Below are positions 1-64,000 of a stretch of 64,000 nt of DNA, piece by piece. Made by a program: the position numbers and the translations under genes. The notes under the pieces are model-generated. The model was not told the origin of the DNA and did no database searches. It saw only the letters and a list, made by a program, of their open reading frames with translations. How positions within the stretch are numbered: the first letter of the stretch is position 1; every line of letters begins with the position of its first letter. Source of the DNA: Thermococcus nautili (GTDB lineage Archaea > Methanobacteriota_B > Thermococci > Thermococcales > Thermococcaceae); contig NZ_CP007264.1 of NCBI RefSeq assembly GCF_000585495.1, forward strand, positions 1,798,001 through 1,862,000, read 5' to 3'.

Positions 1-47
1 GAGCCGTAGCGTATCAAATCCTCGGGCTTGAAGATGTAGACGCCCAT
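1..47 (-). CDS. Truncated hypothetical protein (N-terminus only)
   Basis: Only the first 15 codons lie in the window, read leftward from an ATG at 47 and running off the left edge. The peptide begins MGVYIFKPEDLIRYG. The start is supported by a GGTGAA motif followed by four bases and then ATG, the same spacing used by several other genes here, and by a TATA-like GTTATAAC about 30 bp upstream (78-85). Codons after the ATG have the usual neighbour-like bias; those before it in the same frame do not. I cannot assign a family from so short a fragment. Confidence 0.5.
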   Translation of the reverse strand, partial: MGVYIFKPEDLIRYG

Positions 48-77
48 TCGGTTCACCGTAAGTATTTCTCGCCGGGG

Positions 78-85
78 GTTATAAC
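78..85 (-). promoter_or_regulatory. TATA box for the truncated leftmost gene
   Basis: Read on the minus strand this is GTTATAAC. It lies about 30 bp upstream of the ATG at 47, which predicts a short leader. This is inferred from spacing. Confidence 0.45.
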
Positions 86-155
86 GGTATCCTTTGCTGG
101 GTCTCAACATGGCGAGGGGAGAAAAAAACCTACTCTCAGTTTTCGACCGGTGAGC

Positions 156-175
156 ATTATCTTCTCCAAGATAAT
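156..175. repeat. Perfect hairpin-forming inverted repeat
   Basis: ATTATCTT (156-163) and AAGATAAT (168-175) are exact reverse complements separated by CTCC. It sits in the 316-base stretch without a gene between the truncated minus-strand gene and asparagine synthetase. It could be an operator or a structured element; nothing in the sequence decides between these. Confidence 0.5.
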
Positions 176-281
176 CTTTGGTGGGATACTAATCTCGGCG
201 TCATCCCTTTAAAGTTAGTCGATGTTCTGCCAATAAATTTGACAAAACCTGTCTAATCTCCAAAATATCTCAAAAATTCAT

Positions 282-294
282 GTCAAAATTTGAC
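282..294. promoter_or_regulatory. Palindrome upstream of asparagine synthetase
   Basis: GTCAAA-A-TTTGAC is a perfect 13-bp palindrome about 70 bp upstream of the asnA start. A further TTTGAC half occurs at 238-243. The position would suit a regulator acting upstream of the asnA promoter, whose TATA-like ATAAA lies near 324-330. Apart from these elements I see nothing gene-like in 48-363. Confidence 0.35.
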
Positions 295-363
295 TTTCGT
301 CCCAAAATTTCTGCACAAAGGCAATAAACCCGAAGGCACTCTGACGAAAATTGGGTGATTGAT

Positions 364-1266
364 ATGAACGCTCTCCAAATCGTAAGCAGGAAAATTGACC
401 CAATTGCCGAGGTTCAGACGAGAACTATAGCGTACCTCACGGGCGAGCTGTCCAAGAAGGGCTTCCGCTGGTTGCTCCCGATAGTGCTCAGCTCGATAAC
501 CGACCCCCTCTGGCCTGACCCAGCGGCGGAAGAGGCATTAAGGCCACCGGAGGTCGAGGTCTATGGAGAAAGGCTCAGGCTGACGCACAGCATGATACTC
601 CACAAGCAGATGGCCGTTGCGATGGGAATAGATAAGCTCTTCGTCCTCTCGCCCAACGTAAGGCTCGAAGGTAAAGAGGCGGACGACGGAAGGCACGCCT
701 ACGAGTTCACCCAGCTCGACATGGAGATTGCCGGCGCGAGCATGGACGACGTTATGGGGCTGATAGAAGAGCTCATCGTTGGCCTGTTCCGCGAGTTGAG
801 ACCAGTAGTCTGGGAGTCCTTTGAGAGGGAGCTTCCAAAGCCGAGGAGGCCCTTCAAGCGGTTTACCATTGAGGAAATCCGCGAGGAGTTCGGGAGCGAG
901 GAGGAAGCCAGCAGAGCCCTCGAGGAGCCCTTCTGGATAACGGGAATCCCGAGGGAGTTCTACGACAGGGAAGTTGACGGAACATGGAGGAACTACGACC
1001 TCTATCTCCCTGAGGGCTACGGCGAGGTCTCGAGCGGTGGGGAAAGGGAGTGGGAGTACGAGAAGATACTCGCTAAGATGCGCTCGGCCGGTCTGAGTGA
1101 GGAAGCCTTCAGGCCCTACCTTGAGGTGGCGAAAGCCGGCCTCCTGCGTCCGAGTGCAGGAGCTGGAATAGGAATCGAGAGGCTAATCCGCTACATCGTC
1201 GGGGCGGAGCACATAGCAGAGGTCCAGCCCTTCCCGAGGATTCCGGGCGTTCCGGCTGTTATCTGA
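364..1266 (+). CDS. asnA: Archaeal asparagine synthetase (AsnA/AS-AR type)
   Basis: About 300 residues forming a class II aminoacyl-tRNA-synthetase-like catalytic core without an anticodon-binding domain. This is the architecture of archaeal asparagine synthetase AS-AR, which makes asparagine from aspartate, ammonia and ATP. Class II features include RLTHSMILHKQ, the motif-2-like EFTQLDMEIAG and a C-terminal GAGIGIERLIRYI motif 3. The start at 364 is chosen over GTG 355 because GGTGAT precedes it with a four-base spacer. It lies alone on the plus strand and the next gene begins 46 bases later. The alternative, a stand-alone AspRS/AsnRS paralogue of another function, is less likely given the length and missing N-terminal domain. 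Confidence 0.85.
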   Translation: MNALQIVSRKIDPIAEVQTRTIAYLTGELSKKGFRWLLPIVLSSITDPLWPDPAAEEALRPPEVEVYGERLRLTHSMILHKQMAVAMGIDKLFVLSPNVRLEGKEADDGRHAYEFTQLDMEIAGASMDDVMGLIEELIVGLFRELRPVVWESFERELPKPRRPFKRFTIEEIREEFGSEEEASRALEEPFWITGIPREFYDREVDGTWRNYDLYLPEGYGEVSSGGEREWEYEKILAKMRSAGLSEEAFRPYLEVAKAGLLRPSAGAGIGIERLIRYIVGAEHIAEVQPFPRIPGVPAVI

Positions 1267-1312
1267 ACACTTCGAAATTAATTTAAGCTCTTTTCATATT
1301 ATCCCTCCGGCG

Positions 1313-2491
1313 ATGCCCATGATGCGGAACCTCTTTCCGGCCCTTGAGAAGTTCAAGGCCTACCTCAACACCGCGAGCACCGGGTTGATGCCCTCGACGG
1401 CCCTTCTTGAGGCCACGAAGCTCCTGAGCGACGTGATAGAGTTTAACGGGGAAGTGAACTCCGTTGACTACATGGACGAGCTTGTCTTAAAGCCCCTCCA
1501 GAGGGAAGCTGGAAGACTAATGAAGGTCAGGCCCGAGAACGTCGGCCTCTCGATTCAGACCACCGAGGGGCTGAGGAGAATCCTGCTGGCCCTCGAGCCG
1601 AAGAGGGGGCAGAACGTGGTTTCCCTCGACACCGAGTTCCCCACGATTCCAGCGCTTCTCAAGAGCTATGCCAAGCGCTTCGGCCTCGAGCTCCGCGTTG
1701 TTGAGAACAGGAACGGCCTCCACAGCCTTGAAGATATTGAAAGGGCCATAGACGACAACACCTTCGCGGTCGTCCTCAGCTCGGTGAACTGGGTCATCGG
1801 CGAGCGGATTGACCTGGGCGAGCTTTCAAGAATCGCCCACGAGCACGGCGCGTGGCTGATAGTTGATGCCGTCCAGCACCTCGGCTCGCTGAGGCTCTTT
1901 CCTGAGAAGGAAGGCGTGGATGCCCTCTCTGCCGGCTCGGAGAAGTGGCTCATCAGCCCTGACACCGGGGCGGGTCTAATCTACGCCTCAGACGAACTCC
2001 TTGAGGAGGCCAAGCCGATAGCGGGGTTGCTCAACAACGAACCGCCAACCGGAGACTGGGGCAGCTGGTGGGGACTGCCGGAGAAGGACCCCTGGAGCGG
2101 GCTGAGGCCGGCAAAGGGGATTAGGAAGCTCGACTTCGGTGGAGGGCCTCCGTACCTAATCGCCTCGGCACTTCTCGCGTCGCTCAGGCTGATTAACGGG
2201 CTGGGCATCGAGAGGATAGAGCGCCACAACATGAAGCTCGCAAAGATTGTTGTCGATGAGGTTAGGGCCCTTGGCCTCGACGTCTTCTCAGCGGACTCGC
2301 CGATAGTGACGATAAAGACAGGACTTGACTACAACACGGAAGAGGAGCTCTACCAGAGGCTCGTTGCCGAGGGAATTTCCGTCAGCCACCGCGGCGTTCT
2401 CGGCCACTACGGGATAAGGGTTTCCCCGCACCTCTACAACGAGAAGGAAGATGTGGAGCTGTTCCTCGAAGTTCTGACTTCTCACCTTTGA
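1313..2491 (+). CDS. PLP-dependent aminotransferase class V / cysteine desulfurase-like
   Basis: A 392-residue fold-type I PLP enzyme of the NifS/selenocysteine-lyase-like class V group. The N-terminus reads YLNTASTGLMP, the PLP-binding segment WLIVDAVQH holds Asp185 and His189, and the Schiff-base lysine is Lys211 in the SEKWLISP motif. I see no obvious catalytic cysteine loop of the IscS type, so desulfurase activity is not assured and the substrate is unknown. Several ATGs cluster at the start (1313, 1319, 1322); a TATA-like AATTAATTTAAG lies about 35 bp upstream, so the message may be nearly leaderless. A T-rich stretch follows the stop. Confidence 0.75.
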   Translation: MPMMRNLFPALEKFKAYLNTASTGLMPSTALLEATKLLSDVIEFNGEVNSVDYMDELVLKPLQREAGRLMKVRPENVGLSIQTTEGLRRILLALEPKRGQNVVSLDTEFPTIPALLKSYAKRFGLELRVVENRNGLHSLEDIERAIDDNTFAVVLSSVNWVIGERIDLGELSRIAHEHGAWLIVDAVQHLGSLRLFPEKEGVDALSAGSEKWLISPDTGAGLIYASDELLEEAKPIAGLLNNEPPTGDWGSWWGLPEKDPWSGLRPAKGIRKLDFGGGPPYLIASALLASLRLINGLGIERIERHNMKLAKIVVDEVRALGLDVFSADSPIVTIKTGLDYNTEEELYQRLVAEGISVSHRGVLGHYGIRVSPHLYNEKEDVELFLEVLTSHL

Positions 2492-2554
2492 CTCTCTTTT
2501 TGGAGCAGAAAAGTATTTTACCTCCGGGGTCGCAGATTCCGTAAGGGGGTCACA

Positions 2555-3229
2555 ATGGAGGTTACAATCCCTGAACTCCTGGAACTGGTGAGGCCTGGGG
2601 AAACCGTTGTCGTCGAGTACGAGACGTCGTACGTCCCCGAGTTCGCCCTCAAGCTTCTCGCCGATTACACGAGGGAAAACAACGTTCCCTTCGTGATAGA
2701 CGATAACTTTGATAGTCTCTATACCGTGCTCGTTCACTGTGATATGCTCGGTCTCAAGGTTGATATCGGTCACTCTCATGTCTTTAAGACCGGTGGCAGA
2801 AAGGATGTCGGTGGCACAATCAGGCGCGTTGAGTTCCATCCGGACCCGAGGGTTCTCCTCAGGAACTATGATGTGGCGTTCGCCGACACTGTTGGAACCC
2901 CTGAAAATCCTGCCATAAATCTCACCTTAGGAATCGAGAACCTCTTATACTTCGTCCGTGACGTCCGCGATTTCTACCGGTTCCTTCTTGGAATTCAGCG
3001 CTACGTTGGCGACAAACGCAGAAAGGCCTTTTACCTCGTTCACACTGGTCTGATACGGAGCCTTCCTCCCTACGTCCATCCCGAGCTCAGAAGAATAGCC
3101 ACGAGCGTTTGGGTCTTCCACAGCTATCCGACTGGGGTTAAGCTGTCCATTCTTCGCAGTCCCGACCTCGACCTCGTCGGCAGGGAGTTCACCATAGACG
3201 TCGGGGGTGTTTTCCTTGGTGGGAGTTGA
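2555..3229 (+). CDS. DUF257 family protein (copy 1)
   Basis: A 224-residue protein of the Thermococcales-restricted DUF257 family, function unknown. It starts MEVTIPELLELVRPGETVVVEY and contains the alternating hydrophobic strands expected of a RecA/AAA-like or Rossmann-like sandwich, but I see no intact Walker A motif. A GGGGGT Shine-Dalgarno lies about 8 bases before the ATG and a TATA-like AGTATTTTACC near 2510. Its last 14 bases overlap the next DUF257 gene, so the two are probably translationally coupled products of a tandem duplication. Confidence 0.75.
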   Translation: MEVTIPELLELVRPGETVVVEYETSYVPEFALKLLADYTRENNVPFVIDDNFDSLYTVLVHCDMLGLKVDIGHSHVFKTGGRKDVGGTIRRVEFHPDPRVLLRNYDVAFADTVGTPENPAINLTLGIENLLYFVRDVRDFYRFLLGIQRYVGDKRRKAFYLVHTGLIRSLPPYVHPELRRIATSVWVFHSYPTGVKLSILRSPDLDLVGREFTIDVGGVFLGGS

Positions 3230-3914
3230 GCTTAGGGGACTCGCCTCAAAGGACGACGTAATCTCGATGTTTAACTCCGTTCGCTTTGGCGGTCTCACAC
3301 TGATGGAAAACTACTCTACGATAGGCGCTGAGCTTGCCCTCTATGCCCTCCTTAACTATGCCTACGAGCGCGGTCTTCCTGTTCTCGTTGAGGACATCTT
3401 TGACGCGTTCGCTGGCTACGTTCGACACTTTGATGTCATGGGCCTCACCCCGCCGATGGAGCACGTTGGTGTCCTGAAAATCGGTGGCGTTGACGAGGTC
3501 GGCCACGTCGTGGACAAGATTCAGTTCGAGGCAGACCCCGCGCTTTACCTCCAGAAGAAGGAGAGGGCAATAGCAAAGGCGATGGGAGACGACCGATACG
3601 TTTACATCGTCACGGGTTTTGAGAGGCTCCTCGGCTTCCAGCGCGACGTCAAGGGGGTTTACGTCATCGTCAACCACCTGCGGGAGAACCTTGGGAACGA
3701 CAGGAGGATGAGCTTCAACATAATCGAGGGCAACGTCATCAGGGGCTTCCCAACGAACCCGCTCCCGCTCCTTGAGGGCGTCGCCACTTCGGTCATCGAG
3801 CTTCACGACCATGGAGACATGCTCCGCCTCAGGTTCAGAAAATCAATATTCACCTTCCTGGAAGGAAGGAACGAGGTCTTTCTACAGCCCGCCGACGTCG
3901 TGGGATGGTGGTAA
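3216..3914 (+). CDS. DUF257 family protein (copy 2)
   Basis: A paralogue of the preceding gene. It shares the register of ...FGGLTLMENYSTIGAELALY with copy 1's ...PGETVVVEYETSYVPEFAL, and the HFDVMGL segment matches copy 1's HCDMLGL. TTG 3216 is proposed as start because GGTGTT plus four bases precedes it inside the end of copy 1; GTG 3207 is also in frame. Function unknown. It converges on the redox operon, whose stop lies three bases beyond this gene's stop. Confidence 0.65.
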   Translation: MVGVELRGLASKDDVISMFNSVRFGGLTLMENYSTIGAELALYALLNYAYERGLPVLVEDIFDAFAGYVRHFDVMGLTPPMEHVGVLKIGGVDEVGHVVDKIQFEADPALYLQKKERAIAKAMGDDRYVYIVTGFERLLGFQRDVKGVYVIVNHLRENLGNDRRMSFNIIEGNVIRGFPTNPLPLLEGVATSVIELHDHGDMLRLRFRKSIFTFLEGRNEVFLQPADVVGWW

Positions 3915-3917
3915 AAA

Positions 3918-6767
3918 TCAGGAGAAAAGCCCCAGCGGGGAGTAGCCTTCCCCCACTTTCTCAACCTTCAGCTCCATTCCGAGGGCGTTGGTGACCGTTC
4001 CTCTTTTCTCGGCCCACCTTCCTGCCGGAATAACGAGGGTCTCGCCGGGCAACTCAACTGGTTCGTTCGAAACGACCACGTAGCGCTCGGCCTTCGGTAT
4101 TCCTGTCACCCCTGCCCTTATCAGCCCCTCCGAGTTCGCTCCCTTCCTGAGTATCAGCGTCGGGGCGTTCAAGGCTTCGCCGTCCTCAATCACGGCCAGC
4201 TCGTAGTTCTCCTCAACGACTTCCTTGCCCCTCAGCAGTATCTTGAGGAGCGGAAACTTCTCGGAGTTGGCTCTGAACAGGACGCGTTTGGCTTTCTTGA
4301 CGTCGTCGAGGGTCGCCGTCGATGGGCTTCCGCTCACGGTCGAGCCTATTGGAACGCCCTTACGCTCGGCGAAGGCCTTGAGGGCTTCTATCTCCTCGTT
4401 GGTCAGGTCTGGCGTTAGGATAAGGGCATAACTTCTGCTCTCGATGAACTTCTTCGCCTCTTCCCAGCTTACCGGCTTTCCGTTGAGGAGCGGTCCGCTG
4501 AGGGTCTTCTCCCAGGGCCTCTCGAAGCGACAGACGTCGCAGAGGTATCCGTTCCACGAGTCCTCGACGCTCGAAGCCCTCACGAGAGTTCCCGCGTAGA
4601 CCTCAACCGCCATCTCGCAGGCGAGGGAACAGCCGTTGCAGACGGTTTTGATTTTCTCGGTCTTCCACGGGCCGGGCTTTGTGAGCGGTGGCCTCTCCAC
4701 TATCGCGCCGACGGGACAGACGTCGGCCAGCTCGCCGATGAACTTCCCCTCAACGTCGGCTATGGTGTCGCCGAGCGGTGGCCCAATCCTCGTGTCGTAG
4801 CCCCTGAAGAGGTAGTCTATCACGCCCTCTCCGGCAATCTCGTGGGTGAAGCGGACGCACAGACCGCAGAGGACGCACTTGTTAGGGTCGAGCGTAATTC
4901 TCGGGTGGCTCTCGTCAATCTCAAAGCGCTTTTCGCCCCTTCCGAGTTCGGGCTTTACGCCGTACAGCGTCGCGTACTCCCTCAGCTTGCAGTCGAAGAC
5001 AGCCAGACAGCCACAGCTCATGCACCGCGAAGCCTCGCTCCTCGCTTCGCCCTCGCTCAGCGTCTTCTCGACCTCCACAAAGCCCTTCGCCCTCTCCTTC
5101 GGGTCGAGGAGCTTCGGCCTGACCCTCGGCCTTCTCGGCGTCTCGCGGTAGTCCTCCTCCGTAACGTCCCTCCAGTGGTTGTAGGGTCTCAGGTCGAGCA
5201 GGAGTTCGTACAGCTCCCTATCTTCGGTCAGCTCCCTGATGTGCTTCTCGGGGTTTGCGAGAACCTCTCTGGCCTTTTCAAGCTTGCCCCTGAGGTAGAG
5301 GTCTATCATCACAGCGGCTCTCCTTCCGGTGGCTATGCTCTCTATTACCGTTGACGGCCCGAGAACGAGGTCTCCGCCCGCGAACACTCCCGGGAGGTTC
5401 GTCTGAAGTGTAATCTCGTCAACAACCGCCCTTCCACGCTTTGCCTCTATTCCAAGGCTCTTCAGGAACTCCTCGTCGCAGTACTGGCCTATAGCCAGAA
5501 TCACGTTGTCGGCCTTAACCCTGAACTCCGAGCCTTCAACTGGCACAGGCCTCCTCCTTCCGCTTGAATCCGGCTCGCCGAGGCGCATTCTGACGAGTTT
5601 CACCTCCTCTACCCTGCCGTCGCCGATAATCCTGACCGGGTTGGCCAGGAAGAGGAACTCAACGCCTTCCTCGATTGCTTCTTCCACTTCGCGCTCGTTG
5701 GCGGGCATCTCGGCCTTCGAACGGCGGTAAACGACGGTGACCTTCGCGCCGAGCCTTAGAGCAGTCCTCGCGACGTCCATCGCCGTGTTCCCACCGCCGA
5801 CAACTATAACGCGCTCGCCGAGCTTCACTTCCTCGCCAGTGTTCACCTTCCTCAGGAACTCTATGCCGTGCATCACTCCCTCCAAATCCTCCCCAGGAAT
5901 CCCCATCTTCCTGCTCTTCCAGGCTCCAACTGCCAGGAAAACGGCGTCGTACTTCTCGCGCAGTTCCTCCAGAGTAATGTCCCTGCCGAGGGCCGTGTTG
6001 GTTCTCACCTCGATGCCCGTGTTTATCACGGTCGCTATGTCCTTATCCAAGACGTCCCTCGGAAGCCTGTATCCCGGAATGCCGTAGCGGGTCATTCCGC
6101 CGAGTTCGGGCATCGCCTCGAAGATGGTAACCTCGTGGCCCTTCAGCCTCAGGTAGTAGGCGCACGCCAGTCCTGCAGGCCCTCCTCCGACGACGGCAAC
6201 GCGCTTCCCGGTCGACGGCGGTATCTCGGGCATCCACGGGCCGTTTTCGAGGTCGTAATCGGCAGCGAAGCGCTTCGCGAGCCTTATGCCGACGGGTTCA
6301 TCAACGAGGTTTCTCCGGCAGGCCTCCTCACAGAAGGCCGGACAGACCCTTCCGAGAACCGCCGGCAGGATGTACTTCTCCTTCATCAGCTTGACGGCCT
6401 CGTGGTACTTGCCCATCGCTATCAGCGCGAGGTAGCCCTGTACGTCGGCGTGGGCGGGACAGGCGTCCTGGCACGGACCGATGCAGTCACCGTAGTGGCT
6501 CGAAAGGAGAAGCTCGAGGGCCGTTTTGCGCATCTCTATGACTCTATCGCTCAGGGTCTCGACTTTGAGGCCCTCCCTGGGCTTCAGCGTACAGGCCGTC
6601 GTTACTCCCCTCTCGGTCTCGACGAGGCAGAGCCTGCACGAGCCGTAGGGTTCGAGCTCTTCGGTATAGCAGAAGCCGGGAACGTGGCCAATCTCGCGCA
6701 GGAACTCTATGAGGGGCTTATCCGCCGGAGCATCAACTTCCTTTCCGTCAACGATGAGCCTGACCAT
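3918..6767 (-). CDS. NuoG-like / GltD-like multi-cluster flavoprotein subunit
   Basis: A fused redox subunit of about 949 residues. Order of parts: an N-terminal [2Fe-2S] ferredoxin domain (cysteines near 33, 44, 47, 59); a GltD-type iron-sulfur region with CxxxCxxxC groups near 95-103 and 142-150; two nucleotide-binding folds with GGGPAG near 195 and GGGNTA near 325 (FAD and NAD(P)H, as in the glutamate synthase small subunit and NfnB); a second cysteine-rich segment near 582-593; ferredoxin-like CxxCxxC near 631-637 with CPVG near 684; and a molybdopterin-oxidoreductase-type 4Fe-4S site near 710-746 without a full catalytic domain. Start 6767 follows GGTGAG plus four bases; GTG 6776 is the alternative. 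It is the last gene of an operon with HydB- and NuoE-like subunits. Inferred role: NAD(P)H/ferredoxin electron transfer, possibly flavin-based bifurcation. Confidence 0.75.
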   Translation of the reverse strand: MVRLIVDGKEVDAPADKPLIEFLREIGHVPGFCYTEELEPYGSCRLCLVETERGVTTACTLKPREGLKVETLSDRVIEMRKTALELLLSSHYGDCIGPCQDACPAHADVQGYLALIAMGKYHEAVKLMKEKYILPAVLGRVCPAFCEEACRRNLVDEPVGIRLAKRFAADYDLENGPWMPEIPPSTGKRVAVVGGGPAGLACAYYLRLKGHEVTIFEAMPELGGMTRYGIPGYRLPRDVLDKDIATVINTGIEVRTNTALGRDITLEELREKYDAVFLAVGAWKSRKMGIPGEDLEGVMHGIEFLRKVNTGEEVKLGERVIVVGGGNTAMDVARTALRLGAKVTVVYRRSKAEMPANEREVEEAIEEGVEFLFLANPVRIIGDGRVEEVKLVRMRLGEPDSSGRRRPVPVEGSEFRVKADNVILAIGQYCDEEFLKSLGIEAKRGRAVVDEITLQTNLPGVFAGGDLVLGPSTVIESIATGRRAAVMIDLYLRGKLEKAREVLANPEKHIRELTEDRELYELLLDLRPYNHWRDVTEEDYRETPRRPRVRPKLLDPKERAKGFVEVEKTLSEGEARSEASRCMSCGCLAVFDCKLREYATLYGVKPELGRGEKRFEIDESHPRITLDPNKCVLCGLCVRFTHEIAGEGVIDYLFRGYDTRIGPPLGDTIADVEGKFIGELADVCPVGAIVERPPLTKPGPWKTEKIKTVCNGCSLACEMAVEVYAGTLVRASSVEDSWNGYLCDVCRFERPWEKTLSGPLLNGKPVSWEEAKKFIESRSYALILTPDLTNEEIEALKAFAERKGVPIGSTVSGSPSTATLDDVKKAKRVLFRANSEKFPLLKILLRGKEVVEENYELAVIEDGEALNAPTLILRKGANSEGLIRAGVTGIPKAERYVVVSNEPVELPGETLVIPAGRWAEKRGTVTNALGMELKVEKVGEGYSPLGLFS

Positions 6768-6768
6768 C

Positions 6769-8568
6769 TCACTCACCCCCGGTAACGATTTCTATAGCGT
6801 TGAACCGGCACACCTCGTAGCAGGTTCCGCACTTGATGCACTTGTCTTGGTCAATCTCGTGGGGCTTGAGCTTCTCGCCGGTTATCGCGTTGGCCGGGCA
6901 GAAGATTGCGCATGCCGTACAGCCGGTGCACCTCTCTGGGATTATGACGTACCTTATGAGGGGCTTGCAGACCTTGGCCGGGCACTTCCCCTCGATATGG
7001 GCGAGGTATTCGTCCCTGAAGTAGCGGAGCGTTGTTAGGACGGGGTTCGGGGCGGTCTGCCCGAGACCGCAGAGCGAACCGCTCTTGACCTGGTGGGCGA
7101 GCTTCTCGAGCCTCTCAAGGTCTTCCTTCGTGGCCTTGCCCTCTGTGAACCGCTCGAGGATTTCGAGCATCCTCTTCGTTCCGACCCTGCAGAAGGTGCA
7201 CTTACCGCAGGACTCCTTGACGGTGAAGTCGAGGAAGAACTTGGCGACATCGACCATACAGGTGTCCTCGTCCATGACGACCATTCCACCGCTCCCCATT
7301 ATCGCGCCCGTCGCGTTCACGCTCTCGTAGTCAACGGGTGTGTCGAAAAGGTACTCCGGAATGCAACCTCCCGAGGGCCCGCCGAGCTGAACTGCTTTAA
7401 TCCTCTTCCCGGTCTTCGTTCCACCGCCTATCTCGTAGAGTATCTCCCTCAGCGTCGTTCCCATCGGAACCTCGACGTTTCCGCCGTGCTTTATCTTGCC
7501 TGACAGCGCGAAAACCTTGGTGCCCTTGCTCTTCTCGGTTCCGAGCGAGGCAAAGGCCTTCCAGCCGTGCCTTATTATCCACGGCACGTTCGCCCACGTT
7601 TCGACGTTGTTTATGTTGGTCGGCTTTCCGAAGAGGCCCTTCTGGGCCGGGTAAGGCGGTCTCGGCCTCGGCATTCCGCGCTTGCCTTCAATTGAGGCTA
7701 TCAAAGCGGTTTCCTCACCGCAGACGAACGCTCCTGCACCTTCCTTAATCTCGATGTCGAAGGAGAACCCGCTTCCAAGGATGTTCTCACCGAGGAAGCC
7801 CCTCTCCTTAGCTTGCTTCAGCGCTATCCTCAGCCTCCTTATGGCGAGCGGATACTCCGCCCTCACGTAGATGAAGCCCTTCGTCGCCCCAATCGCGTAA
7901 GCCCCTATTATCATGCCCTCGATGACGCGGTGGGGGTCGCCCTCGAGGACGTTCCTGTCCATAAACGCTCCGGGGTCGCCTTCGTCGGCGTTGCAGATGA
8001 TGTACTTCTCGTCGCCCTCCGCTTCCCTCGTGAACTTCCACTTCAGGCCGGTCGGGAAGCCTGCCCCACCCCTTCCGCGAAGCCCGGATTTCATAATGAT
8101 ATCTATGATTTCCTCGGGCTCCATTCTGAGGGCCTTCCTTAGAGCCTCGTAACCACCGACGGCGATGTACTCGTCTATGTTCTCGGGGTCTATGTAGCCG
8201 GAATTTTCGAGGACTATCTTCACCTGCTTGGCGAAGTAGCCGTCAACGTCCCACGTCTTCCTCTCGCCGTTCTCCCACCAGTCGCGCTTGACTATCCACT
8301 CCTCTATGGGCTTCCCGTTTACCACGTGCTCCTCTATAATCCTCGGGACCTTCTTCGGGTCGACGTGGCCGTAGGTGATAATCTCGTCCTCGGTGATTAT
8401 GTCAACGAGGGGTTCGCGGTAGCACATGCCGACGCAACCGACTATCTTGAGCTTCACGTCGAGGTTTCTCCTCTCAAGCTCGGCCTTTATTGCCTCGTAG
8501 GTTTCCCTCGCGCCTGCGGCAATCCCGCAGGAGTTCATGCCGACCGCTATGGCCTTTATCTCAGACAT
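6769..8568 (-). CDS. NuoF/HydB-like NADH-binding flavoprotein subunit
   Basis: 599 residues with the HydB layout of bifurcating complexes. There is an N-terminal thioredoxin-like domain; an FMN/NADH module with GRGGAGFPTG at 165-174 and CNADEGDPGA near 192; the NuoF 4Fe-4S site (Cys454, 457, 460, 500); and a C-terminal 2x[4Fe-4S] ferredoxin (Cys547, 550, 553, 557 and 577, 580, 583, 587). The N-terminal domain shows only Cys14, Cys45 and Cys49, one short of the usual four for a [2Fe-2S] cluster. The gene overlaps the NuoE-like gene by 8 bases and its stop lies one base from the next start, so the three subunits are co-translated. Known family role: NAD(P)H oxidation or reduction coupled to ferredoxin. 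Confidence 0.82.
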   Translation of the reverse strand: MSEIKAIAVGMNSCGIAAGARETYEAIKAELERRNLDVKLKIVGCVGMCYREPLVDIITEDEIITYGHVDPKKVPRIIEEHVVNGKPIEEWIVKRDWWENGERKTWDVDGYFAKQVKIVLENSGYIDPENIDEYIAVGGYEALRKALRMEPEEIIDIIMKSGLRGRGGAGFPTGLKWKFTREAEGDEKYIICNADEGDPGAFMDRNVLEGDPHRVIEGMIIGAYAIGATKGFIYVRAEYPLAIRRLRIALKQAKERGFLGENILGSGFSFDIEIKEGAGAFVCGEETALIASIEGKRGMPRPRPPYPAQKGLFGKPTNINNVETWANVPWIIRHGWKAFASLGTEKSKGTKVFALSGKIKHGGNVEVPMGTTLREILYEIGGGTKTGKRIKAVQLGGPSGGCIPEYLFDTPVDYESVNATGAIMGSGGMVVMDEDTCMVDVAKFFLDFTVKESCGKCTFCRVGTKRMLEILERFTEGKATKEDLERLEKLAHQVKSGSLCGLGQTAPNPVLTTLRYFRDEYLAHIEGKCPAKVCKPLIRYVIIPERCTGCTACAIFCPANAITGEKLKPHEIDQDKCIKCGTCYEVCRFNAIEIVTGGE

Positions 8569-9025
8569 CGAGCTTCCCCTCCCTGAGCTTCTTCATGAGC
8601 TTCCTAACCTTGTCCGGCGTGAGCTTTCCAAACACCTTGTCGTTTATCATGACCACCGGTGCCAAACTGCAACAGCCGAGGCAGGCCACCCTTTCGAGGG
8701 TTATCAGCCCGTCCTCCGTCGTCTGGCCCTCCTCTATACCGAGCTCCTCCGTTATCGCCTGGGCAATGGTTACCGCTCCGTTCACGTGGCAGGCCGTCCC
8801 GTGGCAGATTTTGACGACGTACTTTCCGAGGGGCTCGAACCTGAACTGTGCGTAGAAGGTCGCGACGCCATAGACCCTGCTCAGGGGAATTCCGAGGTAT
8901 TCCGCGATTCTCTCAAGGACTTCCCTTGGAAGATAGCCGAAGCGCTCTTGGGTTCTCTGCAGAAGGGGGATTAGCGAGCTCGGCTCGGGGGGATACGAGG
9001 TCAGGTAATCGACTTCCGCCTCCAT
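8561..9025 (-). CDS. NuoE-like [2Fe-2S] subunit
   Basis: 154 residues matching the 24-kDa NADH dehydrogenase subunit: a helical N-terminal domain, then a thioredoxin-like [2Fe-2S] domain with CHGTAC (Cys74, Cys79) and CLGCC (Cys115, Cys119). ATG 9025 is favoured over in-frame GTG codons upstream because GGTGGT lies four bases before it. First gene of the three-gene minus-strand operon; a TATA element (9063-9071) lies about 40 bp upstream and a tandem SurR-type motif lies beyond it. It should pass electrons within the complex with the HydB-like and NuoG/GltD-like subunits. Confidence 0.82.
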   Translation of the reverse strand: MEAEVDYLTSYPPEPSSLIPLLQRTQERFGYLPREVLERIAEYLGIPLSRVYGVATFYAQFRFEPLGKYVVKICHGTACHVNGAVTIAQAITEELGIEEGQTTEDGLITLERVACLGCCSLAPVVMINDKVFGKLTPDKVRKLMKKLREGKLDV

Positions 9026-9062
9026 GAGCACCACCACTTATGGGCGATAGTTGGTTTGCCGT

Positions 9063-9071
9063 GCTTATAAA
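9063..9071 (-). promoter_or_regulatory. TATA box of the NuoE/HydB-like operon
   Basis: On the minus strand the sequence reads ATTTATAAG, placed to start transcription near 9040, just before ATG 9025. It is framed by a perfect inverted repeat, GTGCTT (9061-9066) and AAGCAC (9081-9086), which could be an additional operator. Confidence 0.5.
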
Positions 9072-9088
9072 TGTGCATTGAAGCACAA

Positions 9089-9119
9089 GTTTGTAACAAA
9101 AGGTTCCCAACCTCCGGTT
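9089..9119. promoter_or_regulatory. Tandem SurR-type binding motif
   Basis: The bases read GTTn3AAC-n5-GTTn3AAC-n5-GTT: GTT at 9089, AAC at 9095, GTT at 9103, AAC at 9109, GTT at 9117. SurR, the sulfur-responsive redox regulator of Thermococcales, recognises GTTn3AAC, extended by n5GTT, and activates hydrogenase genes in the absence of sulfur. The site lies between the divergent redox operon and the hydrogenase operon, about 20-50 bp upstream of the minus-strand TATA and 30-60 bp upstream of a plus-strand TATA-like CTTAAAATTA near 9149. Control of both operons by one site is an inference. Confidence 0.7.
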
Positions 9120-9182
9120 TGAAAAATCCTTAAGGGAATCTTTACAAACTTAAAATTATAGCCCGATAGGGGCGTGGTCGAG

Positions 9183-10187
9183 TTGAGATATGTAAAGCTA
9201 CCCTCCGGAAACTTTGAGGACTTCTTCAATTCCCTCAGAGGGATAGGCCAAATCTACGGGCCGGTTAAAGAGGGGAAGACCCACCACTTCCGAAGGGTCG
9301 AGGAAGCCGGTGAAATGGACCTGAAATACACCAGAACGATGCTCCCGCCCAAGAAGTTCTTCGTCCGGCCGAGGGAGAGGCTCTTCAGCCTTGAGGACGG
9401 CTGGTGGAGGAAGGAAGGGGACGAGAATCCCTTCGTGCTCTTCGGCGTCCACTCATGCGACGTTCACGCCCTCAAAATCCTCGACAGGGTTTATCTCTCC
9501 GAGCCGGTTGACCCATACTACGCAGAAAGAAGGAAGAGCGCTTTCATCGTCGGCATAAGCTGTCTCCCCGATGAGCTGTGCTTCTGCAAGAGCCTCGGAA
9601 CGCACTTCGCGATGGACGGTTTTGACCTATTCCTCCACGAGCTTCCAGATGGATGGCTCGTCAGGATAGGGAGCGTGAGGGGACACGAGGTGGTCTGGGA
9701 GAACGCGAGGCTATTCGACGAGGTGAGCGACGAGGACATAGCCAACTTCAAGGCCTTCGAGGAGAGGCGCGCTGAAGCCTTCAAGAGGGAGCTACGCTCG
9801 GAGGGTCTGGCAGACACGCTCGATTTGGCCTACAACAGCCCGGTCTGGAAGGAGTACGCCGAGAAGTGCCTCGCCTGCGGGAACTGCAACCTCGTCTGTC
9901 CGACGTGCCGTTGCTATGAAGTCTGCGACCGCTGGGTCGATGCCTACAGGGCCGTTCGCGAGAGGCGCTACGATTCCTGCTTCATGGAAAGCCACGGCCT
10001 CGTCGCGGGCGGTCATAACTTCAGGCCCACGAGGCTCGACCGCTTCAGGCACCGCTACTACTGCAAGAGCTACTTCGACCCCTCGGCGGGTTTCAATTGC
10101 GTCGGCTGTGGCCGGTGCGACGAGTTTTGTCCTGCAGGTATAGAGCACGTTAAGGTTCTCGACGAGATAAGGGGGTCGCTGGAATGA
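9183..10187 (+). CDS. shyB: Sulfhydrogenase beta subunit (4Fe-4S)
   Basis: Iron-sulfur beta subunit of a cytosolic group 3b NiFe hydrogenase, related to the anaerobic sulfite reductase A subunit. Cysteine motifs CLACGNCNLVCPTCRC (mid C-terminal half) and CVGCGRCDEFCPAG near the end bind 4Fe-4S clusters that carry electrons between the flavin subunit and the hydrogenase. TTG 9183 is proposed because remembered homologues begin (M)RYVKLP; GTG 9174 is also in frame. At 334 residues it is somewhat shorter than the P. furiosus proteins I recall. First gene of a four-gene operon whose other members overlap by ATGA. The shy symbol reflects resemblance of the alpha subunit to sulfhydrogenase II and is tentative. 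Confidence 0.8.
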   Translation: MRYVKLPSGNFEDFFNSLRGIGQIYGPVKEGKTHHFRRVEEAGEMDLKYTRTMLPPKKFFVRPRERLFSLEDGWWRKEGDENPFVLFGVHSCDVHALKILDRVYLSEPVDPYYAERRKSAFIVGISCLPDELCFCKSLGTHFAMDGFDLFLHELPDGWLVRIGSVRGHEVVWENARLFDEVSDEDIANFKAFEERRAEAFKRELRSEGLADTLDLAYNSPVWKEYAEKCLACGNCNLVCPTCRCYEVCDRWVDAYRAVRERRYDSCFMESHGLVAGGHNFRPTRLDRFRHRYYCKSYFDPSAGFNCVGCGRCDEFCPAGIEHVKVLDEIRGSLE

Positions 10188-11050
10188 ATCCCTACGAGAG
10201 CCATCCGGCGAGAATCCTTGAGGTTAAGGACCTGACCCCGAGGGAGAAGCTCTTTACGCTCCGCTTCCTCGACGAGAAGCTCAACGAGGAGTTCACCTTC
10301 AGGCCGGGGCAGTTCGTCATAGTGGACGTTCCCGGCTTCGGCGAGTTCCCGATAAGCCTCTGCTCGTCCCCGACGAGGAGTCCAATCCAGCTCTGCATAA
10401 GAAAGGCCGGCAGGATGACGAAGTTCATACACGGAATGAAGGAAGGCTCGGTCGTTGGAATCCGCGGGCCGTACGGCAACGGCTTCCCGATGGAGGACAT
10501 GGAGGGCTCGAACCTAATCCTCGTGGCTGGCGGTCTTGGAATGGCGCCCCTGCGCTCGGTTCTCTGGTACGCCCTTGACACCGGCAGGTACGAGCACGTC
10601 TGGCTCTTCTACGGCACGAAGGCCTACGAGGATATACTCTTCCGCGACGAGGTTCTCCATCTCCTCAAGCACGGGAGTGCGATGAACTGCACCGTCAAGC
10701 TCGCCTACGAAATCGAGAGCCCCTCGTGCATCTACCTTGAGCAGGGCTTCTCCGACAGGGTCTGCAGGGGAGTGGTTACCGACCTCTTCAGGGGCGAGAA
10801 CTTCGACATCGAGAACTCCTACGCCCTAATCTGTGGCCCGCCAATCATGTACCGCTTCGTCATAAGGGAGCTCCTCAACAGGAAGCTCTCACCGGGGAGA
10901 ATCTACATGACCCTCGAGAGGCGCATGCGCTGTGGAGTCGGCAAGTGCGGTCACTGCGTCGTCGGAACGAGCGTCTCGATGAAGTACATCTGCCAGGACG
11001 GTCCGGTTTTCACTTACTGGGACGCCCTCTCGACGAGGGGGTTGATATGA
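10184..11050 (+). CDS. shyC: Sulfhydrogenase gamma subunit (FAD/NAD(P)H)
   Basis: 288 residues of the ferredoxin-NADP reductase-like family. The FAD domain carries FRPGQFVIVDVPG, the nucleotide-binding domain LVAGGLGMAPLRSV and ALICGPPIMYR, and the C-terminal [2Fe-2S] site is CGVGKCGHC followed by Cys at ICQDGP. It exchanges electrons with NAD(P)(H) for the hydrogenase. ATGA overlap with the beta gene stop gives tight coupling. Downstream, the delta subunit starts within the last codons of this gene. Confidence 0.85.
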   Translation: MNPYESHPARILEVKDLTPREKLFTLRFLDEKLNEEFTFRPGQFVIVDVPGFGEFPISLCSSPTRSPIQLCIRKAGRMTKFIHGMKEGSVVGIRGPYGNGFPMEDMEGSNLILVAGGLGMAPLRSVLWYALDTGRYEHVWLFYGTKAYEDILFRDEVLHLLKHGSAMNCTVKLAYEIESPSCIYLEQGFSDRVCRGVVTDLFRGENFDIENSYALICGPPIMYRFVIRELLNRKLSPGRIYMTLERRMRCGVGKCGHCVVGTSVSMKYICQDGPVFTYWDALSTRGLI

Positions 11051-11775
11051 TGAAGCTCGGCGTGTTTGAGCTTACCGACTGCGGTGGTTGCGCCCTCAAC
11101 TTCCTGTTCCTCTACGAGAGGCTCTTCGACGTTCTGGAGTTCTACGAGATAGAGGAGTTCCACATGACGACAAGTCTTGAGGGGAGGCACTTCGACGTCG
11201 GCCTCGTCACTGGAACGGTCTCAAGCCACCGCGACCTTGAGGTTCTTAGAGAGGCCAGAAACCGCTCCGACTACCTCATAGCCCTCGGAACCTGTGCCAC
11301 CCACGGTTGCCTTCAGGCGAGCGTCGAGCTTCCGCTTAAGGAGAAGTTGAAGGCCGTTTACGGCGACGAGGGGAACCCGATGAGGGCGCTCGACCCAAAG
11401 CCCATCGTCGAGTACGTTACCGTTGACCTTGCCATACCCGGCTGTCCCTACGACAAGAACGAGCTCTTCCAGGCGCTTATTGACATAGCAAAGGGCATCG
11501 AGCCTGTAAGACCTGATTATCCAGTCTGCCTCGAGTGCAAGCTGAACGAGTACGAGTGCGTTCTGGTCAAGAAGGGCCTCCCCTGCCTCGGCCCGATAAC
11601 GCTCGGAGGCTGTAACGCTGCCTGCCCGCGCTCCGGACTCGGCTGTATCGGCTGTCGCGGGCCCCTGCCAGGTGAGGTGAACCCGGCTGGAGAGTTCGAG
11701 GTTCTCAAGGGGCTCGGCTACGACGAGGAGTACATCATGAGGAAGTTCAAGACCTTCGCGAGGTGGGAGCCATGA
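11047..11775 (+). CDS. shyD: Sulfhydrogenase delta (small NiFe hydrogenase) subunit
   Basis: About 242 residues. The N-terminal TDCGGC motif, GTCATHGC, PGCPYDKNE and a cysteine-rich C-terminal part (VCLECK, GLPCLGP, CNAACPRSGLGCIGC) match the three-cluster small subunit of group 3b NiFe hydrogenases. It relays electrons from the NiFe site to the iron-sulfur and flavin subunits. ATG 11047 overlaps the gamma stop codon; ATG 11050 is the next codon and equally possible. A longer upstream frame exists but would lie inside the gamma gene. The stop overlaps the alpha start as ATGA. Confidence 0.85.
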   Translation: MMKLGVFELTDCGGCALNFLFLYERLFDVLEFYEIEEFHMTTSLEGRHFDVGLVTGTVSSHRDLEVLREARNRSDYLIALGTCATHGCLQASVELPLKEKLKAVYGDEGNPMRALDPKPIVEYVTVDLAIPGCPYDKNELFQALIDIAKGIEPVRPDYPVCLECKLNEYECVLVKKGLPCLGPITLGGCNAACPRSGLGCIGCRGPLPGEVNPAGEFEVLKGLGYDEEYIMRKFKTFARWEP

Positions 11776-13016
11776 TAATCGAGACGAGGGAGTTCACCCG
11801 CGTCGAGGGGAACGGGAAGGCCGAGATAGTCATCGAGGGGAACGAGGTCAAGGACGTCAGGGTCAAAATCGTCGAGGGGCCGAGGTTCTTTGAGCTCCTC
11901 ACCCTCGGAAGGGACTTCTGGGATGTTCCTGACCTCGAGGCAAGGATATGCGCCATCTGCTACCTCTCTCACAGCGTCGCTTCAGTTCTGGCCATAGAGC
12001 GGGCCCTCGGCGTTGAGGTTCCGGAGGAGACGAGGCTCCTAAGGGAGCTCGGCCTCATAGGGGAGCTCATCGAGAGCCACGCGCTCCACCTGTATCTCCT
12101 CGTCGCGCCAGACCTCTTCGGCTATCCCGACGCGATAAGGCTCGCGACGAAGCACGGCGAGCTCGTCAAGGAGGGCATAGCTCTCAAGGCCTTCGGGAAC
12201 AGGATTAGAGACCTCATCGGCGGGAGGGAAATCCACGGCATAAACGTTAAACCCGGTGGCTTCGGAAGGTGGCCGGGGCGGGAAGAGCTTGAGGCGATAG
12301 AGCGGGAGGCAAAGGCCCTTCTAACGGTGGCGAAGCGTGCGGTGAGGCTCTTCTCGGGAATCGGGGAGTACGGCGGAAGGGCCGAGCTGTTCGTCGCCAC
12401 CGACGGCTACCTCACCGGCGACTCGCTCGTGTCGAACGTCGAGCGGAACTTCCATTACTTCGAGCGCATCGAGGAGCGCCCCCTCGTCTACAGCTTCGCG
12501 AAGCAGAGCCTCTACAACGGAAAGCCCTTCCTCGTCGGCTCGCTGGCGAGGCTCCTGCTCAAGGCTGAATCGCTGACCCCCACGGCTAAGAGACTCTTCG
12601 AGGAGAACCGGGGGAGGCTTGAAGCCGGATGGGTGAGCTACAACAACCTCGCCCAGGCGATAGAGCTGGTTTACGCCCTCGAACGGGCGGGGGAAATAGC
12701 GAAAACCCTTCTCGACAAAGGCTTTGAGCCCGAGAACGTTCCGGTCGAGGCCGGGGACGGCGAGGGGATAGGCTACGTGGAGGCCCCGAGGGGAGTCCTC
12801 GTGCACCACTACAGAATAGCCGGCGGAAAAATCGAGTACTCCAACATAATAACGCCCACAGCCTTCAACCACGCCATGATGGAGGGCGCCCTCCTGTGGG
12901 AAGCGAGAAACCTCTACGGAAACGCGCCGGAGGATGAGCTCCTCAGAAGGCTTGAGGAAACCGTCCGGGCCTTCGACCCCTGCATCTCCTGCTCAGTGCA
13001 CTTCGTCAGGGGATAA
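11772..13016 (+). CDS. shyA: Sulfhydrogenase alpha (large NiFe catalytic) subunit
   Basis: 414 residues. The NiFe ligands are the N-terminal RICAICYLSH (RxCxxCxxxH) and the C-terminal DPCISCSVH motif, followed by a four-residue tail (FVRG) that a maturation protease would remove after the histidine. The opening FTRVEGNGKAEIVIE and WDVPDLEARICAICY resemble P. furiosus sulfhydrogenase II alpha more than sulfhydrogenase I, from memory. It catalyses reversible H2 oxidation with NAD(P) through the gamma subunit. No maturation protease or hyp genes are seen nearby. The operon ends here; a pyrimidine-rich stretch follows. Confidence 0.88.
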   Translation: MIIETREFTRVEGNGKAEIVIEGNEVKDVRVKIVEGPRFFELLTLGRDFWDVPDLEARICAICYLSHSVASVLAIERALGVEVPEETRLLRELGLIGELIESHALHLYLLVAPDLFGYPDAIRLATKHGELVKEGIALKAFGNRIRDLIGGREIHGINVKPGGFGRWPGREELEAIEREAKALLTVAKRAVRLFSGIGEYGGRAELFVATDGYLTGDSLVSNVERNFHYFERIEERPLVYSFAKQSLYNGKPFLVGSLARLLLKAESLTPTAKRLFEENRGRLEAGWVSYNNLAQAIELVYALERAGEIAKTLLDKGFEPENVPVEAGDGEGIGYVEAPRGVLVHHYRIAGGKIEYSNIITPTAFNHAMMEGALLWEARNLYGNAPEDELLRRLEETVRAFDPCISCSVHFVRG

Positions 13017-13055
13017 GCTTTTCTCCCCCTCTTTCCCACTCCCTTCGGTGGGAGC

Positions 13056-13367
13056 ATGGGGCCCTTCGACTTTCTGAAAAGACGGAAGGGAGAAACCGGA
13101 GAGTTCATAGCGTCGAGGAAACCGGTCGCGAAGTTCAGGGTGGAACAGGTCCTTAACGTCCTCGGCAGGGAGACGCTGATTGGAACCGTTGAGGGGATAA
13201 TCTACCCCGGCTACAAGGTCAAGGGAAAAAACATCGCCCTAATCCGGGAAATCCAGAGGGAGCGAAAGAGGGTTGACTTCGCGGTTGACGGCGACAGGGT
13301 CGCGCTCATCCTCGAGGGGAAGACAAACGCTAAAAAAGGCGACGTTCTCGAAATCTACCAGTCGTGA
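13056..13367 (+). CDS. EF-Tu domain-2-like small protein (Pbp11-like)
   Basis: 103 residues. The body (VAKFRVEQVLNVLGRETLIGTVEGIIYPGYKVKGK to the end) has the beta-barrel pattern of domain 2 of translation GTPases, without any GTPase domain. Small stand-alone proteins of this kind in Thermococcales are annotated as tRNA-binding Pbp11; I assign this by recall. ATG 13056 follows GGTGGGAG. That Shine-Dalgarno sits in the 3' arm of a potential hairpin (TCCCAC 13034-13039 with GTGGGA 13048-13053). The TatD gene starts 11 bases downstream and is probably co-transcribed. Confidence 0.55.
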   Translation: MGPFDFLKRRKGETGEFIASRKPVAKFRVEQVLNVLGRETLIGTVEGIIYPGYKVKGKNIALIREIQRERKRVDFAVDGDRVALILEGKTNAKKGDVLEIYQS

Positions 13368-13377
13368 GGTGGGAGCA

Positions 13378-14223
13378 ATGATAATCCTCGATAATCATTT
13401 CCACGTTGACCCCTTCAAGGGCCTCTTCCTCGAGGCGGTGAAGCAGTTCCACAGAGCGGGCGGAACGCACCTGATGGTCGTCTACAAGACGGCCCACGAC
13501 TACGGCTTCCCGGGCCTGAAGGCTGAGGACTTCATAAAGGCCATGGACTTCCACATCGAGCTCGTCGAGAGGATAAACCGCGAGACGCCGGTTAAAGCCT
13601 TTGCTGTCGTTGGCGTCCACCCGGCGGAGTTCGTCTATTTAGCGGAGCAGAAGGGCCTTGAATACGCCAAAAACGAGGTCATGAAGGCCCTGGAATACGC
13701 GCAGAAGCTCTGCCTTGAGGGCAAGGCCGTTGCGATAGGCGAGATAGGCAGGCCACACTACGAGGTGAGCGAGGAGATATGGGAGGTGAGCATAGAGCTT
13801 ATGAAGTACGGGATGAGCCTCGCCAAAGATGCCGACTGCGCGGTTCAGCTCCACACCGAGAGCTTCGACGAGGAGAAGTTCAGGGAGCTCGGGGAGTACG
13901 TGAAGGAAGTCGGTATAAAGCCCTACCGCGTTGTCAAGCACTTCTCGCCGCCGCTGGTGAAGGTTGCTGAAGAGGTCGGCGTCTTTCCGAGCATAATAGC
14001 GAGCAGGAAGAACATAGAGGAGGCAATAAAGCAGGGCAACCGCTTCATGATGGAGACCGACTACATAGACGACAAAAGACGGCCGGGGGCAGTTCTCGGT
14101 CCGAAAACAGTTCCCAGGAGAACGAAGGCCTTTCTCCAGAACGGCCTGTTCACGGAGGAGGACGTCTACAAAATCCACGTCGAGAACCCGGGGAAGGTCT
14201 ACGGGGTGGAGATGGAGGAGTAG
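13378..14223 (+). CDS. TatD-family metal-dependent hydrolase
   Basis: 281 residues of the amidohydrolase superfamily, TatD-related. Metal-ligand motifs: DNHFHVD at the N-terminus, the mid-protein GEIGRPH, LHTES, KHFS and the C-terminal METDYIDD. TatD proteins act as Mg-dependent DNases or related hydrolases; the true substrate here is unknown. ATG 13378 follows GAGGTGGGAGCA; longer frames upstream overlap the previous gene. The last 25 bases overlap the convergent nucleotidyltransferase gene. Confidence 0.75.
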   Translation: MIILDNHFHVDPFKGLFLEAVKQFHRAGGTHLMVVYKTAHDYGFPGLKAEDFIKAMDFHIELVERINRETPVKAFAVVGVHPAEFVYLAEQKGLEYAKNEVMKALEYAQKLCLEGKAVAIGEIGRPHYEVSEEIWEVSIELMKYGMSLAKDADCAVQLHTESFDEEKFRELGEYVKEVGIKPYRVVKHFSPPLVKVAEEVGVFPSIIASRKNIEEAIKQGNRFMMETDYIDDKRRPGAVLGPKTVPRRTKAFLQNGLFTEEDVYKIHVENPGKVYGVEMEE

Positions 14224-14603
14224 AGCACCTTTCCCTCGCTCAGGACGGTCCTTATGAAGCTGTCCCTCCTTTTTCTAAACTCTTCAGGCTTCAGAACTAT
14301 CGGGCTTATCAGTTCCCCGTATTCGAGGAGGATATTTGTTACAACTTCCATCAGCCCGTCAAAATCCACGTCCCCAACGATGAGAAGGTCTATATCGCTC
14401 TCCTCGTCGTGGTTTCCCCTCGCGCGGGAGCCGAAGAGGATTATCTCTTCCACCGAATCTCCGAACCTCGCCTCAACCCTTCTGATGAACTCGTCAAGGG
14501 CCTGCGCTTTATTCCCCGTTGATTCCAGCGTGGTGGATTTGGGAGGACTCACGGAGTCGGCCTCCTCAAGACCCAGTAGCGCTCTTTCCGCAATTCCCTT
14601 CAA
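14199..14603 (-). CDS. Minimal nucleotidyltransferase (MNT domain)
   Basis: 134 residues. The active-site signature GSRARG followed by ESDIDLLIV is that of the MNT/Pol-beta-like minimal nucleotidyltransferases, commonly antitoxins paired with HEPN toxins. No HEPN partner lies next to it. Instead it is the third gene of an operon after a UPF0175 protein and a DUF3368 PIN-domain protein, with its TTG start overlapping the PIN stop. The first ~30 residues before the fold look unstructured. Function inferred: RNA or protein nucleotidylation, possibly antitoxin. Confidence 0.7.
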   Translation of the reverse strand: MKGIAERALLGLEEADSVSPPKSTTLESTGNKAQALDEFIRRVEARFGDSVEEIILFGSRARGNHDEESDIDLLIVGDVDFDGLMEVVTNILLEYGELISPIVLKPEEFRKRRDSFIRTVLSEGKVLYSSISTP

Positions 14604-15106
14604 GCTCTTCCGGAATCACCACCCGTTTCACCTGCCTCCTCCAAAATTCCTCTGTAAAGCCCTTCGCTCAGCCAGAAACCGGTTTCCTTCAGCTTCTCAA
14701 GCTCTTCTTTGACACTCGGAATTATCCCCTGGAACTTTGCCCTCAGCAGAACGCCAATCGTTCCAGCAACCTTCAGCCCCAGTGCCCTCGCGACTTCCCT
14801 GCCGTCGTAGTCATCAATGAGCAGAAGCCCGGCGTTAGTTTCAAGCGCAAGAACAATCGCCTCGCTCTCCCCCTCGTCAAGCTCAAGCATAAGCGACTTC
14901 TTGAGGGTCTCGTCCTTTATTCCCACAACCTTTATCCAGTTGGCCTTTTCAATGAGCTCCGCGTCCTCTGAACCTCTCCCCTCAAGGACGCACTCCCTGT
15001 AAACAGCCTTTGGAATGATGACTTCACCAAAGAATTTCCTCAAAAGGTCGAGCCTGCCGATTTTGGCGAGATGAATGAGGGGAGTGGAGTTGCTAACCAC
15101 GGGCAA
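14600..15106 (-). CDS. PIN-domain protein, DUF3368 type (VapC-like toxin)
   Basis: 168 residues. The DUF3368 PIN subfamily hallmark N-STPLIHLAKIG is at the N-terminus, with acidic residues in ELDEGESEAI and LLIDDYDGR positioned as PIN nuclease metal ligands. Such proteins are putative ribonuclease toxins. Its start overlaps the UPF0175 gene by 14 bases and its stop overlaps the nucleotidyltransferase start, so the three are translationally coupled. Confidence 0.78.
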   Translation of the reverse strand: MPVVSNSTPLIHLAKIGRLDLLRKFFGEVIIPKAVYRECVLEGRGSEDAELIEKANWIKVVGIKDETLKKSLMLELDEGESEAIVLALETNAGLLLIDDYDGREVARALGLKVAGTIGVLLRAKFQGIIPSVKEELEKLKETGFWLSEGLYRGILEEAGETGGDSGRA

Positions 15107-15338
15107 AGTTCAAGTCCTCCTCCAGCTCTCTCTCCGTATAGTGCCTCGGGATTCTCCGCCTTGCAAGCTCCTCTAGGAATTCCCTCTTCGTAAGCCCGGC
15201 GAGTTTGGCGGCTTTTCCCAAGGATAATGCACCTCTGGAGTAGAGAATAAGGGCTAACTCAAGCTTCAGCTCCCTCTCAACTTCGCTCTTCGGGAGCTTG
15301 AGGGACACGAGAACGTCATCAGGAATGACTATCTCCAT
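15093..15338 (-). CDS. UPF0175 family protein (putative antitoxin)
   Basis: 81 residues. The UPF0175 pattern is clear: ELALILYSRGALSLGKAAKLAGLTKREFLEEL, a helix-turn-helix-like segment, and a C-terminal RHYTERELEEDL. Such genes sit immediately before DUF3368 PIN genes as antitoxins. ATG 15338 follows GGTGAAAAG; an upstream in-frame ATG (15365) would lie over the likely TATA element TTAAATAG (about 15368-15375). First gene of the three-gene operon. Confidence 0.72.
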   Translation of the reverse strand: MEIVIPDDVLVSLKLPKSEVERELKLELALILYSRGALSLGKAAKLAGLTKREFLEELARRRIPRHYTERELEEDLNFARG

Positions 15339-15381
15339 CTTTTCACCAGCGGGAGTTGGGTGCAATGCTATTTAACGCCTT

Positions 15382-15401
15382 CGCTCAGGGCGCGTTGAGC
15401 G
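15382..15401. repeat. Inverted repeat between rtcA and the toxin-antitoxin operon
   Basis: CGCTCA (15382-15387) and TGAGCG (15396-15401) are exact reverse complements with an 8-base loop. It lies just upstream of the TATA-like element of the UPF0175-PIN-MNT operon and just downstream of rtcA. It may be an autoregulatory operator of the operon or a structure ending the rtcA transcript. Confidence 0.4.
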
Positions 15402-15417
15402 ATGAATAACAATACAC

Positions 15418-17074
<1,657 letters not shown>

Positions 17075-17094
<20 letters not shown>

Positions 17095-17896
17095 GCTCGA
17101 CCGCTATTTTCAGGGCCTCTTCCCTTTCAAATCCTTTCCTCACGAGCGCCTCGACGAGTTTGGCCAGTTTTTCGACGTTGCGCAGGTTCAGCCTGTTCTC
17201 TGGAAGGGAAATCAGGCTCACCGGAACGTTGAAGCCGAGCCTCGCCGAGAGTTCGACCGCAAACTCCTCCCTGCTCAGAGGGGGAATCCTCACGAAGGCT
17301 GAGAAATCGAGGTTCCGATACCTGCCCGCGTCCTTCGTCTCGACGATTATCGGCCCGTCCCGCTCCCCGTTCAGGAGCTCCGCAACGGTCTCAACGCTCG
17401 GCTCGCGAAGGATTAGCGCGTTCGCAGGAACGAGCTCCGACAAGTCAACCCCCCTCAGGTTCTCAACGAGCGTATCGACGCCGAGCGAGAGAACTTCCCG
17501 CCAGTCGAGGGTTTTTTCCTCTTTTTCCCGCCTTTCCGAGGTAACCCTTTCGTAGAGGACCTCGCTGACGAGGGTTATCTGGTAGACCTCCTCGATGTCC
17601 TCGAGGGTCAGGATTCCGTTGGAGAGTAACTTAAGGCCGAGCCTCGCGAGGGAAGAGCTGAGCTCCTCCTCGCTCCTCGTCGTTATGGCCTTCTTTCCGG
17701 AAACGTCTTCCAGACCACGGCTCACGAGCCTGTAATCGGTGGGGAAGAGCCCCTTGGCGTTGAAGAACTCCTCCAGCGTTTCCTTGGCTTTTTCCTCGCT
17801 GACGGCGTAGACCTTCACGAACTCGACGTTTCCAGCCCTATCAACGCCGATGAAGACCACCGCGTCCCTCCTCTCGGCCGGCGTCAATATGTCCAT
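17075..17896 (-). CDS. Hypothetical protein
   Basis: 273 residues. The N-terminus RRDAVVFIGVDRAGNVEFVKVYAV suggests a beta-rich start; the remainder is mixed with a long charged linker (SERREKEEKTLDW) near the middle. No catalytic motif or membrane segment seen. It lies nine bases downstream of the phosphodiesterase gene on the same strand and is probably co-transcribed with it. Family not recognised. Confidence 0.6.
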
Positions 17897-17905
17897 CGGC
17901 TCACC

Positions 17906-18418
17906 TCATACGCTCATGGCCCCCAACAGCTCACCTGTCTCGATGTTGAAAATCTCCACAACCCTCTTCCTCGTGTCGAGTAAAGCGACGCTCTTGACGC
18001 CGGTTAAATAGCCGCAGACCTCGCCGGGGTTGACGAGTATCGTCCTGCCCACTTCCCTAATCTCGTAGCGGTGGGTGTGGCCGACTATAACCACGTCGTA
18101 GAGCTTGCTGTAGGCCAAAGCCTTAACGAGAACCTCGTTCGTCCCGTGAGTGACCGCTATCTTCATTCCGTCCGCCTCGACCTCGATGAGCTCGTCCTCT
18201 ATCCCTAACGCTTTCCTCAGGCCGTCCCTCTCGCCGTCGTTGTTGCCGAAGACGCCTCTCAGCGGGGCCTTGAGCTTTCCGAGCTCCCTCGCGACGAAGG
18301 GGGCGATGTAGTCACCCGCGTGGATTACGAGGTCAACGTTCCTCTCGTTGAAGAACTCGACTGCCTTCCTTATGGCCGGGAGGTTATCGTGGGTGTCGCT
18401 CATTATTCCAATCAGCAT
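17906..18418 (-). CDS. YfcE/MJ0936-type metallophosphoesterase
   Basis: 170 residues with the full calcineurin-like metal site: SDTHD (N-terminus), HAGDYI, GNNDGE, THG and GHTHRYE. The family acts as Mn/Ni-dependent phosphodiesterases of about this size. The start is supported by GGTGAGCCGT upstream and a TATA-like CCTTTAAAC near 18450. First gene of a two-gene minus-strand unit. Confidence 0.85.
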
Positions 18419-18568
18419 TACGGCTCACCTTAAGGGGACTGCTCGTCCAAGTTTAAAGGGTTATCGAGGCTAAAAGCGTTCCCCTGCTCATCTGTGCTCA
18501 TGAATGCATTCGAGTGGAAATCGAACTGGCATAATCCCGCGCAACACCGTTCTAAGCTGTTCCGACAA

Positions 18569-18578
18569 GGTTTATTAG
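18569..18578 (+). promoter_or_regulatory. TATA box for the GINS-MCM unit
   Basis: GGTTTATTAG lies about 35 bp before the ATG at 18610, in the 191-base divergent gap between the phosphodiesterase and GINS genes. Otherwise that gap shows only a short GACC-TTA-GGTC repeat near 18584. Confidence 0.45.
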
Positions 18579-18609
18579 CCGAAGACCTTAGGTCGTTCAA
18601 GGTGGTGGT

Positions 18610-19104
18610 ATGTTCACCGGCAGGGCGCTCATCGCTGTGAAGGTGTTAAAACCCTTCTCGGACTGGAATCAGGGCGACATAGTCCTAATCGAGGACTGGA
18701 AGGCGAGGGAACTCTGGGAGGCCGGGGTAGTTGAGATTGTGGACGAGACCGACAAGGTAATCGGCGAGATAGACAAGGCCATAGCCGGGGAGCGCGAGAG
18801 CGAGCCGTTAACGGCACTCCCGGCCGGGCTCTACGAGAGGGCCGAGTTCTACCTGTATTACCTTGAAAACTACGTCCGCCTCAACCCGGGCGAGAGCGTC
18901 GAGACCATAAACGTCAAGCTCACCAAGCTTGCCAACCTCAAGAAAAAACTCCGCGATTTGAAGATGATACGCTTCAACAAAATCCTCAAAGCGGTCATGC
19001 TGAGGCCCAACAGCCTCGAACTGCTCTCGCGCCTCTCGCCGGAGGAAAGACGGCTCTACCTCCAGATGTCCAAGATAAGGAACGAGTGGCTCGGTGATGC
19101 CTGA
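18610..19104 (+). CDS. gins23: GINS complex subunit (Gins23-like)
   Basis: 164 residues. A beta-rich N-terminal B-like domain (AVKVLKPFSDWNQGDIVLIEDWKARELWEAGVVEI) precedes a helical A domain, the order typical of the Sld5/Psf1 versus Psf2/Psf3 split in archaea. It sits directly before MCM, with stop and start overlapping as TGATGG, as in other Thermococcales where this position is occupied by Gins23. GINS bridges MCM and the GAN/Cdc45-like nuclease in the replicative helicase. Confidence 0.8.
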   Translation: MFTGRALIAVKVLKPFSDWNQGDIVLIEDWKARELWEAGVVEIVDETDKVIGEIDKAIAGERESEPLTALPAGLYERAEFYLYYLENYVRLNPGESVETINVKLTKLANLKKKLRDLKMIRFNKILKAVMLRPNSLELLSRLSPEERRLYLQMSKIRNEWLGDA

Positions 19105-22100
19105 TGGACAGGGAGGAGATGATTTCGCGCTTCGCAAAGTTCCTCCGCGAGTACGTTGACGACGACGGCAACGAGGTCTACATCAACCGCCTCAAGGACC
19201 TCTTAACCGTAACGCCGAAGCGCTCCTTAGCTATAGACTGGGCGCACCTCAACTCCTTCGACCCCGAATTAGCGGAAGAGCTCCTCAACAACCCGGAAGA
19301 GGCGATAGCGAGCTGTGAGGACGCGATTCAGATTATCCTCCGCGAGCCCCCGCTCCTCGTTGAGAGGGAGCTGAAGGTTCACGCGCGCTTTTACAACCTG
19401 CCCCACACCTTACTCGTCAAGGAACTCGGGAGCGAGCACATAAACAGGCTTATCCAGGTCGAGGGAATAATCACGCGCGTCAGCGAGGTCAAACCGTTTG
19501 TTCAGAGGGCCGTTTTCGTCTGCAAGGACTGCGGAAACGAGATGATTCGCCTCCAGAGGCCCTACGAGAACCTCGTCAAGCCGGCCAAGTGCGACGCCTG
19601 TGGTTCAAGAAACGTCGAGCTCGACGTGGAAAAAAGTAGGTTCATCAACTTCCAGAGCTTCCGCCTTCAGGACAGGCCCGAGAGCCTCAAAGGCGGCCAG
19701 ATGCCCCGCTTCGTTGACGCTATTCTACTTGACGATCTCGTAGATACCGCTCTGCCCGGCGACCGTGTTCTCGTGACCGGAATCCTGCGCGTCATCCTCG
19801 AGCAGAGGGACAAGAGGCCGATTTTCAAAAAGGTTCTGGAGGTCAACCACATCGAACAGCTCAGCAAGGAGATTGAGGAGCTTGAGATTTCGCCGGAGGA
19901 CGAGCAGAAGATTCGCGAGCTGGCGAAGAGGAAGGACATCGTTGACGCGATAGTGGACTCGATAGCTCCGGCCATCTGGGGGCACAGGATAGTCAAGAAG
20001 GGAATCGCTTTGGCTCTCTTCGGCGGTGTGCAGAGGGTTTTGCCCGATGGAACGAAGCTGAGGGGAGAAAGCCACGTTTTATTGGTTGGTGACCCGGGTG
20101 TTGCTAAGTGCGTTGATTACCACACGAAGGTTCTCTTAGCCGATGGAAGCCTGAAGGAGATTGGCGAGATAGTTGACGAGGCCATCGAGAAGGCAAAAGC
20201 CGAAGGAAACCTCGGAAGGGTCGACGATGGCTTCTACGCGCCGATTGACCTCGAGCTATATGCTCTCGACGCGAAAACGCTGAGGGTCAGGAGAGTTAAG
20301 GCGAACATCGCCTGGAAGAGAACTGCTCCGGAAAAGATGTTCAGAATAAAGACAGCGAGCGGAAGGGAGATTCGCGTTACCCCAACCCACCCGTTCTTCA
20401 CCTTCGAAAACGGCCAGTTCAGAACGAGGAAAGCCGAGGAGCTGAGGGTTGGGGACTTTATTGCAACTCCAAGGCGCGACAACGAGCCAAAGATAGTTCC
20501 TGAAACGGAAGATGAAGGACTTAGGAAGCTCCTCGAAGAGTCTGACATCTTCTGGGACAGGGTTGTCGAAATTGAAGAGTACAAGCCCGAGCATGCATGG
20601 GTCTACGACCTCCAGATTCCGGGGCACCACAACTTCATAGCCAACGACATCTTCGTCCACAACAGCCAGCTCCTCCGCTACGTTGCTAATTTAGCCCCAA
20701 GGGCAATTTATACGAGTGGTAAGAGTTCAAGCGCCGCCGGTTTGACCGCTGCAGCCGTGCGCGACGAGTTCACGGGCTCGTGGGTTCTGGAAGCGGGTGT
20801 TCTCGTGCTGGCAGATGGAGGGTTCGCGTTAATCGACGAGTTCGACAAGATGAGTGACCGTGACAGAAGCGCGATTCACGAAGCGCTGGAACAGCAGAGC
20901 TACCACCACGACTTTGAGCTTCTCTTAGCGGACGGCAGGAAGGTGAAGATAGGCGAGCTGGTGGATTCCCTAATCGAGGCCAACCGCGATAAGGTGATAC
21001 TCGGCAGGGACACCGAGATACTGCCCGTTGATGACATAGAGCTTCTCGCGTACGACCTCGAGCGGAAGGAAATCGTGAAGGTCAAAGCGGACCGCGTGAG
21101 CAGGCACAAAGCACCTGACAGGTTCATACGGCTGAGGTTCTCGAACGGCAGGGAGATAACGGTAACCCCAGAGCACCCGATTATGGTGTGGGAGGACGGT
21201 GAAATAAGGGAGAAGCCGGCGGAGGAAATAAAACCCGATAATCTCGTCCTCGCGGTCAGGCGCTACCTTTCCCCCGAAGGGAACCACCTTGATGAGACCA
21301 CGGCCAAACTCCTCGGCTTCCTCCTGTCGGAAGGCTTCAGCTACGCTAACCCCGGCAACGGCTACTATGAGGTAGGCTTCACGAATACCGACGAGAAGCT
21401 CGTTGAGGAGTTTAAAGGACTCCTTGAGGAGCTCGGCGTTAAGTACGGCGTTCAGATTCGCGAGAGGCCTGGCGAGAAGAGGCTTTACACGGTCCGCGTC
21501 ATCTCTAAGGACTTCTATACCAAGCTTCTAAGCGAGTTCCCGGAGGCGTTTCCCGAGAAGGGTGACGAAAGACCCGCCCGCCGGAAGAGGGTTCCCGCCA
21601 GGGTTCTCGGTGCCGACGAAACCGCGAGAAGGGCCTTCCTCAACGCGTTCTTCAAGGGAGACGGCTTCGTGGACAAGTACCGCGTTGGATTCACAACGTC
21701 GTCGAGGGGCATGGCGGAAGACCTCCAGGACCTACTGCTGAGCCTTGGGATATACTCCTACATCTTCGAGGAGAAGCGGGGGGAGACGACCTACTACAAG
21801 GTCATCGTGAGCGGTACGGCCGACATGGAGCGCTTCGCTGAAATTGTCCGGGACGACCCGCGGATAGGGAAGATAGAGAAGCTCATCGAGGTCTCCAAGA
21901 GAAAGCGCAATTACCGCGACATCGTTCCGACTGAGGTGCTCGAATCCCTGAGGGAGGTTTTAAACGTCCTTCACGTGAACGACGGCGGTCTTACCAACAA
22001 CATAACCGCCCGCCAGAACGCCAACAGAGAGCGCGTAATGGACTACCTTGCGAAGGCCGAAGGGAGAATCGCCGAACTTAAGAGCGCCCTTGAGAGGGGA

Positions 22101-23225
22101 GACGTTGAGGCGCTGAGGACCTTCGTTACTGTTAGAGAGCTATCGGAGAAGCTGGGCACTCCCTATTCGACGACCCTTTACCGGCTCAGGAGAGGACATA
22201 AAGAAACAACAAACGCTCTTCTCGAAATTGCAAGGGAAAGGCTTAGGGATGTTGAGAAAAAGCTCGATGACATAAAGGGACTTGTCGAGGGCAATCTCCG
22301 CTTCCTCAGGGTTACGAATGTTGAGGAAATCTCCAACGACCGCTGGGAGTGGGTCTACGACGTGACCGTTGAGCCGTACCACCTCTTCGTTTCCCACGGA
22401 CTGGTTCTCCACAACACGATAAGCATCTCCAAGGCAGGAATTACAGCCACCCTCAACGCGAGGACGACCGTTATAGCCGCCGCCAACCCGAAGTTCGGTC
22501 GCTTTAACAGGCACAAGTCCCTCCCCGAACAGCTCGACCTTCCGCCGACCCTGTTGAGCCGTTTCGACCTGATATTCCTCCTCCTCGACGAGCCGGACGA
22601 GAAGGTCGACGCGAGCATCGCCGAGCACATACTCAAGGTCCGTAGGGGAGAGGCGGAAGTTGTTACGCCGAAGATACCCTACGACCTGCTTAAGAAGTAC
22701 ATAGCCTACGCGAGGAAGAACGTCCACCCGGTCCTGAGCAGGGAAGCGATGGAAGAGATAAAGCGCTACTACGTCAAGATGAGGAAGGGCCTTAAGAGGG
22801 GCGACGAGGAAGGCGTCCAGCCGATTCCGATAACCGCGAGACAGCTTGAGGCCCTCATACGTCTCAGCGAGGCCCACGCGAGGATGAGACTGAGTGAGAC
22901 GGTGACGCGCGAAGATGCGAGAGCTGCCATAGAGCTCATCGAGGCCATGATGAGGACGATAGCCGTCGATGAGGAGGGCAACATAGACGTCTCAATCCTT
23001 GAGATAGGCAAGAGCTCCAAGAAGCTCAACAAGATAGAGAAACTGGTCGATATAATCAAGAACCTCGAAGGGGAAGGCGACTACGGAGCGCCGGCAGAGA
23101 AGGTAATCGAGGCCGCGAAGCAGGCCGGGGTCGGCAGTAAACGCGAGGTTGAGAAGCTCATCGAGGAGCTCAAGGCAGACGGCAGAATCTACGAGCCGAG
23201 GGCGGGCTTTTACAGGGTGCTCTAA
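19104..23225 (+). CDS. mcm: Replicative MCM helicase precursor with two inteins
   Basis: 1373-residue precursor. Removing the two inteins leaves about 682 residues, normal for archaeal MCM. Extein features: a zinc-binding CKDCGN...CDACG in the N-terminal domain; Walker A GDPGVAK/S, interrupted by intein 1 between Lys335 and Ser521; Walker B LIDEFDKMSD; EALEQQ/TISISKAGI, interrupted by intein 2; LLSRFDL; and a C-terminal winged-helix region. The ATPase is non-functional until both inteins splice, because one splits the P-loop. It lies between GINS and aIF2-beta, consistent with co-expression of replisome parts. Confidence 0.93.
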   Translation: MDREEMISRFAKFLREYVDDDGNEVYINRLKDLLTVTPKRSLAIDWAHLNSFDPELAEELLNNPEEAIASCEDAIQIILREPPLLVERELKVHARFYNLPHTLLVKELGSEHINRLIQVEGIITRVSEVKPFVQRAVFVCKDCGNEMIRLQRPYENLVKPAKCDACGSRNVELDVEKSRFINFQSFRLQDRPESLKGGQMPRFVDAILLDDLVDTALPGDRVLVTGILRVILEQRDKRPIFKKVLEVNHIEQLSKEIEELEISPEDEQKIRELAKRKDIVDAIVDSIAPAIWGHRIVKKGIALALFGGVQRVLPDGTKLRGESHVLLVGDPGVAKCVDYHTKVLLADGSLKEIGEIVDEAIEKAKAEGNLGRVDDGFYAPIDLELYALDAKTLRVRRVKANIAWKRTAPEKMFRIKTASGREIRVTPTHPFFTFENGQFRTRKAEELRVGDFIATPRRDNEPKIVPETEDEGLRKLLEESDIFWDRVVEIEEYKPEHAWVYDLQIPGHHNFIANDIFVHNSQLLRYVANLAPRAIYTSGKSSSAAGLTAAAVRDEFTGSWVLEAGVLVLADGGFALIDEFDKMSDRDRSAIHEALEQQSYHHDFELLLADGRKVKIGELVDSLIEANRDKVILGRDTEILPVDDIELLAYDLERKEIVKVKADRVSRHKAPDRFIRLRFSNGREITVTPEHPIMVWEDGEIREKPAEEIKPDNLVLAVRRYLSPEGNHLDETTAKLLGFLLSEGFSYANPGNGYYEVGFTNTDEKLVEEFKGLLEELGVKYGVQIRERPGEKRLYTVRVISKDFYTKLLSEFPEAFPEKGDERPARRKRVPARVLGADETARRAFLNAFFKGDGFVDKYRVGFTTSSRGMAEDLQDLLLSLGIYSYIFEEKRGETTYYKVIVSGTADMERFAEIVRDDPRIGKIEKLIEVSKRKRNYRDIVPTEVLESLREVLNVLHVNDGGLTNNITARQNANRERVMDYLAKAEGRIAELKSALERGDVEALRTFVTVRELSEKLGTPYSTTLYRLRRGHKETTNALLEIARERLRDVEKKLDDIKGLVEGNLRFLRVTNVEEISNDRWEWVYDVTVEPYHLFVSHGLVLHNTISISKAGITATLNARTTVIAAANPKFGRFNRHKSLPEQLDLPPTLLSRFDLIFLLLDEPDEKVDASIAEHILKVRRGEAEVVTPKIPYDLLKKYIAYARKNVHPVLSREAMEEIKRYYVKMRKGLKRGDEEGVQPIPITARQLEALIRLSEAHARMRLSETVTREDARAAIELIEAMMRTIAVDEEGNIDVSILEIGKSSKKLNKIEKLVDIIKNLEGEGDYGAPAEKVIEAAKQAGVGSKREVEKLIEELKADGRIYEPRAGFYRVL
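20109..20663 (+). other. MCM intein 1 (mini-intein in the Walker A motif)
   Basis: 185 residues inserted after GDPGVAK. It starts with Cys, ends with His-Asn and is followed by Ser: block A begins CVDYHTKVLLADG, block B is VTPTHPFF, block F/G is WVYDLQIPGHHNFIANDIFVHN. No LAGLIDADG motif is present, so it is a splicing-only mini-intein fixed at a conserved P-loop site (the CDC21-a position in the usual naming). Confidence 0.92.
20898..22415 (+). other. MCM intein 2 with LAGLIDADG homing endonuclease
   Basis: 506 residues inserted between EALEQQ and TISISKAGI. It starts with Ser rather than Cys, ends LVLHN and is followed by Thr. Block B is VTPEHPIM. Two LAGLIDADG-type motifs, LLGFLLSEGFSY and FLNAFFKGDGFV, retain their acidic residues, so the endonuclease may be active. 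After the endonuclease, a roughly 120-residue region includes an HTH-like stretch (VRELSEKLGTPYSTTLYRLRRG) before the C-terminal splicing block WVYDVTVEPYHLFVSHG. Confidence 0.9.
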
Positions 23226-23230
23226 CAAAG

Positions 23231-23239
23231 GTTATAAAG
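23231..23239 (+). promoter_or_regulatory. TATA box of aIF2-beta gene
   Basis: GTTATAAAG lies about 35 bp before the ATG at 23270 and just after the MCM stop, giving aIF2-beta its own promoter. Confidence 0.5.
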
Positions 23240-23269
23240 CGAAGGGGAAACCTATGAGGGGGTGAGAAG

Positions 23270-23698
23270 ATGAGCGAGAGCATTGACTTTTACGACTTTG
23301 AGAAGCTCCTCGATAAGGCTTACGAGGAGTTGCCCGAGAACGTGAAGTCCCACAAGTCCCGTTTCGAGGTCCCGCCGGCGGTCGTCACAATAGCCGGTAA
23401 CAGGACGATAATCGAGAACTTCGTTGACATAGCAGAAGCGATGAACCGCGACCCGAACCATCTCCTGAAGTTCATCCTGCGCGAGGTAGCAACCGCTGGA
23501 ACGCTCGAGGGCAGGCGCGTAATCCTGCAGGGACGCTTCACGCCGTACCTGATAGCCAACAAGATGAAGAAGTACCTCAAGGAGTACGTCATCTGTCCGG
23601 TCTGTGGAAGCCCCGATACCAAGATTATCAAGCGCGGACGCTTCCACTTCCTCAAGTGTGAGGCCTGTGGTGCCGAAACGCCAATCCAGCACCTCTGA
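23270..23698 (+). CDS. eif2b: Translation initiation factor aIF2 subunit beta
   Basis: 142 residues: a helical N-terminus that binds aIF2-gamma, a central alpha-beta domain ([27 protein letters not shown]) and a C-terminal zinc ribbon CPVCGS...CEACG. Part of the heterotrimer that delivers initiator Met-tRNA. GGGGGTGAGAAG precedes the ATG. A pyrimidine/T-rich terminator follows. Confidence 0.95.
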
Positions 23699-23700
23699 GG

Positions 23701-23717
23701 TCTTCCTTCTTTTTTCC
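23701..23717 (+). terminator. T-rich terminator after aIF2-beta
   Basis: TCTTCCTTCTTTTTTCC directly after the stop is a typical archaeal oligo-T intrinsic terminator without a hairpin. Confidence 0.5.
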
Positions 23718-23820
23718 ATGTCATTGGACAAATTATCCACTCTTGGATGAATTTCGCTCCTCAAAAACCCTTTTAAACTTTACAAACTACAAGCCCAAAG
23801 AAATCAAGGGGGTTACTCTT

Positions 23821-25389
23821 ATGGGCATGGAGGAGAAGCTCAACGAGCTTTACGAGAGGAGGGAAAAGATTCTCGCCATGGGCGGGGAGAAGGCCGTCGA
23901 GAAACAACACGCCAAGGGCAAACTCACCGCCCGCGAGAGGATAGAAAAGCTCCTCGACCCCGGAAGCTTCGTGGAAATCGGCATGTTCGTCAAGCACAGG
24001 GGAACTGAGTTCGGCCTCGACAAGAAGGAACTGCCCGCTGACGGTGTCATCACCGGCTACGGAACCATCGACGGCAGGCTGGTCTTCGTCTACGCGCAGG
24101 ACTTTACCGTCATGGGCGGTTCGCTCGGCGAGATGCACGCGATGAAGATAAAGCGCGTCATGGAGCTGGCTTTGGAGGCAGGTGCTCCGGTCATAGGCCT
24201 CAACGACTCAGGAGGAGCGAGGATTCAGGAGGGTGTTGACGCGCTCAAGGGCTACGGCGAGATTTTCAAGATGAACACGATTCTCAGCGGTGTCGTCCCG
24301 CAGATTACCGCGATAATGGGTCCCTGTGCCGGCGGAGCCGTTTACAGTCCTGCCATCGGAGACTTCATCCTCATGGTGGACAACCCCGCGAGCTTCATGT
24401 TCATCACCGGGCCTCAGGTCGTCAAAGCGGTTACCGGCGTTGAGGTTACTCCAGTTCAGCTCGGTGGAGCGATGGTTCACGCGCAGAGGGCCGGTCAGGC
24501 CCACCTCATAGGCAAGAGCGACGAGGAGGTTCTGGCTTTAATAAGGCGCCTCGTGAGCTACCTGCCGTCCAACAACATGGAGAAGCCACCTCGCGTCAAG
24601 ACGAGCGATTTGCCCTTCAGGAAGAGCGAGAGGCTTTATGAGATTGTCCCGGACGACCCGAACAAGCCCTACGACGTCAGGGAGGTCATCTACGAGATAG
24701 TTGACCGCGACGAGAACGGCAACCCGGACTTCCTTGAAATCCTCCCCTACTTCGCCCCGAACGCCGTGGTTGGCTTCGGAAGGATGAACGGCCAGACCGT
24801 TGGTATAGTCGCCAACAACCCCAAGTACTTCGCTGGAGTTCTCGACATAGACAGCTCGGACAAGATTGCCAGGTTTGTTAGAACCTGCGACGCCTTCAAC
24901 ATACCGATAGTCACGCTCGTGGACGTCCCCGGTTACCTGCCCGGTGTTGACCAGGAGAGCAGGGGAATAATCAGGCACGGCGCGAAGGTCCTCTACGCCT
25001 ACGCCGAGGCGACGGTTCCAATGGTGACCGTTATCCTCAGGAAGGCCTACGGTGGAGCCTACCTCGCGATGGGAAGCAAGCACCTTGGAGCCGACTTCGT
25101 CTTTGCTTGGCCGACAGCGGAGATAGCGGTCATGGGTCCGGAGGGAGCGGCGAACATCATATTCCGCAAGGAAATCGCCCAGGCTGAGAACCCGGAGGAA
25201 GTTAGACAGCAGAAGATAGCCGAGTACCGCGAGAAGTTCGCCAACCCGTACGTCGCCGCCGCGAGGGGCTACATAGACGACGTCATCGACCCGGCGGAGA
25301 CGAGGGCGAAGGTGATTATGGCGCTCGAGGCCCTCGAGAGCAAGCGCGTCAAGCTCCCGCCGAAGAAGCACGGCAACATACCGCTGTGA
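23821..25389 (+). CDS. Methylmalonyl-CoA decarboxylase / acyl-CoA carboxylase carboxyltransferase subunit
   Basis: 522 residues of the biotin-dependent carboxyltransferase family. Acyl-CoA and carboxybiotin-binding regions include NDSGGARIQEGVDAL, GPCAGGAVYSPAI, DVPGYLPGVDQE and KAYGGAYLAMG. Together with the next three genes it forms a membrane decarboxylase that transfers CO2 from an acyl-CoA (probably methylmalonyl-CoA) to biotin and couples biotin decarboxylation to Na+ export. ATG 23821 follows GGGGGT; longer upstream frames overlap the promoter (TATA-like CCTTTTAAAC near 23769). Confidence 0.88.
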   Translation: MGMEEKLNELYERREKILAMGGEKAVEKQHAKGKLTARERIEKLLDPGSFVEIGMFVKHRGTEFGLDKKELPADGVITGYGTIDGRLVFVYAQDFTVMGGSLGEMHAMKIKRVMELALEAGAPVIGLNDSGGARIQEGVDALKGYGEIFKMNTILSGVVPQITAIMGPCAGGAVYSPAIGDFILMVDNPASFMFITGPQVVKAVTGVEVTPVQLGGAMVHAQRAGQAHLIGKSDEEVLALIRRLVSYLPSNNMEKPPRVKTSDLPFRKSERLYEIVPDDPNKPYDVREVIYEIVDRDENGNPDFLEILPYFAPNAVVGFGRMNGQTVGIVANNPKYFAGVLDIDSSDKIARFVRTCDAFNIPIVTLVDVPGYLPGVDQESRGIIRHGAKVLYAYAEATVPMVTVILRKAYGGAYLAMGSKHLGADFVFAWPTAEIAVMGPEGAANIIFRKEIAQAENPEEVRQQKIAEYREKFANPYVAAARGYIDDVIDPAETRAKVIMALEALESKRVKLPPKKHGNIPL

Positions 25390-25398
25390 GGTGAAAGC

Positions 25399-25770
25399 AT
25401 GAGCCAGTTTGCCGAGGGAGGATGGATTACCGTCATAGGAATCACCGTCGTCTTCGCCATACTCACCATTTTGGCCATAGTGATGTACGCCATAGGTGCC
25501 TTCGAGCGCGGAATGACCGGAAGGGCCAAGAAGGCCGAGGAAAAGACCGTCGAGGAGACGAAGGAAGAGGTCGAGGCCCCGGAGGAAGGAATTCCCCCGA
25601 GGGATTTGGCAATCATCACCGCCTCAATCCTCGCCTACCTCGCGAAGAAGGCCGAGGTTGCCAGGCCGTTGCCCTTTAAGAGGAAGGTTTCCGACGCCTG
25701 GCGCCTCTACGGTTTACAGAGCGGTATGAATGAGGTTGAGAACTTCAACTACGAGATGAGGAAGTGGTGA
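25399..25770 (+). CDS. Sodium-pump decarboxylase small membrane subunit (OadG-like)
   Basis: 123 residues. One N-terminal transmembrane helix ([24 protein letters not shown]) is followed by a charged linker rich in Glu and Lys and a short soluble tail. Position between carboxyltransferase and biotin-carrier genes and the single-TM layout match the gamma/delta subunit that assembles decarboxylase pumps. Confidence 0.75.
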
Positions 25771-25772
25771 AG

Positions 25773-26231
25773 ATGAAGGTTAAGGTCATCATCGATGGAA
25801 GGGAGTACGAGGTTGAGGTTGAAGAGCTCGCCGGTGGAAAGTTCAGGGTCAGCTTCGAGGGCAAGAGCTACGAGGTCAAGGCTGAAGGCCTTGGAATGGC
25901 GCTTCCGAGCGTTCCCGAAACTGCCAGCACTCCGGTTCCTGCTCCAGCGCCCGCACAAGTTCCGGCCCCTGCCCCCGCTCCGGCGCCGGCTCCTTCGTCT
26001 GCTCCCGCGAGTGCTTCGCCCAACACAGTCACTGCCCCAATGCCTGGAAAAATCCTGAGGGTTCTCGTGAGCGAGGGTCAGGAGGTCAAAACCGGCCAAG
26101 GTTTGGTTGTGCTTGAGGCCATGAAGATGGAGAACGAAATCCCCGCTCCGAAAGACGGCGTTGTGAAGAAAATCTACGTGAAAGAAGGCGACACCGTCAA
26201 CACCGGAGACCCACTGGTTGAGCTCGGGTGA
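25773..26231 (+). CDS. Biotin carboxyl carrier subunit
   Basis: 152 residues. A short N-terminal domain, a Pro/Ala-rich flexible linker (about residues 48-86) and a C-terminal biotinyl domain with the biotinylation motif EAMKMEN. It carries CO2 between the carboxyltransferase and the membrane beta subunit. ATG 25773 lies just after the previous stop with GGTGAAG as Shine-Dalgarno; GTG 25764 is an unlikely alternative overlapping the previous gene. Confidence 0.88.
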
Positions 26232-26237
26232 TGGAGC

Positions 26238-27377
26238 ATGACGAGCTTCGTGGACTTCCTGAGCACAATGGGCCTGCTCCACCTCACGGTAGGGAACATC
26301 ATCATGATTGCAGTGGGCCTGACGCTGGTCTACCTCGCGATACGCTACGAGATGGAACCGCTGTTGCTTTTGCCCATAGGCATCACGGCGGTTCTCGTTA
26401 ACCTTCCCCTCAACGGAATCGCGAACTGTCCGACCGTCGGTGGGCTGTGCTCTCACCCCGGTCTTCTTGACATAGTCTACCACTACCTCATCAAGACGGA
26501 GATAGTGCCGCTCCTCATATTCTTCGGCCTCGGAGCGATGACGGACTTCGGACCGCTCATAGCTGACCCCAAGACGGCGCTCCTCGGTGCCGCGGCCCAG
26601 ATAGGCGTCTTCGTGGCGATGCTTACGGCCCTCGCGCTGGGCTTCAACATACACGAGGCCGCTTCGATAGGAATAATCGGCGGTGCAGACGGCCCGACGA
26701 CGATATACCTCACCACCAAGCTCGCGCCCCAGATACTCGCTGCAACGGCCGTTGCCGCCTACAGTTACATGAGCCTCGTCCCATTGATTCAGCCGCCCAT
26801 CATAAAGGCGCTAACAACGCCGGAGGAAAGGCGCATAAGGATGGAGCAGTTGAGGCCGGTCTCAAAGCGCGAGAAAATCCTCTTCCCGATAGTCACGATG
26901 ATAGTCATCGGCCTGCTCGTCCCCAGCGCGGCACCACTGATAGGAATGCTCATGATGGGCAACCTCTTCCGCGAGAGCGGCGTCGTTCCAAGGCTCACCA
27001 AGGCGGCACAGGAGGAGCTCATGAACATCGTGACGATATTCCTCGGCCTCGGCGTCGGCTCAACCATGCGCGCTGAGAGCTTCCTCACGCCCCAGACCCT
27101 CATGATTCTCGGTCTCGGAATAGTGGCCTTCGCCAGCGCAACTGCTGGGGGAGTGCTCTTCGGAAAGCTCATGATGAAGCTCTCGGGCGGAAGGATAAAC
27201 CCGATGATAGGCGCCGCGGGAGTTTCGGCGGTGCCGATGAGCGCGCGCGTTGTGCAGAGACTGGCCAGCGAGGAGGACCCCGGCAACTTCATCCTCATGC
27301 ACGCAATGGGTCCGAACGTCGCGGGAGTCATCGGAACGGCCGTCGTTGCCGGTGTTTTCCTCGCCCTCCTGGGCTGA
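26238..27377 (+). CDS. Na+-translocating decarboxylase beta subunit (OadB-like)
   Basis: 379-residue polytopic membrane protein of the OadB/MmdB family. The conserved [14 protein letters not shown] segment, containing the functional Asp, and [12 protein letters not shown] are present, with around nine membrane helices. It decarboxylates carboxybiotin and exports Na+. Last gene of a four-gene operon; a pyrimidine-rich CCTTTTCT follows. Confidence 0.88.
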
Positions 27378-27404
27378 CGTTTCGCCCATTTCCTTTTCTA
27401 AAAC

Positions 27405-27413
27405 CTTAAATAG
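27405..27413 (+). promoter_or_regulatory. TATA box of CBS-domain gene
   Basis: CTTAAATAG lies about 40 bp before the ATG at 27448, downstream of the decarboxylase operon. Confidence 0.4.
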
Positions 27414-27447
27414 GGGGACACCGTCTTAGGTTAAGCGGTGGTAGAAC

Positions 27448-28290
27448 ATGAGGGTAAAGACCCTGATGACAAAGGACCCAGTGGTAATACAGTTGCCGGC
27501 GACGAGGGATTACGCACTTGAGCTGTTCAAGAAGCACAACGTTCGTTCCTTCCCGGTCGTTAACAAGGAGGGAAAGCTCGTCGGGATAATAAGCATAAAA
27601 AACGTCCTCATACATCCTGACGAAGACCAGCTCGCCATGCTCGTCAGACGGGATGTTCCGACGGTCAAGGCGAACGACGACCTCAAGAAGGCCGTTAGGA
27701 GGATGCTCGAGACCGACTACCGGCGCGTTGTAGTTGTTGATGACGAGGACAGGCCGATAGGAATACTTACCGTTGGCGACATCGTTAGGCGCTACCTGGC
27801 CAAGAACGAGAAGCTCAAGGACATAACGATTGAGCCCTACTACCAGAGGAACGTTGGCGTCGTCTGGCGCGGAACTCCCCTCAAGGCCGCGCTCAAGGCC
27901 CTCCTCCTCTGCAACGCAATGGCGATTCCGGTCATAGACGACGACGGCAACCTCGTCGGTATGGTCGACGAAACCGACCTCCTTAAGGACGGGGAAGTAG
28001 TTAGAGTCATGAAGCAGACTGCGCTGGCCGCTTCAAGTGAGGAGGACTGGATTCTTGAGAGCAACCCGACGCTCCTCTTCGAGAAGGCCGAGCTCCAGCT
28101 CCCCAAGAAGCCGGTCGAGGAGATAATGAATCCGAACCTGGTCGTTGCCACGCCCCACATGAGCGTCTACGAGGTTGCGCAGAAGATGGTCCAGCACCAC
28201 ATCGAGCAGCTGCCCGTCATCAAGGGTGAGGGCGAGCTCGTCGGCATAGTCAGGGACATGGACATAATCAAGGTAATCCTCAACAAGTGA
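27448..28290 (+). CDS. Four-CBS-domain protein
   Basis: 280 residues made of four CBS motifs in tandem; each repeat carries patterns such as VVNKEGKLVGIISIKNVL, VVDDEDRPIGILTVGDIV, VIDDDGNLVGMVDETDLL and VIKGEGELVGIVRDMDII. CBS pairs bind adenine nucleotides such as AMP, ATP or SAM and usually act as sensors. No fused enzyme domain. Followed 36 bases later by homoserine dehydrogenase. Target unknown. Confidence 0.88.
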   Translation: MRVKTLMTKDPVVIQLPATRDYALELFKKHNVRSFPVVNKEGKLVGIISIKNVLIHPDEDQLAMLVRRDVPTVKANDDLKKAVRRMLETDYRRVVVVDDEDRPIGILTVGDIVRRYLAKNEKLKDITIEPYYQRNVGVVWRGTPLKAALKALLLCNAMAIPVIDDDGNLVGMVDETDLLKDGEVVRVMKQTALAASSEEDWILESNPTLLFEKAELQLPKKPVEEIMNPNLVVATPHMSVYEVAQKMVQHHIEQLPVIKGEGELVGIVRDMDIIKVILNK

Positions 28291-28326
28291 TTTAAGCCCC
28301 TCCTCCTTTTCTATTCCGGTGGTTGG

Positions 28327-29328
28327 ATGGAGGTAAAGGTTGGGCTCTTCGGCTTCGGCAACGTTGGCAAAGCCGTTGCTCGCGTTTTGATTGAGAAGGA
28401 GCGCTTCTTCCGAGAGAAATACGGCTTATCCTTCAGGGTCGTCAACATCTCCGACACGAGAGGAACCGTGTGGCTTCCCGAGGGCATCGATTTGAGCGAG
28501 GCTTTATTGGTCAAGGAGAACTTTGGAAAGCTCTCCGCGTGGACGAACGACTACGAGGTCTACAGCTTCTCGCCGGCTGAGGCGGTTAAGGAGATTGAGG
28601 CCGACGTGGTTATTGACGTGACCAACGATGGAAACGCCCACGAGTGGCATTTGGAGGCGCTGAGGGACGGGAAGGCTGTCGTTACGAGCAACAAGCCACC
28701 ACTGGCGTTCCACTACGCGGAGCTTACTGGTGAAGCCGAGCGGAGAGGCCTGCCCTACCTCTTCGAGGCGACTGTTATGGCAGGGACGCCAATCATCGGG
28801 CTCCTCCGCGAGAACCTGCTCGGCGACACGGTAAGGAGAATAAAGGCCGTCCTGAACGCGACGACGACGTTCATACTCTCAAGGATGGAGCAAGGGATTG
28901 ACTTCGAGAAGGCGGTAAAGCAGGCCCAGGAGCTTGGTATAGCCGAGAGGGACCCGAGCGGAGACGTCCTCGGAATTGACGCCGGCTACAAGGCGACTAT
29001 ACTCCACTGCGTTGCCTTCGGGCCGATTACCTTCGACGAGATTGCCGTCAAGGGCATCGCGGAGGTTACGGTTGACGAGGTTAAGAGGACCCTCGCAAAG
29101 GGAAAGAGGATTAGGCTCGTCGCGACAATCGAGGAGAAGAGCGTTAAAGTCGCTCCAGAAGAGGTCTCCGGTCCGCTCGCGGTTTCAAGCAACGAGAACG
29201 TTGCCCTAATCGAGACCGACCTTCTGGGAGAGCTTCTTGTTAAGGGGGCCGGCGCCGGATTGAAGGAGACGGCAAGCGGGGTAGTGAGCGACCTCGTGAA
29301 GGCATCGCTGAAACTCAGGGCAAGGTGA
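28327..29328 (+). CDS. hom: Homoserine dehydrogenase
   Basis: 333 residues. The NAD(P)-binding GFGNVGKAVARVL is at the N-terminus, then TSNKPPLAFHYAEL and FEATVMAGTPIIGLL with the catalytic-domain motif GIAERDPSGDVLGIDAGYKATIL. It reduces aspartate semialdehyde to homoserine for threonine and methionine synthesis. No ACT regulatory domain, so probably not feedback-inhibited through that route. GGTGGTTGG precedes the ATG. Its end overlaps the convergent small membrane protein gene by 14 bases. Confidence 0.9.
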   Translation: MEVKVGLFGFGNVGKAVARVLIEKERFFREKYGLSFRVVNISDTRGTVWLPEGIDLSEALLVKENFGKLSAWTNDYEVYSFSPAEAVKEIEADVVIDVTNDGNAHEWHLEALRDGKAVVTSNKPPLAFHYAELTGEAERRGLPYLFEATVMAGTPIIGLLRENLLGDTVRRIKAVLNATTTFILSRMEQGIDFEKAVKQAQELGIAERDPSGDVLGIDAGYKATILHCVAFGPITFDEIAVKGIAEVTVDEVKRTLAKGKRIRLVATIEEKSVKVAPEEVSGPLAVSSNENVALIETDLLGELLVKGAGAGLKETASGVVSDLVKASLKLRAR

Positions 29329-29725
29329 TTTCTTTTCCTTCGGCCTTTATTCTGAGCTCCACTTTGCCAAAGCGATGTCTAATCGCGCGGATTTCCAGCG
29401 TTCCACAGGGAGTTTCGAGGGTTTTCTCCTCGAAGAGGGGGAAGAAGTCCCTTGCGAGAACCTTCCCCTCCGTGTCCTTGAGGGTTATGGTGGACGTCGC
29501 GTAATCAGGAACGATGAGGAGCGTTTTTCCGTTGCAATCCACTCTGAGGGCACGAAAGCGGTTTGCCAGGGCGAGGAAACCGAGGGCTATAAAAACGTTC
29601 ATCAGCGGTAGGACTGGCCATTTCTCAATTAATCCAACCGCGAGGAGAAGGAGTGAGAGGGCAAGGTATGACAGACCAAACTTCCAGAGGCGCTGGTTTT
29701 TGACACGGGTCTTTTTCACGTTCAC
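29315..29725 (-). CDS. Small membrane protein with C-terminal soluble domain (copy A)
   Basis: 136 residues: a basic N-terminus KKTRVKNQR, two membrane helices (about 17-34 and 37-54), then an 80-residue beta-rich soluble domain ending KEITLP. It resembles the adjacent gene in layout and in N-terminal KKTR and C-terminal LP, so the pair looks like an old tandem duplication. Function unknown. Confidence 0.55.
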   Translation of the reverse strand: MNVKKTRVKNQRLWKFGLSYLALSLLLLAVGLIEKWPVLPLMNVFIALGFLALANRFRALRVDCNGKTLLIVPDYATSTITLKDTEGKVLARDFFPLFEEKTLETPCGTLEIRAIRHRFGKVELRIKAEGKEITLP

Positions 29726-29737
29726 TTCACTGCCCCC

Positions 29738-30142
29738 TTAGGGCAGACGGTACCTCCTACCTTCCACCTCAACAATCAGGACGGTTCCGAACCAAGCGGG
29801 ATTGTGGTAGAACTTAACAGGGACTCCGCACACGGTGGTCTCAACGGGTTCTTCCACCCAAATCTCCCGTGAGGTGTACTTATCCTCCAGAATTATGACC
29901 TTCTTCAGGCCATCGTGGGCCGAAATCTCGCAGACCCTTCCGTCATTCTCTATCCTTAAAACCGGTGTTCCCCATATTGCCCGCCCCAGGAGTGGTCCTA
30001 TTACAAAGCTTCCTACGAGGATGTAGAAAGCAGTGGAAGGAATTTCGAGAAAGAGAAGGAATACTAAGAGTACAAGCCCTACCACGACTCCAAGGACTGA
30101 CGCCCTAAGCTCCTTCCGCCGGGTCTTTTTAACGGTTACCAT
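29738..30142 (-). CDS. Small membrane protein with C-terminal soluble domain (copy B)
   Basis: 134 residues: VKKTRRKELR N-terminus, two membrane helices (about 15-33 and 36-54), and a beta-rich domain ending RRYRLP. It lies 12 bases upstream of copy A on the same strand and is probably co-transcribed. TETTVCGVPVKF here aligns with LETPCGTLEIRA in copy A. Family not recognised. Confidence 0.55.
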   Translation of the reverse strand: MVTVKKTRRKELRASVLGVVVGLVLLVFLLFLEIPSTAFYILVGSFVIGPLLGRAIWGTPVLRIENDGRVCEISAHDGLKKVIILEDKYTSREIWVEEPVETTVCGVPVKFYHNPAWFGTVLIVEVEGRRYRLP

Positions 30143-30232
30143 CCTAATCCCTACTAAAATTCAACCTTGGGAAGTTAAAAGCTTTGCCCAAACCTTTTTA
30201 TTCCCTCCTTCGAGGGTTCGCCAGGTGAAAGC

Positions 30233-30757
30233 ATGGAGCACGTCATAGCGCTCCACCAGGTTTACGCCGAGCTGATATTCAGGGGCCTCAAAACGGTCGA
30301 GGTCAGGAAGAGGAAGGCCTTCGACGAGGGTGACCTGGTGTTCCTCTACATAGCGCGCGGAAACCCCTACGAGCTGAGGGACACGCTGAGGAGGCTCAAC
30401 CTTCACGAGGAGCAGACGCTAACCCGGAGGGGGACAATCGCTGGAGGCTTCGAGGTCGGCGAGGTGATAAAGGCTGACCTCGAGACCCTCTGGGAGATGG
30501 CGAAGGACACGAGCGGTTTAACCCTCGTTCACGGCGAGAACGGGAAGAACTGGCTGGCCAACTACATCAAGGACTACGGCTACGTTTTCACAATCGAAAG
30601 GCCGTTCCTCTTCAAGGAACCGATGAGCAGGGAGGAGATGAAGGAGCGCTACGGAATCCACGTCGAGGGCATAATTCACCTCTCAAGGAAGACGAGGAAG
30701 CCTTGGGTAAGGGCTTTAATCGAGGATTTGCTCGCGAGGGACTACTTCTACCCCTGA
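30233..30757 (+). CDS. ASCH/PUA-like domain protein (DUF365 type)
   Basis: 174 residues. The N-terminus ALHQVYAELIFRGLKTVEVRKRK has the ASCH signature of a predicted RNA-binding PUA-like barrel; the remainder fits the archaeal DUF365 family. The start follows AGGTGAAAGC and a TATA-like ACCTTTTTATT near 30192. It probably binds RNA or a modified nucleotide; no enzyme motif is visible. Confidence 0.65.
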   Translation: MEHVIALHQVYAELIFRGLKTVEVRKRKAFDEGDLVFLYIARGNPYELRDTLRRLNLHEEQTLTRRGTIAGGFEVGEVIKADLETLWEMAKDTSGLTLVHGENGKNWLANYIKDYGYVFTIERPFLFKEPMSREEMKERYGIHVEGIIHLSRKTRKPWVRALIEDLLARDYFYP

Positions 30758-30845
30758 TGATTTTAGGGCTTCCTAACGCGCCTGCAAACCTTTTTAAGCT
30801 CCTCTTCCCCAGTTCTCGACTACCAGCAAAGTGGATGTGTTCTGA

Positions 30846-31790
30846 ATGAAGTTTGGGATTAGATACGTTCTGGCGTTTCTTCTCGTGGGACTTGTTCTCG
30901 CGGGAAGCGGGTGTATGAGCTCCGGGACGAGCAGTTCAACGCCGTCCGCGACCGATACCTTCTCCGAGAAAAGTTCCGAGAAAACTCCGACCGAGACAAC
31001 CAAAGACGTCAAGCTCAACGCCGACCTGCCCGTCACGCTCAAGTTCGACACGATGAGGGCCGTTGTATCGGACGTTGACGAGCCCCTCATCGAGGTCATA
31101 ACGAGCGAAACCGGGAGCACCGACGCGGTCGTGGTCGTCCCGGAGGACTCCTATAAGGTTCTTGAAACCGACGACGGCTACGTCGTTAAAATAGACTACT
31201 CAGACGGCTACTACGTCAACATTGACTACTCCTACAGCGACGATGAACCCCTCAAGACGTTCTATTACCTTGAAACCGACGATGACTACCTCGTCGTCAA
31301 ATCGCGCGACTATTTTGGCGCGGTTGACGACACCGACCTGGGTGGCGACATCGAAAATGCGGTGGAGCTGGCCAAGAGCGCGGACAACCTTGGCGAGTAC
31401 ACCCTCATGGTGGCCGAGCCCAACGGTAAGCACATGACCTTCAACCCGAACAGCGATGACGTTGACATCCTCACGGGCAACATTTACATGGCCGATGAGG
31501 ACGTTGCGAAGGTTGACAAGCCCTACGTTTTCATTCAAATCGTTGACAACGGCGATTCACTCGACGTGAGCGACGTCACCAAGGGCGTCGCCGGCGACAT
31601 GGCCTTTGGAATACCCTTCATACTTGAATACTCCAACTACGTGAACGGCGACGACATCTTCAGCGTCATCGCGGTAAGCATGGACGACTATAAGAAACTT
31701 GCGAACGGGGAAGCTGAACTCAACTTCGACGGAAGAAACGTGGAGGTAAATGGAATCGAGGACAAGGTCTTCGTCCTCATTTCTCACTGA
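30846..31790 (+). CDS. Secreted lipoprotein-like protein
   Basis: 314 residues. A signal peptide ends in a lipobox-like LAGSGC, followed by a Ser/Thr/Glu-rich linker and an acidic domain with tyrosine-rich strands (DGYYVNIDYSYSDDEP). It is likely anchored outside the cell by a lipid on Cys23. Unusually high Asp content. No recognised family. TATA-like CCTTTTTAAG near 30789. The last 14 bases overlap the convergent ZPR1 gene. Confidence 0.6.
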   Translation: MKFGIRYVLAFLLVGLVLAGSGCMSSGTSSSTPSATDTFSEKSSEKTPTETTKDVKLNADLPVTLKFDTMRAVVSDVDEPLIEVITSETGSTDAVVVVPEDSYKVLETDDGYVVKIDYSDGYYVNIDYSYSDDEPLKTFYYLETDDDYLVVKSRDYFGAVDDTDLGGDIENAVELAKSADNLGEYTLMVAEPNGKHMTFNPNSDDVDILTGNIYMADEDVAKVDKPYVFIQIVDNGDSLDVSDVTKGVAGDMAFGIPFILEYSNYVNGDDIFSVIAVSMDDYKKLANGEAELNFDGRNVEVNGIEDKVFVLISH

Positions 31791-32493
31791 GCTCTTTCCC
31801 CTCTTTTTTGGTTTCTTCTGAGTTTTTACCGCCTTCCCCGGCTTCTTGCCCCTCAAGCTCCTCCGGGTTAACTATCTGGTACGGTCCGAGGCTCAGCTTC
31901 TGGATTTCCTCCTCGGTTAGGAGCCTGCTCCTGACCTTCTCGCCTATGAGCGCGCTGTTGCCAAGGGGGTCAGCTATCTTTACCGTCAGCGGCTTCTTCC
32001 CTTCCTTGACGTCCTCGATGTACTGCAGTATCTCGTCGGCCTTCTTTACCGCTTCCTCGTCACCTTCCTGCCTCCTGAACTCCCTCGCCATTAGCAGGGT
32101 TTCGCGAACGCGCTCAAGAACGCCCTCGACGTTCGTGATGAAGCCTTCTGCGGCCGGTCCCGGTTCAATCTTGACGCCTATCTCCTCCAGCTCTATCGTC
32201 CCGCTCTTGCTCCTGACGACGCGGGTGAAGAGGTCCTTCTCGTTCTCGACCTTAACCGTGTAGAGCTTCGGTGGCCTGTCCTCGAGTATCATGACGTCAG
32301 CGTTTCTGTAACCACACTTCTCGCAGATTATCGTGCTCTCCATGACCTTGCCGAAGTAGGGAATCTCGTGGATGTGCTGAATGGCCTTGAGCGTTCCCTT
32401 TCCACCGCAGATGGGGCAGTCACCGAGGCTTATGACCTGAACCTCGCCGAGTTCGGGATTAACCTCAACCTTCTCGCCTTTCTTCTCGCCCAT
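31777..32493 (-). CDS. ZPR1-type zinc finger protein
   Basis: 238 residues with one ZPR1 module: zinc finger CPICGGK...IICEKCGYRN, followed by the beta domain with RVVRSKSGTIELEEIGVKIEPG. Eukaryotic ZPR1 chaperones EF1A folding; the archaeal single-module form probably does the same, which is inference. ATG 32493 is selected by GGTGAT plus four bases. A charged, Lys/Glu-rich tail forms the C-terminus. Confidence 0.82.
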   Translation of the reverse strand: MGEKKGEKVEVNPELGEVQVISLGDCPICGGKGTLKAIQHIHEIPYFGKVMESTIICEKCGYRNADVMILEDRPPKLYTVKVENEKDLFTRVVRSKSGTIELEEIGVKIEPGPAAEGFITNVEGVLERVRETLLMAREFRRQEGDEEAVKKADEILQYIEDVKEGKKPLTVKIADPLGNSALIGEKVRSRLLTEEEIQKLSLGPYQIVNPEELEGQEAGEGGKNSEETKKEGKELSEK

Positions 32494-32523
32494 GAGCATC
32501 ACCGAGAAGAGAACCAGGGATGC

Positions 32524-32533
32524 CTTTATAAAG
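32524..32533 (-). promoter_or_regulatory. TATA box of ZPR1 gene
   Basis: CTTTATAAAG, self-complementary, sits about 35 bp upstream of the ZPR1 start, between it and sepF. Confidence 0.5.
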
Positions 32534-32568
32534 TCATGGTTTCGGTTGAAGTTTGAAAAAGGAAAACC

Positions 32569-32964
32569 TCATTTGGCAATCTTTATGTCCTCGGGAAGGA
32601 GGATGAGCTTAACCTCGGTCTTGCATATCTTCGCCGCCTGCCCGCCGAAGGCGTTGACCATGCCCTTAATCTGCTCGGCGACCTTTTCAAGGACGTCGGG
32701 CCTCTTCTCGAGCGGGGTCAGGTCAACTATGACTATGTTGCCCTCCTGAAGCTCGCTGGAAATCCTCTCAAGGTCGGAGTAGCTGGTCACGGTTATCTTC
32801 TTCAGGTAGCGAAGCTGGGGCTTAACGAGCTCCTTAGCAAGAACATCCTCCTCAATCGGTACGACATCGATGTCATGCCTGGGAGCGACTTCCTTCTTAA
32901 CGCTCGCGGGAGGTTTCATTTTAGGCTTGTTCTCCTTCTTTTTGAGGCTGTCAAACAATCCCAT
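32569..32964 (-). CDS. sepF: Cell division protein SepF
   Basis: 131 residues. An amphipathic membrane-targeting N-terminus (MGLFDSLKKK), a linker, and the SepF fold with ITVTSYSDLERISSELQEGNIVIVDLTPLEKRP. In archaea SepF anchors FtsZ to the membrane. The start is preceded by GGGGGGAACCCTC. It lies downstream of the exosome cluster but has its own upstream gap of about 50 bases. Confidence 0.85.
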   Translation of the reverse strand: MGLFDSLKKKENKPKMKPPASVKKEVAPRHDIDVVPIEEDVLAKELVKPQLRYLKKITVTSYSDLERISSELQEGNIVIVDLTPLEKRPDVLEKVAEQIKGMVNAFGGQAAKICKTEVKLILLPEDIKIAK

Positions 32965-33015
32965 GAGGGTTCCCCCCGGTTAATCGTAAAGCCGTTTAGT
33001 TTTATGCCTTTTCCT

Positions 33016-33297
33016 TTATAGCTCTTTCCCAAACTCCTTGGGGCTCTCCTCGCGAAGCTTGAAGAGCCCAAAGAAGGACAGGGAGAAAGCCACAACGCCC
33101 GAGAGCATCACAAGGGCGCTTGGAATGCCCCATCCCTTCTTTCCGGCGATGTAGAGACCCCACACGAAAAGTGCCAGGCCCCAGAGAGCCGTCGTGAGGA
33201 GCAGGTCTTTCTTCCTATCCTCCCGCAGAAGGAGGTAGACGGTTCTCACCGCGAAACCGGCGAAAATCACTGACGCAACGATGCTCATGAAGTCCAT
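33016..33297 (-). CDS. Small three-helix membrane protein
   Basis: 93 residues with three predicted membrane helices (SIVASVIFAGFAVRTVYLLL; LLTTALWGLALFVWGLYI; ALVMLSGVVAFSLSFFGLF). ATG 33297 follows GGTGGTGGCG. It lies between rrp42 and sepF on the same strand, so it may be part of that transcription unit. Function unknown. Confidence 0.6.
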   Translation of the reverse strand: MDFMSIVASVIFAGFAVRTVYLLLREDRKKDLLLTTALWGLALFVWGLYIAGKKGWGIPSALVMLSGVVAFSLSFFGLFKLREESPKEFGKEL

Positions 33298-33324
33298 CGC
33301 CACCACCGGAAAAGAGGGAAAGGG

Positions 33325-34143
33325 TCAGGCCTTTCCAACGGCCTCAAGGACGATTTTCCTGAGTTCCTCGGCCTTCTTGAAGGCGGTATCCACTGCGTAC
33401 ATGACTTCCTCGAGCTTGAAGCTTCCGCCCTCGCCCTTCTGAACCGCTGAAATGTGGCCGTTCTCGTCGGTGGTTATCGTAATCCTGCCGTCCATGACGC
33501 GCTCCTCGTCTATGTTGGGGTCAACGACCATCGTGTTGCCGATTTTCGCGAAGGTGACCGGTATCGGGACGCTCTTAACCGGCAGGGGCTCGTACTCGTC
33601 GAGTATCTTTACCTCCCCGCTCTCTTCGTCGTACTCAATCTTCGGAATCTTGGTGCTCATCAGGGCCGCTATTGCACCTATTCCGCTCGCGTCGAGCAGG
33701 TTGCCGTCGTGGTCGAGAACGTGGACGTCGATGAAGATAACCCTGACGAGCTTGCCGGGGACGATGACGAGCTTCTCGAGCTCAACGGCCCCGCTCTCCC
33801 TTATTCCCCTGTCCACAACACGGGCGAGCTCGATGGCGTTCTCGTCCGGCGGACCGGGCTCGAAGGTCGGCGAGGCAAGGGGAACGAGCTCGACGTTGGT
33901 CGTCATGACGCCCTTCTCCGGCAAATCCGGAAACGGCTCGCCGAGGTCAACCTTTATTCCGACGAGGACCTGCGTGTTGCCGAGCCTGACCCAGGCAGAG
34001 CCCTCGGCCTTCTCTATGACGTTGACCTTGACCTCGAGGTCGCGGTAGTCCTCGAAGCCCCTTCCGTCAATCCTCTTGCCCTCCCTGAGGAGGTTTATGA
34101 TGTGGTCGCGCATTATGCTGGCCATGACTTCCATCTCACTCAT
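33325..34143 (-). CDS. rrp42: Exosome subunit Rrp42
   Basis: 272-residue RNase PH-like protein. [18 protein letters not shown] and [24 protein letters not shown] are family motifs. In the archaeal exosome, Rrp42 alternates with Rrp41 in the hexameric ring; it lacks catalytic residues but is required for activity. The start overlaps the end of rrp41. Confidence 0.93.
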
Positions 34144-34885
34144 TGCCCGCCACCTCCTGGGCTATGCGGAGGTATTTTTCTTTGAGCGCTTCCCTCTGCT
34201 TCTGGTAAACTGCCTTGGCTCCCTTTATGGCGAGCTTCACTGCCTCAATGAACTCCTCCCTCGTCAGGTAGCCGTCCATCTGAAGGAGCGTTATGTCGTT
34301 CTTGAGGGGCATTATTGCAACGGGAACGTCTGCTTCACCGTAGTTGTCCTCGTCCTTGTTGAGGTCGAGGACTATCTCTCCGTCAATCTTTCCGGCGGCG
34401 CACGCTGCCACGAGGTCTTTCATCGGTATTCCAGCGTCCGCGAGGGCAAGCGAGGCCGCGGTTATTCCGGCAACCCTTGTCCCTGCGTCGGCCTGGAGAA
34501 CCTCTATGAAAACGTCTATCGCCGTTCTCGGAAACATCTCGAGGATTAGGGCCGGCTCAAGCGCGCCCCTTATGACCTTGCTTATCTCGACGCTTCTCCT
34601 GTCCGGTCCGGGCTTTTTCCTTTCCTCAACGCTGAAGGGAGCCATGTTGTAACGGACGCGCAGAATTGCCCTGTCCGGCCTCTGGAGGTGCTTGGGATGA
34701 ATCTCCCTTGGGCCGTAGACGGCGGCCATTATCTTGTTCTTGCCCCACTCGACGTAGGCCGAGCCGTCGGCGTTTTTGAGGACGCCAACCTCCATTTTAA
34801 TGGGCCTAAGCTCGTACTTCTTTCTGCCGTCGATTCTCCTACCGTTCTCGTCGATGAGCTTTAAACCCTCAGGCCTGCCCATCAT
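34136..34885 (-). CDS. rrp41: Exosome catalytic subunit Rrp41
   Basis: 249-residue RNase PH-like phosphorolytic 3'-5' exonuclease. [37 protein letters not shown] and [14 protein letters not shown] are typical. A run of three ATGs (34888, 34885, 34882) follows AAGGTGAGA; 34885 gives a start resembling [12 protein letters not shown] of relatives. It overlaps the rrp4 3' end. Confidence 0.93.
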
Positions 34886-35642
34886 CATTCTCACCTTCCT
34901 TCTCCTCAAGCTGGGGGATTTCCTCAATAACTCCCTGCTCCTTGAGCTCCCTGAGCCTCGAAAGCAGGTACTCCTTGACCCTGTCGGTCAGCCCCTGCGT
35001 GTGGCTCTCGCGGTCAACCTTGAGTATCGCCTCTATCGCGAGCTTCTCGAGCTCGTCGTTCTTTCCGCTCACCCAGACCCAGCCGTTCTGGCCCACTATG
35101 ATTCTCGTCCCGGTGAGCTTCTTAATCATGTTAATCATCGAACCGCCCTTGCCGATGAGCCTCGGCACCTTGGAAGGCGTTATCGTGACGAGCTGTCCGC
35201 CCCTGAGCGGGCCGCCCTTGAAGGGCATCCCCTTCGTTGTGAGGTCAATCTGGTTTATCTCGTTGAAGGCCTTCACCTTGGCGTAGATTATGTCGCCTAT
35301 GTCGTAAATCTTCCTCAGGTCGGTCTTGAGCAGGTCTATGCGCTCCTCAACAGCGTCCTGAACGCGTAAATTGGCCTGGTACGGTGCCCCTATGTCAACG
35401 GTCCAGTTGGAGAACTTGACGTCCACTATCTTTCCGAGGACGTTGTCCCCGACCTCTGGGATGTAGGGCCCCTCGAGCGGAATGACCCTTATGAGGTCTC
35501 CCCTTATCTCGACGAGTCCTATCACCGTTGAGTAAATCCTGTTGCCTTCCCTGAAGGTTCCCCTTCCGTTCTTAAACGGCCCCTGGGCGAGCAACGTCCC
35601 AGGGACCACCAGTTCCCTTGGTTTTACAAAAATCCGCCTCAT
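34869..35642 (-). CDS. rrp4: Exosome RNA-binding cap subunit Rrp4
   Basis: 257 residues: N-terminal domain, S1 domain ([24 protein letters not shown]) and KH domain ([14 protein letters not shown]), then an acidic tail. It forms the exosome cap that recruits RNA. The start overlaps the SBDS stop by four bases. Part of the conserved proteasome-SBDS-exosome cluster. Confidence 0.93.
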
Positions 35643-36349
35643 AGTCCCTTCCTCTCTACAAGTTTAGTAAGAGCGGTGCCCTTCGTCAGGGCGTTAAGCT
35701 TCTCATAAAACTCCTCCTCGATTCCTCCGGGAATCTCGATGAGGAACATCCACGAGCCGTCGCTGGCCCACTCCTCGCGCTTTATCGTTCCGAACTTTCT
35801 AACCTCGCCGTAGGCTTTCCCAACGTAGTCGCTCGGTATCTTCACCGCTATGACCTTGACCTCGAGCTTTATCGGGAGCAACGGTCTAATCGCCTTGATA
35901 ACCTTCGGAACCTGAGCTTCGGCGTCCTTGAAGAGGTCAATGTGAACCCCTGCCTCTTCCATTGCCCTCAGGATTCTGTCCACCGGGTGCGGATAGCCGG
36001 TCCTCGGGTCAACCGCGTGCCTGTGGATTATCGTCGCTATGTAGCGCTTCTTCTCCTCGAGCATCTGCCTCCTCTGCTCCGCGGTGAGCTGAACCTCGCC
36101 CTTTTGGAGGATTATTTTTGCAACCTCGTAGGGGTCGCTGGTTCCGAAGATTTTCTCCATCTCGTGCTCGCTGGCCTTGTCGCCCTTGTGGGCATCTTTG
36201 AAAACGTAAGGAGTTGCGAGGATTTCTTCTATGGGAACCTCCTTGCCCTCCTTGAAGTCCCTCGCGAGGTAGGGGTCAACGAGTATCTCGAAGGTCTCGC
36301 CGTGCGTCTTCAGACGGGCGATTACCGCTTTGTCAACGCTAATCGGCAT
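35639..36349 (-). CDS. SBDS ribosome assembly factor
   Basis: 236 residues with the SBDS N-terminal domain ([28 protein letters not shown]) and C-terminal ferredoxin-like domain. The family releases aIF6 from the 50S subunit with the EF-2-like GTPase. Sits between psmA and rrp4 as in most euryarchaea. Confidence 0.92.
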
Positions 36350-36360
36350 CGCCCGCCACC

Positions 36361-37143
36361 TCAGTAGTTCTGGTCGAGCTCGGAGTAGTCCTCGGCCTTC
36401 TCCTCAACCTCTTCCTCTTTAATCTCCTCAAGGACCTCGTTGAGGTACTTCTCAAGCTCCTCCCTCGGGAGCTTCTTCCAGCGCTTGTCCTCGGTGGTTA
36501 TGTAGGCCACCTCTATCGAGTCGGCGGTTGGCTCCTCAAGCGTCTTAGACAGGGCGAGTATGGCGAGCTTTATGGCCCCGTCCCTGTCGAGGTTCTCGTC
36601 GTAGTGCTCCTCGAAGATGGCCATCGCCACGTTCCTTCCGCTTCCTATCGCTACCGCCTTCCACTCGAAGTAGGCACCGCTCGGGTCGGTCTCGTAGAGC
36701 TCGGGCTTGTCGTTAACGCCCGCCATGAGCAAAGCGGCACCGAAGGGCCTCACACCGCCGTACTGGGTGTGGGCCTGCTTGAGGTCGCAGATTTTCTTCA
36801 CCAGAACGGTGAGCGGAACGGGTTCGCCGTAGGTGAGGCGGTAAATCTGGGCCTCCAGCCTGGCCCTGTCAACGAGAACCCTTGCATCAGCGATGATACC
36901 GCTCGGAGCGGCCGCTATGTGGTCGTCAATCTGGAAAATCTTCTCGTAGCTCCTCGGCTCAATGAGCCTGCTCGTGATTCTCTTCTCAACGGCCAAAACG
37001 ACTCCGTCCTTCCACTTAACTCCTACAGCCGTTGCGCCTCTTTTTACAGCTTCCCTCGCATAGTTTACCTGAAACAGCCTTCCGTCCGGGCTGAAAACGG
37101 TTATCGCCCGGTCGTAGCCGGCCTGCGGTGGTACAAACGCCAT
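36361..37143 (-). CDS. psmA: Proteasome alpha subunit
   Basis: 260 residues; [34 protein letters not shown] is the alpha-type signature with the N-terminal gate. Forms the outer rings of the 20S proteasome. The extended acidic C-terminus ends SELDQNY; archaeal PAN binds alpha rings through its own HbYX tail, so the tail here is only noted. GGGGTGATGTAGA precedes the ATG. First gene of the SBDS-exosome run. Confidence 0.95.
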
Positions 37144-37204
37144 TCTACATCACCCCTGTTTCTCACTCCTTTTCGATAGTTGCCGGGTTTTCTATTAAGC
37201 TTTT

Positions 37205-37420
37205 CTATCCTCCCCTGAAGGCTATAACCGCCATCCTCCTCGCGGTTCTCTTGGCGAGCTCAAGCGGTATGAAAGCCAGCGCGAAGACGACGAGACCGAT
37301 GTAGAGGGACGCCTTTCCCAGAGGCTTGAATATCAACAGTGCAAAGCCGAGCAGGAGGGTGAGCAGTCCAGCCGAGAGCAACTTCTTATAGGTTCGCTCC
37401 ATCTCCTTGAGCTCCTCCAT
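37205..37420 (-). CDS. Small two-helix membrane protein
   Basis: 71 residues: a charged N-terminus MEELKEMERTYKK, then two membrane helices (LLSAGLLTLLLGFALLIF and ASLYIGLVVFALAFIPL) and a basic tail. ATG 37420 follows GGTGGTGGC. Function unknown. Its promoter shares the gap with the divergent HIT gene. Confidence 0.55.
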   Translation of the reverse strand: MEELKEMERTYKKLLSAGLLTLLLGFALLIFKPLGKASLYIGLVVFALAFIPLELAKRTARRMAVIAFRGG

Positions 37421-37450
37421 GCCACCACCGGGAGCTTTTTTAGGCGGGAG

Positions 37451-37460
37451 GATTTTAAGC
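37451..37460. promoter_or_regulatory. Shared TATA element between divergent genes
   Basis: GATTTTAAGC reads as a TATA box in both directions and lies about 25-30 bp from both the HIT start (37475, plus) and the small membrane protein start (37420, minus). Confidence 0.4.
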
Positions 37461-37474
37461 CTTTGGTGTTGCCG

Positions 37475-37939
37475 ATGGAGTGCCCCTTCTGCAGACCGCC
37501 GAAGGAACAACTCCTCTACGAGGATAGCCTAATAAGAATCCTGCTCGACGCTTATCCGGCCAGCAGGGGACACCTCCTCGTCGTCCCGAGGAGGCACGTC
37601 GAGCGCTGGGAAGACCTTAGAGACGATGAGAAGCTCGCCCTGATAAGGGGCATGGAGCTGGCGATGGAAGTCCTGAGGGAGACTCTGAAGCCGGACGCCT
37701 TCAACGTCGGCATGAACCTCGGAAAGGAGGCAGGTCAAACGGTCCCGCACCTGCATCTCCACGTCATTCCACGCTGGAGGGGCGACAGCAGAAACCCGAG
37801 GGGAGGCGTCAGAAAGGCCGTCCTCGATTTGGAGGACGAAAACTTAAGTTTGAAGGAGCGGTGGGTGCGGAACCGACTCAAACCCGAAGAGGTTTCACGG
37901 TTGAGGGAGGCTTTTAACGGGATCTTGGGTAGTGGTTAG
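37475..37939 (+). CDS. HIT family nucleotide hydrolase/transferase
   Basis: 154 residues. A zinc-type CPFC at the N-terminus and the histidine triad HLHLHVIPRW define the HIT family (Hint/Ap4A hydrolase-like). ATG 37475 is probably leaderless behind the TATA element at 37451. Specific substrate not determined. Confidence 0.85.
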   Translation: MECPFCRPPKEQLLYEDSLIRILLDAYPASRGHLLVVPRRHVERWEDLRDDEKLALIRGMELAMEVLRETLKPDAFNVGMNLGKEAGQTVPHLHLHVIPRWRGDSRNPRGGVRKAVLDLEDENLSLKERWVRNRLKPEEVSRLREAFNGILGSG

Positions 37940-38009
37940 TCTGTTCCGCAATATTTTTAATTTTTGGAATATCAGTTTCACACCGGAACAACATTTGGTG
38001 GTGATAAAA

Positions 38010-39957
38010 GTGAGAAAGGCGGTTGTGGTGTTTCTCATTGTGCTAGTGGTTTTGAGCGGGATGGTGCATCCAACTGTGAAAGCACTGTCAAAAACCCAAA
38101 CTGGGGAGAAGGGCGTAATTAACCCCTTCTTCGAGGGATACCTAAAATCCCTTCAGAACGCCACTCCTGATGAGCGGAAGGCGATTCTTGCCCTGATTGA
38201 GGTCCTCTTAAACGGGACTCTGAGCGGTGATGTCGTGGTTTCGGACTACATGAAAATCAAAAACGCCCACTGGAACGGGACTGACCTGATATTCCAATCT
38301 GGTGGTACAACGGAACCGAGCCGGCTTTAATCAAAACGTATCTGTGGCAGAACTCCTATTCTGCCCTCAGTGCAGTTGCAACGTCGGCCCGAGGGACCCT
38401 GACAAAGACCTCAAGGTTTACGTCAAATACGAAAGCATACTTGAAAAGGCCGGAATTGGGGGTGAAATCATCGGCATGAAAACGATTGAAGGCGTTAGCG
38501 ACGTCACGGTGAAAGATGGAACTACAGCATTCTCAATAGCAAAACCGAAAAGCCTGAAGGTTGCACAGGTCAGGCTGGAGAACGGAACGGTAATCAACGT
38601 AACCCTCGTAAACACCTACGGGGCTAAGCTGACTTCTCCAGGAAATGACGTTGTCGCGATGGCAAGCTCTCCAAGTTCCGCTGAGATTTTGAGCAATGAG
38701 ATTATAGGCAACGATGTAACGACACTTAAAGGTGATGTCAGAGTTGTAACTTCTTCCGGAGAAATGCCTCTGGAGTCAGGCCTTGTCGTCTCGTACTCTT
38801 CAGCTGACGACACTCCGGACGGCGAAATCTGGTTCGTTGTAACCACCAACGACGCCGACGGAATACCCTTCTACCGCGAAATCGAGCTGAACAGGGAGCT
38901 TGAGGCGAACGGATTTACCGTGCGCTTTGACCCAACGGACAAAAATAACGCCGACCTGAACGGTGACTACGACGGCGACGGCGTTCCCAACGCGGTGGAG
39001 CTTTTGATTGGGAAGGACCCGGCGAAGAGAGATATACTCGGCATTGAGCTGAACGTTTCCGTCGAGTGGAAGATGAGCGAGGAGGACAAGAAGAATCTGA
39101 TTTACAGCATCAGGAAGGCGAGTGACTTCATCTACGACTACACGGATGGCTACGCGATGATAACCAGGGTTACAATCTGGGATGACAAGAGGAACTGGGA
39201 CATGGCAGATGTTAGGGTTCACTACACTCACCCGTTACTACCCCAAACCCCCGCTCAGGTCTTTTACGATGGATGGCCACAGGCAATAGTGGGGGGATAT
39301 TGGATGAAAAGAAGCAAGAATGTAACTCTCAAAGAAAAAGGATACATCCACATCATGATGTCAAAGGAGTTTGAGAGGTTCAGCTATCCTGGAGGCACTG
39401 CAAGCATTGGCAGTGTAAGGTGGGGTAGAACTTTAGCTCATGAGCTTGGGCACTATGTCTTCTGGTTTGGGGACGAGTATGAGGACTGGAAACACAATAC
39501 ATACCTCTGGGGTTACATGACGTGCGATGATTTTGCGTGTTATCCCAACTGGGAATTGTACAACATGGCCCCACATTCGGTCATGAAGCACGAGTGGAGC
39601 TGGAGCGAGTTGAGCACGCCAAAGGATTATGAAAGATTCCATGAATACCTCTCAGAGAAGTTTGGGGACTGGAAAGACCACACGACAGACCAGTGGGGAG
39701 ATTCAAAAGATTCAGATGGGTGGCATTCCTCCGCCTGGGAAACACTGTACAAAATTCTCACAAGCAAGAATTTGAGAATAAAAGCATGCGTACCCCTTGA
39801 GGATCCTAGCACTAGCAAGGGAAGTTATTCGTGTAAAAAGGTGCCTATAATCATCTCTAACAAGATAGAAGTCCTCTTTGCTCCAAACTATAGTTTCATC
39901 CCCAAAACAGGCCCGTACACGGGTGTCAGCTATTTCATGGAGGTGATCTGGGGATGA
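38010..39957 (+). pseudogene. Frameshifted secreted metalloprotease with CLCA-like zinc motif
   Basis: One gene broken by frame changes. GTG 38010 (GGTGAT plus four bases; TATA-like ATATTTTTAATTTTT near 37951) begins a signal peptide (VVVFLIVLVVLSG), and that frame runs to a stop at 38328. The main frame is open from about 38302 to 39957. Between them the third frame reads WWYNGTEPALIKTYLWQN (38300-38353) and on to about 38390, more protein-like than the Cys-rich alternative. This suggests two missing bases, one near 38285-38302 and one near 38384-38400. The rest has a Ca-binding DLNGDYDGDGVPNAVE segment and zinc motif HELGHYVFWFGDEY (from 39439), whose spacing matches HExxHx6DEY of CLCA-type metalloproteases. 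Intact relatives would be about 648 residues. Sequencing error or true decay cannot be separated here. Confidence 0.7.
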
Positions 39958-40850
39958 GGTCTTTACTTGCTTTCCTCTTGATTCTGCTCCTCTTCTTTTT
40001 CGCCTACAACTTTTACACTTACCACAAGCTCTCCTCGGCAGAGGGAGCTTATAAATTGGCGGGGATTCCAAGCAGTGAAAGGCTCATTGCGGTCTACCAT
40101 GATAGCAATTTCTGGCAGTTCGCAACGTACAACCCTAAAACTCAGGAACTCAAAGTTTATTACATTAACCAGAATTCTCCGCTATTCTTCAGAACCAAGA
40201 AGACAAAAACTGTAAGAACGCCCTTAAACTATTCTCCACTTGCCCTTCATCTAAAACTTCTTGAAAAAGCACCAAAAGAAACTCCAGCGTTACTCTTCGC
40301 TGGAAAATGGTACACCAAAGAAAACCCGCCAAAATTCCCAACGGTTGAGCAAATTCTCAAACAGTACGACAACAAAACAATTCGAAGGATTGCCGTTCTA
40401 TATGCCAAAAAAGAACTCTGGATAGAAACATACCTCCAAGTGAACACAAGAGCCTATGAGGTAGGAACGAAGGATGTACTAGTAATTCCAAGTTTTGGAA
40501 ATACTTCCGAGGGAATCTGGGTTGTTGAGACTCCACAAGGAATGAACTCTACCAAAACTGTGTACTATCCAGGCACTAAAATAGTAGGAAATGCTACGCC
40601 AGTGTACTTAGGTTCATTTGTTTTGAACAGAAAATCTATTGAGAGTGCATTTTATGAAGCACTCTCAAACCTCAGCGAAATTATCAGCTTCGCAAAGATC
40701 GAGGTTTACTGCCTCTCTCCAAGAGCCGATGTTGATACAGTGGCTATCAAAAGATATTACTGGGGAATCTCCATGAAAAAATACTTTCAATTCCACTACC
40801 TTCACAGAGACACAATTAAAGTTTTGCAGGGATGCAAGACTACTCGCTAA
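39954..40850 (+). CDS. Membrane-anchored protein coupled to the metalloprotease
   Basis: 298 residues with one N-terminal membrane helix (SLLAFLLILLLFFFAYNFY) and a large, probably extracellular domain without recognised motifs. Its ATG overlaps the metalloprotease stop as ATGA. Composition is clearly more A+T-rich, with more AAA and ATT codons, than neighbours at 36-38 kb or 42 kb. A truncated relative of the same junction lies at 41055. It may be a protease partner, substrate or inhibitor; this is inferred only from pairing. Confidence 0.6.
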   Translation: MRSLLAFLLILLLFFFAYNFYTYHKLSSAEGAYKLAGIPSSERLIAVYHDSNFWQFATYNPKTQELKVYYINQNSPLFFRTKKTKTVRTPLNYSPLALHLKLLEKAPKETPALLFAGKWYTKENPPKFPTVEQILKQYDNKTIRRIAVLYAKKELWIETYLQVNTRAYEVGTKDVLVIPSFGNTSEGIWVVETPQGMNSTKTVYYPGTKIVGNATPVYLGSFVLNRKSIESAFYEALSNLSEIISFAKIEVYCLSPRADVDTVAIKRYYWGISMKKYFQFHYLHRDTIKVLQGCKTTR

Positions 40851-40932
40851 TTCGGGTGGCTAATATTGAGATTTTAGAAATTAAACGGAGGATAACAAGA
40901 AGTAGTCACATGCTACTGTTGACGGTTAATAA

Positions 40933-41058
40933 ATTGGGGATTATCCACCCCCGCAGAAGGTACTCCTCTCAATACCCCTTGACTTGGACAATAAATTCAC
41001 ACCCAAAACGGGCCCATACACTGGCGTTGGTTACTTCATGGAGGTGGTTTGGGGATGA
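40933..41058 (+). pseudogene. Remnant of a second metalloprotease gene (3' end)
   Basis: This open segment ends KTGPYTGVGYFMEVVWG, nearly identical to the C-terminus of the metalloprotease at 38010-39957 (KTGPYTGVSYFMEVIWG). Upstream the similarity fades and an in-frame stop occurs at 40930. At DNA level the match covers roughly 41000-41060 against 39898-39958. It is the tail of a decayed copy. Confidence 0.75.
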
Positions 41059-41378
41059 GGGTTAAGGTTTTGCTTGTTTTTCTCATTATTTTCCTCCTGC
41101 TTGGCGGATTAGCTTATACAGAGCACGCAAGGAACGAAGAGTTAAAGGATCCGAAATTCGTTTGTGAGCATTATCTAAAAACCTATGAGGTGGAAAACTA
41201 CACTCTCCCAGAGTTTACTTTGGAGCTTGATAGCGTCCTTAAATCAGTAGGCGTAGCTCTCGCTCTTCCTGAGGAGTTCGAGGGTCTTCAAGAGTCTCTC
41301 AACTTCTTCCCTCGGGTAATGCTCCTCGACGTCGCTCTCCGGGTCGAGCCTCCCAAGTTCTGCCCTGAGCTTTTCTAA
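41055..41378 (+). pseudogene. Truncated copy of the coupled membrane protein
   Basis: It starts with ATGAGG overlapping the remnant stop exactly as at 39954, and begins with a comparable hydrophobic helix (VLLVFLIIFLLLGGLAYT). After about residue 62 the frame runs into sequence that is the antisense of the minus-strand gene 41244-41531, so the natural C-terminal part is lost. Confidence 0.6.
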
Positions 41379-41531
41379 ATCTTCTAAATCCTCCTGAATC
41401 TCGACGGCCCTCTGGGCGAACTCGTAGCTTGTCATCGGGCTCTCAAAAATCCTCTGCTGATTGACGACGAGCGCTATTCTGAGGTGGCCTATCGTTTCCT
41501 CCAAAAGCTCAAGGAGTTCTTTGACCTTCAT
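41244..41531 (-). CDS. Hypothetical coiled-coil protein
   Basis: 95 residues, highly charged, with heptad-like helices (VKELLELLEETIGHLRIAL and EIQEDLEDLEKLRAELG). No signal or membrane segment. A strong TATA (41551-41562) stands about 25 bp upstream. Its 3' end marks the boundary of the degenerate metalloprotease copy. Function unknown. Confidence 0.6.
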   Translation of the reverse strand: MKVKELLELLEETIGHLRIALVVNQQRIFESPMTSYEFAQRAVEIQEDLEDLEKLRAELGRLDPESDVEEHYPREEVERLLKTLELLRKSESYAY

Positions 41532-41550
41532 AAAACTTCCTCTACGTCAC

Positions 41551-41562
41551 GGTATATAAGCC
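41551..41562 (-). promoter_or_regulatory. TATA box of the coiled-coil gene
   Basis: On the minus strand GGCTTATATACC, a near-consensus Thermococcus TATA element, lies about 25 bp from the start at 41531. Confidence 0.55.
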
Positions 41563-41566
41563 TTGG

Positions 41567-41583
41567 TTCGAAAATCTTTCGAA
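41567..41583. promoter_or_regulatory. Perfect palindrome in the iorA divergent region
   Basis: TTCGAAA-ATC-TTTCGAA is a perfect 17-bp inverted repeat immediately upstream of the minus-strand TATA and about 30 bp upstream of the plus-strand TATA-like AGAGTTTTAAC near 41607. It is a good operator candidate for one or both divergent genes. Confidence 0.45.
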
Positions 41584-41646
41584 ATCCGTGCGGAGCGGTT
41601 GAAGGCAGAGTTTTAACCTCCTGCGCCAATCCACTACGGTGGTGAC

Positions 41647-43554
41647 ATGGAGGCGGTTAAGGCTTACCCTTCTGATTCGGCCGAGGTGAAAGGTGAGAGG
41701 CGAGAGAAGAAGCTTCTCATGGGAAACGAGGCGATAGCCTACGGCGCCCTTGAGAGCGGCGTTGTTTTTGCCACCGGCTACCCCGGAACGCCTTCAACTG
41801 AAGTGATAGAGACGATAGCGAGGCTCAAGCCAGAGGTCTTCGCCGAGTGGGCGCCCAACGAGAAGGTTGCCCTTGAGGAAGCCGCAGGAGTTGCCTACAC
41901 CGGCCTCAGGGCGCTCGTTACTATGAAGTGCGTCGGTTTGAACGTGGCAGCGGACCCGCTTATGAGCCTCGCTTATTCAGGTGTTGAAGGCGGTCTCGTA
42001 ATCCTCGTGGCGGACGACCCTGGACCCCACACCTCCCAGACGGAGCAGGACGACCGCTATTATGGAAAGCTCTCCCTCCTGCCCGTTCTCGAGCCGGCCG
42101 ACCCGCAGGAAGCTCACGACCTGATTAAGTACGCCTACGAGCTGAGCGAGAAGTACAAGGTCCCGGTCATCTTCAGGACAACGACCAGGGTTAACCACAC
42201 AACCGCCGACGTGGAGGTCGGCGAGTTCATCGAACTCGACAGGAAGCCCGTCTTCAAGAAGGACATCGAGCGCTACGTGCGCGCGAGCATGGAGGGCAAC
42301 AGGAAGAGGCACAGGTGGCTCAACGAGACCCTCGCCAAGATAGAGGAGGAGTTCAACTCGATGCCCTTTAACTGGGTCGAAGGGGATGGTAGAATCGGAA
42401 TAATCGTCGAGGGCGCGCCCTACAACTACGTTAAGGAGGTTCTTCCGAAAATCGGGGAGGACTTCAAGGTCCTCAAGCTCTCAACGCCCCACCCGCTCCC
42501 GCGGAAGCTCGTCGTTGATTTCCTCAAAACCGTTGATTTCGCGATTGTAATCGAGGACGGCGCGCCGTTCCTCGAGGAGGAGGTCAAGATAGCCGCTTAC
42601 GAGGCCGGCTTGAACGTTCCAATCTACGGCAAGAGAACCGGTCATCTACCCCTTGAGGGCGAACTAACCCCGAGCCTCGTCAGAAACGCCCTCCTCAGGC
42701 TAATCGGCGAGAGCGAGGAAACCTACGAGAAGCCGGAGGAGGTAAAGCTCGCCGAAAGCCTCGCCCCGAAGAGACCGCCGGTAATGTGCCCCGGCTGTCC
42801 GCACAGGGGAAGCTATAGGGCCGCTTTGGATGCCCTCCGCGACCTCAAGCTCGGCCGTTACTCCGTCCCCATTCATGGAGATATCGGCTGTTACGCCCTC
42901 TCGCTCCTGCCCCCGCTCGAGGCAATCTGGACCGAATACGTCATGGGCGCGAGCATCAGCTTAGCGAACGGCCAGAGCGTCGTTATGAACAAGAAGATAA
43001 TCGCGACAATCGGTGACTCGACGTTCTTCCACAACGGAATTCAGCCCCTCGTTGATGCTGTCTACAAGAATCTGAACGTTCTGGTGATGATACTCGACAA
43101 CAGAACCACCGCGATGACCGGCCATCAACCGCACCCGGGAACCGGCGGCAGCGAAACCGGCAGGAAGTTCAACGAGATTGACATCGAGGCCTTGGTCAAG
43201 GCCCTCGGAGTGAAGTACGTCAAGACCGTCGACCCATACGACCTCAAGGCCACGAGGGAGGCTATAAAGGAGGCCATGCAGGTGGAGGGGCCGGCTGTGA
43301 TAATAGCGAAGCGCGAGTGCGTCATTCCAGTGATAAGGCGCGGTGAGATAGGCGAGATTCCGCTCGTCGTCGAGGACAAGTGTACTGGCTGTAAGGCGTG
43401 CATACTCCTGACCGGCTGTCCGGCGCTCGTTTACGACCCCGAGACGAACAAGGTGCGCATAGACAGCCTGCTCTGTACGGGCTGTGGCGTCTGCAACCAG
43501 ACGTGCCCGTTCGACGCCATAAAGTTCCCGAGCGAGCTGGAGAAGGGGGCTTAG
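41647..43554 (+). CDS. IorA-like indolepyruvate:ferredoxin oxidoreductase alpha subunit (paralogue)
   Basis: 635 residues. N-terminal pyruvate-oxidoreductase-like domain (GYPGTPSTEVIE), TPP-binding region (CPGCPHRGSYRA, GDIGCYAL, GDSTFFHNG, DNRTTAMTGHQPHPGTG) and C-terminal 2x[4Fe-4S] motifs CTGCKAC and CTGCGVCNQTCP. The family oxidises aryl pyruvates to aryl-CoA with ferredoxin and needs an IorB gamma subunit. No iorB lies on either side. The sequence differs considerably from the main T. kodakarensis IorA I remember, so this is probably a second paralogue with another substrate. GGTGGTGAC precedes the ATG. Confidence 0.8.
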   Translation: MEAVKAYPSDSAEVKGERREKKLLMGNEAIAYGALESGVVFATGYPGTPSTEVIETIARLKPEVFAEWAPNEKVALEEAAGVAYTGLRALVTMKCVGLNVAADPLMSLAYSGVEGGLVILVADDPGPHTSQTEQDDRYYGKLSLLPVLEPADPQEAHDLIKYAYELSEKYKVPVIFRTTTRVNHTTADVEVGEFIELDRKPVFKKDIERYVRASMEGNRKRHRWLNETLAKIEEEFNSMPFNWVEGDGRIGIIVEGAPYNYVKEVLPKIGEDFKVLKLSTPHPLPRKLVVDFLKTVDFAIVIEDGAPFLEEEVKIAAYEAGLNVPIYGKRTGHLPLEGELTPSLVRNALLRLIGESEETYEKPEEVKLAESLAPKRPPVMCPGCPHRGSYRAALDALRDLKLGRYSVPIHGDIGCYALSLLPPLEAIWTEYVMGASISLANGQSVVMNKKIIATIGDSTFFHNGIQPLVDAVYKNLNVLVMILDNRTTAMTGHQPHPGTGGSETGRKFNEIDIEALVKALGVKYVKTVDPYDLKATREAIKEAMQVEGPAVIIAKRECVIPVIRRGEIGEIPLVVEDKCTGCKACILLTGCPALVYDPETNKVRIDSLLCTGCGVCNQTCPFDAIKFPSELEKGA

Positions 43555-43559
43555 CCCCC

Positions 43560-44243
43560 TTACTCCCCCCAAACCTCCAGAACCATGAAGCGCCTCACGA
43601 GCGGATTCGGGTAGAGCTCCCAGCCGATTCCCTCTGTTTCGGCCTCGATTTCCCCGAAGAGACCGCCCTCGCGCGGGTCGAGGCTCTCACCGTAGATTTT
43701 TCCGGGCCTTATCTCGACCTTCATGTAGCGCGGGAGGCCGACTATAGCTTTCCCTTCCTTCCTCGCGTACTCGATGGCCCACTTCGCCGTGTACAGGCCA
43801 GCGTAGATTTCCGCTATCCTAACCGGGACACTCGACTTGCCGATGGCGATTATCTCTATCCCGGTCTCCTCCCAGAACTTCTTGGCTAGGGGCTGGAGGT
43901 CCTTCGCGAGGTCTTTCCATACCTCCTTTCCGCGGTCGGTTATCGTTAAGGCGTCAATGGTCGGCTCGTCGAGCTTTCTCACCTCTATCCCGCCGATGGT
44001 TGAGTCGAGGTGGACAACGTCCGGTTTGACCTCCCTCGCAAGCTCAACCGCGAGGAACGCCTCGTCCCTGATGGCCTGCCTTCCGCTCATGTCGTAGTCG
44101 AAGGGGTTGGCGTACTTCACCCTGCTGAGCGTCGCCGTTCTGTAGGGCTTCTCAACCAGTACTGCAGCAGTTGCAATGAGTCCTATCGGCTCGTAGTCCT
44201 CGGTTAGTAGGGCCCCACCAGTGTCGGCTGAAACAATCCTCAT
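43560..44243 (-). CDS. DUF4152 family protein (PF2046-like)
   Basis: 227 residues. MRIVSADTGGALLTEDYEPIGLIATAAVLV and VVHLDSTIGGIEVRKL suggest an RNase H-like fold with acidic residues on the first strand (Asp6) and in LDSTIGG. I associate it with the P. furiosus PF2046/DUF4152 family, reported to bind single-stranded nucleic acid; this is recall. ATG 44243 follows GGTGGTTGCC. It converges on iorA with a five-base gap. Confidence 0.65.
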   Translation of the reverse strand: MRIVSADTGGALLTEDYEPIGLIATAAVLVEKPYRTATLSRVKYANPFDYDMSGRQAIRDEAFLAVELAREVKPDVVHLDSTIGGIEVRKLDEPTIDALTITDRGKEVWKDLAKDLQPLAKKFWEETGIEIIAIGKSSVPVRIAEIYAGLYTAKWAIEYARKEGKAIVGLPRYMKVEIRPGKIYGESLDPREGGLFGEIEAETEGIGWELYPNPLVRRFMVLEVWGE

Positions 44244-44307
44244 GGCAACCACCGTTAACGACCAATTACCGATATACTCTCAAGTTCAAATACGTATGGT
44301 GAGACCG

Positions 44308-44682
44308 ATGGATAGGACAGTTTATGAAGCTTTGGGGAAGTACGTTGACAGCTTATCAAACTCCCTGTACCTGGGCACGAGCCGGGGGACGGTTTACCTC
44401 GAGGACGAGCCTGTAACCCCGGAGGATGTAAGGCTCTCGCTCTTCTTCTCGGGAAAATCAATAGAGATAAGCTCCCTGTGGGGCAGGGAAAATCATGGGG
44501 CGCTCTATTTAAGGGGCTCTCCCAAGGTTCGCTTCCGCTCCGGAAGGATTGAGTTGCTCTTCCTCACGAGAAAGGGTCATGTCCTCGTCCGGCTCAGGGC
44601 AGGCAGGGGCTTTGCCAAAGTCCTCGCGAACACTGCCTCCCAGTGTAGTGGGGGCGTTGGTTCGCTCTGGGTCAGAGGCTGA
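44308..44682 (+). CDS. Hypothetical protein
   Basis: 124 residues, mixed alpha-beta, soluble. ATG 44308 follows GGTGAGACCG; ATG 44296 is an in-frame alternative. A TATA-like GATATACT (44268-44275) can serve this gene and the divergent DUF4152 gene. No recognisable family. Confidence 0.5.
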   Translation: MDRTVYEALGKYVDSLSNSLYLGTSRGTVYLEDEPVTPEDVRLSLFFSGKSIEISSLWGRENHGALYLRGSPKVRFRSGRIELLFLTRKGHVLVRLRAGRGFAKVLANTASQCSGGVGSLWVRG

Positions 44683-44688
44683 GTCTCG

Positions 44689-45006
44689 TCACCGCTCGGA
44701 ACTCGGCAAACTCATCATCCCCTTCAGTTCTTCCAGCTCCTCCCTTAAAGCTCTTGCCGTTTCCTCGCTTCCCGTGAGGGATGAATACTTTCTCAGGGCT
44801 TCCTCGAGCTCAGGCCATTTTCCGAGGAAACCGCTGAGCCTCTGTGCCGGAACGAGCATTCCGGTTTCCCTGTAAACCACCAGCGCGCCGAGGGTTTTCA
44901 GGGCGTCGAGGAAGGCCTCAAAGGCCTCGCCGTATCGGCCCTCGTCCATCAGCCTCTCGCCTCTCTCAAGGTACGAGATGAACCTCTCAACCAGCGCCTC
45001 CTCCAT
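44689..45006 (-). CDS. Hypothetical TPR/HEPN-like helical protein
   Basis: 105 residues, all-helical. ERGERLMDEGRYGEAFEAFLDALKTLGALVVYRETG looks like a TPR-type repeat, and helical bundles of this size also occur in HEPN proteins, but the RxxxxH motif of active HEPN is absent. Faces the transporter gene across a 46-base divergent gap holding two TATA-like elements. Confidence 0.5.
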   Translation of the reverse strand: MEEALVERFISYLERGERLMDEGRYGEAFEAFLDALKTLGALVVYRETGMLVPAQRLSGFLGKWPELEEALRKYSSLTGSEETARALREELEELKGMMSLPSSER

Positions 45007-45052
45007 ACGACCACCGGCGGGTTTTTATAGTCGGGGCTAATAAACCCTTGGG

Positions 45053-46090
45053 ATGAAGGCCGAGGAACTCGTCTGGGGCGCGGTCATAGCAATCATCCTC
45101 TACGTAACCTGGAGGGTAGTGCATCCCCTCGTGACTCCCATATTCTTCGGCCTTGTCTTGGCCTACGCTTCCTACCCGATTCAGCGCAGGCTCTCCGTGA
45201 GGCTCGGAAGGAAGCGCTCCGCCCTCGTGATAAGCCTTTCAATGCTCGTCTTTGGCGGAGCACTGACGCTGGAACTCCTCCTCGTCTCTGTTCAGGTTCT
45301 CATGTCCTTTTACGACAGCGTCGTGGACGTCTTCAACTGGCTTCTGACCCTTCCGCTACCCTCGGACGTCCTCAACTTCCTCCAGCACTTTCAGGACCAG
45401 GTTGTTCCCAGGATAGCTGATTACCTCTCAAGGCAGGCGTTCTCCCTGCCCTCCTACCTCCTCCAGCTCTTTGTGTTCTTCTTCACCTACTACTACGCCC
45501 TCGCCTACGGGGAGGAAATCCGGGCCCAGATATACGCCCTCCTGCCCGAGAAAAACCGCGAGCTCGGCGAGGAAATCTTATGGAGCGTGAACAAAACTCT
45601 CTCCGCCCTCGTTAGGGCATGGCTCCTCCTCAACGTGGCCAAGGGAATCCTGATGACAATCGGCTTCATAATCTTCCGCGTCTCAGACCTCTACACGGCC
45701 ATAGTCGCCGGTTTCCTGACGTTCGCCTTTTCCTTCGTCCCCCTCTTCGAGGGCTGGATGATTTGGCTCGCGGCGGCGATATACTTTGCAGTCGAGGGCG
45801 CTTATCTCCATGCCCTTGGAATAGCGCTCTACGGCTTCTTCCTCGTCTCCCCGATGCCCGACTACACGATAAGGCCAATGCTCGTGGCGAGAGACACGGA
45901 GCTCGACGAGACCCTCGTGTTCATAGGAATGATTGGAGGAACCTGGGCGATGGGGCTGAAGGGCCTTATAATAGGACCAATCGTGTTAAACCTGCTCCTC
46001 GTCCTCCTAAAAGAATGGAAAAGGCTCACAGAATCTTCACGCCGGCCTTCTCAAGCTCCTCAAGAGCTTTCTTCTCGTCCTCCGGGTTGA
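45053..46090 (+). CDS. AI-2E family membrane transporter
   Basis: 345 residues, roughly eight membrane helices, of the AI-2E/UPF0118 exporter family (LVIGPIVLNLL-like end: LKGLIIGPIVLNLLLVLLKEW). Substrate unknown in archaea. TATA-like GGTTTTTATAG (45018-45028) suggests a leaderless transcript. The last 65 bases overlap the convergent nicotinamidase gene, one of the longest 3' overlaps here. Confidence 0.8.
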   Translation: MKAEELVWGAVIAIILYVTWRVVHPLVTPIFFGLVLAYASYPIQRRLSVRLGRKRSALVISLSMLVFGGALTLELLLVSVQVLMSFYDSVVDVFNWLLTLPLPSDVLNFLQHFQDQVVPRIADYLSRQAFSLPSYLLQLFVFFFTYYYALAYGEEIRAQIYALLPEKNRELGEEILWSVNKTLSALVRAWLLLNVAKGILMTIGFIIFRVSDLYTAIVAGFLTFAFSFVPLFEGWMIWLAAAIYFAVEGAYLHALGIALYGFFLVSPMPDYTIRPMLVARDTELDETLVFIGMIGGTWAMGLKGLIIGPIVLNLLLVLLKEWKRLTESSRRPSQAPQELSSRPPG

Positions 46091-46562
46091 TGCCCTTTAC
46101 CGCGTCGCTCAGGAGATAGACCTCGAAGCCGTGCTTCACGGCGTCTAAGGCCGTCGCCCTGACGCAGTACTCCGTCGCGACACCGCAGACGTAAACCCTC
46201 TTAACGCCCTTCTCCCTGAGTATTTCTGCCAAGTTCGTCCCCTCGAAGCCGGAGTAGGCTTCCTTATCCGGCTCGGTGGCCTTGGAGATTATCACCGCGT
46301 CCTCTGGCAACTCGACGACGAACTCCGCCCCCTCAGTTCCCTGAACGCAGTGCTTCGGCCAGGGGCCTCCCTGCTCTTTAAAGCTTATGTGGTTTTCCGG
46401 GTGCCAGTCGCGCGTCGCCACTATCAGCGCTCCCTTCTCCTTGAACTTCCTGATGTACTCGTTGACCTTCGGAATTATCTTGTCGCCGTCGGGAACCGGC
46501 AACGCTCCGCCGGGCATGAAATCCCTCTGCATGTCCACGACGATGAGAGCCTCCTCGGGCAT
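46026..46562 (-). CDS. pncA: Nicotinamidase
   Basis: 178 residues of the isochorismatase-like cysteine hydrolases. Catalytic Asp in VVDMQRDFMPGGALP, metal-binding DWHPENH, Lys in the ...AVIISKAT segment region and Cys in GVATEYCVRATALDA. Converts nicotinamide to nicotinic acid in NAD salvage. The start is preceded by GGTGACC and a TATA-like CTTATTAACC. Confidence 0.87.
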   Translation of the reverse strand: MPEEALIVVDMQRDFMPGGALPVPDGDKIIPKVNEYIRKFKEKGALIVATRDWHPENHISFKEQGGPWPKHCVQGTEGAEFVVELPEDAVIISKATEPDKEAYSGFEGTNLAEILREKGVKRVYVCGVATEYCVRATALDAVKHGFEVYLLSDAVKGINPEDEKKALEELEKAGVKIL

Positions 46563-46610
46563 GGGGGGGTCACCAATTACAGAATCGGGGTGGAGGTTAA
46601 TAAGGGTTAA

Positions 46611-47009
46611 TCAGACGTCAATCCTGTCCCTGAACTTCGACATATCAACGCCCTTCTCAAGGCCGAAGAGGTAAGCTAAAATCCGCTCGTCCAGGTCGCC
46701 GTAGCGCTCGCGCAGTGCCTTTATCCCCTCCATTACCTCAAGCTCCGTCCAGCCAAGGGCCCTCGCTATATGAACAACCATCTCCCCGAGCAGGTTTTCG
46801 GGCTTCTCGGCCTCTTCAAGGGCCTCAATCCTCGCGTGGAGCTTTCCCTCGCGCTCCTCCAGGAGACCTTCCTTAATCCACTCCTCTATCAGCTCCTTTG
46901 CCTTACTAACCGAGAAGCGCCGCAGGCGAAAGCTCAGGATTCCGACCAGCTCGCTCCTCGTGAACTCGGTTGAGCCCTTGACCCGGACTGCTTCCTCCAG
47001 CGGGTGCAT
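46611..47009 (-). CDS. DUF2240 family protein
   Basis: 132 residues. VKGSTEFTRSELVGILSFRLRRFSVSKAKELIEEWIKEGLLE is a winged-helix-like segment typical of archaeal DUF2240 proteins, followed by helices. Probably nucleic acid-binding. ATG 47009 is favoured over ATG 47015 by a TGAT motif four bases upstream. Confidence 0.6.
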   Translation of the reverse strand: MHPLEEAVRVKGSTEFTRSELVGILSFRLRRFSVSKAKELIEEWIKEGLLEEREGKLHARIEALEEAEKPENLLGEMVVHIARALGWTELEVMEGIKALRERYGDLDERILAYLFGLEKGVDMSKFRDRIDV

Positions 47010-47060
47010 AGGCATCAAGCTTTTTAGGGCTCTCGGATAGATAAACTTTTGGTGTGGGAA

Positions 47061-47447
47061 ATGGAGCAGAGGACGCACAGGCTTACCTCTGAGAGGCTCG
47101 TCGGAAGGCCGCTGAAAATCGAGCCCGGGAAAGCTGAGGTCGAGCTTTTAACTACTGAGGAGATGGCGGTTGACGAGTACGGCCTCGTTCACGGCGGCTT
47201 TACCTTTGGACTGGCAGACTACGCGGCTATGCTCGCCGTGAACGAGCCCACCGTTGTCCTCGGAAAGGCCGAGGTTAAGTTCCTCAAGCCAGTTAAGGCC
47301 GGTGAGAGGCTGATGGCCAAGGCCAAGGTAATCGAAGACCTTGGACGTAAAAAGCTGGTCAAAGCAGAGGTCTCCAACGAGAAAAATGAGAAGGTCTTTG
47401 AGGGAACGTTCCACTGCTACGTCCTTGAAAGGCACGTGCTCGAATAG
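47061..47447 (+). CDS. Hotdog-fold thioesterase (PaaI-like)
   Basis: 128 residues. VDEYGLVHGGFTFGLADYAAMLAVNEPTVVLGKAEVKFLKPV is a hotdog motif with HGG and downstream acidic residues of PaaI-type acyl-CoA thioesterases. Substrate unknown. ATG 47061 follows GGTGTGGGAA. The end overlaps the convergent regulator gene by 31 bases. Confidence 0.75.
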   Translation: MEQRTHRLTSERLVGRPLKIEPGKAEVELLTTEEMAVDEYGLVHGGFTFGLADYAAMLAVNEPTVVLGKAEVKFLKPVKAGERLMAKAKVIEDLGRKKLVKAEVSNEKNEKVFEGTFHCYVLERHVLE

Positions 47448-48232
47448 CCGTCCAGCTTCCTGAGGTAGTACTCCACGACCTCCCTCTGGATTACGGGGAT
47501 GAAGGGTATCTTCACTAGGATGCCCCTGATTCCGCCTTCCTCGTAGACGAGGAGAGACTCCCGGGAGTCCCTGACGAAGAGGCCCTTCACGACGTAGCGC
47601 TCCCCTGTGGAGAAGAGGGCCCTCGCAACCGCCTCCATGAAGTCCCTCGGCTCACCTTCGAGGACCTTTGAAAGGGGGAGGTAGTAAACATCTCCCAGTT
47701 CCTCAAGTCTGCTCTCGCGGAAGGCCTTCCTCGTGAGTATGAGGATTTTTGGAGTTATTCCTTTCTCCTTCGCCCTCTCAAAGGCCCTCCTGAACTTCAG
47801 GACGAGAGCAGGTTCCATAAACGTCGCCACGAACTCTTCTCCGGTTTCTTCAGCGAGCTCTTCGGCGCGGCTCCTAACGCTCCACTCACCTTGGAGGTAC
47901 CACACGGGGAGCCACTCCTCCTGCCTGTCCCTCTGGCGGCTCTTGAGCATTATTATCGCCTCCTCCGCTGAGCGAATGTAGTCGTCCCTGAGCGACGCTA
48001 TCACCTTCTCGGGCTCAACCGCCCTGAAGTACGCCGGACTGCCCTCGCTGACCTCAACGAAGCCCCTCTCGTGGAGCCTCTTCAGGACGTCGTAGACCCT
48101 GGGCCTCGGGACGCCGCTCTCTCTGGCTATCTCGCTCGCCTTCGCGGGTCCGGTGATGACGAGGGCCGCGTAGACCCTCGCCTCGTACTCCTTCAGGCCA
48201 AGCCTCATCAGCCTCTCAACGAGCTCCTCCAT
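47417..48232 (-). CDS. TrmB-family transcriptional regulator
   Basis: 271 residues. N-terminal winged helix (LGLKEYEARVYAALVITGPAKASEIARESGVPRPRVYDVLKRL) followed by a coiled linker and a TrmB-type effector region. Divergent from an ABC exporter across a 73-base gap containing a perfect palindrome, so it probably regulates the exporter and itself. Effector unknown; the family often senses sugars. Confidence 0.82.
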   Translation of the reverse strand: MEELVERLMRLGLKEYEARVYAALVITGPAKASEIARESGVPRPRVYDVLKRLHERGFVEVSEGSPAYFRAVEPEKVIASLRDDYIRSAEEAIIMLKSRQRDRQEEWLPVWYLQGEWSVRSRAEELAEETGEEFVATFMEPALVLKFRRAFERAKEKGITPKILILTRKAFRESRLEELGDVYYLPLSKVLEGEPRDFMEAVARALFSTGERYVVKGLFVRDSRESLLVYEEGGIRGILVKIPFIPVIQREVVEYYLRKLDGYSSTCLSRT

Positions 48233-48250
48233 GGGACCACCCTTTAAAAT

Positions 48251-48271
48251 TTGTAACTCTTTCAGTTACAA
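48251..48271. promoter_or_regulatory. Palindromic operator between TrmB regulator and ABC exporter
   Basis: TTGTAAC-TCTTTCA-GTTACAA is a perfect inverted repeat. It abuts the minus-strand TATA-like AATTTTAAAGG (48242-48252) and lies just before a plus-strand CTTATATC (48276-48283), so binding would affect both promoters. Confidence 0.55.
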
Positions 48272-48305
48272 CATCCTTATATCCCTTTTCCCGGAGGTGA
48301 ACCCG

Positions 48306-49034
48306 GTGGTGGTGATGCCCGCCCTCGTTGTTAAGGAGCTCAGAAAGAGCTACGGGGACTTTGAAGCCGTCAGGGGGCTCTCCTTCGAGGTTGAAAGGGG
48401 AGAGATATTCGGTCTCATCGGGCCGAACGGGGCAGGGAAGACGACAACGATAAAGACAATAGTCGGACTTCTGAAGCCGGATTCCGGCGAAATCGAACTT
48501 TTAGGCAGGAAAATGCCGGACAAGGGAGTTTTAGCCAGGGTCGGCTACATGCCGCAGGAGCTGGCCCTCTACCTGAACCTCACCGTCGAGGAGAACCTGT
48601 GGTTCTACTCCCGCCTCTACGGCCTCCCCCGAGAGGAGTTCGAGAGGAGGAAGGAGGAGGTGCTGAGGTTCGTGGGGCTTGAGAAGTTCCGGGACAGGCT
48701 TGTTGCTGAACTCAGCGGCGGGATGCAGAGGAGGGCCTCCCTCGCCTGCGCGCTGGTGCACGAACCCGAGTTTCTAATCCTCGATGAACCCACCGTGGGG
48801 GTTGACCCGGGGCTGAGGGCAAGCTTCTGGAGGTACTTCCGCGAGCTGACAGACGAGGGTGCTTCAATCCTTATAACGACGCACTACATGGACGAGGCCG
48901 TGAACTGCGACCGCGTTGCGATTGTGATTGCCGGAAGGGTCCTCGTCACGGCGACTCCTGAGGAGATTATGGCTGAGACCGGCTCGGCAACGCTCGAAGA
49001 GGCCGTTCTAAAGCTCACGGGGGTGAAAGGATGA
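48306..49034 (+). CDS. ABC transporter ATP-binding protein
   Basis: 242 residues: Walker A GPNGAGKTT, Q-loop YMPQE, signature LSGGMQRR, Walker B LILDEPTVGVDPG, H-loop TTHYMDE. An ABC-2-type drug/lipid exporter ATPase. GTG 48306 is proposed because GGAGGTGA lies five bases upstream; ATG 48315 is the conventional alternative. Overlaps the permease start by ATGA. Confidence 0.9.
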   Translation: MVVMPALVVKELRKSYGDFEAVRGLSFEVERGEIFGLIGPNGAGKTTTIKTIVGLLKPDSGEIELLGRKMPDKGVLARVGYMPQELALYLNLTVEENLWFYSRLYGLPREEFERRKEEVLRFVGLEKFRDRLVAELSGGMQRRASLACALVHEPEFLILDEPTVGVDPGLRASFWRYFRELTDEGASILITTHYMDEAVNCDRVAIVIAGRVLVTATPEEIMAETGSATLEEAVLKLTGVKG

Positions 49035-50089
49035 ACTCAGGAAGGGTTTTGGCCGTGGCGAGGAGGAGCCTGCTGGAGCTGAGGCACGATAAGAGGCTCC
49101 TGAGCTACGCCCTAATCACGCCGATTGTCCTCATGGTGCTCTTCGGCCTGGCCTTCGGCGGCCACGTCCACGACGTTAAGGTGGTCGTCGTCAACGACGA
49201 CGGAAGCTTCGGCTCCGGGTTTATTGGGAACCTCAACGCGAGCACGTTCTCTGTTTCGAGGGCGGAAACCCTGGGGGATGCCTTGAAAGAGCTGAGGGAC
49301 GGGAGGTGCTGGGCCGTCATCTACTTTCCGGAGAATCCCGGGGAAATCAGGGTCTACCTCGACAGGAGCAACACCTACATAGCCGACGCCGTCGTTTCGG
49401 GCATCAACGCTGCGCTCATGAGAACCCTCGAGGAGAACGGCCTCAGACTGCCGGTCAGGGTCAGCTACAACGCCGTGTACGGAAGGAACACCAAGTTCAT
49501 GGACACGTTCCTGCCGGGCGTCATGTCGCTCGCGGTGTTCCTAATCTCGACGGTGCTCTCAATCCTGTCCTTCATAGGCGAGAGGAACCTCGGAACGCTC
49601 GACAGGGCCCTGGCGAGCCCATTGAGTGAGGGGGAGGTGGTCCTCGGCTACTCGATAGCTTCGGGTGTGATAGGGACAATCCAGGCGGCGATAATGCTCG
49701 CCATAGCGGTCTTCGGCTTCGGGGTGAACGTTGAGGGGAGCCTCCTCTTGGCATTCGCCCTCGTGGCGCTCCTGGCAATCGTCGGCGTCAACCTCGGGAT
49801 ACTCCTCTCCAACCTCGCCCGGAACGAGGCGCAGGCGGTCCAGTTCGTCCCGATGATAGTCGTCCCCACGTTTTTGCTGTCGGGCATCTTCTGGCCGGTG
49901 GAGGCCATACCAAAGTATCTCCGGCCGTTCTCCTATCTGCTCCCCCCGACGTACGCGGTGGATTCCCTCAGGTCGGTCATGATTCGCGGCTGGGGGCTTG
50001 ATAAGATATGGGGTGACGTGGCCGTTCTTCTCGGCTTTGGGGTCCTCTTCCTCGGCCTGGCGGTGCTCAACATGAAGCGCCGCCGCTGA
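49031..50089 (+). CDS. ABC-2 type permease
   Basis: 352 residues: an N-terminal helix (LITPIVLMVLFGLAFGG), a large extracellular loop (about residues 40-150), then five helices with the ABC-2 pattern FLPGVMSLAVFLIS...FVPMIVVPTFLLSGIFWPVEAIP. Works with the preceding ATPase as an exporter of unknown substrate. Translationally coupled by ATGA. Confidence 0.88.
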   Translation: MNSGRVLAVARRSLLELRHDKRLLSYALITPIVLMVLFGLAFGGHVHDVKVVVVNDDGSFGSGFIGNLNASTFSVSRAETLGDALKELRDGRCWAVIYFPENPGEIRVYLDRSNTYIADAVVSGINAALMRTLEENGLRLPVRVSYNAVYGRNTKFMDTFLPGVMSLAVFLISTVLSILSFIGERNLGTLDRALASPLSEGEVVLGYSIASGVIGTIQAAIMLAIAVFGFGVNVEGSLLLAFALVALLAIVGVNLGILLSNLARNEAQAVQFVPMIVVPTFLLSGIFWPVEAIPKYLRPFSYLLPPTYAVDSLRSVMIRGWGLDKIWGDVAVLLGFGVLFLGLAVLNMKRRR

Positions 50090-50109
50090 GCCAAAATTTT
50101 TATACCCAA

Positions 50110-50126
50110 ATATCGCATTTCGATAT
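50110..50126. promoter_or_regulatory. Putative PadR operator
   Basis: ATATCG-CATTT-CGATAT is a perfect palindrome between a TATA-like TTTTTATACC (about 50095-50104) and the padR start, with another CGATAT at 50134-50139. The position over the transcription start suits autorepression by the PadR protein. Confidence 0.5.
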
Positions 50127-50137
50127 CGGTGTTCGAT

Positions 50138-50425
50138 ATGAAGTACCGGGACTTCCTAACGCTCCACGTCCTCCACCACGCGAGGGACGGTGTCACAGGC
50201 AGTTTCATGATGGAAGAACTTAGGAGGCACGGCTACAAACTCAGTCCCGGCACGATTTACCCCCTCCTCCACGAGCTCGAGCGGAAGGGCCTTCTCACGA
50301 GCCGGGAAGAGGTTCGGAACGGGAGGAGGGTTAGGGTTTACACGATAACGAAAAGGGGCATTAAGGCCCTTGAAGAGGGAAAAGAGAAGCTGAGGGAGCT
50401 CTGTGAGGAACTCCTGGAGGAATGA
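50138..50425 (+). CDS. PadR-family transcriptional regulator
   Basis: 95 residues. YRDFLTLHVLHHARDGVTGSFMMEELRRHGYKLSPGTIYPLLHELERKGLL is a canonical PadR winged helix with a C-terminal dimer helix. ATG 50138 is six bases after GGTG; GTG 50129 is possible. First gene of a PadR-MFS operon (three-base gap), suggesting it controls the carrier in response to its substrate. Confidence 0.88.
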   Translation: MKYRDFLTLHVLHHARDGVTGSFMMEELRRHGYKLSPGTIYPLLHELERKGLLTSREEVRNGRRVRVYTITKRGIKALEEGKEKLRELCEELLEE

Positions 50426-50428
50426 AGG

Positions 50429-51598
50429 ATGGACGAGAAAGAAAAGAGGGTCTTCGGAATCAGCTGGAACGTCTTTCTCCTCGGCATCGTCAGCTTCCTC
50501 AACGATATGAGCAGTGAGATGATAGCGCCGATAGTTCCTGCTTACCTGACCGAGGTTCTCAAAGTCGGGAAGCTCGCGGGCGGTTCGATAATGGGCCTCA
50601 TCGAGAGCGCGAGTTCGCTCTTCAAGGTCCTCTTCGGCTACTTCAGTGACCGTTTCAGGAAGCGCAAGGCCTTCGTGTTCACAGGTTATGCTCTCTCGAC
50701 GCTCTCCAAGGGTCTGCTTGCCTTTTCGCGCGGTCCGCTCGACTTCCTCGCGCTCAGGCTGCTCGATAGAACTGGGAAGGGAATACGAACGGCCCCTCGC
50801 GACGCTCTAATAGCTGAATCGAGCAACGGAAAAACCGGAAAGTCCTTCGGCTTCCACAGGATGATGGACACCCTTGGCGCGGTTGCTGGTCCCCTCGTGG
50901 TGGTTCTGCTAATCGGGCTCCTCTCATACCTGCCGAGGGAAACCCTCTACCGGAGGATTTTCCTTCTCTCCGCCGTTCCTGGACTGCTGTCGCTCCTCAT
51001 AATAGCGCTCTTCGTTAGGGACAGGGGCGGGGAAGTTAAGAAAAAGATAGCGGGCGTCTCGTCGCTGAAGAGCCGTTCCCTTCAGCTCTTCCTTGCGGTT
51101 GTCGCCGTAGGAACCCTCGGCAGGTACAGCTACGCATTCACCCTCTGGAAGGCCGAGGAGCTCGGCTACACGGTTCTTCAGGGCTCTGCCTTCTACGCGC
51201 TCTTCAACCTCATCTACGCCCTCTCGGCATACCCGATAGGAGTTTACTCGGACAGGGTGAGCAAGAAGGCCTTAATCGGCGTTGGCTTCCTTCTCTCGGC
51301 CCTCGCAAGCCTGTGCTTTGCCTTCGCGAGGGACTTGACGGTTCTTCTCCTCGCCTTCGTCTTCTACGGCCTCCACATGGCGGTGATTGACACGGTTCCG
51401 AGGGCGTACATGGCTGAGCTGGCAGGGGAGGGCGAGAAGGGGACGGTTATAGGTGCCTATCACACTGTGGTTGGAGTGTTCGCCTTTCCTGCCTCGCTGA
51501 TTGCCGGCTACCTCTGGAGCGCCTACTCATTAACCTACAGCTTCCTCTTAGCTTCCGCCATGGCCTTCCTGGCCTTCGTCCTGCTCCAGTTTGATTGA
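50429..51598 (+). CDS. MFS transporter
   Basis: 389 residues, about 12 helices. The loop 2-3 motif GYFSDRFRKRK and the second-half GVYSDRVSKK are MFS signatures; LDRTGKGIRTAPRDALIAE resembles carriers annotated as MFS resistance proteins. Probably an efflux pump, from the pairing with PadR. GGAGG precedes the ATG. Confidence 0.85.
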   Translation: MDEKEKRVFGISWNVFLLGIVSFLNDMSSEMIAPIVPAYLTEVLKVGKLAGGSIMGLIESASSLFKVLFGYFSDRFRKRKAFVFTGYALSTLSKGLLAFSRGPLDFLALRLLDRTGKGIRTAPRDALIAESSNGKTGKSFGFHRMMDTLGAVAGPLVVVLLIGLLSYLPRETLYRRIFLLSAVPGLLSLLIIALFVRDRGGEVKKKIAGVSSLKSRSLQLFLAVVAVGTLGRYSYAFTLWKAEELGYTVLQGSAFYALFNLIYALSAYPIGVYSDRVSKKALIGVGFLLSALASLCFAFARDLTVLLLAFVFYGLHMAVIDTVPRAYMAELAGEGEKGTVIGAYHTVVGVFAFPASLIAGYLWSAYSLTYSFLLASAMAFLAFVLLQFD

Positions 51599-51608
51599 CG
51601 TTCTGCCA

Positions 51609-51629
51609 ATTTTTTCTGTTCTTTTTTGT
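51609..51629 (+). terminator. T-rich terminator after the PadR-MFS operon
   Basis: AATTTTTTCTGTTCTTTTTTG, two T-runs soon after the stop, fits archaeal intrinsic termination. A TATA-like ACTAAAAACT for asparaginase follows near 51648. Confidence 0.5.
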
Positions 51630-51685
51630 TCATTCCCCGTCAAAAAGACTAAAAACTGTGGGGCATACTCGGCACGGTGGTGGGA

Positions 51686-52672
51686 GTGAGGATTCTAATA
51701 ATCGGCACCGGCGGGACGATAGCGAGTGCGAAGACCGAGAAGGGTTACAAAGCCACGCTGAGCGTCGGCGAGATACTGGAGATGGCCGGAATAAAGGGCG
51801 ACGGCGTTGAGATAGAGGCGAAGGACATACTCAACCTCGACAGCACGCTGATTCAGCCCGAGGACTGGATAACGATTGGAAAGGCCGTTTTTGAGAGCCT
51901 GAACGACTACGATGGAATCGTCATAACCCACGGAACGGATACCCTTGCATACACTTCTTCGGCCCTGAGCTTCATGCTGAGGAACGTTCCGATTCCGGTA
52001 GTTCTGACCGGCTCGATGCTCCCCATAACGGAACCCAACAGCGACGCACCGAGGAACCTGAAAACGGCCTTAACCTTCGCGATGAAGGGCTTTCCTGGGA
52101 TATACGTCGCCTTCATGGACAAGATAATGCTCGGCACGCGCGTTTCAAAGGTGCACTCCCTCGGCCTCAACGCCTTCCAGAGCATAAACTATCCCGACAT
52201 TGCTTACATCAAGGGTGAGGAGGTCGTTATACGGCACAGGCCCGAGCTTCCCGCTGGAGAGCCGTCCTTCGACCCGAGGATAGACCCGAACGTTGCTTAC
52301 CTTCGCTTAACTCCAGGCCTTTCCCCGGAGGTCTTTCTCGCGGTTGCGGAGAGGGTTCACGGCATAGTTCTCGAAGGCTACGGCGCCGGGGGAATTCCCT
52401 ACCGCGGGCGGAACCTCCTCGAGGCCGTCTCAAAGGTTGCGAGGGAGAAGCCGGTTGTTATGACGACGCAGGCCCTCTACGGTGGCGTTGACCTGACGCG
52501 CTACGAAGTTGGCAGGAGGGCCCTCGAGGCCGGCGTTATTCCCGCCGGAGACATGACGAAAGAAGCAACGCTCGTCAAGCTCATGTACGCCCTCGGCAGG
52601 ACGGGGGAGGTTGAAGAAGTGAGAAGGATAATGGAGAAAAACCTTGCCGGGGAGCTCAGCTCAGCTTTTTGA
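51686..52672 (+). CDS. L-asparaginase, archaeal type I
   Basis: 328 residues. Catalytic threonines are in GTGGTIAS (N-terminus) and THGTDTLAYTSSAL; TGSMLPITEPNSDAP and GAGGIPYRG are also family motifs. Hydrolyses asparagine to aspartate and ammonia, the reverse direction of the asnA product formed at the left end. GTG 51686 gives VRILIIGTGG, matching relatives, and follows GGTGGTGG. Confidence 0.9.
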   Translation: MRILIIGTGGTIASAKTEKGYKATLSVGEILEMAGIKGDGVEIEAKDILNLDSTLIQPEDWITIGKAVFESLNDYDGIVITHGTDTLAYTSSALSFMLRNVPIPVVLTGSMLPITEPNSDAPRNLKTALTFAMKGFPGIYVAFMDKIMLGTRVSKVHSLGLNAFQSINYPDIAYIKGEEVVIRHRPELPAGEPSFDPRIDPNVAYLRLTPGLSPEVFLAVAERVHGIVLEGYGAGGIPYRGRNLLEAVSKVAREKPVVMTTQALYGGVDLTRYEVGRRALEAGVIPAGDMTKEATLVKLMYALGRTGEVEEVRRIMEKNLAGELSSAF

Positions 52673-52868
52673 GCTCCTCGTCGCCTATTATGAGGGGCCT
52701 CTCGGCCTCTATGACGTAGCTCAGCTTCCACTCAACCTCTCCCCTGTTCATGAGCTCGGCGTAGCGCTTTGCCTTCTCCTCAGCCTCCTCAAGTGAGGAA
52801 GCCTCAACGATTCTCCTCACGTACCACTTTCTGTCTCCAAATCTGAGCTTGAACTCGGCCATGAACAT
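52656..52868 (-). CDS. Small hypothetical protein
   Basis: 70 residues, beta-rich then helical (KWYVRRIVEASSLEEAEEKAKRYAELM), resembling small single-domain proteins with a ferredoxin-like pattern. ATG 52868 is selected by GGTGAT plus four bases. The end overlaps asparaginase by 17 bases. Confidence 0.5.
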   Translation of the reverse strand: MFMAEFKLRFGDRKWYVRRIVEASSLEEAEEKAKRYAELMNRGEVEWKLSYVIEAERPLIIGDEELKKLS

Positions 52869-52899
52869 GGGCATCACCGTATGGATTTGGGAAAATGCC

Positions 52900-52907
52900 T
52901 TTTAAAA
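52900..52907. promoter_or_regulatory. Symmetric TATA shared by divergent genes
   Basis: TTTTAAAA is a perfect palindrome and sits about 30 bp from both flanking starts (52868 minus, 52935 plus). Confidence 0.4.
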
Positions 52908-52934
52908 CGTTGACCAAAGCAATTCGGTGGTGGG

Positions 52935-54248
52935 ATGGGGCTTGGGACTGGCGTTGCCAAGGTGTTCGCGATTTTCCTCGTTACATTCCTTCTGCTGGCA
53001 AACTTGGTTGCCCCTCCAGAGGTTAAGCTGAACTCTCCCTCCGGCCCCGAACGCTTTCTCGTCGTTCCAATCAAGTTCATCCAGTACCGACTTGGTCACG
53101 GTGAGAACTACAGCGTGGAAAGTCCCTACTCCCCGTTCGACTTTAAGCTCGGCGAGCCCCGCGATAAAGTTCCGGTTTGGACGTTCAACGCGAGAGCCCT
53201 CCTCAGTGATGTTGATGGAGAGTACGTTGAAAACTACGTTGACGAAACTGTCGAAACTGCCAGGGGATGGGTTACACACGCGGGATATGCGCCAACACCG
53301 GAGCTCCTCAGGGGAACGGCCTTCATGGTGATGTGGTCCAGGGGCAGGCTCTATGAGAACATTGGGGGAACGCATCTCCCCTCCCGCACGATTTCCTCTG
53401 GTGGTGACTGTGACGACTGGACGATGGTTCGCTGGGCGATAATACGAAGGATAAACGAGGAAGCCGGTATAAGGGCGCTCTACTTCTTTGTGGAGGTTAC
53501 CGGAGAAGTTTCATCCCACGCCTTTTTGGCCGTTTATTACCCCTCTACAGGGGATTGGGAGCTCTACGACTGGTTTGCCGTCAGAAAGCTCTTTGTGGTT
53601 CTTTATGGCTCATGTCCTCACTGCGTTGCCAGGCCAATCAAGTTCCCGGATTTGAAGACGGCCCTGACCGCCTACTATCTCGGTGCGAGGGGCACGATTT
53701 ACTGGGGCGACGTTCTGGCGAAGTACGGCCGTGTGAACGCTTATCTCCTCCCCACCGAGCACGACCCCCACGTTTACCCCCTTGAGTTTGAGACCCTTTC
53801 GGGAATCCGGTACTTCTCCCCCACGAAAAGCGATTTGGAAAGGGCGAGGAGGATTGTTGAGCTCGCTTGGGCCAACGTTACTGCCGGTGGCTCCGGTGAA
53901 AACGGGACTTATGTGGTTAGCGTTCTCTTCAATGGTAGGGAAGTTTCATCACTTCGGCTCTCCCCACACAATGGCGGTCTCTGGGTTTCCCTGAACGTCG
54001 AGGGGCTCTCCGGTGAGGTCACGATAACGGCTTACGGCGGCTACTTCAGCTTGGTTAACTCAACGGAGGTCGTGCTCAGGGAGTGGGAGAAACCGGGAAT
54101 GATAGGAGACTTCCTGGCCTTTGGAAGGGCAGGTGTTCTTCTAAAGTCCCCTAAGTTGACCCTTCTCGTTTCACCCAAGGACTTTTTGAGAATCGTGCTC
54201 GAAGATAAAAGGGGAAACCGGCTCTCAGTGTTCGTTTCCCGGGTTTAA
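52935..54248 (+). CDS. Secreted transglutaminase-like cysteine peptidase
   Basis: 437 residues. N-terminal signal/anchor helix (FAIFLVTFLLLANLV). The Cys-His-Asp triad of the transglutaminase fold is visible: SGGDCDDW (Cys159), SSHAFLAVYY (His195), LYDWF (Asp212). A C-terminal beta-rich half may be an Ig-like module. Probably an extracellular protease or peptidase-like enzyme; the substrate is unknown. GGTGGTGGG precedes the ATG. Confidence 0.75.
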   Translation: MGLGTGVAKVFAIFLVTFLLLANLVAPPEVKLNSPSGPERFLVVPIKFIQYRLGHGENYSVESPYSPFDFKLGEPRDKVPVWTFNARALLSDVDGEYVENYVDETVETARGWVTHAGYAPTPELLRGTAFMVMWSRGRLYENIGGTHLPSRTISSGGDCDDWTMVRWAIIRRINEEAGIRALYFFVEVTGEVSSHAFLAVYYPSTGDWELYDWFAVRKLFVVLYGSCPHCVARPIKFPDLKTALTAYYLGARGTIYWGDVLAKYGRVNAYLLPTEHDPHVYPLEFETLSGIRYFSPTKSDLERARRIVELAWANVTAGGSGENGTYVVSVLFNGREVSSLRLSPHNGGLWVSLNVEGLSGEVTITAYGGYFSLVNSTEVVLREWEKPGMIGDFLAFGRAGVLLKSPKLTLLVSPKDFLRIVLEDKRGNRLSVFVSRV

Positions 54249-54499
54249 GGCTCGGCCGCGAGGTATCTCCCGTCCCTCTCAAAGGCCTCGAAGACCTTTC
54301 CCCCTTCCTTCGTTTTCAGCTCGACGAGGACCTTCTTCGGGGGTTCCTCAACCTCGGCCTCAACCTTCTGATTGCTGAGAACCTGAATGAACGCATCGCC
54401 AAGCCTCTCGAACTCAAAAACGAGGTTTCCGTCCTCCCATCTCGTACCGCGGAAGTTCACTCCGCCCATCCTGAAAGTTACCTCAAGAACTACCTTCAA
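54245..54499 (-). CDS. Small hypothetical protein
   Basis: 84 residues, beta-strand-rich (VVLEVTFRMGGVNFRGTRWEDGNLVFEFERL). TTG 54499 is proposed since GGTGAA plus four bases precede it; GTG 54508 is in frame but overlaps the Shine-Dalgarno. Overlaps the previous gene's stop by four bases. Function unknown. Confidence 0.5.
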   Translation of the reverse strand: MKVVLEVTFRMGGVNFRGTRWEDGNLVFEFERLGDAFIQVLSNQKVEAEVEEPPKKVLVELKTKEGGKVFEAFERDGRYLAAEP

Positions 54500-54545
54500 A
54501 GCTTTCACCGGGATAATTAGGAGGGGGAGGTTAAAAAGGTTGGCC

Positions 54546-56768
54546 TCAGACCCTCTTCAGCTTCACGACTTCCTTGGCGAACTCCTCAAGCACTTCCTTG
54601 CGCATGCCCTCAAAGAATTTGATTGACCCCGCGTAGCTGTGGCCTCCTCCTTCAATTCCAGCTGAAGGCAGCTTCTCCTGGAGCCTTGGGATTATGGCGT
54701 TGAGGTCGAAGTTGTAAGCCGCCATCCCGTCGCTCGCTCTAACCACGGCGAAGTCCGGTCCGTAGGCGAGGGTTAAGATTGGAGAATCCTCGCCGTACTT
54801 CTCCTTGAAGTGGTCGTGGATTAAACCGCTCAGCTTGCCCGGTGAAGGATAGCTGAACTTCGGTGCGAAGAGCTCGACATCGATGGTGTTGAACCTTATG
54901 CCGTTGGGCAGAACGACGCTCTTGACGTGGGGCAGGGAGGCCCTTAAAGCCTTCTCCTGCTTCTCCTTGACCTCTGGATAAATCGCGTTTATCAGCTCGC
55001 GGTGCCTCTGCAGGTTCCCGGTCAGGAGGAGAATCTCGTCTATTATCCCGTGCCCGTCCATGAACTTCCAGTAGAAGGCCTCGTGGTCTATGACCTCGGC
55101 AATCTTCTTCAGGTCTTCCTCGGTGAGGCCCTTCGCCTTCTTGGCAATCTCAAGGTACTGGTAGAACTCCGGCGCCTTGCTCCTGTCGCCGGTTCCAGCT
55201 ATCGCTGGCAGGTGCTTTATCTTGTCCTCAACGTCGGGGTTGACGAAGCGGGCCACCTCGGTGGCAAGCATTCCGGCAGTTAGTTCGTAGTAACCGCGCT
55301 TGACGTGGTGCGGATTGACGTGAACATCGACGTACTCGTCAACCTTCGCCTTGTCCTCGCTTATCCACTCGCGCGGGTCGTGGTGGTCTATGACGACGAT
55401 GGGAACCCCGTAGGCCTTTATCCTCTTGTAAGCTGGAATGTCCTCGCTCGTTCCGCCGTTGTCCACTATGACAACGAGCGGAAGCGGGTCGCCGAACTTC
55501 TCGTGGTCCTCGACCATGAAGATTATGTCCTTGAGCACATCTTCCAGCTCGTAGAAGGGAGCCCTGCTCGGTCTGCGCTTGAAGAGCTTCCACCTCGCCT
55601 GCGGGTCCGGCGAGATGCTCTCTATCAGCGGGACTATCGCGTATTCAAGGGCCAGGCCTGAGGTGTAGCCGTCGGTATCCGAATGGTGCCTCAGGAGAAT
55701 CGGCCTGCCCTCGAAGATGGCCCTGCGTATCATAAAGGCAGCTTTCATAATCTTCGGTTTGAGCTTCTCCAAGACCTCGCTCTGGACGAGGAATCCCACG
55801 TCCTTCGGCTGGGCGCGCTTGTCGAGCTCGGCCTCTATCTGCTGCTTCACCCTCGCTGCATCGGGTCCCCAGAGCCTCGCCATGTCGCTGACTTCAATCT
55901 GAATCTCGCCCGAGTGGAAGGCTATCTTGCCTATGACCTCGACGATGTCGCCGACGTTTATGTTCGGGTAGGCCCTCACTCCCGGCGCCTCAAAGGCGGC
56001 CGCCCAGGTTATTCCCGTTCCGTCGGTTATCGTGAAGACCGTCGGCCCCCCGGTGACCTGTATCTGGGTGACCCTTCCCTGTATCCTCACGGTCTTTCCG
56101 GCCATGTCCTTGCTGAGCTCGGCTATCGGCGTTACGGGGAGTTCCTTCTTGACGACGACGGTCTTGTAGTGCCTCTGGGGTGACTCGATGAGGTCTATCT
56201 CCCTCTTGTCTGGCCTGACGTCGAGAACCTGAACTATTATCTCCTGTCCCGGCAGGTACTCCCTTCCGCCGAGGAGGTCCTTCCTCTTGATTAGACCAAC
56301 GACGTGCGGGTTGAGCTTGACGAAAACTCCGAAGCGCTCGACCCTGTCGATTGTCCCCTTGTAGAGACTGCCGATTTCAACGTCCTCGTAGTCGCAGGTC
56401 TTGTCGAGTATGAAGACGACCTTGTACTTTCTGAGGCAGTCCGGGCAGACCCACGTCGTTTCCATTCCCGGCTCCCAGGGCTCCTTTATCTTGCCGCAGA
56501 TGTCGCAGACAAGGACTTTGCCCGTTCCGCCACAGGTTGGGCAGGTGTCGTAAACCGGAACCGTTCCCTTGCCGTGACACTCTGGACAGGGGATTTCATC
56601 AACCTCGTCCTCGACGCCGAGGTGGTCAAGGTTCCGGTAACCTTTCAGCTTGTCGCCTATCTTGAAATCAGCCGGAACGTAGCCCCAGCCCTCGCAAACG
56701 GGGCACTCCTTCTCGCCTACCTTGACCTTTCCCGTTCCGTGACACTCGGGACAGTCCTTAACCGCCAT
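54546..56768 (-). CDS. DHH-family phosphoesterase with DnaJ-like zinc fingers, S1 and OB domains (RecJ-like)
   Basis: 740 residues. Order: two CxxCxGxG-type zinc repeats (CPECHGTG, CPVCEGWG, CPECHGKG, CPTCGGTG); a further CDICG/CPDC finger; S1 domain (EIGSLYKGTIDRVERFGVFVKL); an OB-fold (GKTVRIQGRVTQI); DHH catalytic motifs HHSDTDGYTSG and VVIDHHDPREW; DHHA1-type GGGHSYAGS. This layout matches the large archaeal RecJ-like nucleases, reported with exonuclease activity on DNA and RNA. Start ATG follows GGGGTGAGAGG; TATA-like GTTTTTAAG near 56802. Confidence 0.85.
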   Translation of the reverse strand: MAVKDCPECHGTGKVKVGEKECPVCEGWGYVPADFKIGDKLKGYRNLDHLGVEDEVDEIPCPECHGKGTVPVYDTCPTCGGTGKVLVCDICGKIKEPWEPGMETTWVCPDCLRKYKVVFILDKTCDYEDVEIGSLYKGTIDRVERFGVFVKLNPHVVGLIKRKDLLGGREYLPGQEIIVQVLDVRPDKREIDLIESPQRHYKTVVVKKELPVTPIAELSKDMAGKTVRIQGRVTQIQVTGGPTVFTITDGTGITWAAAFEAPGVRAYPNINVGDIVEVIGKIAFHSGEIQIEVSDMARLWGPDAARVKQQIEAELDKRAQPKDVGFLVQSEVLEKLKPKIMKAAFMIRRAIFEGRPILLRHHSDTDGYTSGLALEYAIVPLIESISPDPQARWKLFKRRPSRAPFYELEDVLKDIIFMVEDHEKFGDPLPLVVIVDNGGTSEDIPAYKRIKAYGVPIVVIDHHDPREWISEDKAKVDEYVDVHVNPHHVKRGYYELTAGMLATEVARFVNPDVEDKIKHLPAIAGTGDRSKAPEFYQYLEIAKKAKGLTEEDLKKIAEVIDHEAFYWKFMDGHGIIDEILLLTGNLQRHRELINAIYPEVKEKQEKALRASLPHVKSVVLPNGIRFNTIDVELFAPKFSYPSPGKLSGLIHDHFKEKYGEDSPILTLAYGPDFAVVRASDGMAAYNFDLNAIIPRLQEKLPSAGIEGGGHSYAGSIKFFEGMRKEVLEEFAKEVVKLKRV

Positions 56769-56945
56769 CCTCTCACCCCGCTTAGGTTACGGCTTTGGCT
56801 TAAAAACGTTAGCAGGTTCTCGCTTCTCCTGCCTTCATTTCGTGGTTCGAACCTACATGATGTCCTACACAAATCGCTTAAAAGGGCCCAAGTGGAAGAT
56901 TTTTCATGGTAGTAATGACGGAATGAACAAACGGAGGGAAGAGCT

Positions 56946-59174
56946 TTGAGATTCAGGCAGAAGCTTTACCTCGTCCTCGTTGGGACCGTCATCACAATAA
57001 TGCTCATTATGGCCCTGGCTCAGGTCAGGGGTATCGAGCGAATGGGAAACTCTATGGAAAAGACTATGGGGCCCACGATAACGGACCAGGCGAAGAGAAT
57101 TGCCCTCCTTGAAAGTGAGAAGTATGCGCTCATGATTGACGAGCGGCTTCATCCTCTCCAGCTTGTTGCCGATTCCTACGCCAAGTCCATAGCCAGTGAG
57201 TACGCTGTCAACGAATACCTGCCGGGATACACCCAGAGCCCGACTTTCTGGAACACCGTTGAGAAAAAGCTGACTGAACTGAAAAACTCTGAAGGAGACA
57301 TAATCAACGCCTACTACGCCGACAGCACTGGGAAATTGAAGATAGTCCCTCCCGCCCAGCTTCCGCCCGATTTCAACGCCACTAAGTCCATCTGGTACCG
57401 CAGGGCCGCGGAAAACGGTTCGTTCTGGATGGAACCCTACACCGACATAATCACGAACAAGACCGTGATAAGCTACATAACCCCCGTCGTATACAACGGC
57501 GTCGTTGAGGGTGTCCTTGGTATAGACGTTGACTTCTCCGCCCTTTCGGAGGAGATAACATCCACCAGAATTGGGGAGACAGGTTACCTCTTCGTCCTCA
57601 GCCCAAACGGCACGATTGTAATCCACCCCAGAGGAGAGCTCATTGGCAGGGTGAACGTCTTCACGAACGAAAGCTACGTTCCCCTAGCCAGCGCTATGAA
57701 GGGGGAGGAGAAGGGCGTCGTCGAGGTCGAGCTCGATGGTAAAGTAATGGTAATGGCCTTCGCTAGGAGCCGCGTCACGAACTGGACGATAGTTGCTGTT
57801 GCCCCAAAGGACGAGCTTATCGGCGCACTCGTGAAGTCCCTCGACAGCGCGAAGTCAGAGGCCTCCAAAAACCTCATCTTCAGCCTTGGTCTTGCCTCGC
57901 TGATAGCATTGGGTCTCGTGCTCGCTGGCGTTCAGTACCTGAGAAAAGCGTTGAAGCCGATAGAGGAACTCACGAACGCGGCGGAGCTGATAGCCGAGGG
58001 CAGGCTTGAGGAGGCAAAGGAACTCGTTGGCTCAATAGACTACCCCTACCGCGACGACGAGATTGGAAAGCTCCTTACCGCCTTTGAGGCAATCTCGCGC
58101 GACGTTATTGGAACCCTCAACGGCGTCATCCAGAAGCTCGAGCGCCTCGCCGAGGGCGACCTGAGCAACGGTTTGAGCGTCGAGGCAAGGGGAGACCTGA
58201 AGAACATAATAAAGGCCCTCCGCGAAACGTCGGCCAAGATGAGGACGCTGATAGGCAACATCCGCCACATTGGTCTACTGCTCGACCAGCAGGCAAGCGA
58301 ACTGGCGCAGATTGCTGAAAACGTTCGCGGTTCGATGGAGCAGGTCGGTGAAGCCATAGAGCAGGTCAGCGTCGAAGCCCAGAGACAGCAGGAGAGCATC
58401 AACGAGATTACCGAGGGAATGCGCCTCGTTGCCCAGGTCACCGAAGAAACCTCAAGCATAATGGAGGAGTTTGAGAGGGCCGTCGAGGAGGTTACGAGGA
58501 CGGCATCCGAGGGCGGACGGAAGGGCGATGAGGCAATACGGGACGTTGAGAGCATCAAGCGCTCGATGGACTTCATTGACGAGGCGGTGAGGGCCGTAAG
58601 TGAGATGAGCAAGAGGATAGGTGAGATAACCCAAACGATAGGGAACATCGCCGAGCAGACGAATCTCCTGGCTTTGAACGCCGCGATAGAGGCGGCACGT
58701 GCCGGAGACGCAGGAAAGGGCTTCGCGGTGGTTGCCCAGGAAATCCGCGGTCTGGCCGAGGAGAGCAAGGAGGCCGCGGAAAAGATACGCGAAATCATAG
58801 CCGAGATGGACGAGAAGGTCAGGAGGGCCGTTGAGGAAACGAAGAAGGGCGTTGACACGGTTTCAAACTCGACCGAGACCCTCAAGGAGAGCCTTGGCTA
58901 CCTCGGATATATAGCTGAGATGATTGGCTCGATAGGCGAAAGGGTATCCGAGGTGAAGGAGCAGGCCGAGAGGACGAAGGAAGAAGTTGAGAAGGCCCTT
59001 AGAGCCCTTGAGAACCTCGCCACGAGCGCCGAAGAGACAACCGCCTCTGCCGAGGAAGTCAGCTCGGCGATGCAGGAGCAGAGGGCTGAGATAGAGGCCC
59101 TAAGCGAAGAGGCCAGGAAGCTCAAAGAGATAGCGCGGGAGCTCCGCGAGAACGTGGAGCAGTTCCGCCTCTAA
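56946..59174 (+). CDS. Methyl-accepting chemotaxis protein
   Basis: 742 residues: N-terminal helix, extracellular double-Cache sensor (about 30-300, with NPSAA-like WYRRAAENGSFWMEPYTD), second helix (IFSLGLASLIALGLVLAG), HAMP, and a long coiled-coil signalling domain with the conserved hairpin EQTNLLALNAAIEAARAG. TTG 56946 is the only plausible start: no in-frame ATG exists in the leader, and GGAGGG lies just upstream. The TATA CTTAAAAG (near 56876) implies a leader of about 35 bases. No other chemotaxis gene is in the window. Ligand is likely a small amine or amino acid, from the Cache type. Confidence 0.9.
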   Translation: MRFRQKLYLVLVGTVITIMLIMALAQVRGIERMGNSMEKTMGPTITDQAKRIALLESEKYALMIDERLHPLQLVADSYAKSIASEYAVNEYLPGYTQSPTFWNTVEKKLTELKNSEGDIINAYYADSTGKLKIVPPAQLPPDFNATKSIWYRRAAENGSFWMEPYTDIITNKTVISYITPVVYNGVVEGVLGIDVDFSALSEEITSTRIGETGYLFVLSPNGTIVIHPRGELIGRVNVFTNESYVPLASAMKGEEKGVVEVELDGKVMVMAFARSRVTNWTIVAVAPKDELIGALVKSLDSAKSEASKNLIFSLGLASLIALGLVLAGVQYLRKALKPIEELTNAAELIAEGRLEEAKELVGSIDYPYRDDEIGKLLTAFEAISRDVIGTLNGVIQKLERLAEGDLSNGLSVEARGDLKNIIKALRETSAKMRTLIGNIRHIGLLLDQQASELAQIAENVRGSMEQVGEAIEQVSVEAQRQQESINEITEGMRLVAQVTEETSSIMEEFERAVEEVTRTASEGGRKGDEAIRDVESIKRSMDFIDEAVRAVSEMSKRIGEITQTIGNIAEQTNLLALNAAIEAARAGDAGKGFAVVAQEIRGLAEESKEAAEKIREIIAEMDEKVRRAVEETKKGVDTVSNSTETLKESLGYLGYIAEMIGSIGERVSEVKEQAERTKEEVEKALRALENLATSAEETTASAEEVSSAMQEQRAEIEALSEEARKLKEIARELRENVEQFRL

Positions 59175-60319
59175 TCCTCTTTTTTGAAGGTTTCCCAGAA
59201 GACCGCCATCGAGAGCGAGTAGAGTAGAGCCGTTATGAAGAAGGGCCATGTTAGTGAGACGTCGAAGATGAAACCTCCGATGAACTGGCCCACTCCAAAG
59301 GTGGCCGTCCAGGAGAGGTTGTTGAGCGCCATCGCGGTTGAGCGCTCTTCCTTGCTGAAGAAGCCCATCATGAAGGAGCTCCATATCGGGTTGACGATGT
59401 TCATCAGGATTGTCCTGACGGTGTACAGGAGCGCCGCGACCGGAAAGCTTGGGGAGAGGGGCATGAGGGCTATCAAAGCGCTCGCGCTCCCGTTGAAGGC
59501 CACGATGGTCTTCACACTGCCCATCCTGTCCGCGACGATTGGGAGGAGGAACGTGCCGAGACCCATTATGAACTGCTGAACCGCGAAGAGCCAGCCGATG
59601 CTCTCAAGGCTCGTCCCAAAGCGCTGATTGAACCACAGCCCAACGTAGGGTATCGCTATTCCGGCTCCAAGGCCTATTAACGCCTGTGGAACCGCGAACT
59701 TCGCGATTCTCCGGAGGATTTCTCCCCGGAGCTTTATCCTCCTTCCGCCGTTGAGTACTGGTCTCGTGGGAAGGATTACCAGAAAGCGGAGGGGAATGAC
59801 AAGCAGGACAAGGGCGAACGTTTCCCTGTACGTCAGCCACCGGGGGAGAACTCCAGCGATGATTAGTCCAACCGCCGAGCCGATGGTTCCAAGTGCAGAG
59901 GACAGGCTGAACAGGTAGTGCCTCTTCTCGTCGCTCACCTCTCCGCTTAGGAGGGAAGTGAAGGACGGGCTCTCGAAGGCGAGACCGATTCCAACGAGGG
60001 CACCGCCGAGAGCCAGGGGCAGGAGGGAAGGAAATGCCACCTGGATGGCTCTCCCTGAGAACATCAGCCCCAGTCCGAGGAGGATGGAGCGCTTGTAGCC
60101 GAGCTTAGCGCTCAAAGGGCCTGAGAAGAGGAGCGCCAGTGCCTGTGCGAGTGTTGATGCCGAGAACACCACACCGACGTCGCCGTAGGTGTAGCCGAGG
60201 GACTTCATGTAGAAGGGCAGGATGAACCACGCTATGTTCCCGCCTAGCCAGGATATGAACGAGTAAACCACCAGCAACCAAGCGTCCCTGGAAAATCCCC
60301 TGTACTTCTGCAGAGACAT
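59171..60319 (-). CDS. MFS transporter
   Basis: 382 residues, 12 predicted helices. LSAKLGYKRS (loop 2-3) and PIVADRMGSVKTI (loop 8-9) fit the major facilitator pattern. Substrate unknown. TATA-like TTTTATATAC (60341-60350, minus) is about 25 bp upstream. Stops of this gene and the chemoreceptor overlap by three bases. Confidence 0.85.
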   Translation of the reverse strand: MSLQKYRGFSRDAWLLVVYSFISWLGGNIAWFILPFYMKSLGYTYGDVGVVFSASTLAQALALLFSGPLSAKLGYKRSILLGLGLMFSGRAIQVAFPSLLPLALGGALVGIGLAFESPSFTSLLSGEVSDEKRHYLFSLSSALGTIGSAVGLIIAGVLPRWLTYRETFALVLLVIPLRFLVILPTRPVLNGGRRIKLRGEILRRIAKFAVPQALIGLGAGIAIPYVGLWFNQRFGTSLESIGWLFAVQQFIMGLGTFLLPIVADRMGSVKTIVAFNGSASALIALMPLSPSFPVAALLYTVRTILMNIVNPIWSSFMMGFFSKEERSTAMALNNLSWTATFGVGQFIGGFIFDVSLTWPFFITALLYSLSMAVFWETFKKED

Positions 60320-60340
60320 GAACGTTTAGATGGCTGTCGA

Positions 60341-60350
60341 GTATATAAAA
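60341..60350 (-). promoter_or_regulatory. TATA box of the minus-strand MFS gene
   Basis: TTTTATATAC on the minus strand, near-consensus and correctly spaced from ATG 60319. The rest of the gap to 60424 shows nothing recognisable. Confidence 0.5.
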
Positions 60351-60424
60351 CTTGTGAGAAGCGGGCGGGATTGGCAGGAGATGCTTGAAACCGAGAAAAA
60401 AGTGGAAGAAGGGGGATGTGGAAA

Positions 60425-61897
60425 TCAGCCCGAAGATTTCATGAACTCCTCAACGGCCTTCGCGGTTTCACGGTAGGTCTTTCCTGCAAGGATTACCACG
60501 TAGTAGTTCGGATTGTACGGGTTCTTGAGCTTGGCCACAATGTAGCCCTTGCTCATAAGCTCGTTCTTGAGCTCGTTGACCTTGTCTGCGCCGTAGGCTT
60601 TCTCAAGGACCTCCCAGGCCCTGTTGCTCACCCACCCTCCGATTATCACGACGTTTTTGTCCTTCGGAAGGCCGTTGTCGAGGATGTATGTGTCGTTGAC
60701 TATGAGGGAGTTTACATCGTTCGTCGCCGTTACGGCAGGCGCGGTAATCGAGACGCTCTTGGTGACGTACGTGCTCCTGACGAATCTGTACCCGAGGATT
60801 CCGGTTATTGCCCCGCCGTCTGCGGTTCTGTTGAAGACCGGGACGAGCTTTAGGTTCCATCCCTTGACCGGAATCTTAAGGGAGGAGCCCGAACCGATGA
60901 ACACCGGTGGGTATTCCGTTCCGTTGACGTGGAGGTAGAGCACGTATATGTCGTTCTCCGGCTGAATGTCCCAGACCCACTGGCCGCTGTAAACGTCGCC
61001 ATCGCTGTACTGTTTGGCTTTTTTGTAGAACCAGTAGTCGTAGGTCACCATCTTGGCCTGGTTTATTCCAACGAAAAAGTCTGTCGGGGTAAAGAGGAAG
61101 ACCTCTTTTGCACCACTTTTGAGAAGGTCATCAATGACAGTAGTTGGGTTTGAGGAGTACTCTTTGACCTCAAAGGTTCCGTTTGCGAGGACGTACATTA
61201 GGTAGTATGTGTCCTTGAGGAGGCTCGTAAGTTTTACGGTTCCATCTGGATAGTAGAGCTCAACAAGTGTCTTTAACTGCTTGGTGTCTATGTCTATAAA
61301 GTGAATCTTCCAGCTTCCCATTTTCACCCAGTCGCCAAGCGAGCTCGTGTTGCCGGTTGAGTACCGGTAGTCATAGAAGTACATGACATCTCTGCCCTCA
61401 ACGGTTGTATAGACAACTTTGTAGTTGCCCCCAATGTCGAGTGGAGTAGTGTTCTCGTTGAAAAGTATTTCAACGCTCCTATCAAGGAACTCGGCTGCGT
61501 GTTTGGTGGAATTGTAGAACACTTTTGAAAAGTTGACTCTAAGCACAACGGTCTTCCCAACGGGTTCAGTGCCAAGGTTCAGTCCCAGGTCGGGCATATC
61601 GTTGCTGGTCAGTATGTAAGTCTGATTTTCATCGGGTATGAGAATGCTGTGGTACTCAACAGGCACAGTAACGGTCTTTGTGTACGTCTTGGTTTCAATT
61701 CCATTGAGCACCAAAAATGCTCCGAGCTTTGCGCCTGCTATGGCGTCTTCATTTATATGGAGGGGCATGTTGTTAACAACTTTGGTGGTCGGGAGAACGA
61801 CTATTGTGTTAACCGAGTTGAACCCGGCACTTACCAAAGGCACGGCCAGAAGAATCCCGACCAAAAACACCATCATCGCAGTTTCAAGTCGCCTCAT
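60425..61897 (-). CDS. S-layer-like secreted protein
   Basis: 490 residues. Signal peptide (MMVFLVGILLAVPLVSAG), many Thr/Asn-rich beta strands with N-glycosylation sites (NST, NRT, NGT), and a C-terminal alpha-beta unit VVIIGGWVSNRAW...YYVVILAGKTYRETAKAVEEF that matches the end of thermococcal S-layer proteins and CW-binding-2-like domains. It is shorter than main S-layer proteins, so a surface paralogue is likely. ATG 61897 is fixed by GGTGAT plus four bases. Confidence 0.7.
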   Translation of the reverse strand: MRRLETAMMVFLVGILLAVPLVSAGFNSVNTIVVLPTTKVVNNMPLHINEDAIAGAKLGAFLVLNGIETKTYTKTVTVPVEYHSILIPDENQTYILTSNDMPDLGLNLGTEPVGKTVVLRVNFSKVFYNSTKHAAEFLDRSVEILFNENTTPLDIGGNYKVVYTTVEGRDVMYFYDYRYSTGNTSSLGDWVKMGSWKIHFIDIDTKQLKTLVELYYPDGTVKLTSLLKDTYYLMYVLANGTFEVKEYSSNPTTVIDDLLKSGAKEVFLFTPTDFFVGINQAKMVTYDYWFYKKAKQYSDGDVYSGQWVWDIQPENDIYVLYLHVNGTEYPPVFIGSGSSLKIPVKGWNLKLVPVFNRTADGGAITGILGYRFVRSTYVTKSVSITAPAVTATNDVNSLIVNDTYILDNGLPKDKNVVIIGGWVSNRAWEVLEKAYGADKVNELKNELMSKGYIVAKLKNPYNPNYYVVILAGKTYRETAKAVEEFMKSSG

Positions 61898-61928
61898 GGG
61901 CATCACCGTTCTTCATAGTGAATGTTAA

Positions 61929-61940
61929 CCTTTATAACCC
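61929..61940. promoter_or_regulatory. Bidirectional TATA element
   Basis: CCTTTATAACCC reads TTTATAAC on the plus strand and GTTATAAA on the minus strand. Each direction places initiation about 25 bp away, at the starts of the DUF2391 gene (61964) and the S-layer-like gene (61897). Confidence 0.5.
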
Positions 61941-61963
61941 TTCTCGGTGAAGCGTTTTCCGCG

Positions 61964-62485
61964 ATGATGAGTGAATCCAATGCTGACGGGATGATGAACC
62001 CCGAACCTGAGCGCGAGGTGGTTGAACTGGAGAAACTCCGGAAGAGCGTTGAAGAGCTGACAAGACAGGTTGCCAGGCTGGAGGAGAGGAGAAAGCCCGA
62101 CTCCCTTGGCTGGGACGATATAGCGCAGGAGATAGTTGGGGCGATAACCTTCGCGCTCCCCTTCATCTTCACGGGTGAGGTCTGGGACGTGGCAAAGGAC
62201 ATCTCGGTCGAGCGCTCGCTCGCCATCTTCCTCATGACGATTGGCCTCGCTTATCTCTTCCTCACCAAGGCCCAGCTCGGGAACCTGAAGCGCGAGGAAA
62301 TCTTCCACGTTCCCAAGAGGCTTATAACCGTCGCCCTCATCTCCTACGCCGTTTCCGCGGTTCTAATCTACCTCTTCGGCATAGACTACATAGCTCACTT
62401 TGACGCGGTTCAGTACTTCAACGCGACGGTCATAATAAGCACCTTCGCGGTCATAGGCGCGATAGCGGTTGACATGGTGAGGTGA
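61964..62485 (+). CDS. DUF2391-like membrane protein with coiled-coil N-terminus
   Basis: 173 residues: a charged coiled coil (about 10-40, EVVELEKLRKSVEELTRQVARLEER), then four membrane helices (DIAQEIVGAITFALPFIF; LAIFLMTIGLAYLFL; LITVALISYAVSAVLIYLF; TVIISTFAVIGAIAV). ATG 61964 is leaderless behind the shared TATA; ATG 61967 is equally possible. It is immediately followed, with no gap, by the TOPRIM gene, so the two are an operon. Confidence 0.65.
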   Translation: MMSESNADGMMNPEPEREVVELEKLRKSVEELTRQVARLEERRKPDSLGWDDIAQEIVGAITFALPFIFTGEVWDVAKDISVERSLAIFLMTIGLAYLFLTKAQLGNLKREEIFHVPKRLITVALISYAVSAVLIYLFGIDYIAHFDAVQYFNATVIISTFAVIGAIAVDMVR

Positions 62486-63508
62486 ATGAAAGTAGTAACT
62501 GGAAAGCGCTGGGAGGCCTTTGCCGATAGTGCCGTTCTCTTCCCAGAGTACTCGAAGAACCGCGACGAGCTGATTAACTTCGTGAACTCGCTGAAGGGCG
62601 ACGAGACCATCGTCACGGCCAGTTTAGAGCTGGTAGACCTGATAGCGAACCGCTTTAGGAAGGGCGAGGAGAACGTTCTAATCTACTCGGACACAGGGAG
62701 GAGCATAACGCTCAAGGAGACCTACGAGCTGAGGAAATACATCGAGTTCGACGTTCGCGGGGGCTTCTCGGGGGAAAATGCCAGGGCGAGCGTCCTCTTC
62801 GTCGAGGGGAAGACCGACGCCAAGTTCTTCAAGGCCGTCTTCAAGAAGCTCTTCGAGTTCAGGGAGAGCCGAAATGCCCCGTACCAGTTCAGGTTTATAG
62901 AGCGTGTCTTTGAGCGCGACAACTTCGACCTCCTCAGGCGGGAATCGGACGGGGCTTACCTCGCCGTTATCCCGAGCGAGGGCAACTCCGGGGTAATTAG
63001 AAACCTCGGAAACTTCCTAAAAGCCATGGAGGCCTTTGATTTCAGCGTTGACAGGCTCGGCGTTGCGGTTGACATAGACGAGAGCAGGGAAAGCGCCCTC
63101 GCCTCGATAGCGGGGAAGCTCTCTGGCTTTGAGCACGAAACGACCACGAGGGGCTACCTCGTCGGAAAAATCGAGGTGATTCCGCTCGTCATTGGACTGC
63201 CCTTCGAGGACGGGCTGATAGAGTGGAAGAAACCGACGGTCGAGGACCTGATGCTCCACCTCATCGAGCGCGAGGGACTGCTCGACAAGGTCAGGCCGGG
63301 CATTAAAGCCCTCAACGAGAGCCTCGGGAGAAAGCTCAAGCCCAAGGAGGTCATGTATCTGGCCTTATCGGCCTACGGCCACTGGGGCAACCTCGAGGGC
63401 TTCTACGAGCTGTTCGTCATGCGCTCCAGGTTCAGGAACCTCAAGGCGGTTCTGAGGGAAGCAGGGCTTATGGAGGGCCTCAGATACCTCGCATTCTCAG
63501 AGCGCTGA
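62486..63508 (+). CDS. TOPRIM-domain nuclease-like protein (DUF3226 type)
   Basis: 340 residues. A roughly 100-residue N-terminal domain precedes the TOPRIM motif VLFVEGKTDAKFFKAVF, with VAVDIDES as the second acidic motif. Related to OLD-type TOPRIM nucleases but lacking the ABC ATPase. ATG directly follows the stop of the DUF2391-like gene. Possible nucleic acid cleavage; the role is not known. Confidence 0.7.
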   Translation: MKVVTGKRWEAFADSAVLFPEYSKNRDELINFVNSLKGDETIVTASLELVDLIANRFRKGEENVLIYSDTGRSITLKETYELRKYIEFDVRGGFSGENARASVLFVEGKTDAKFFKAVFKKLFEFRESRNAPYQFRFIERVFERDNFDLLRRESDGAYLAVIPSEGNSGVIRNLGNFLKAMEAFDFSVDRLGVAVDIDESRESALASIAGKLSGFEHETTTRGYLVGKIEVIPLVIGLPFEDGLIEWKKPTVEDLMLHLIEREGLLDKVRPGIKALNESLGRKLKPKEVMYLALSAYGHWGNLEGFYELFVMRSRFRNLKAVLREAGLMEGLRYLAFSER

Positions 63509-63547
63509 GCTTTTAAGTTCTCCCTCCAATCCCCTTCGGTGATAAAG

Positions 63548-64000
63548 GTGAAGCTCGTCTCATTCGACGTCTGGAACACCCTCCTCGACATAGAGGTCAT
63601 GCTCGATGCCCTCACGGTGGAGCTGACGAAGCTTATGGGAGCATGCATACTCGACGTGGCCGAGGGAATAATGCTGACGCGCGAGAGGATAAAGGCCATG
63701 CGCGCCAGAGGTGAAGGCGACCCGAGGCGGGCCTTGGAGGAGAGCCAGGAGATGCTGGCAGATTTACTCGGAATAGACGTCGAGCTGGTGAAGCGGGCCG
63801 CGGCAAGGGCGGTCCTCAAGGTCGATGAGGAGATAGTGCTCCCCGGAGCCAAAAAGGCTCTTGAGGGCGTCAAGAGGAAGGGCCTGAAAGTTACCGTCAC
63901 GGGCAACGTGATGTTCTGGCCGGGTTCATACACGAGGCTTCTGCTCGAGCGCTTCGGGCTCATGAACTACATCGACAAAACCTTCTTCGCCGACGAAGTC
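63548..64000 (+). CDS. HAD-superfamily hydrolase (C-terminus outside window)
   Basis: 151 codons are visible; the gene runs off the right edge. Motif I is [10 protein letters not shown] (Asp nucleophile and the second acidic position replaced as in many class I HADs), and a motif II-like VTVTGN lies further on. The cap region between them is helical. GTG 63548 follows GGTGAT plus four bases, and a TATA-like CTTTTAAG (about 63510) precedes it. Substrate unknown. Confidence 0.75.

What the first reader, a model, noticed from the sequence alone, without database searches (positions are those of the whole stretch)
38010..41378. Secreted metalloprotease plus coupled membrane protein: a possible undescribed two-gene system
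The zinc motif HELGHYVFWFGDEY has the spacing of CLCA-type metalloproteases (HExxHx6DEY) and lies in a signal-peptide-bearing protein with a Ca-binding DxDxDG segment. Its stop overlaps, as ATGA, the start of a one-helix membrane protein with a large outside domain. The same junction occurs again at 41055 in decayed form, so the two genes were duplicated as a unit. Both genes look A+T-rich. The partner could be an anchor, inhibitor or substrate.
Basis: partly seen in the sequence, partly recalled or inferred. Interest (0 to 1): 0.68.

Follow-up and report, generated by a model that had tools for sequence, protein, structure and literature searches.

The report
Swappable archaeal protease with matched partner
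The window holds a damaged copy of a toxin-and-antidote-like island of heat-loving archaea (Thermococcus): a secreted zinc protease whose tip is swapped between strains together with a matching cell-surface protein, probably the antidote, a system for which I found no description.

Summary
But the protease gene is broken. Its signal-peptide piece is in another frame, after a 1-nt loss and a 1.9-kb deletion. Full-length relatives have 830-1331 residues. The second junction is the remnant of a different cassette, cut off at 41243, not a duplicate. The island (about 37882-41243) is an insertion; four relatives show the empty site.

The family occurs in 21 of 115 genomes of the phylum, all Thermococcaceae. 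The protease tip resembles a metzincin, closest to M64/igalysin, not CLCA. All 29 intact tips found are followed by a partner, against 112 partner genes; arrays and partner-only loci exist. Tip variation tracks the adjacent partner (r=0.79) but not the next one (r=0.01), nor does the constant stalk track it (r=-0.03). Two unrelated partner families, one with an N-terminal helix and one with a CGP-CTERM anchor, both look surface-anchored.

Best reading: a polymorphic-toxin-like island with a secreted protease toxin and cognate surface immunity proteins, in which displaced cassettes accumulate. It resembles VARTIG in layout but fails its C-terminal signature. The toxin function itself is inferred, not shown.

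The parts
37463..37881 (+). left flank: HIT-family-like gene, conserved across the genus; its end differs from the empty-site version
   Evidence: matches 55 of 61 genomes of the genus; empty-site alignments end at 37878-37881; the name HIT is from sequence inspection
37882..41243 (.). the island: insertion between the HIT gene and the 95-aa gene
   Evidence: four related genomes join the two flanks within about 33-37 bp; right edge at 41244 in all four
38010..38299 (+). N-terminal piece of the main gene with signal peptide, in a different frame from the protease
   Evidence: 80% DNA identity to L034 4919-5298
38300..38376 (+). lesions: 1-nt loss near 38300 and out-of-frame junction of a 1.9-kb internal deletion at 38368-38376
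   Evidence: alignment to L034
38377..39219 (+). constant part of the main protein: end of the stalk, DYDGDGVPN Ca-binding-like motif, DYTDGYAMI block
   Evidence: 93% DNA identity to L034; no correlation with partner type
39220..39909 (+). variable protease tip; zinc motif HELGHYVFWFGDEY at 39439-39480, Met-turn candidate HSVMKH
   Evidence: invariant H159, E160, H163, Y172, M207 in A1; fold search gives metzincins; covaries with partner
39910..39957 (+). conserved tail GPYTGVSYFMEVIWG and stop, overlapping the partner start as ATGA
39954..40850 (+). partner: one N-terminal membrane helix plus beta-rich ectodomain, cognate surface protein (putative immunity protein); ORF intact
   Evidence: AlphaFold2 pLDDT 91.3, pTM 0.90; dN/dS 0.18-0.23 against relatives
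40996..41058 (+). relic of a displaced tip: tail FTPKTGPYTGVGYFMEVVWG and stop only
41055..41243 (+). truncated partner of another subtype; the ORF beyond 41243 is antisense to the flanking gene
   Evidence: 60-75% identity to partners in L039, L038, L043; empty-site edge at 41244
41244..41531 (-). right flank: conserved 95-aa gene

Best explanation
The window carries a decayed member of a polymorphic, toxin-immunity-like island family of Thermococcaceae. SHOWN by sequence: full-length relatives carry N-terminal signal-peptide-like segments, a long stalk (lamin-tail domain, Ig/CARDB-like and TSP3-like segments) and a C-terminal metzincin-like protease tip ending in a conserved tail; the next gene encodes a membrane-anchored protein that co-varies with the distal half of the tip; tip and partner are exchanged as a cassette between genomes, even between genera, while the stalk stays; displaced partners, often with a tail relic in front, accumulate downstream. 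INFERRED: the protease is exported and cleaves surface or extracellular proteins of competing, closely related cells; the partner, displayed on the producer's outer face, binds the variable half of its own protease and blocks it; old partners are kept as immunity against earlier or neighbouring variants. Here the protease gene is dead and the partner ORF is intact, which fits a cell that lost the weapon but kept the protection.
For: HExxHx6DEY residues and Met-turn Met conserved across 21 members, intact in the window. Metzincin hits and weak M64 hits. 29/29 intact tips have an adjacent partner; 112 partner ORFs >=220 aa, in tandem arrays. Loci with partners but no intact tip. Mantel r=0.78 over 23 tip/partner pairs. 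Sliding windows: r about 0 over residues 1-275, rising to 0.71 at 476-525. Controls: next partner r=0.01, constant stalk r=-0.03. Two ectodomain families without detectable homology, one with an N-terminal helix, the other with a signal peptide and CGP-CTERM anchor, so surface anchoring recurs. Cassette exchange: 95% DNA identity over 1868 bp between two genera; the window's tip and partner match genomes other than the one its stalk matches. Insertion with empty sites.
Against: No activity, target or inhibition is shown. Cassette linkage alone can produce tip-partner covariation: the near half of the ectodomain correlates more (0.73) than the far half (0.56). Pairs such as L043's second tip against the window (tip similarity 0.60, partner 0.03) show that similar catalytic halves can go with different partners. 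Usual polymorphic toxins swap unrelated toxin domains; here the tip is always the same protease family. The partner fold has no match in the PDB. No secretion or delivery machinery was identified.
Confidence: 0.6

Rival explanations
1. Self/non-self recognition or kin-adhesion system: the large protein is a surface adhesin that processes or recognises a matching surface partner on sister cells, without killing. Diversity serves recognition, as proposed among the VARTIG hypotheses.
For: Both proteins are predicted to be at the surface; stalk with LTD/Ig-like/TSP3-like segments as in cohesion proteins; strict cognate covariation; same kind of layout as VARTIG, for which this was proposed (PMC8416519).
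Against: An intact zinc site in nearly all tips argues for catalysis; excess of partners over tips and partner-only loci fit protection better.
Confidence: 0.2
2. Protease plus membrane-anchored substrate, anchor or maturation factor, co-inherited as a functional pair; the array is gene amplification of substrates.
For: Translational coupling (ATGA) and co-variation.
Against: Non-adjacent partners in the same array do not match the tip (r=0.01); two unrelated partner families; partners kept where the tip is gone.
Confidence: 0.12
3. Anti-viral or phage-receptor-variation module: the surface proteins vary to escape viruses, and the protease cleaves virus attachment proteins.
For: Hypervariability, surface location, island character.
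Against: No PADLOC match; no viral association tested.
Confidence: 0.05

Closest known systems
VARTIG modules of Thermococcales (arCOG07710; Makarova et al. 2021, PMC8416519)
   Same: Thermococcales islands; large secreted Ig-like protein first, then many small membrane proteins; variable C-terminus shared with shorter downstream copies; recombination between genomes
   Different: VARTIG ends in D[ND]NxxxG[GD] after a hydrophobic region and varies a distal Ig domain, with no HExxH protease reported there; this family ends in GPYTGVGYFMEVxWG and varies a zinc protease. A protein with the VARTIG signature (L104, ending DNNSVNGG) lies elsewhere in a genome that has this family, and matches it only over 78 aa, E 9e-4
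Polymorphic toxin systems, incl. metallopeptidase toxins Tox-MPTase1-5 (Zhang et al. 2012, PMC3482391)
   Same: Constant N-terminus, variable C-terminal enzyme tip, linked downstream partner, displaced cassettes
   Different: Tips are all one protease family; partners are outside-facing and membrane-anchored; bacterial delivery domains (RHS, WXG, PVC) not seen; the listed Tox-MPTases have no immunity protein given in that table
M64 / igalysin metzincins (IgA protease of T. ramosa; PMC12402451, PMC12237041)
   Same: HExxHxxx(G)xxDEY with Asp as third ligand, following Glu and Tyr, and Met-turn; best profile match in the PDB (E 0.033)
   Different: Below Pfam's level of recognition for most members; Gly at +8 only in the HELGHFVFG subgroup; hhalign to one archaeal M64 sequence not significant; no partner protein known for igalysins
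CLCA-type metalloproteases
   Same: HExxHx6DEY spacing, by recall of the CLCA motif
   Different: No CLCA Pfam family hit among 21 members; CLCA structure not compared
Colicin E-type nuclease/immunity pairs (from general knowledge)
   Same: One enzyme family with a variable region that sets the match to its own immunity protein
   Different: Extracellular protease and surface partner instead of nuclease and cytoplasmic partner

Membership tests
Polymorphic toxin system | constant N-terminal region with exchangeable C-terminal tip | tested here: met
   (93% DNA identity, then a different tip)
Polymorphic toxin system | downstream cognate partner gene moving with the tip | tested here: met
Polymorphic toxin system | displaced tips and orphan partner genes nearby | tested here: met
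Polymorphic toxin system | unrelated toxin domains on the same N-terminus | tested here: not met
   all tips found belong to one HExxHx6[DE][ED]Y family; the search query itself was this tip, so other tips would be missed
Polymorphic toxin system | toxicity and neutralisation by the partner | not testable with these tools
   needs experiments
VARTIG (arCOG07710) | C-terminal D[ND]NxxxG[GD] motif | tested here: not met
   absent in the last 60 residues of six full-length members; present in L104
VARTIG (arCOG07710) | Ig-like domains in a large secreted protein | tested here: inconclusive
   Ig-like/CARDB-like stalk by eye and weak Pfam hits; 78-aa BLAST match to L104
Metzincin metalloprotease | HExxH plus third ligand and downstream Met-turn | tested here: met
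   H159/E160/H163/M207 invariant, D170 and E171 at least 90%; the sequence alignment to IgA protease covers both motifs
Metzincin metalloprotease | fold | tested here: inconclusive
   the best Foldseek hits and most of the top 50 are metzincins, best E 8.3e-3, but TM 0.28-0.37
M64 / igalysin | match to PF09471 over its cut-off | tested here: not met
   best E 0.0056, 4 of 21 members
CLCA metalloprotease | CLCA N-terminal family match | tested here: not met
   no CLCA family among Pfam hits

The most novel reading that the evidence does not exclude
A so far undescribed archaeal weapon-and-antidote system in which one secreted metzincin protease is diversified by cassette exchange, protection is given by outside-facing, membrane-anchored immunity proteins of two unrelated families, and tandem arrays of displaced partners serve as an inherited record of past protease types.
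Probability: 0.45. Interest if true: 0.78.

Novelty: new variant of a known kind. Interest (0 to 1): 0.62.

Why it matters
Weapons and self-recognition in hyperthermophilic archaea are almost unknown experimentally. This family gives a compact, testable pair (protease tip and partner) in a group with genetic tools, with natural cognate and non-cognate combinations on which specificity can be measured. It would also show that protection against an extracellular protease can be worn on the cell surface, and that neighbouring arrays keep old antidotes. It gives a second Thermococcales island type beside VARTIG with the same logic but another variable part, so the toxin and recognition hypotheses made for VARTIG can be tested on an enzyme with a predictable activity.

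Tried and rejected
Pfam, NCBIfam and PDB searches with the window proteins alone: nothing. A single reading frame with a signal peptide: rejected. Duplication of the pair: rejected. CLCA membership: no support. VARTIG membership: C-terminal signature not met. My first partner profile took in ORFs with an out-of-frame translation of the conserved tail, and so merged two families; hhalign showed that the link lay only in that stretch, and the counts were redone on ectodomains. Partner fold search: only meaningless sliding-clamp matches with TM about 0.15. hhalign against one archaeal M64 protein: not significant. Anti-phage library: nothing. The 2019 survey of archaeal polymorphic toxins (mBio 00715-19) is not held, so a prior mention there cannot be excluded.

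Full report
WHAT IS IN THE WINDOW. The protease ORF, the ATGA overlap (39954-39957) and the 298-aa partner are as described. The signal-peptide piece (38010-38299) is in another frame. DNA alignment to the closest relative (genome G043, locus L034) shows why: 37985-38367 match L034 4919-5298 (80%), 38377-39219 match L034 7208-8050 (93%), and the 1.9 kb between them is missing; 1 nt is also missing near 38300. The relative's ORF has 1272 codons (its own signal peptide lies in a neighbouring frame). The window's main gene is therefore a pseudogene, although its zinc site and the partner ORF are intact. Partner dN/dS against relatives is 0.18-0.23, which describes the lineages and does not prove present function.

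THE UNIT IS AN INSERTION. In four related genomes the left flank (HIT-like gene) and the right flank (95-aa gene) lie about 33-37 bp apart, with the right edge always at window position 41244. The island thus spans about 37882-41243. Its second junction (40996-41058) is a tail relic followed by 63 codons of a partner of another subtype; the rest of that ORF to 41378 is antisense to the flanking gene. It is a leftover of a different cassette, not a duplicate. G043, G057, G060 and G014 have islands next to the same flanks; G031 has there two partner genes and no tip motif.

THE FAMILY. With a protein query 20 of 94 genomes of the family match; with the tip profile 21 of 115 genomes of the phylum, all in the family of the window. 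The named loci of a separate collection are all Thermococcus or Thermococcaceae metagenome genomes. Full-length relatives (830-1331 aa) have signal-peptide-like N-termini, in the long forms a lamin-tail domain, Ig/CARDB-like and TSP3-like segments with weak scores, and the protease tip. No Pfam or NCBIfam family covers tip or partner.

THE PROTEASE. Across 21 members H159, E160, H163, Y172 and M207 of alignment A1 are invariant and D170, E171 at least 90% conserved. The AlphaFold2 model (pLDDT 78.5, pTM 0.82) retrieves mostly metzincins (ADAMTS4, MMP-13, myroilysin), best E 8.3e-3, but TM-scores are only 0.28-0.37. Sequence profiles point to M64/igalysin: Pfam M64 in 4 of 21 members (best E 0.0056) and IgA protease as best PDB match, E 0.033, aligned over both the zinc motif and the Met-turn. 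The igalysin motif with Asp as third ligand, the following Glu and the Tyr is described in PMC12402451 and PMC12237041. All of these scores are weak singly; together they make a metzincin likely and igalysin kinship plausible.

THE PARTNERS. Every intact tip with zinc motif and tail that I found, 29 of 29, has a partner directly downstream, while 112 partner ORFs of 220 aa or more were counted. They form tandem runs, some preceded by a bare tail relic. Some loci hold partners with a relic or no tip at all. Partners fall into two families whose ectodomains show no significant homology (hhalign probability 23%): one with an N-terminal helix (the window's; model pLDDT 91.3, no PDB counterpart) and one with a signal peptide, Thr-rich linker and CGP-CTERM anchor. 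From the table, the second family goes with 10 tips, all HELGH[FL]VF; of the 19 tips with the first family only one is HELGHFVF. By my own count this is p about 5e-7 without correction for relatedness.

COVARIATION. Over 23 pairs, tip and adjacent-partner similarity correlate at r=0.78 (Mantel p 5e-5); part of this is the split into two partner families. Within the first family the correlation is near zero over the constant part (residues 1-275) and climbs to 0.71 at residues 476-525. Controls: adjacent partner r=0.79, next partner r=0.01 in the same 11 loci; constant stalk against adjacent partner r=-0.03. The near half of the ectodomain correlates at 0.73 and the far half at 0.56. Linkage within an exchanged cassette would also give such a pattern, so this shows that tip and partner travel together and differ together, not that they bind.

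EXCHANGE. The window's stalk is closest to G043, its distal tip and partner to G014 and G019. A cassette of 1868 bp is 95% identical between G024 and G001, which are in different genera. Conserved blocks on both sides of the tip (DYTDGYAMI and GPYTGVGY) offer homology for such exchange (inference).

MECHANISM. I take the pair to be a secreted protease weapon and its surface-worn antidote (confidence 0.6). Shown: export signals, protease signature, cognate exchange, excess and persistence of partners, predicted surface anchoring by two routes. Inferred: target on competing cells, inhibition by the partner, protective role of arrays. Recognition without killing (0.2) and a protease/substrate pair (0.12) remain.

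KNOWN OR NEW. Layout and lineage recall VARTIG (PMC8416519), but the C-terminal signature of VARTIG is absent in six members tested, and a protein that bears it sits elsewhere in a genome with this family. Polymorphic toxins with metallopeptidase tips are known in bacteria (PMC3482391). I found no description of this family in the held literature, but the 2019 mBio survey could not be read. I therefore rate it a new variant of a known kind.

Noticed in passing
L034 4866-5048 and L050 12832-13020: Two relatives also have the signal-peptide segment out of frame with the rest of the main gene; L050 has a run of nine G there. Repeated decay, phase variation or assembly error are all possible.
   Followed up: partly
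L104 (G032:C1:1702245): A VARTIG-like protein ending DNNSVNGG in a genome that also carries three islands of the protease family: two polymorphic island types in one cell.
   Followed up: partly
L047 141-1681 and window 61959-63496: In G019 an island with about 11 partner genes lies next to the orthologue of window 61959-63496, a different chromosomal place from the window's own island.
   Followed up: no
window 60425-61906 (-): A predicted secreted surface protein coincides with a local GC dip (0.465 at 61001-62000).
   Followed up: no
L091 (G031:C1:850000-858000): At the same hotspot as the window's island, two partner-family genes without any protease tip or tail motif.
   Followed up: partly
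L049 10779-11435 and L076 1095-1781: Partners of the HELGHFVFAVADEY tips were missed by the first profile and are found only with the CGP-family ectodomain profile.
   Followed up: partly
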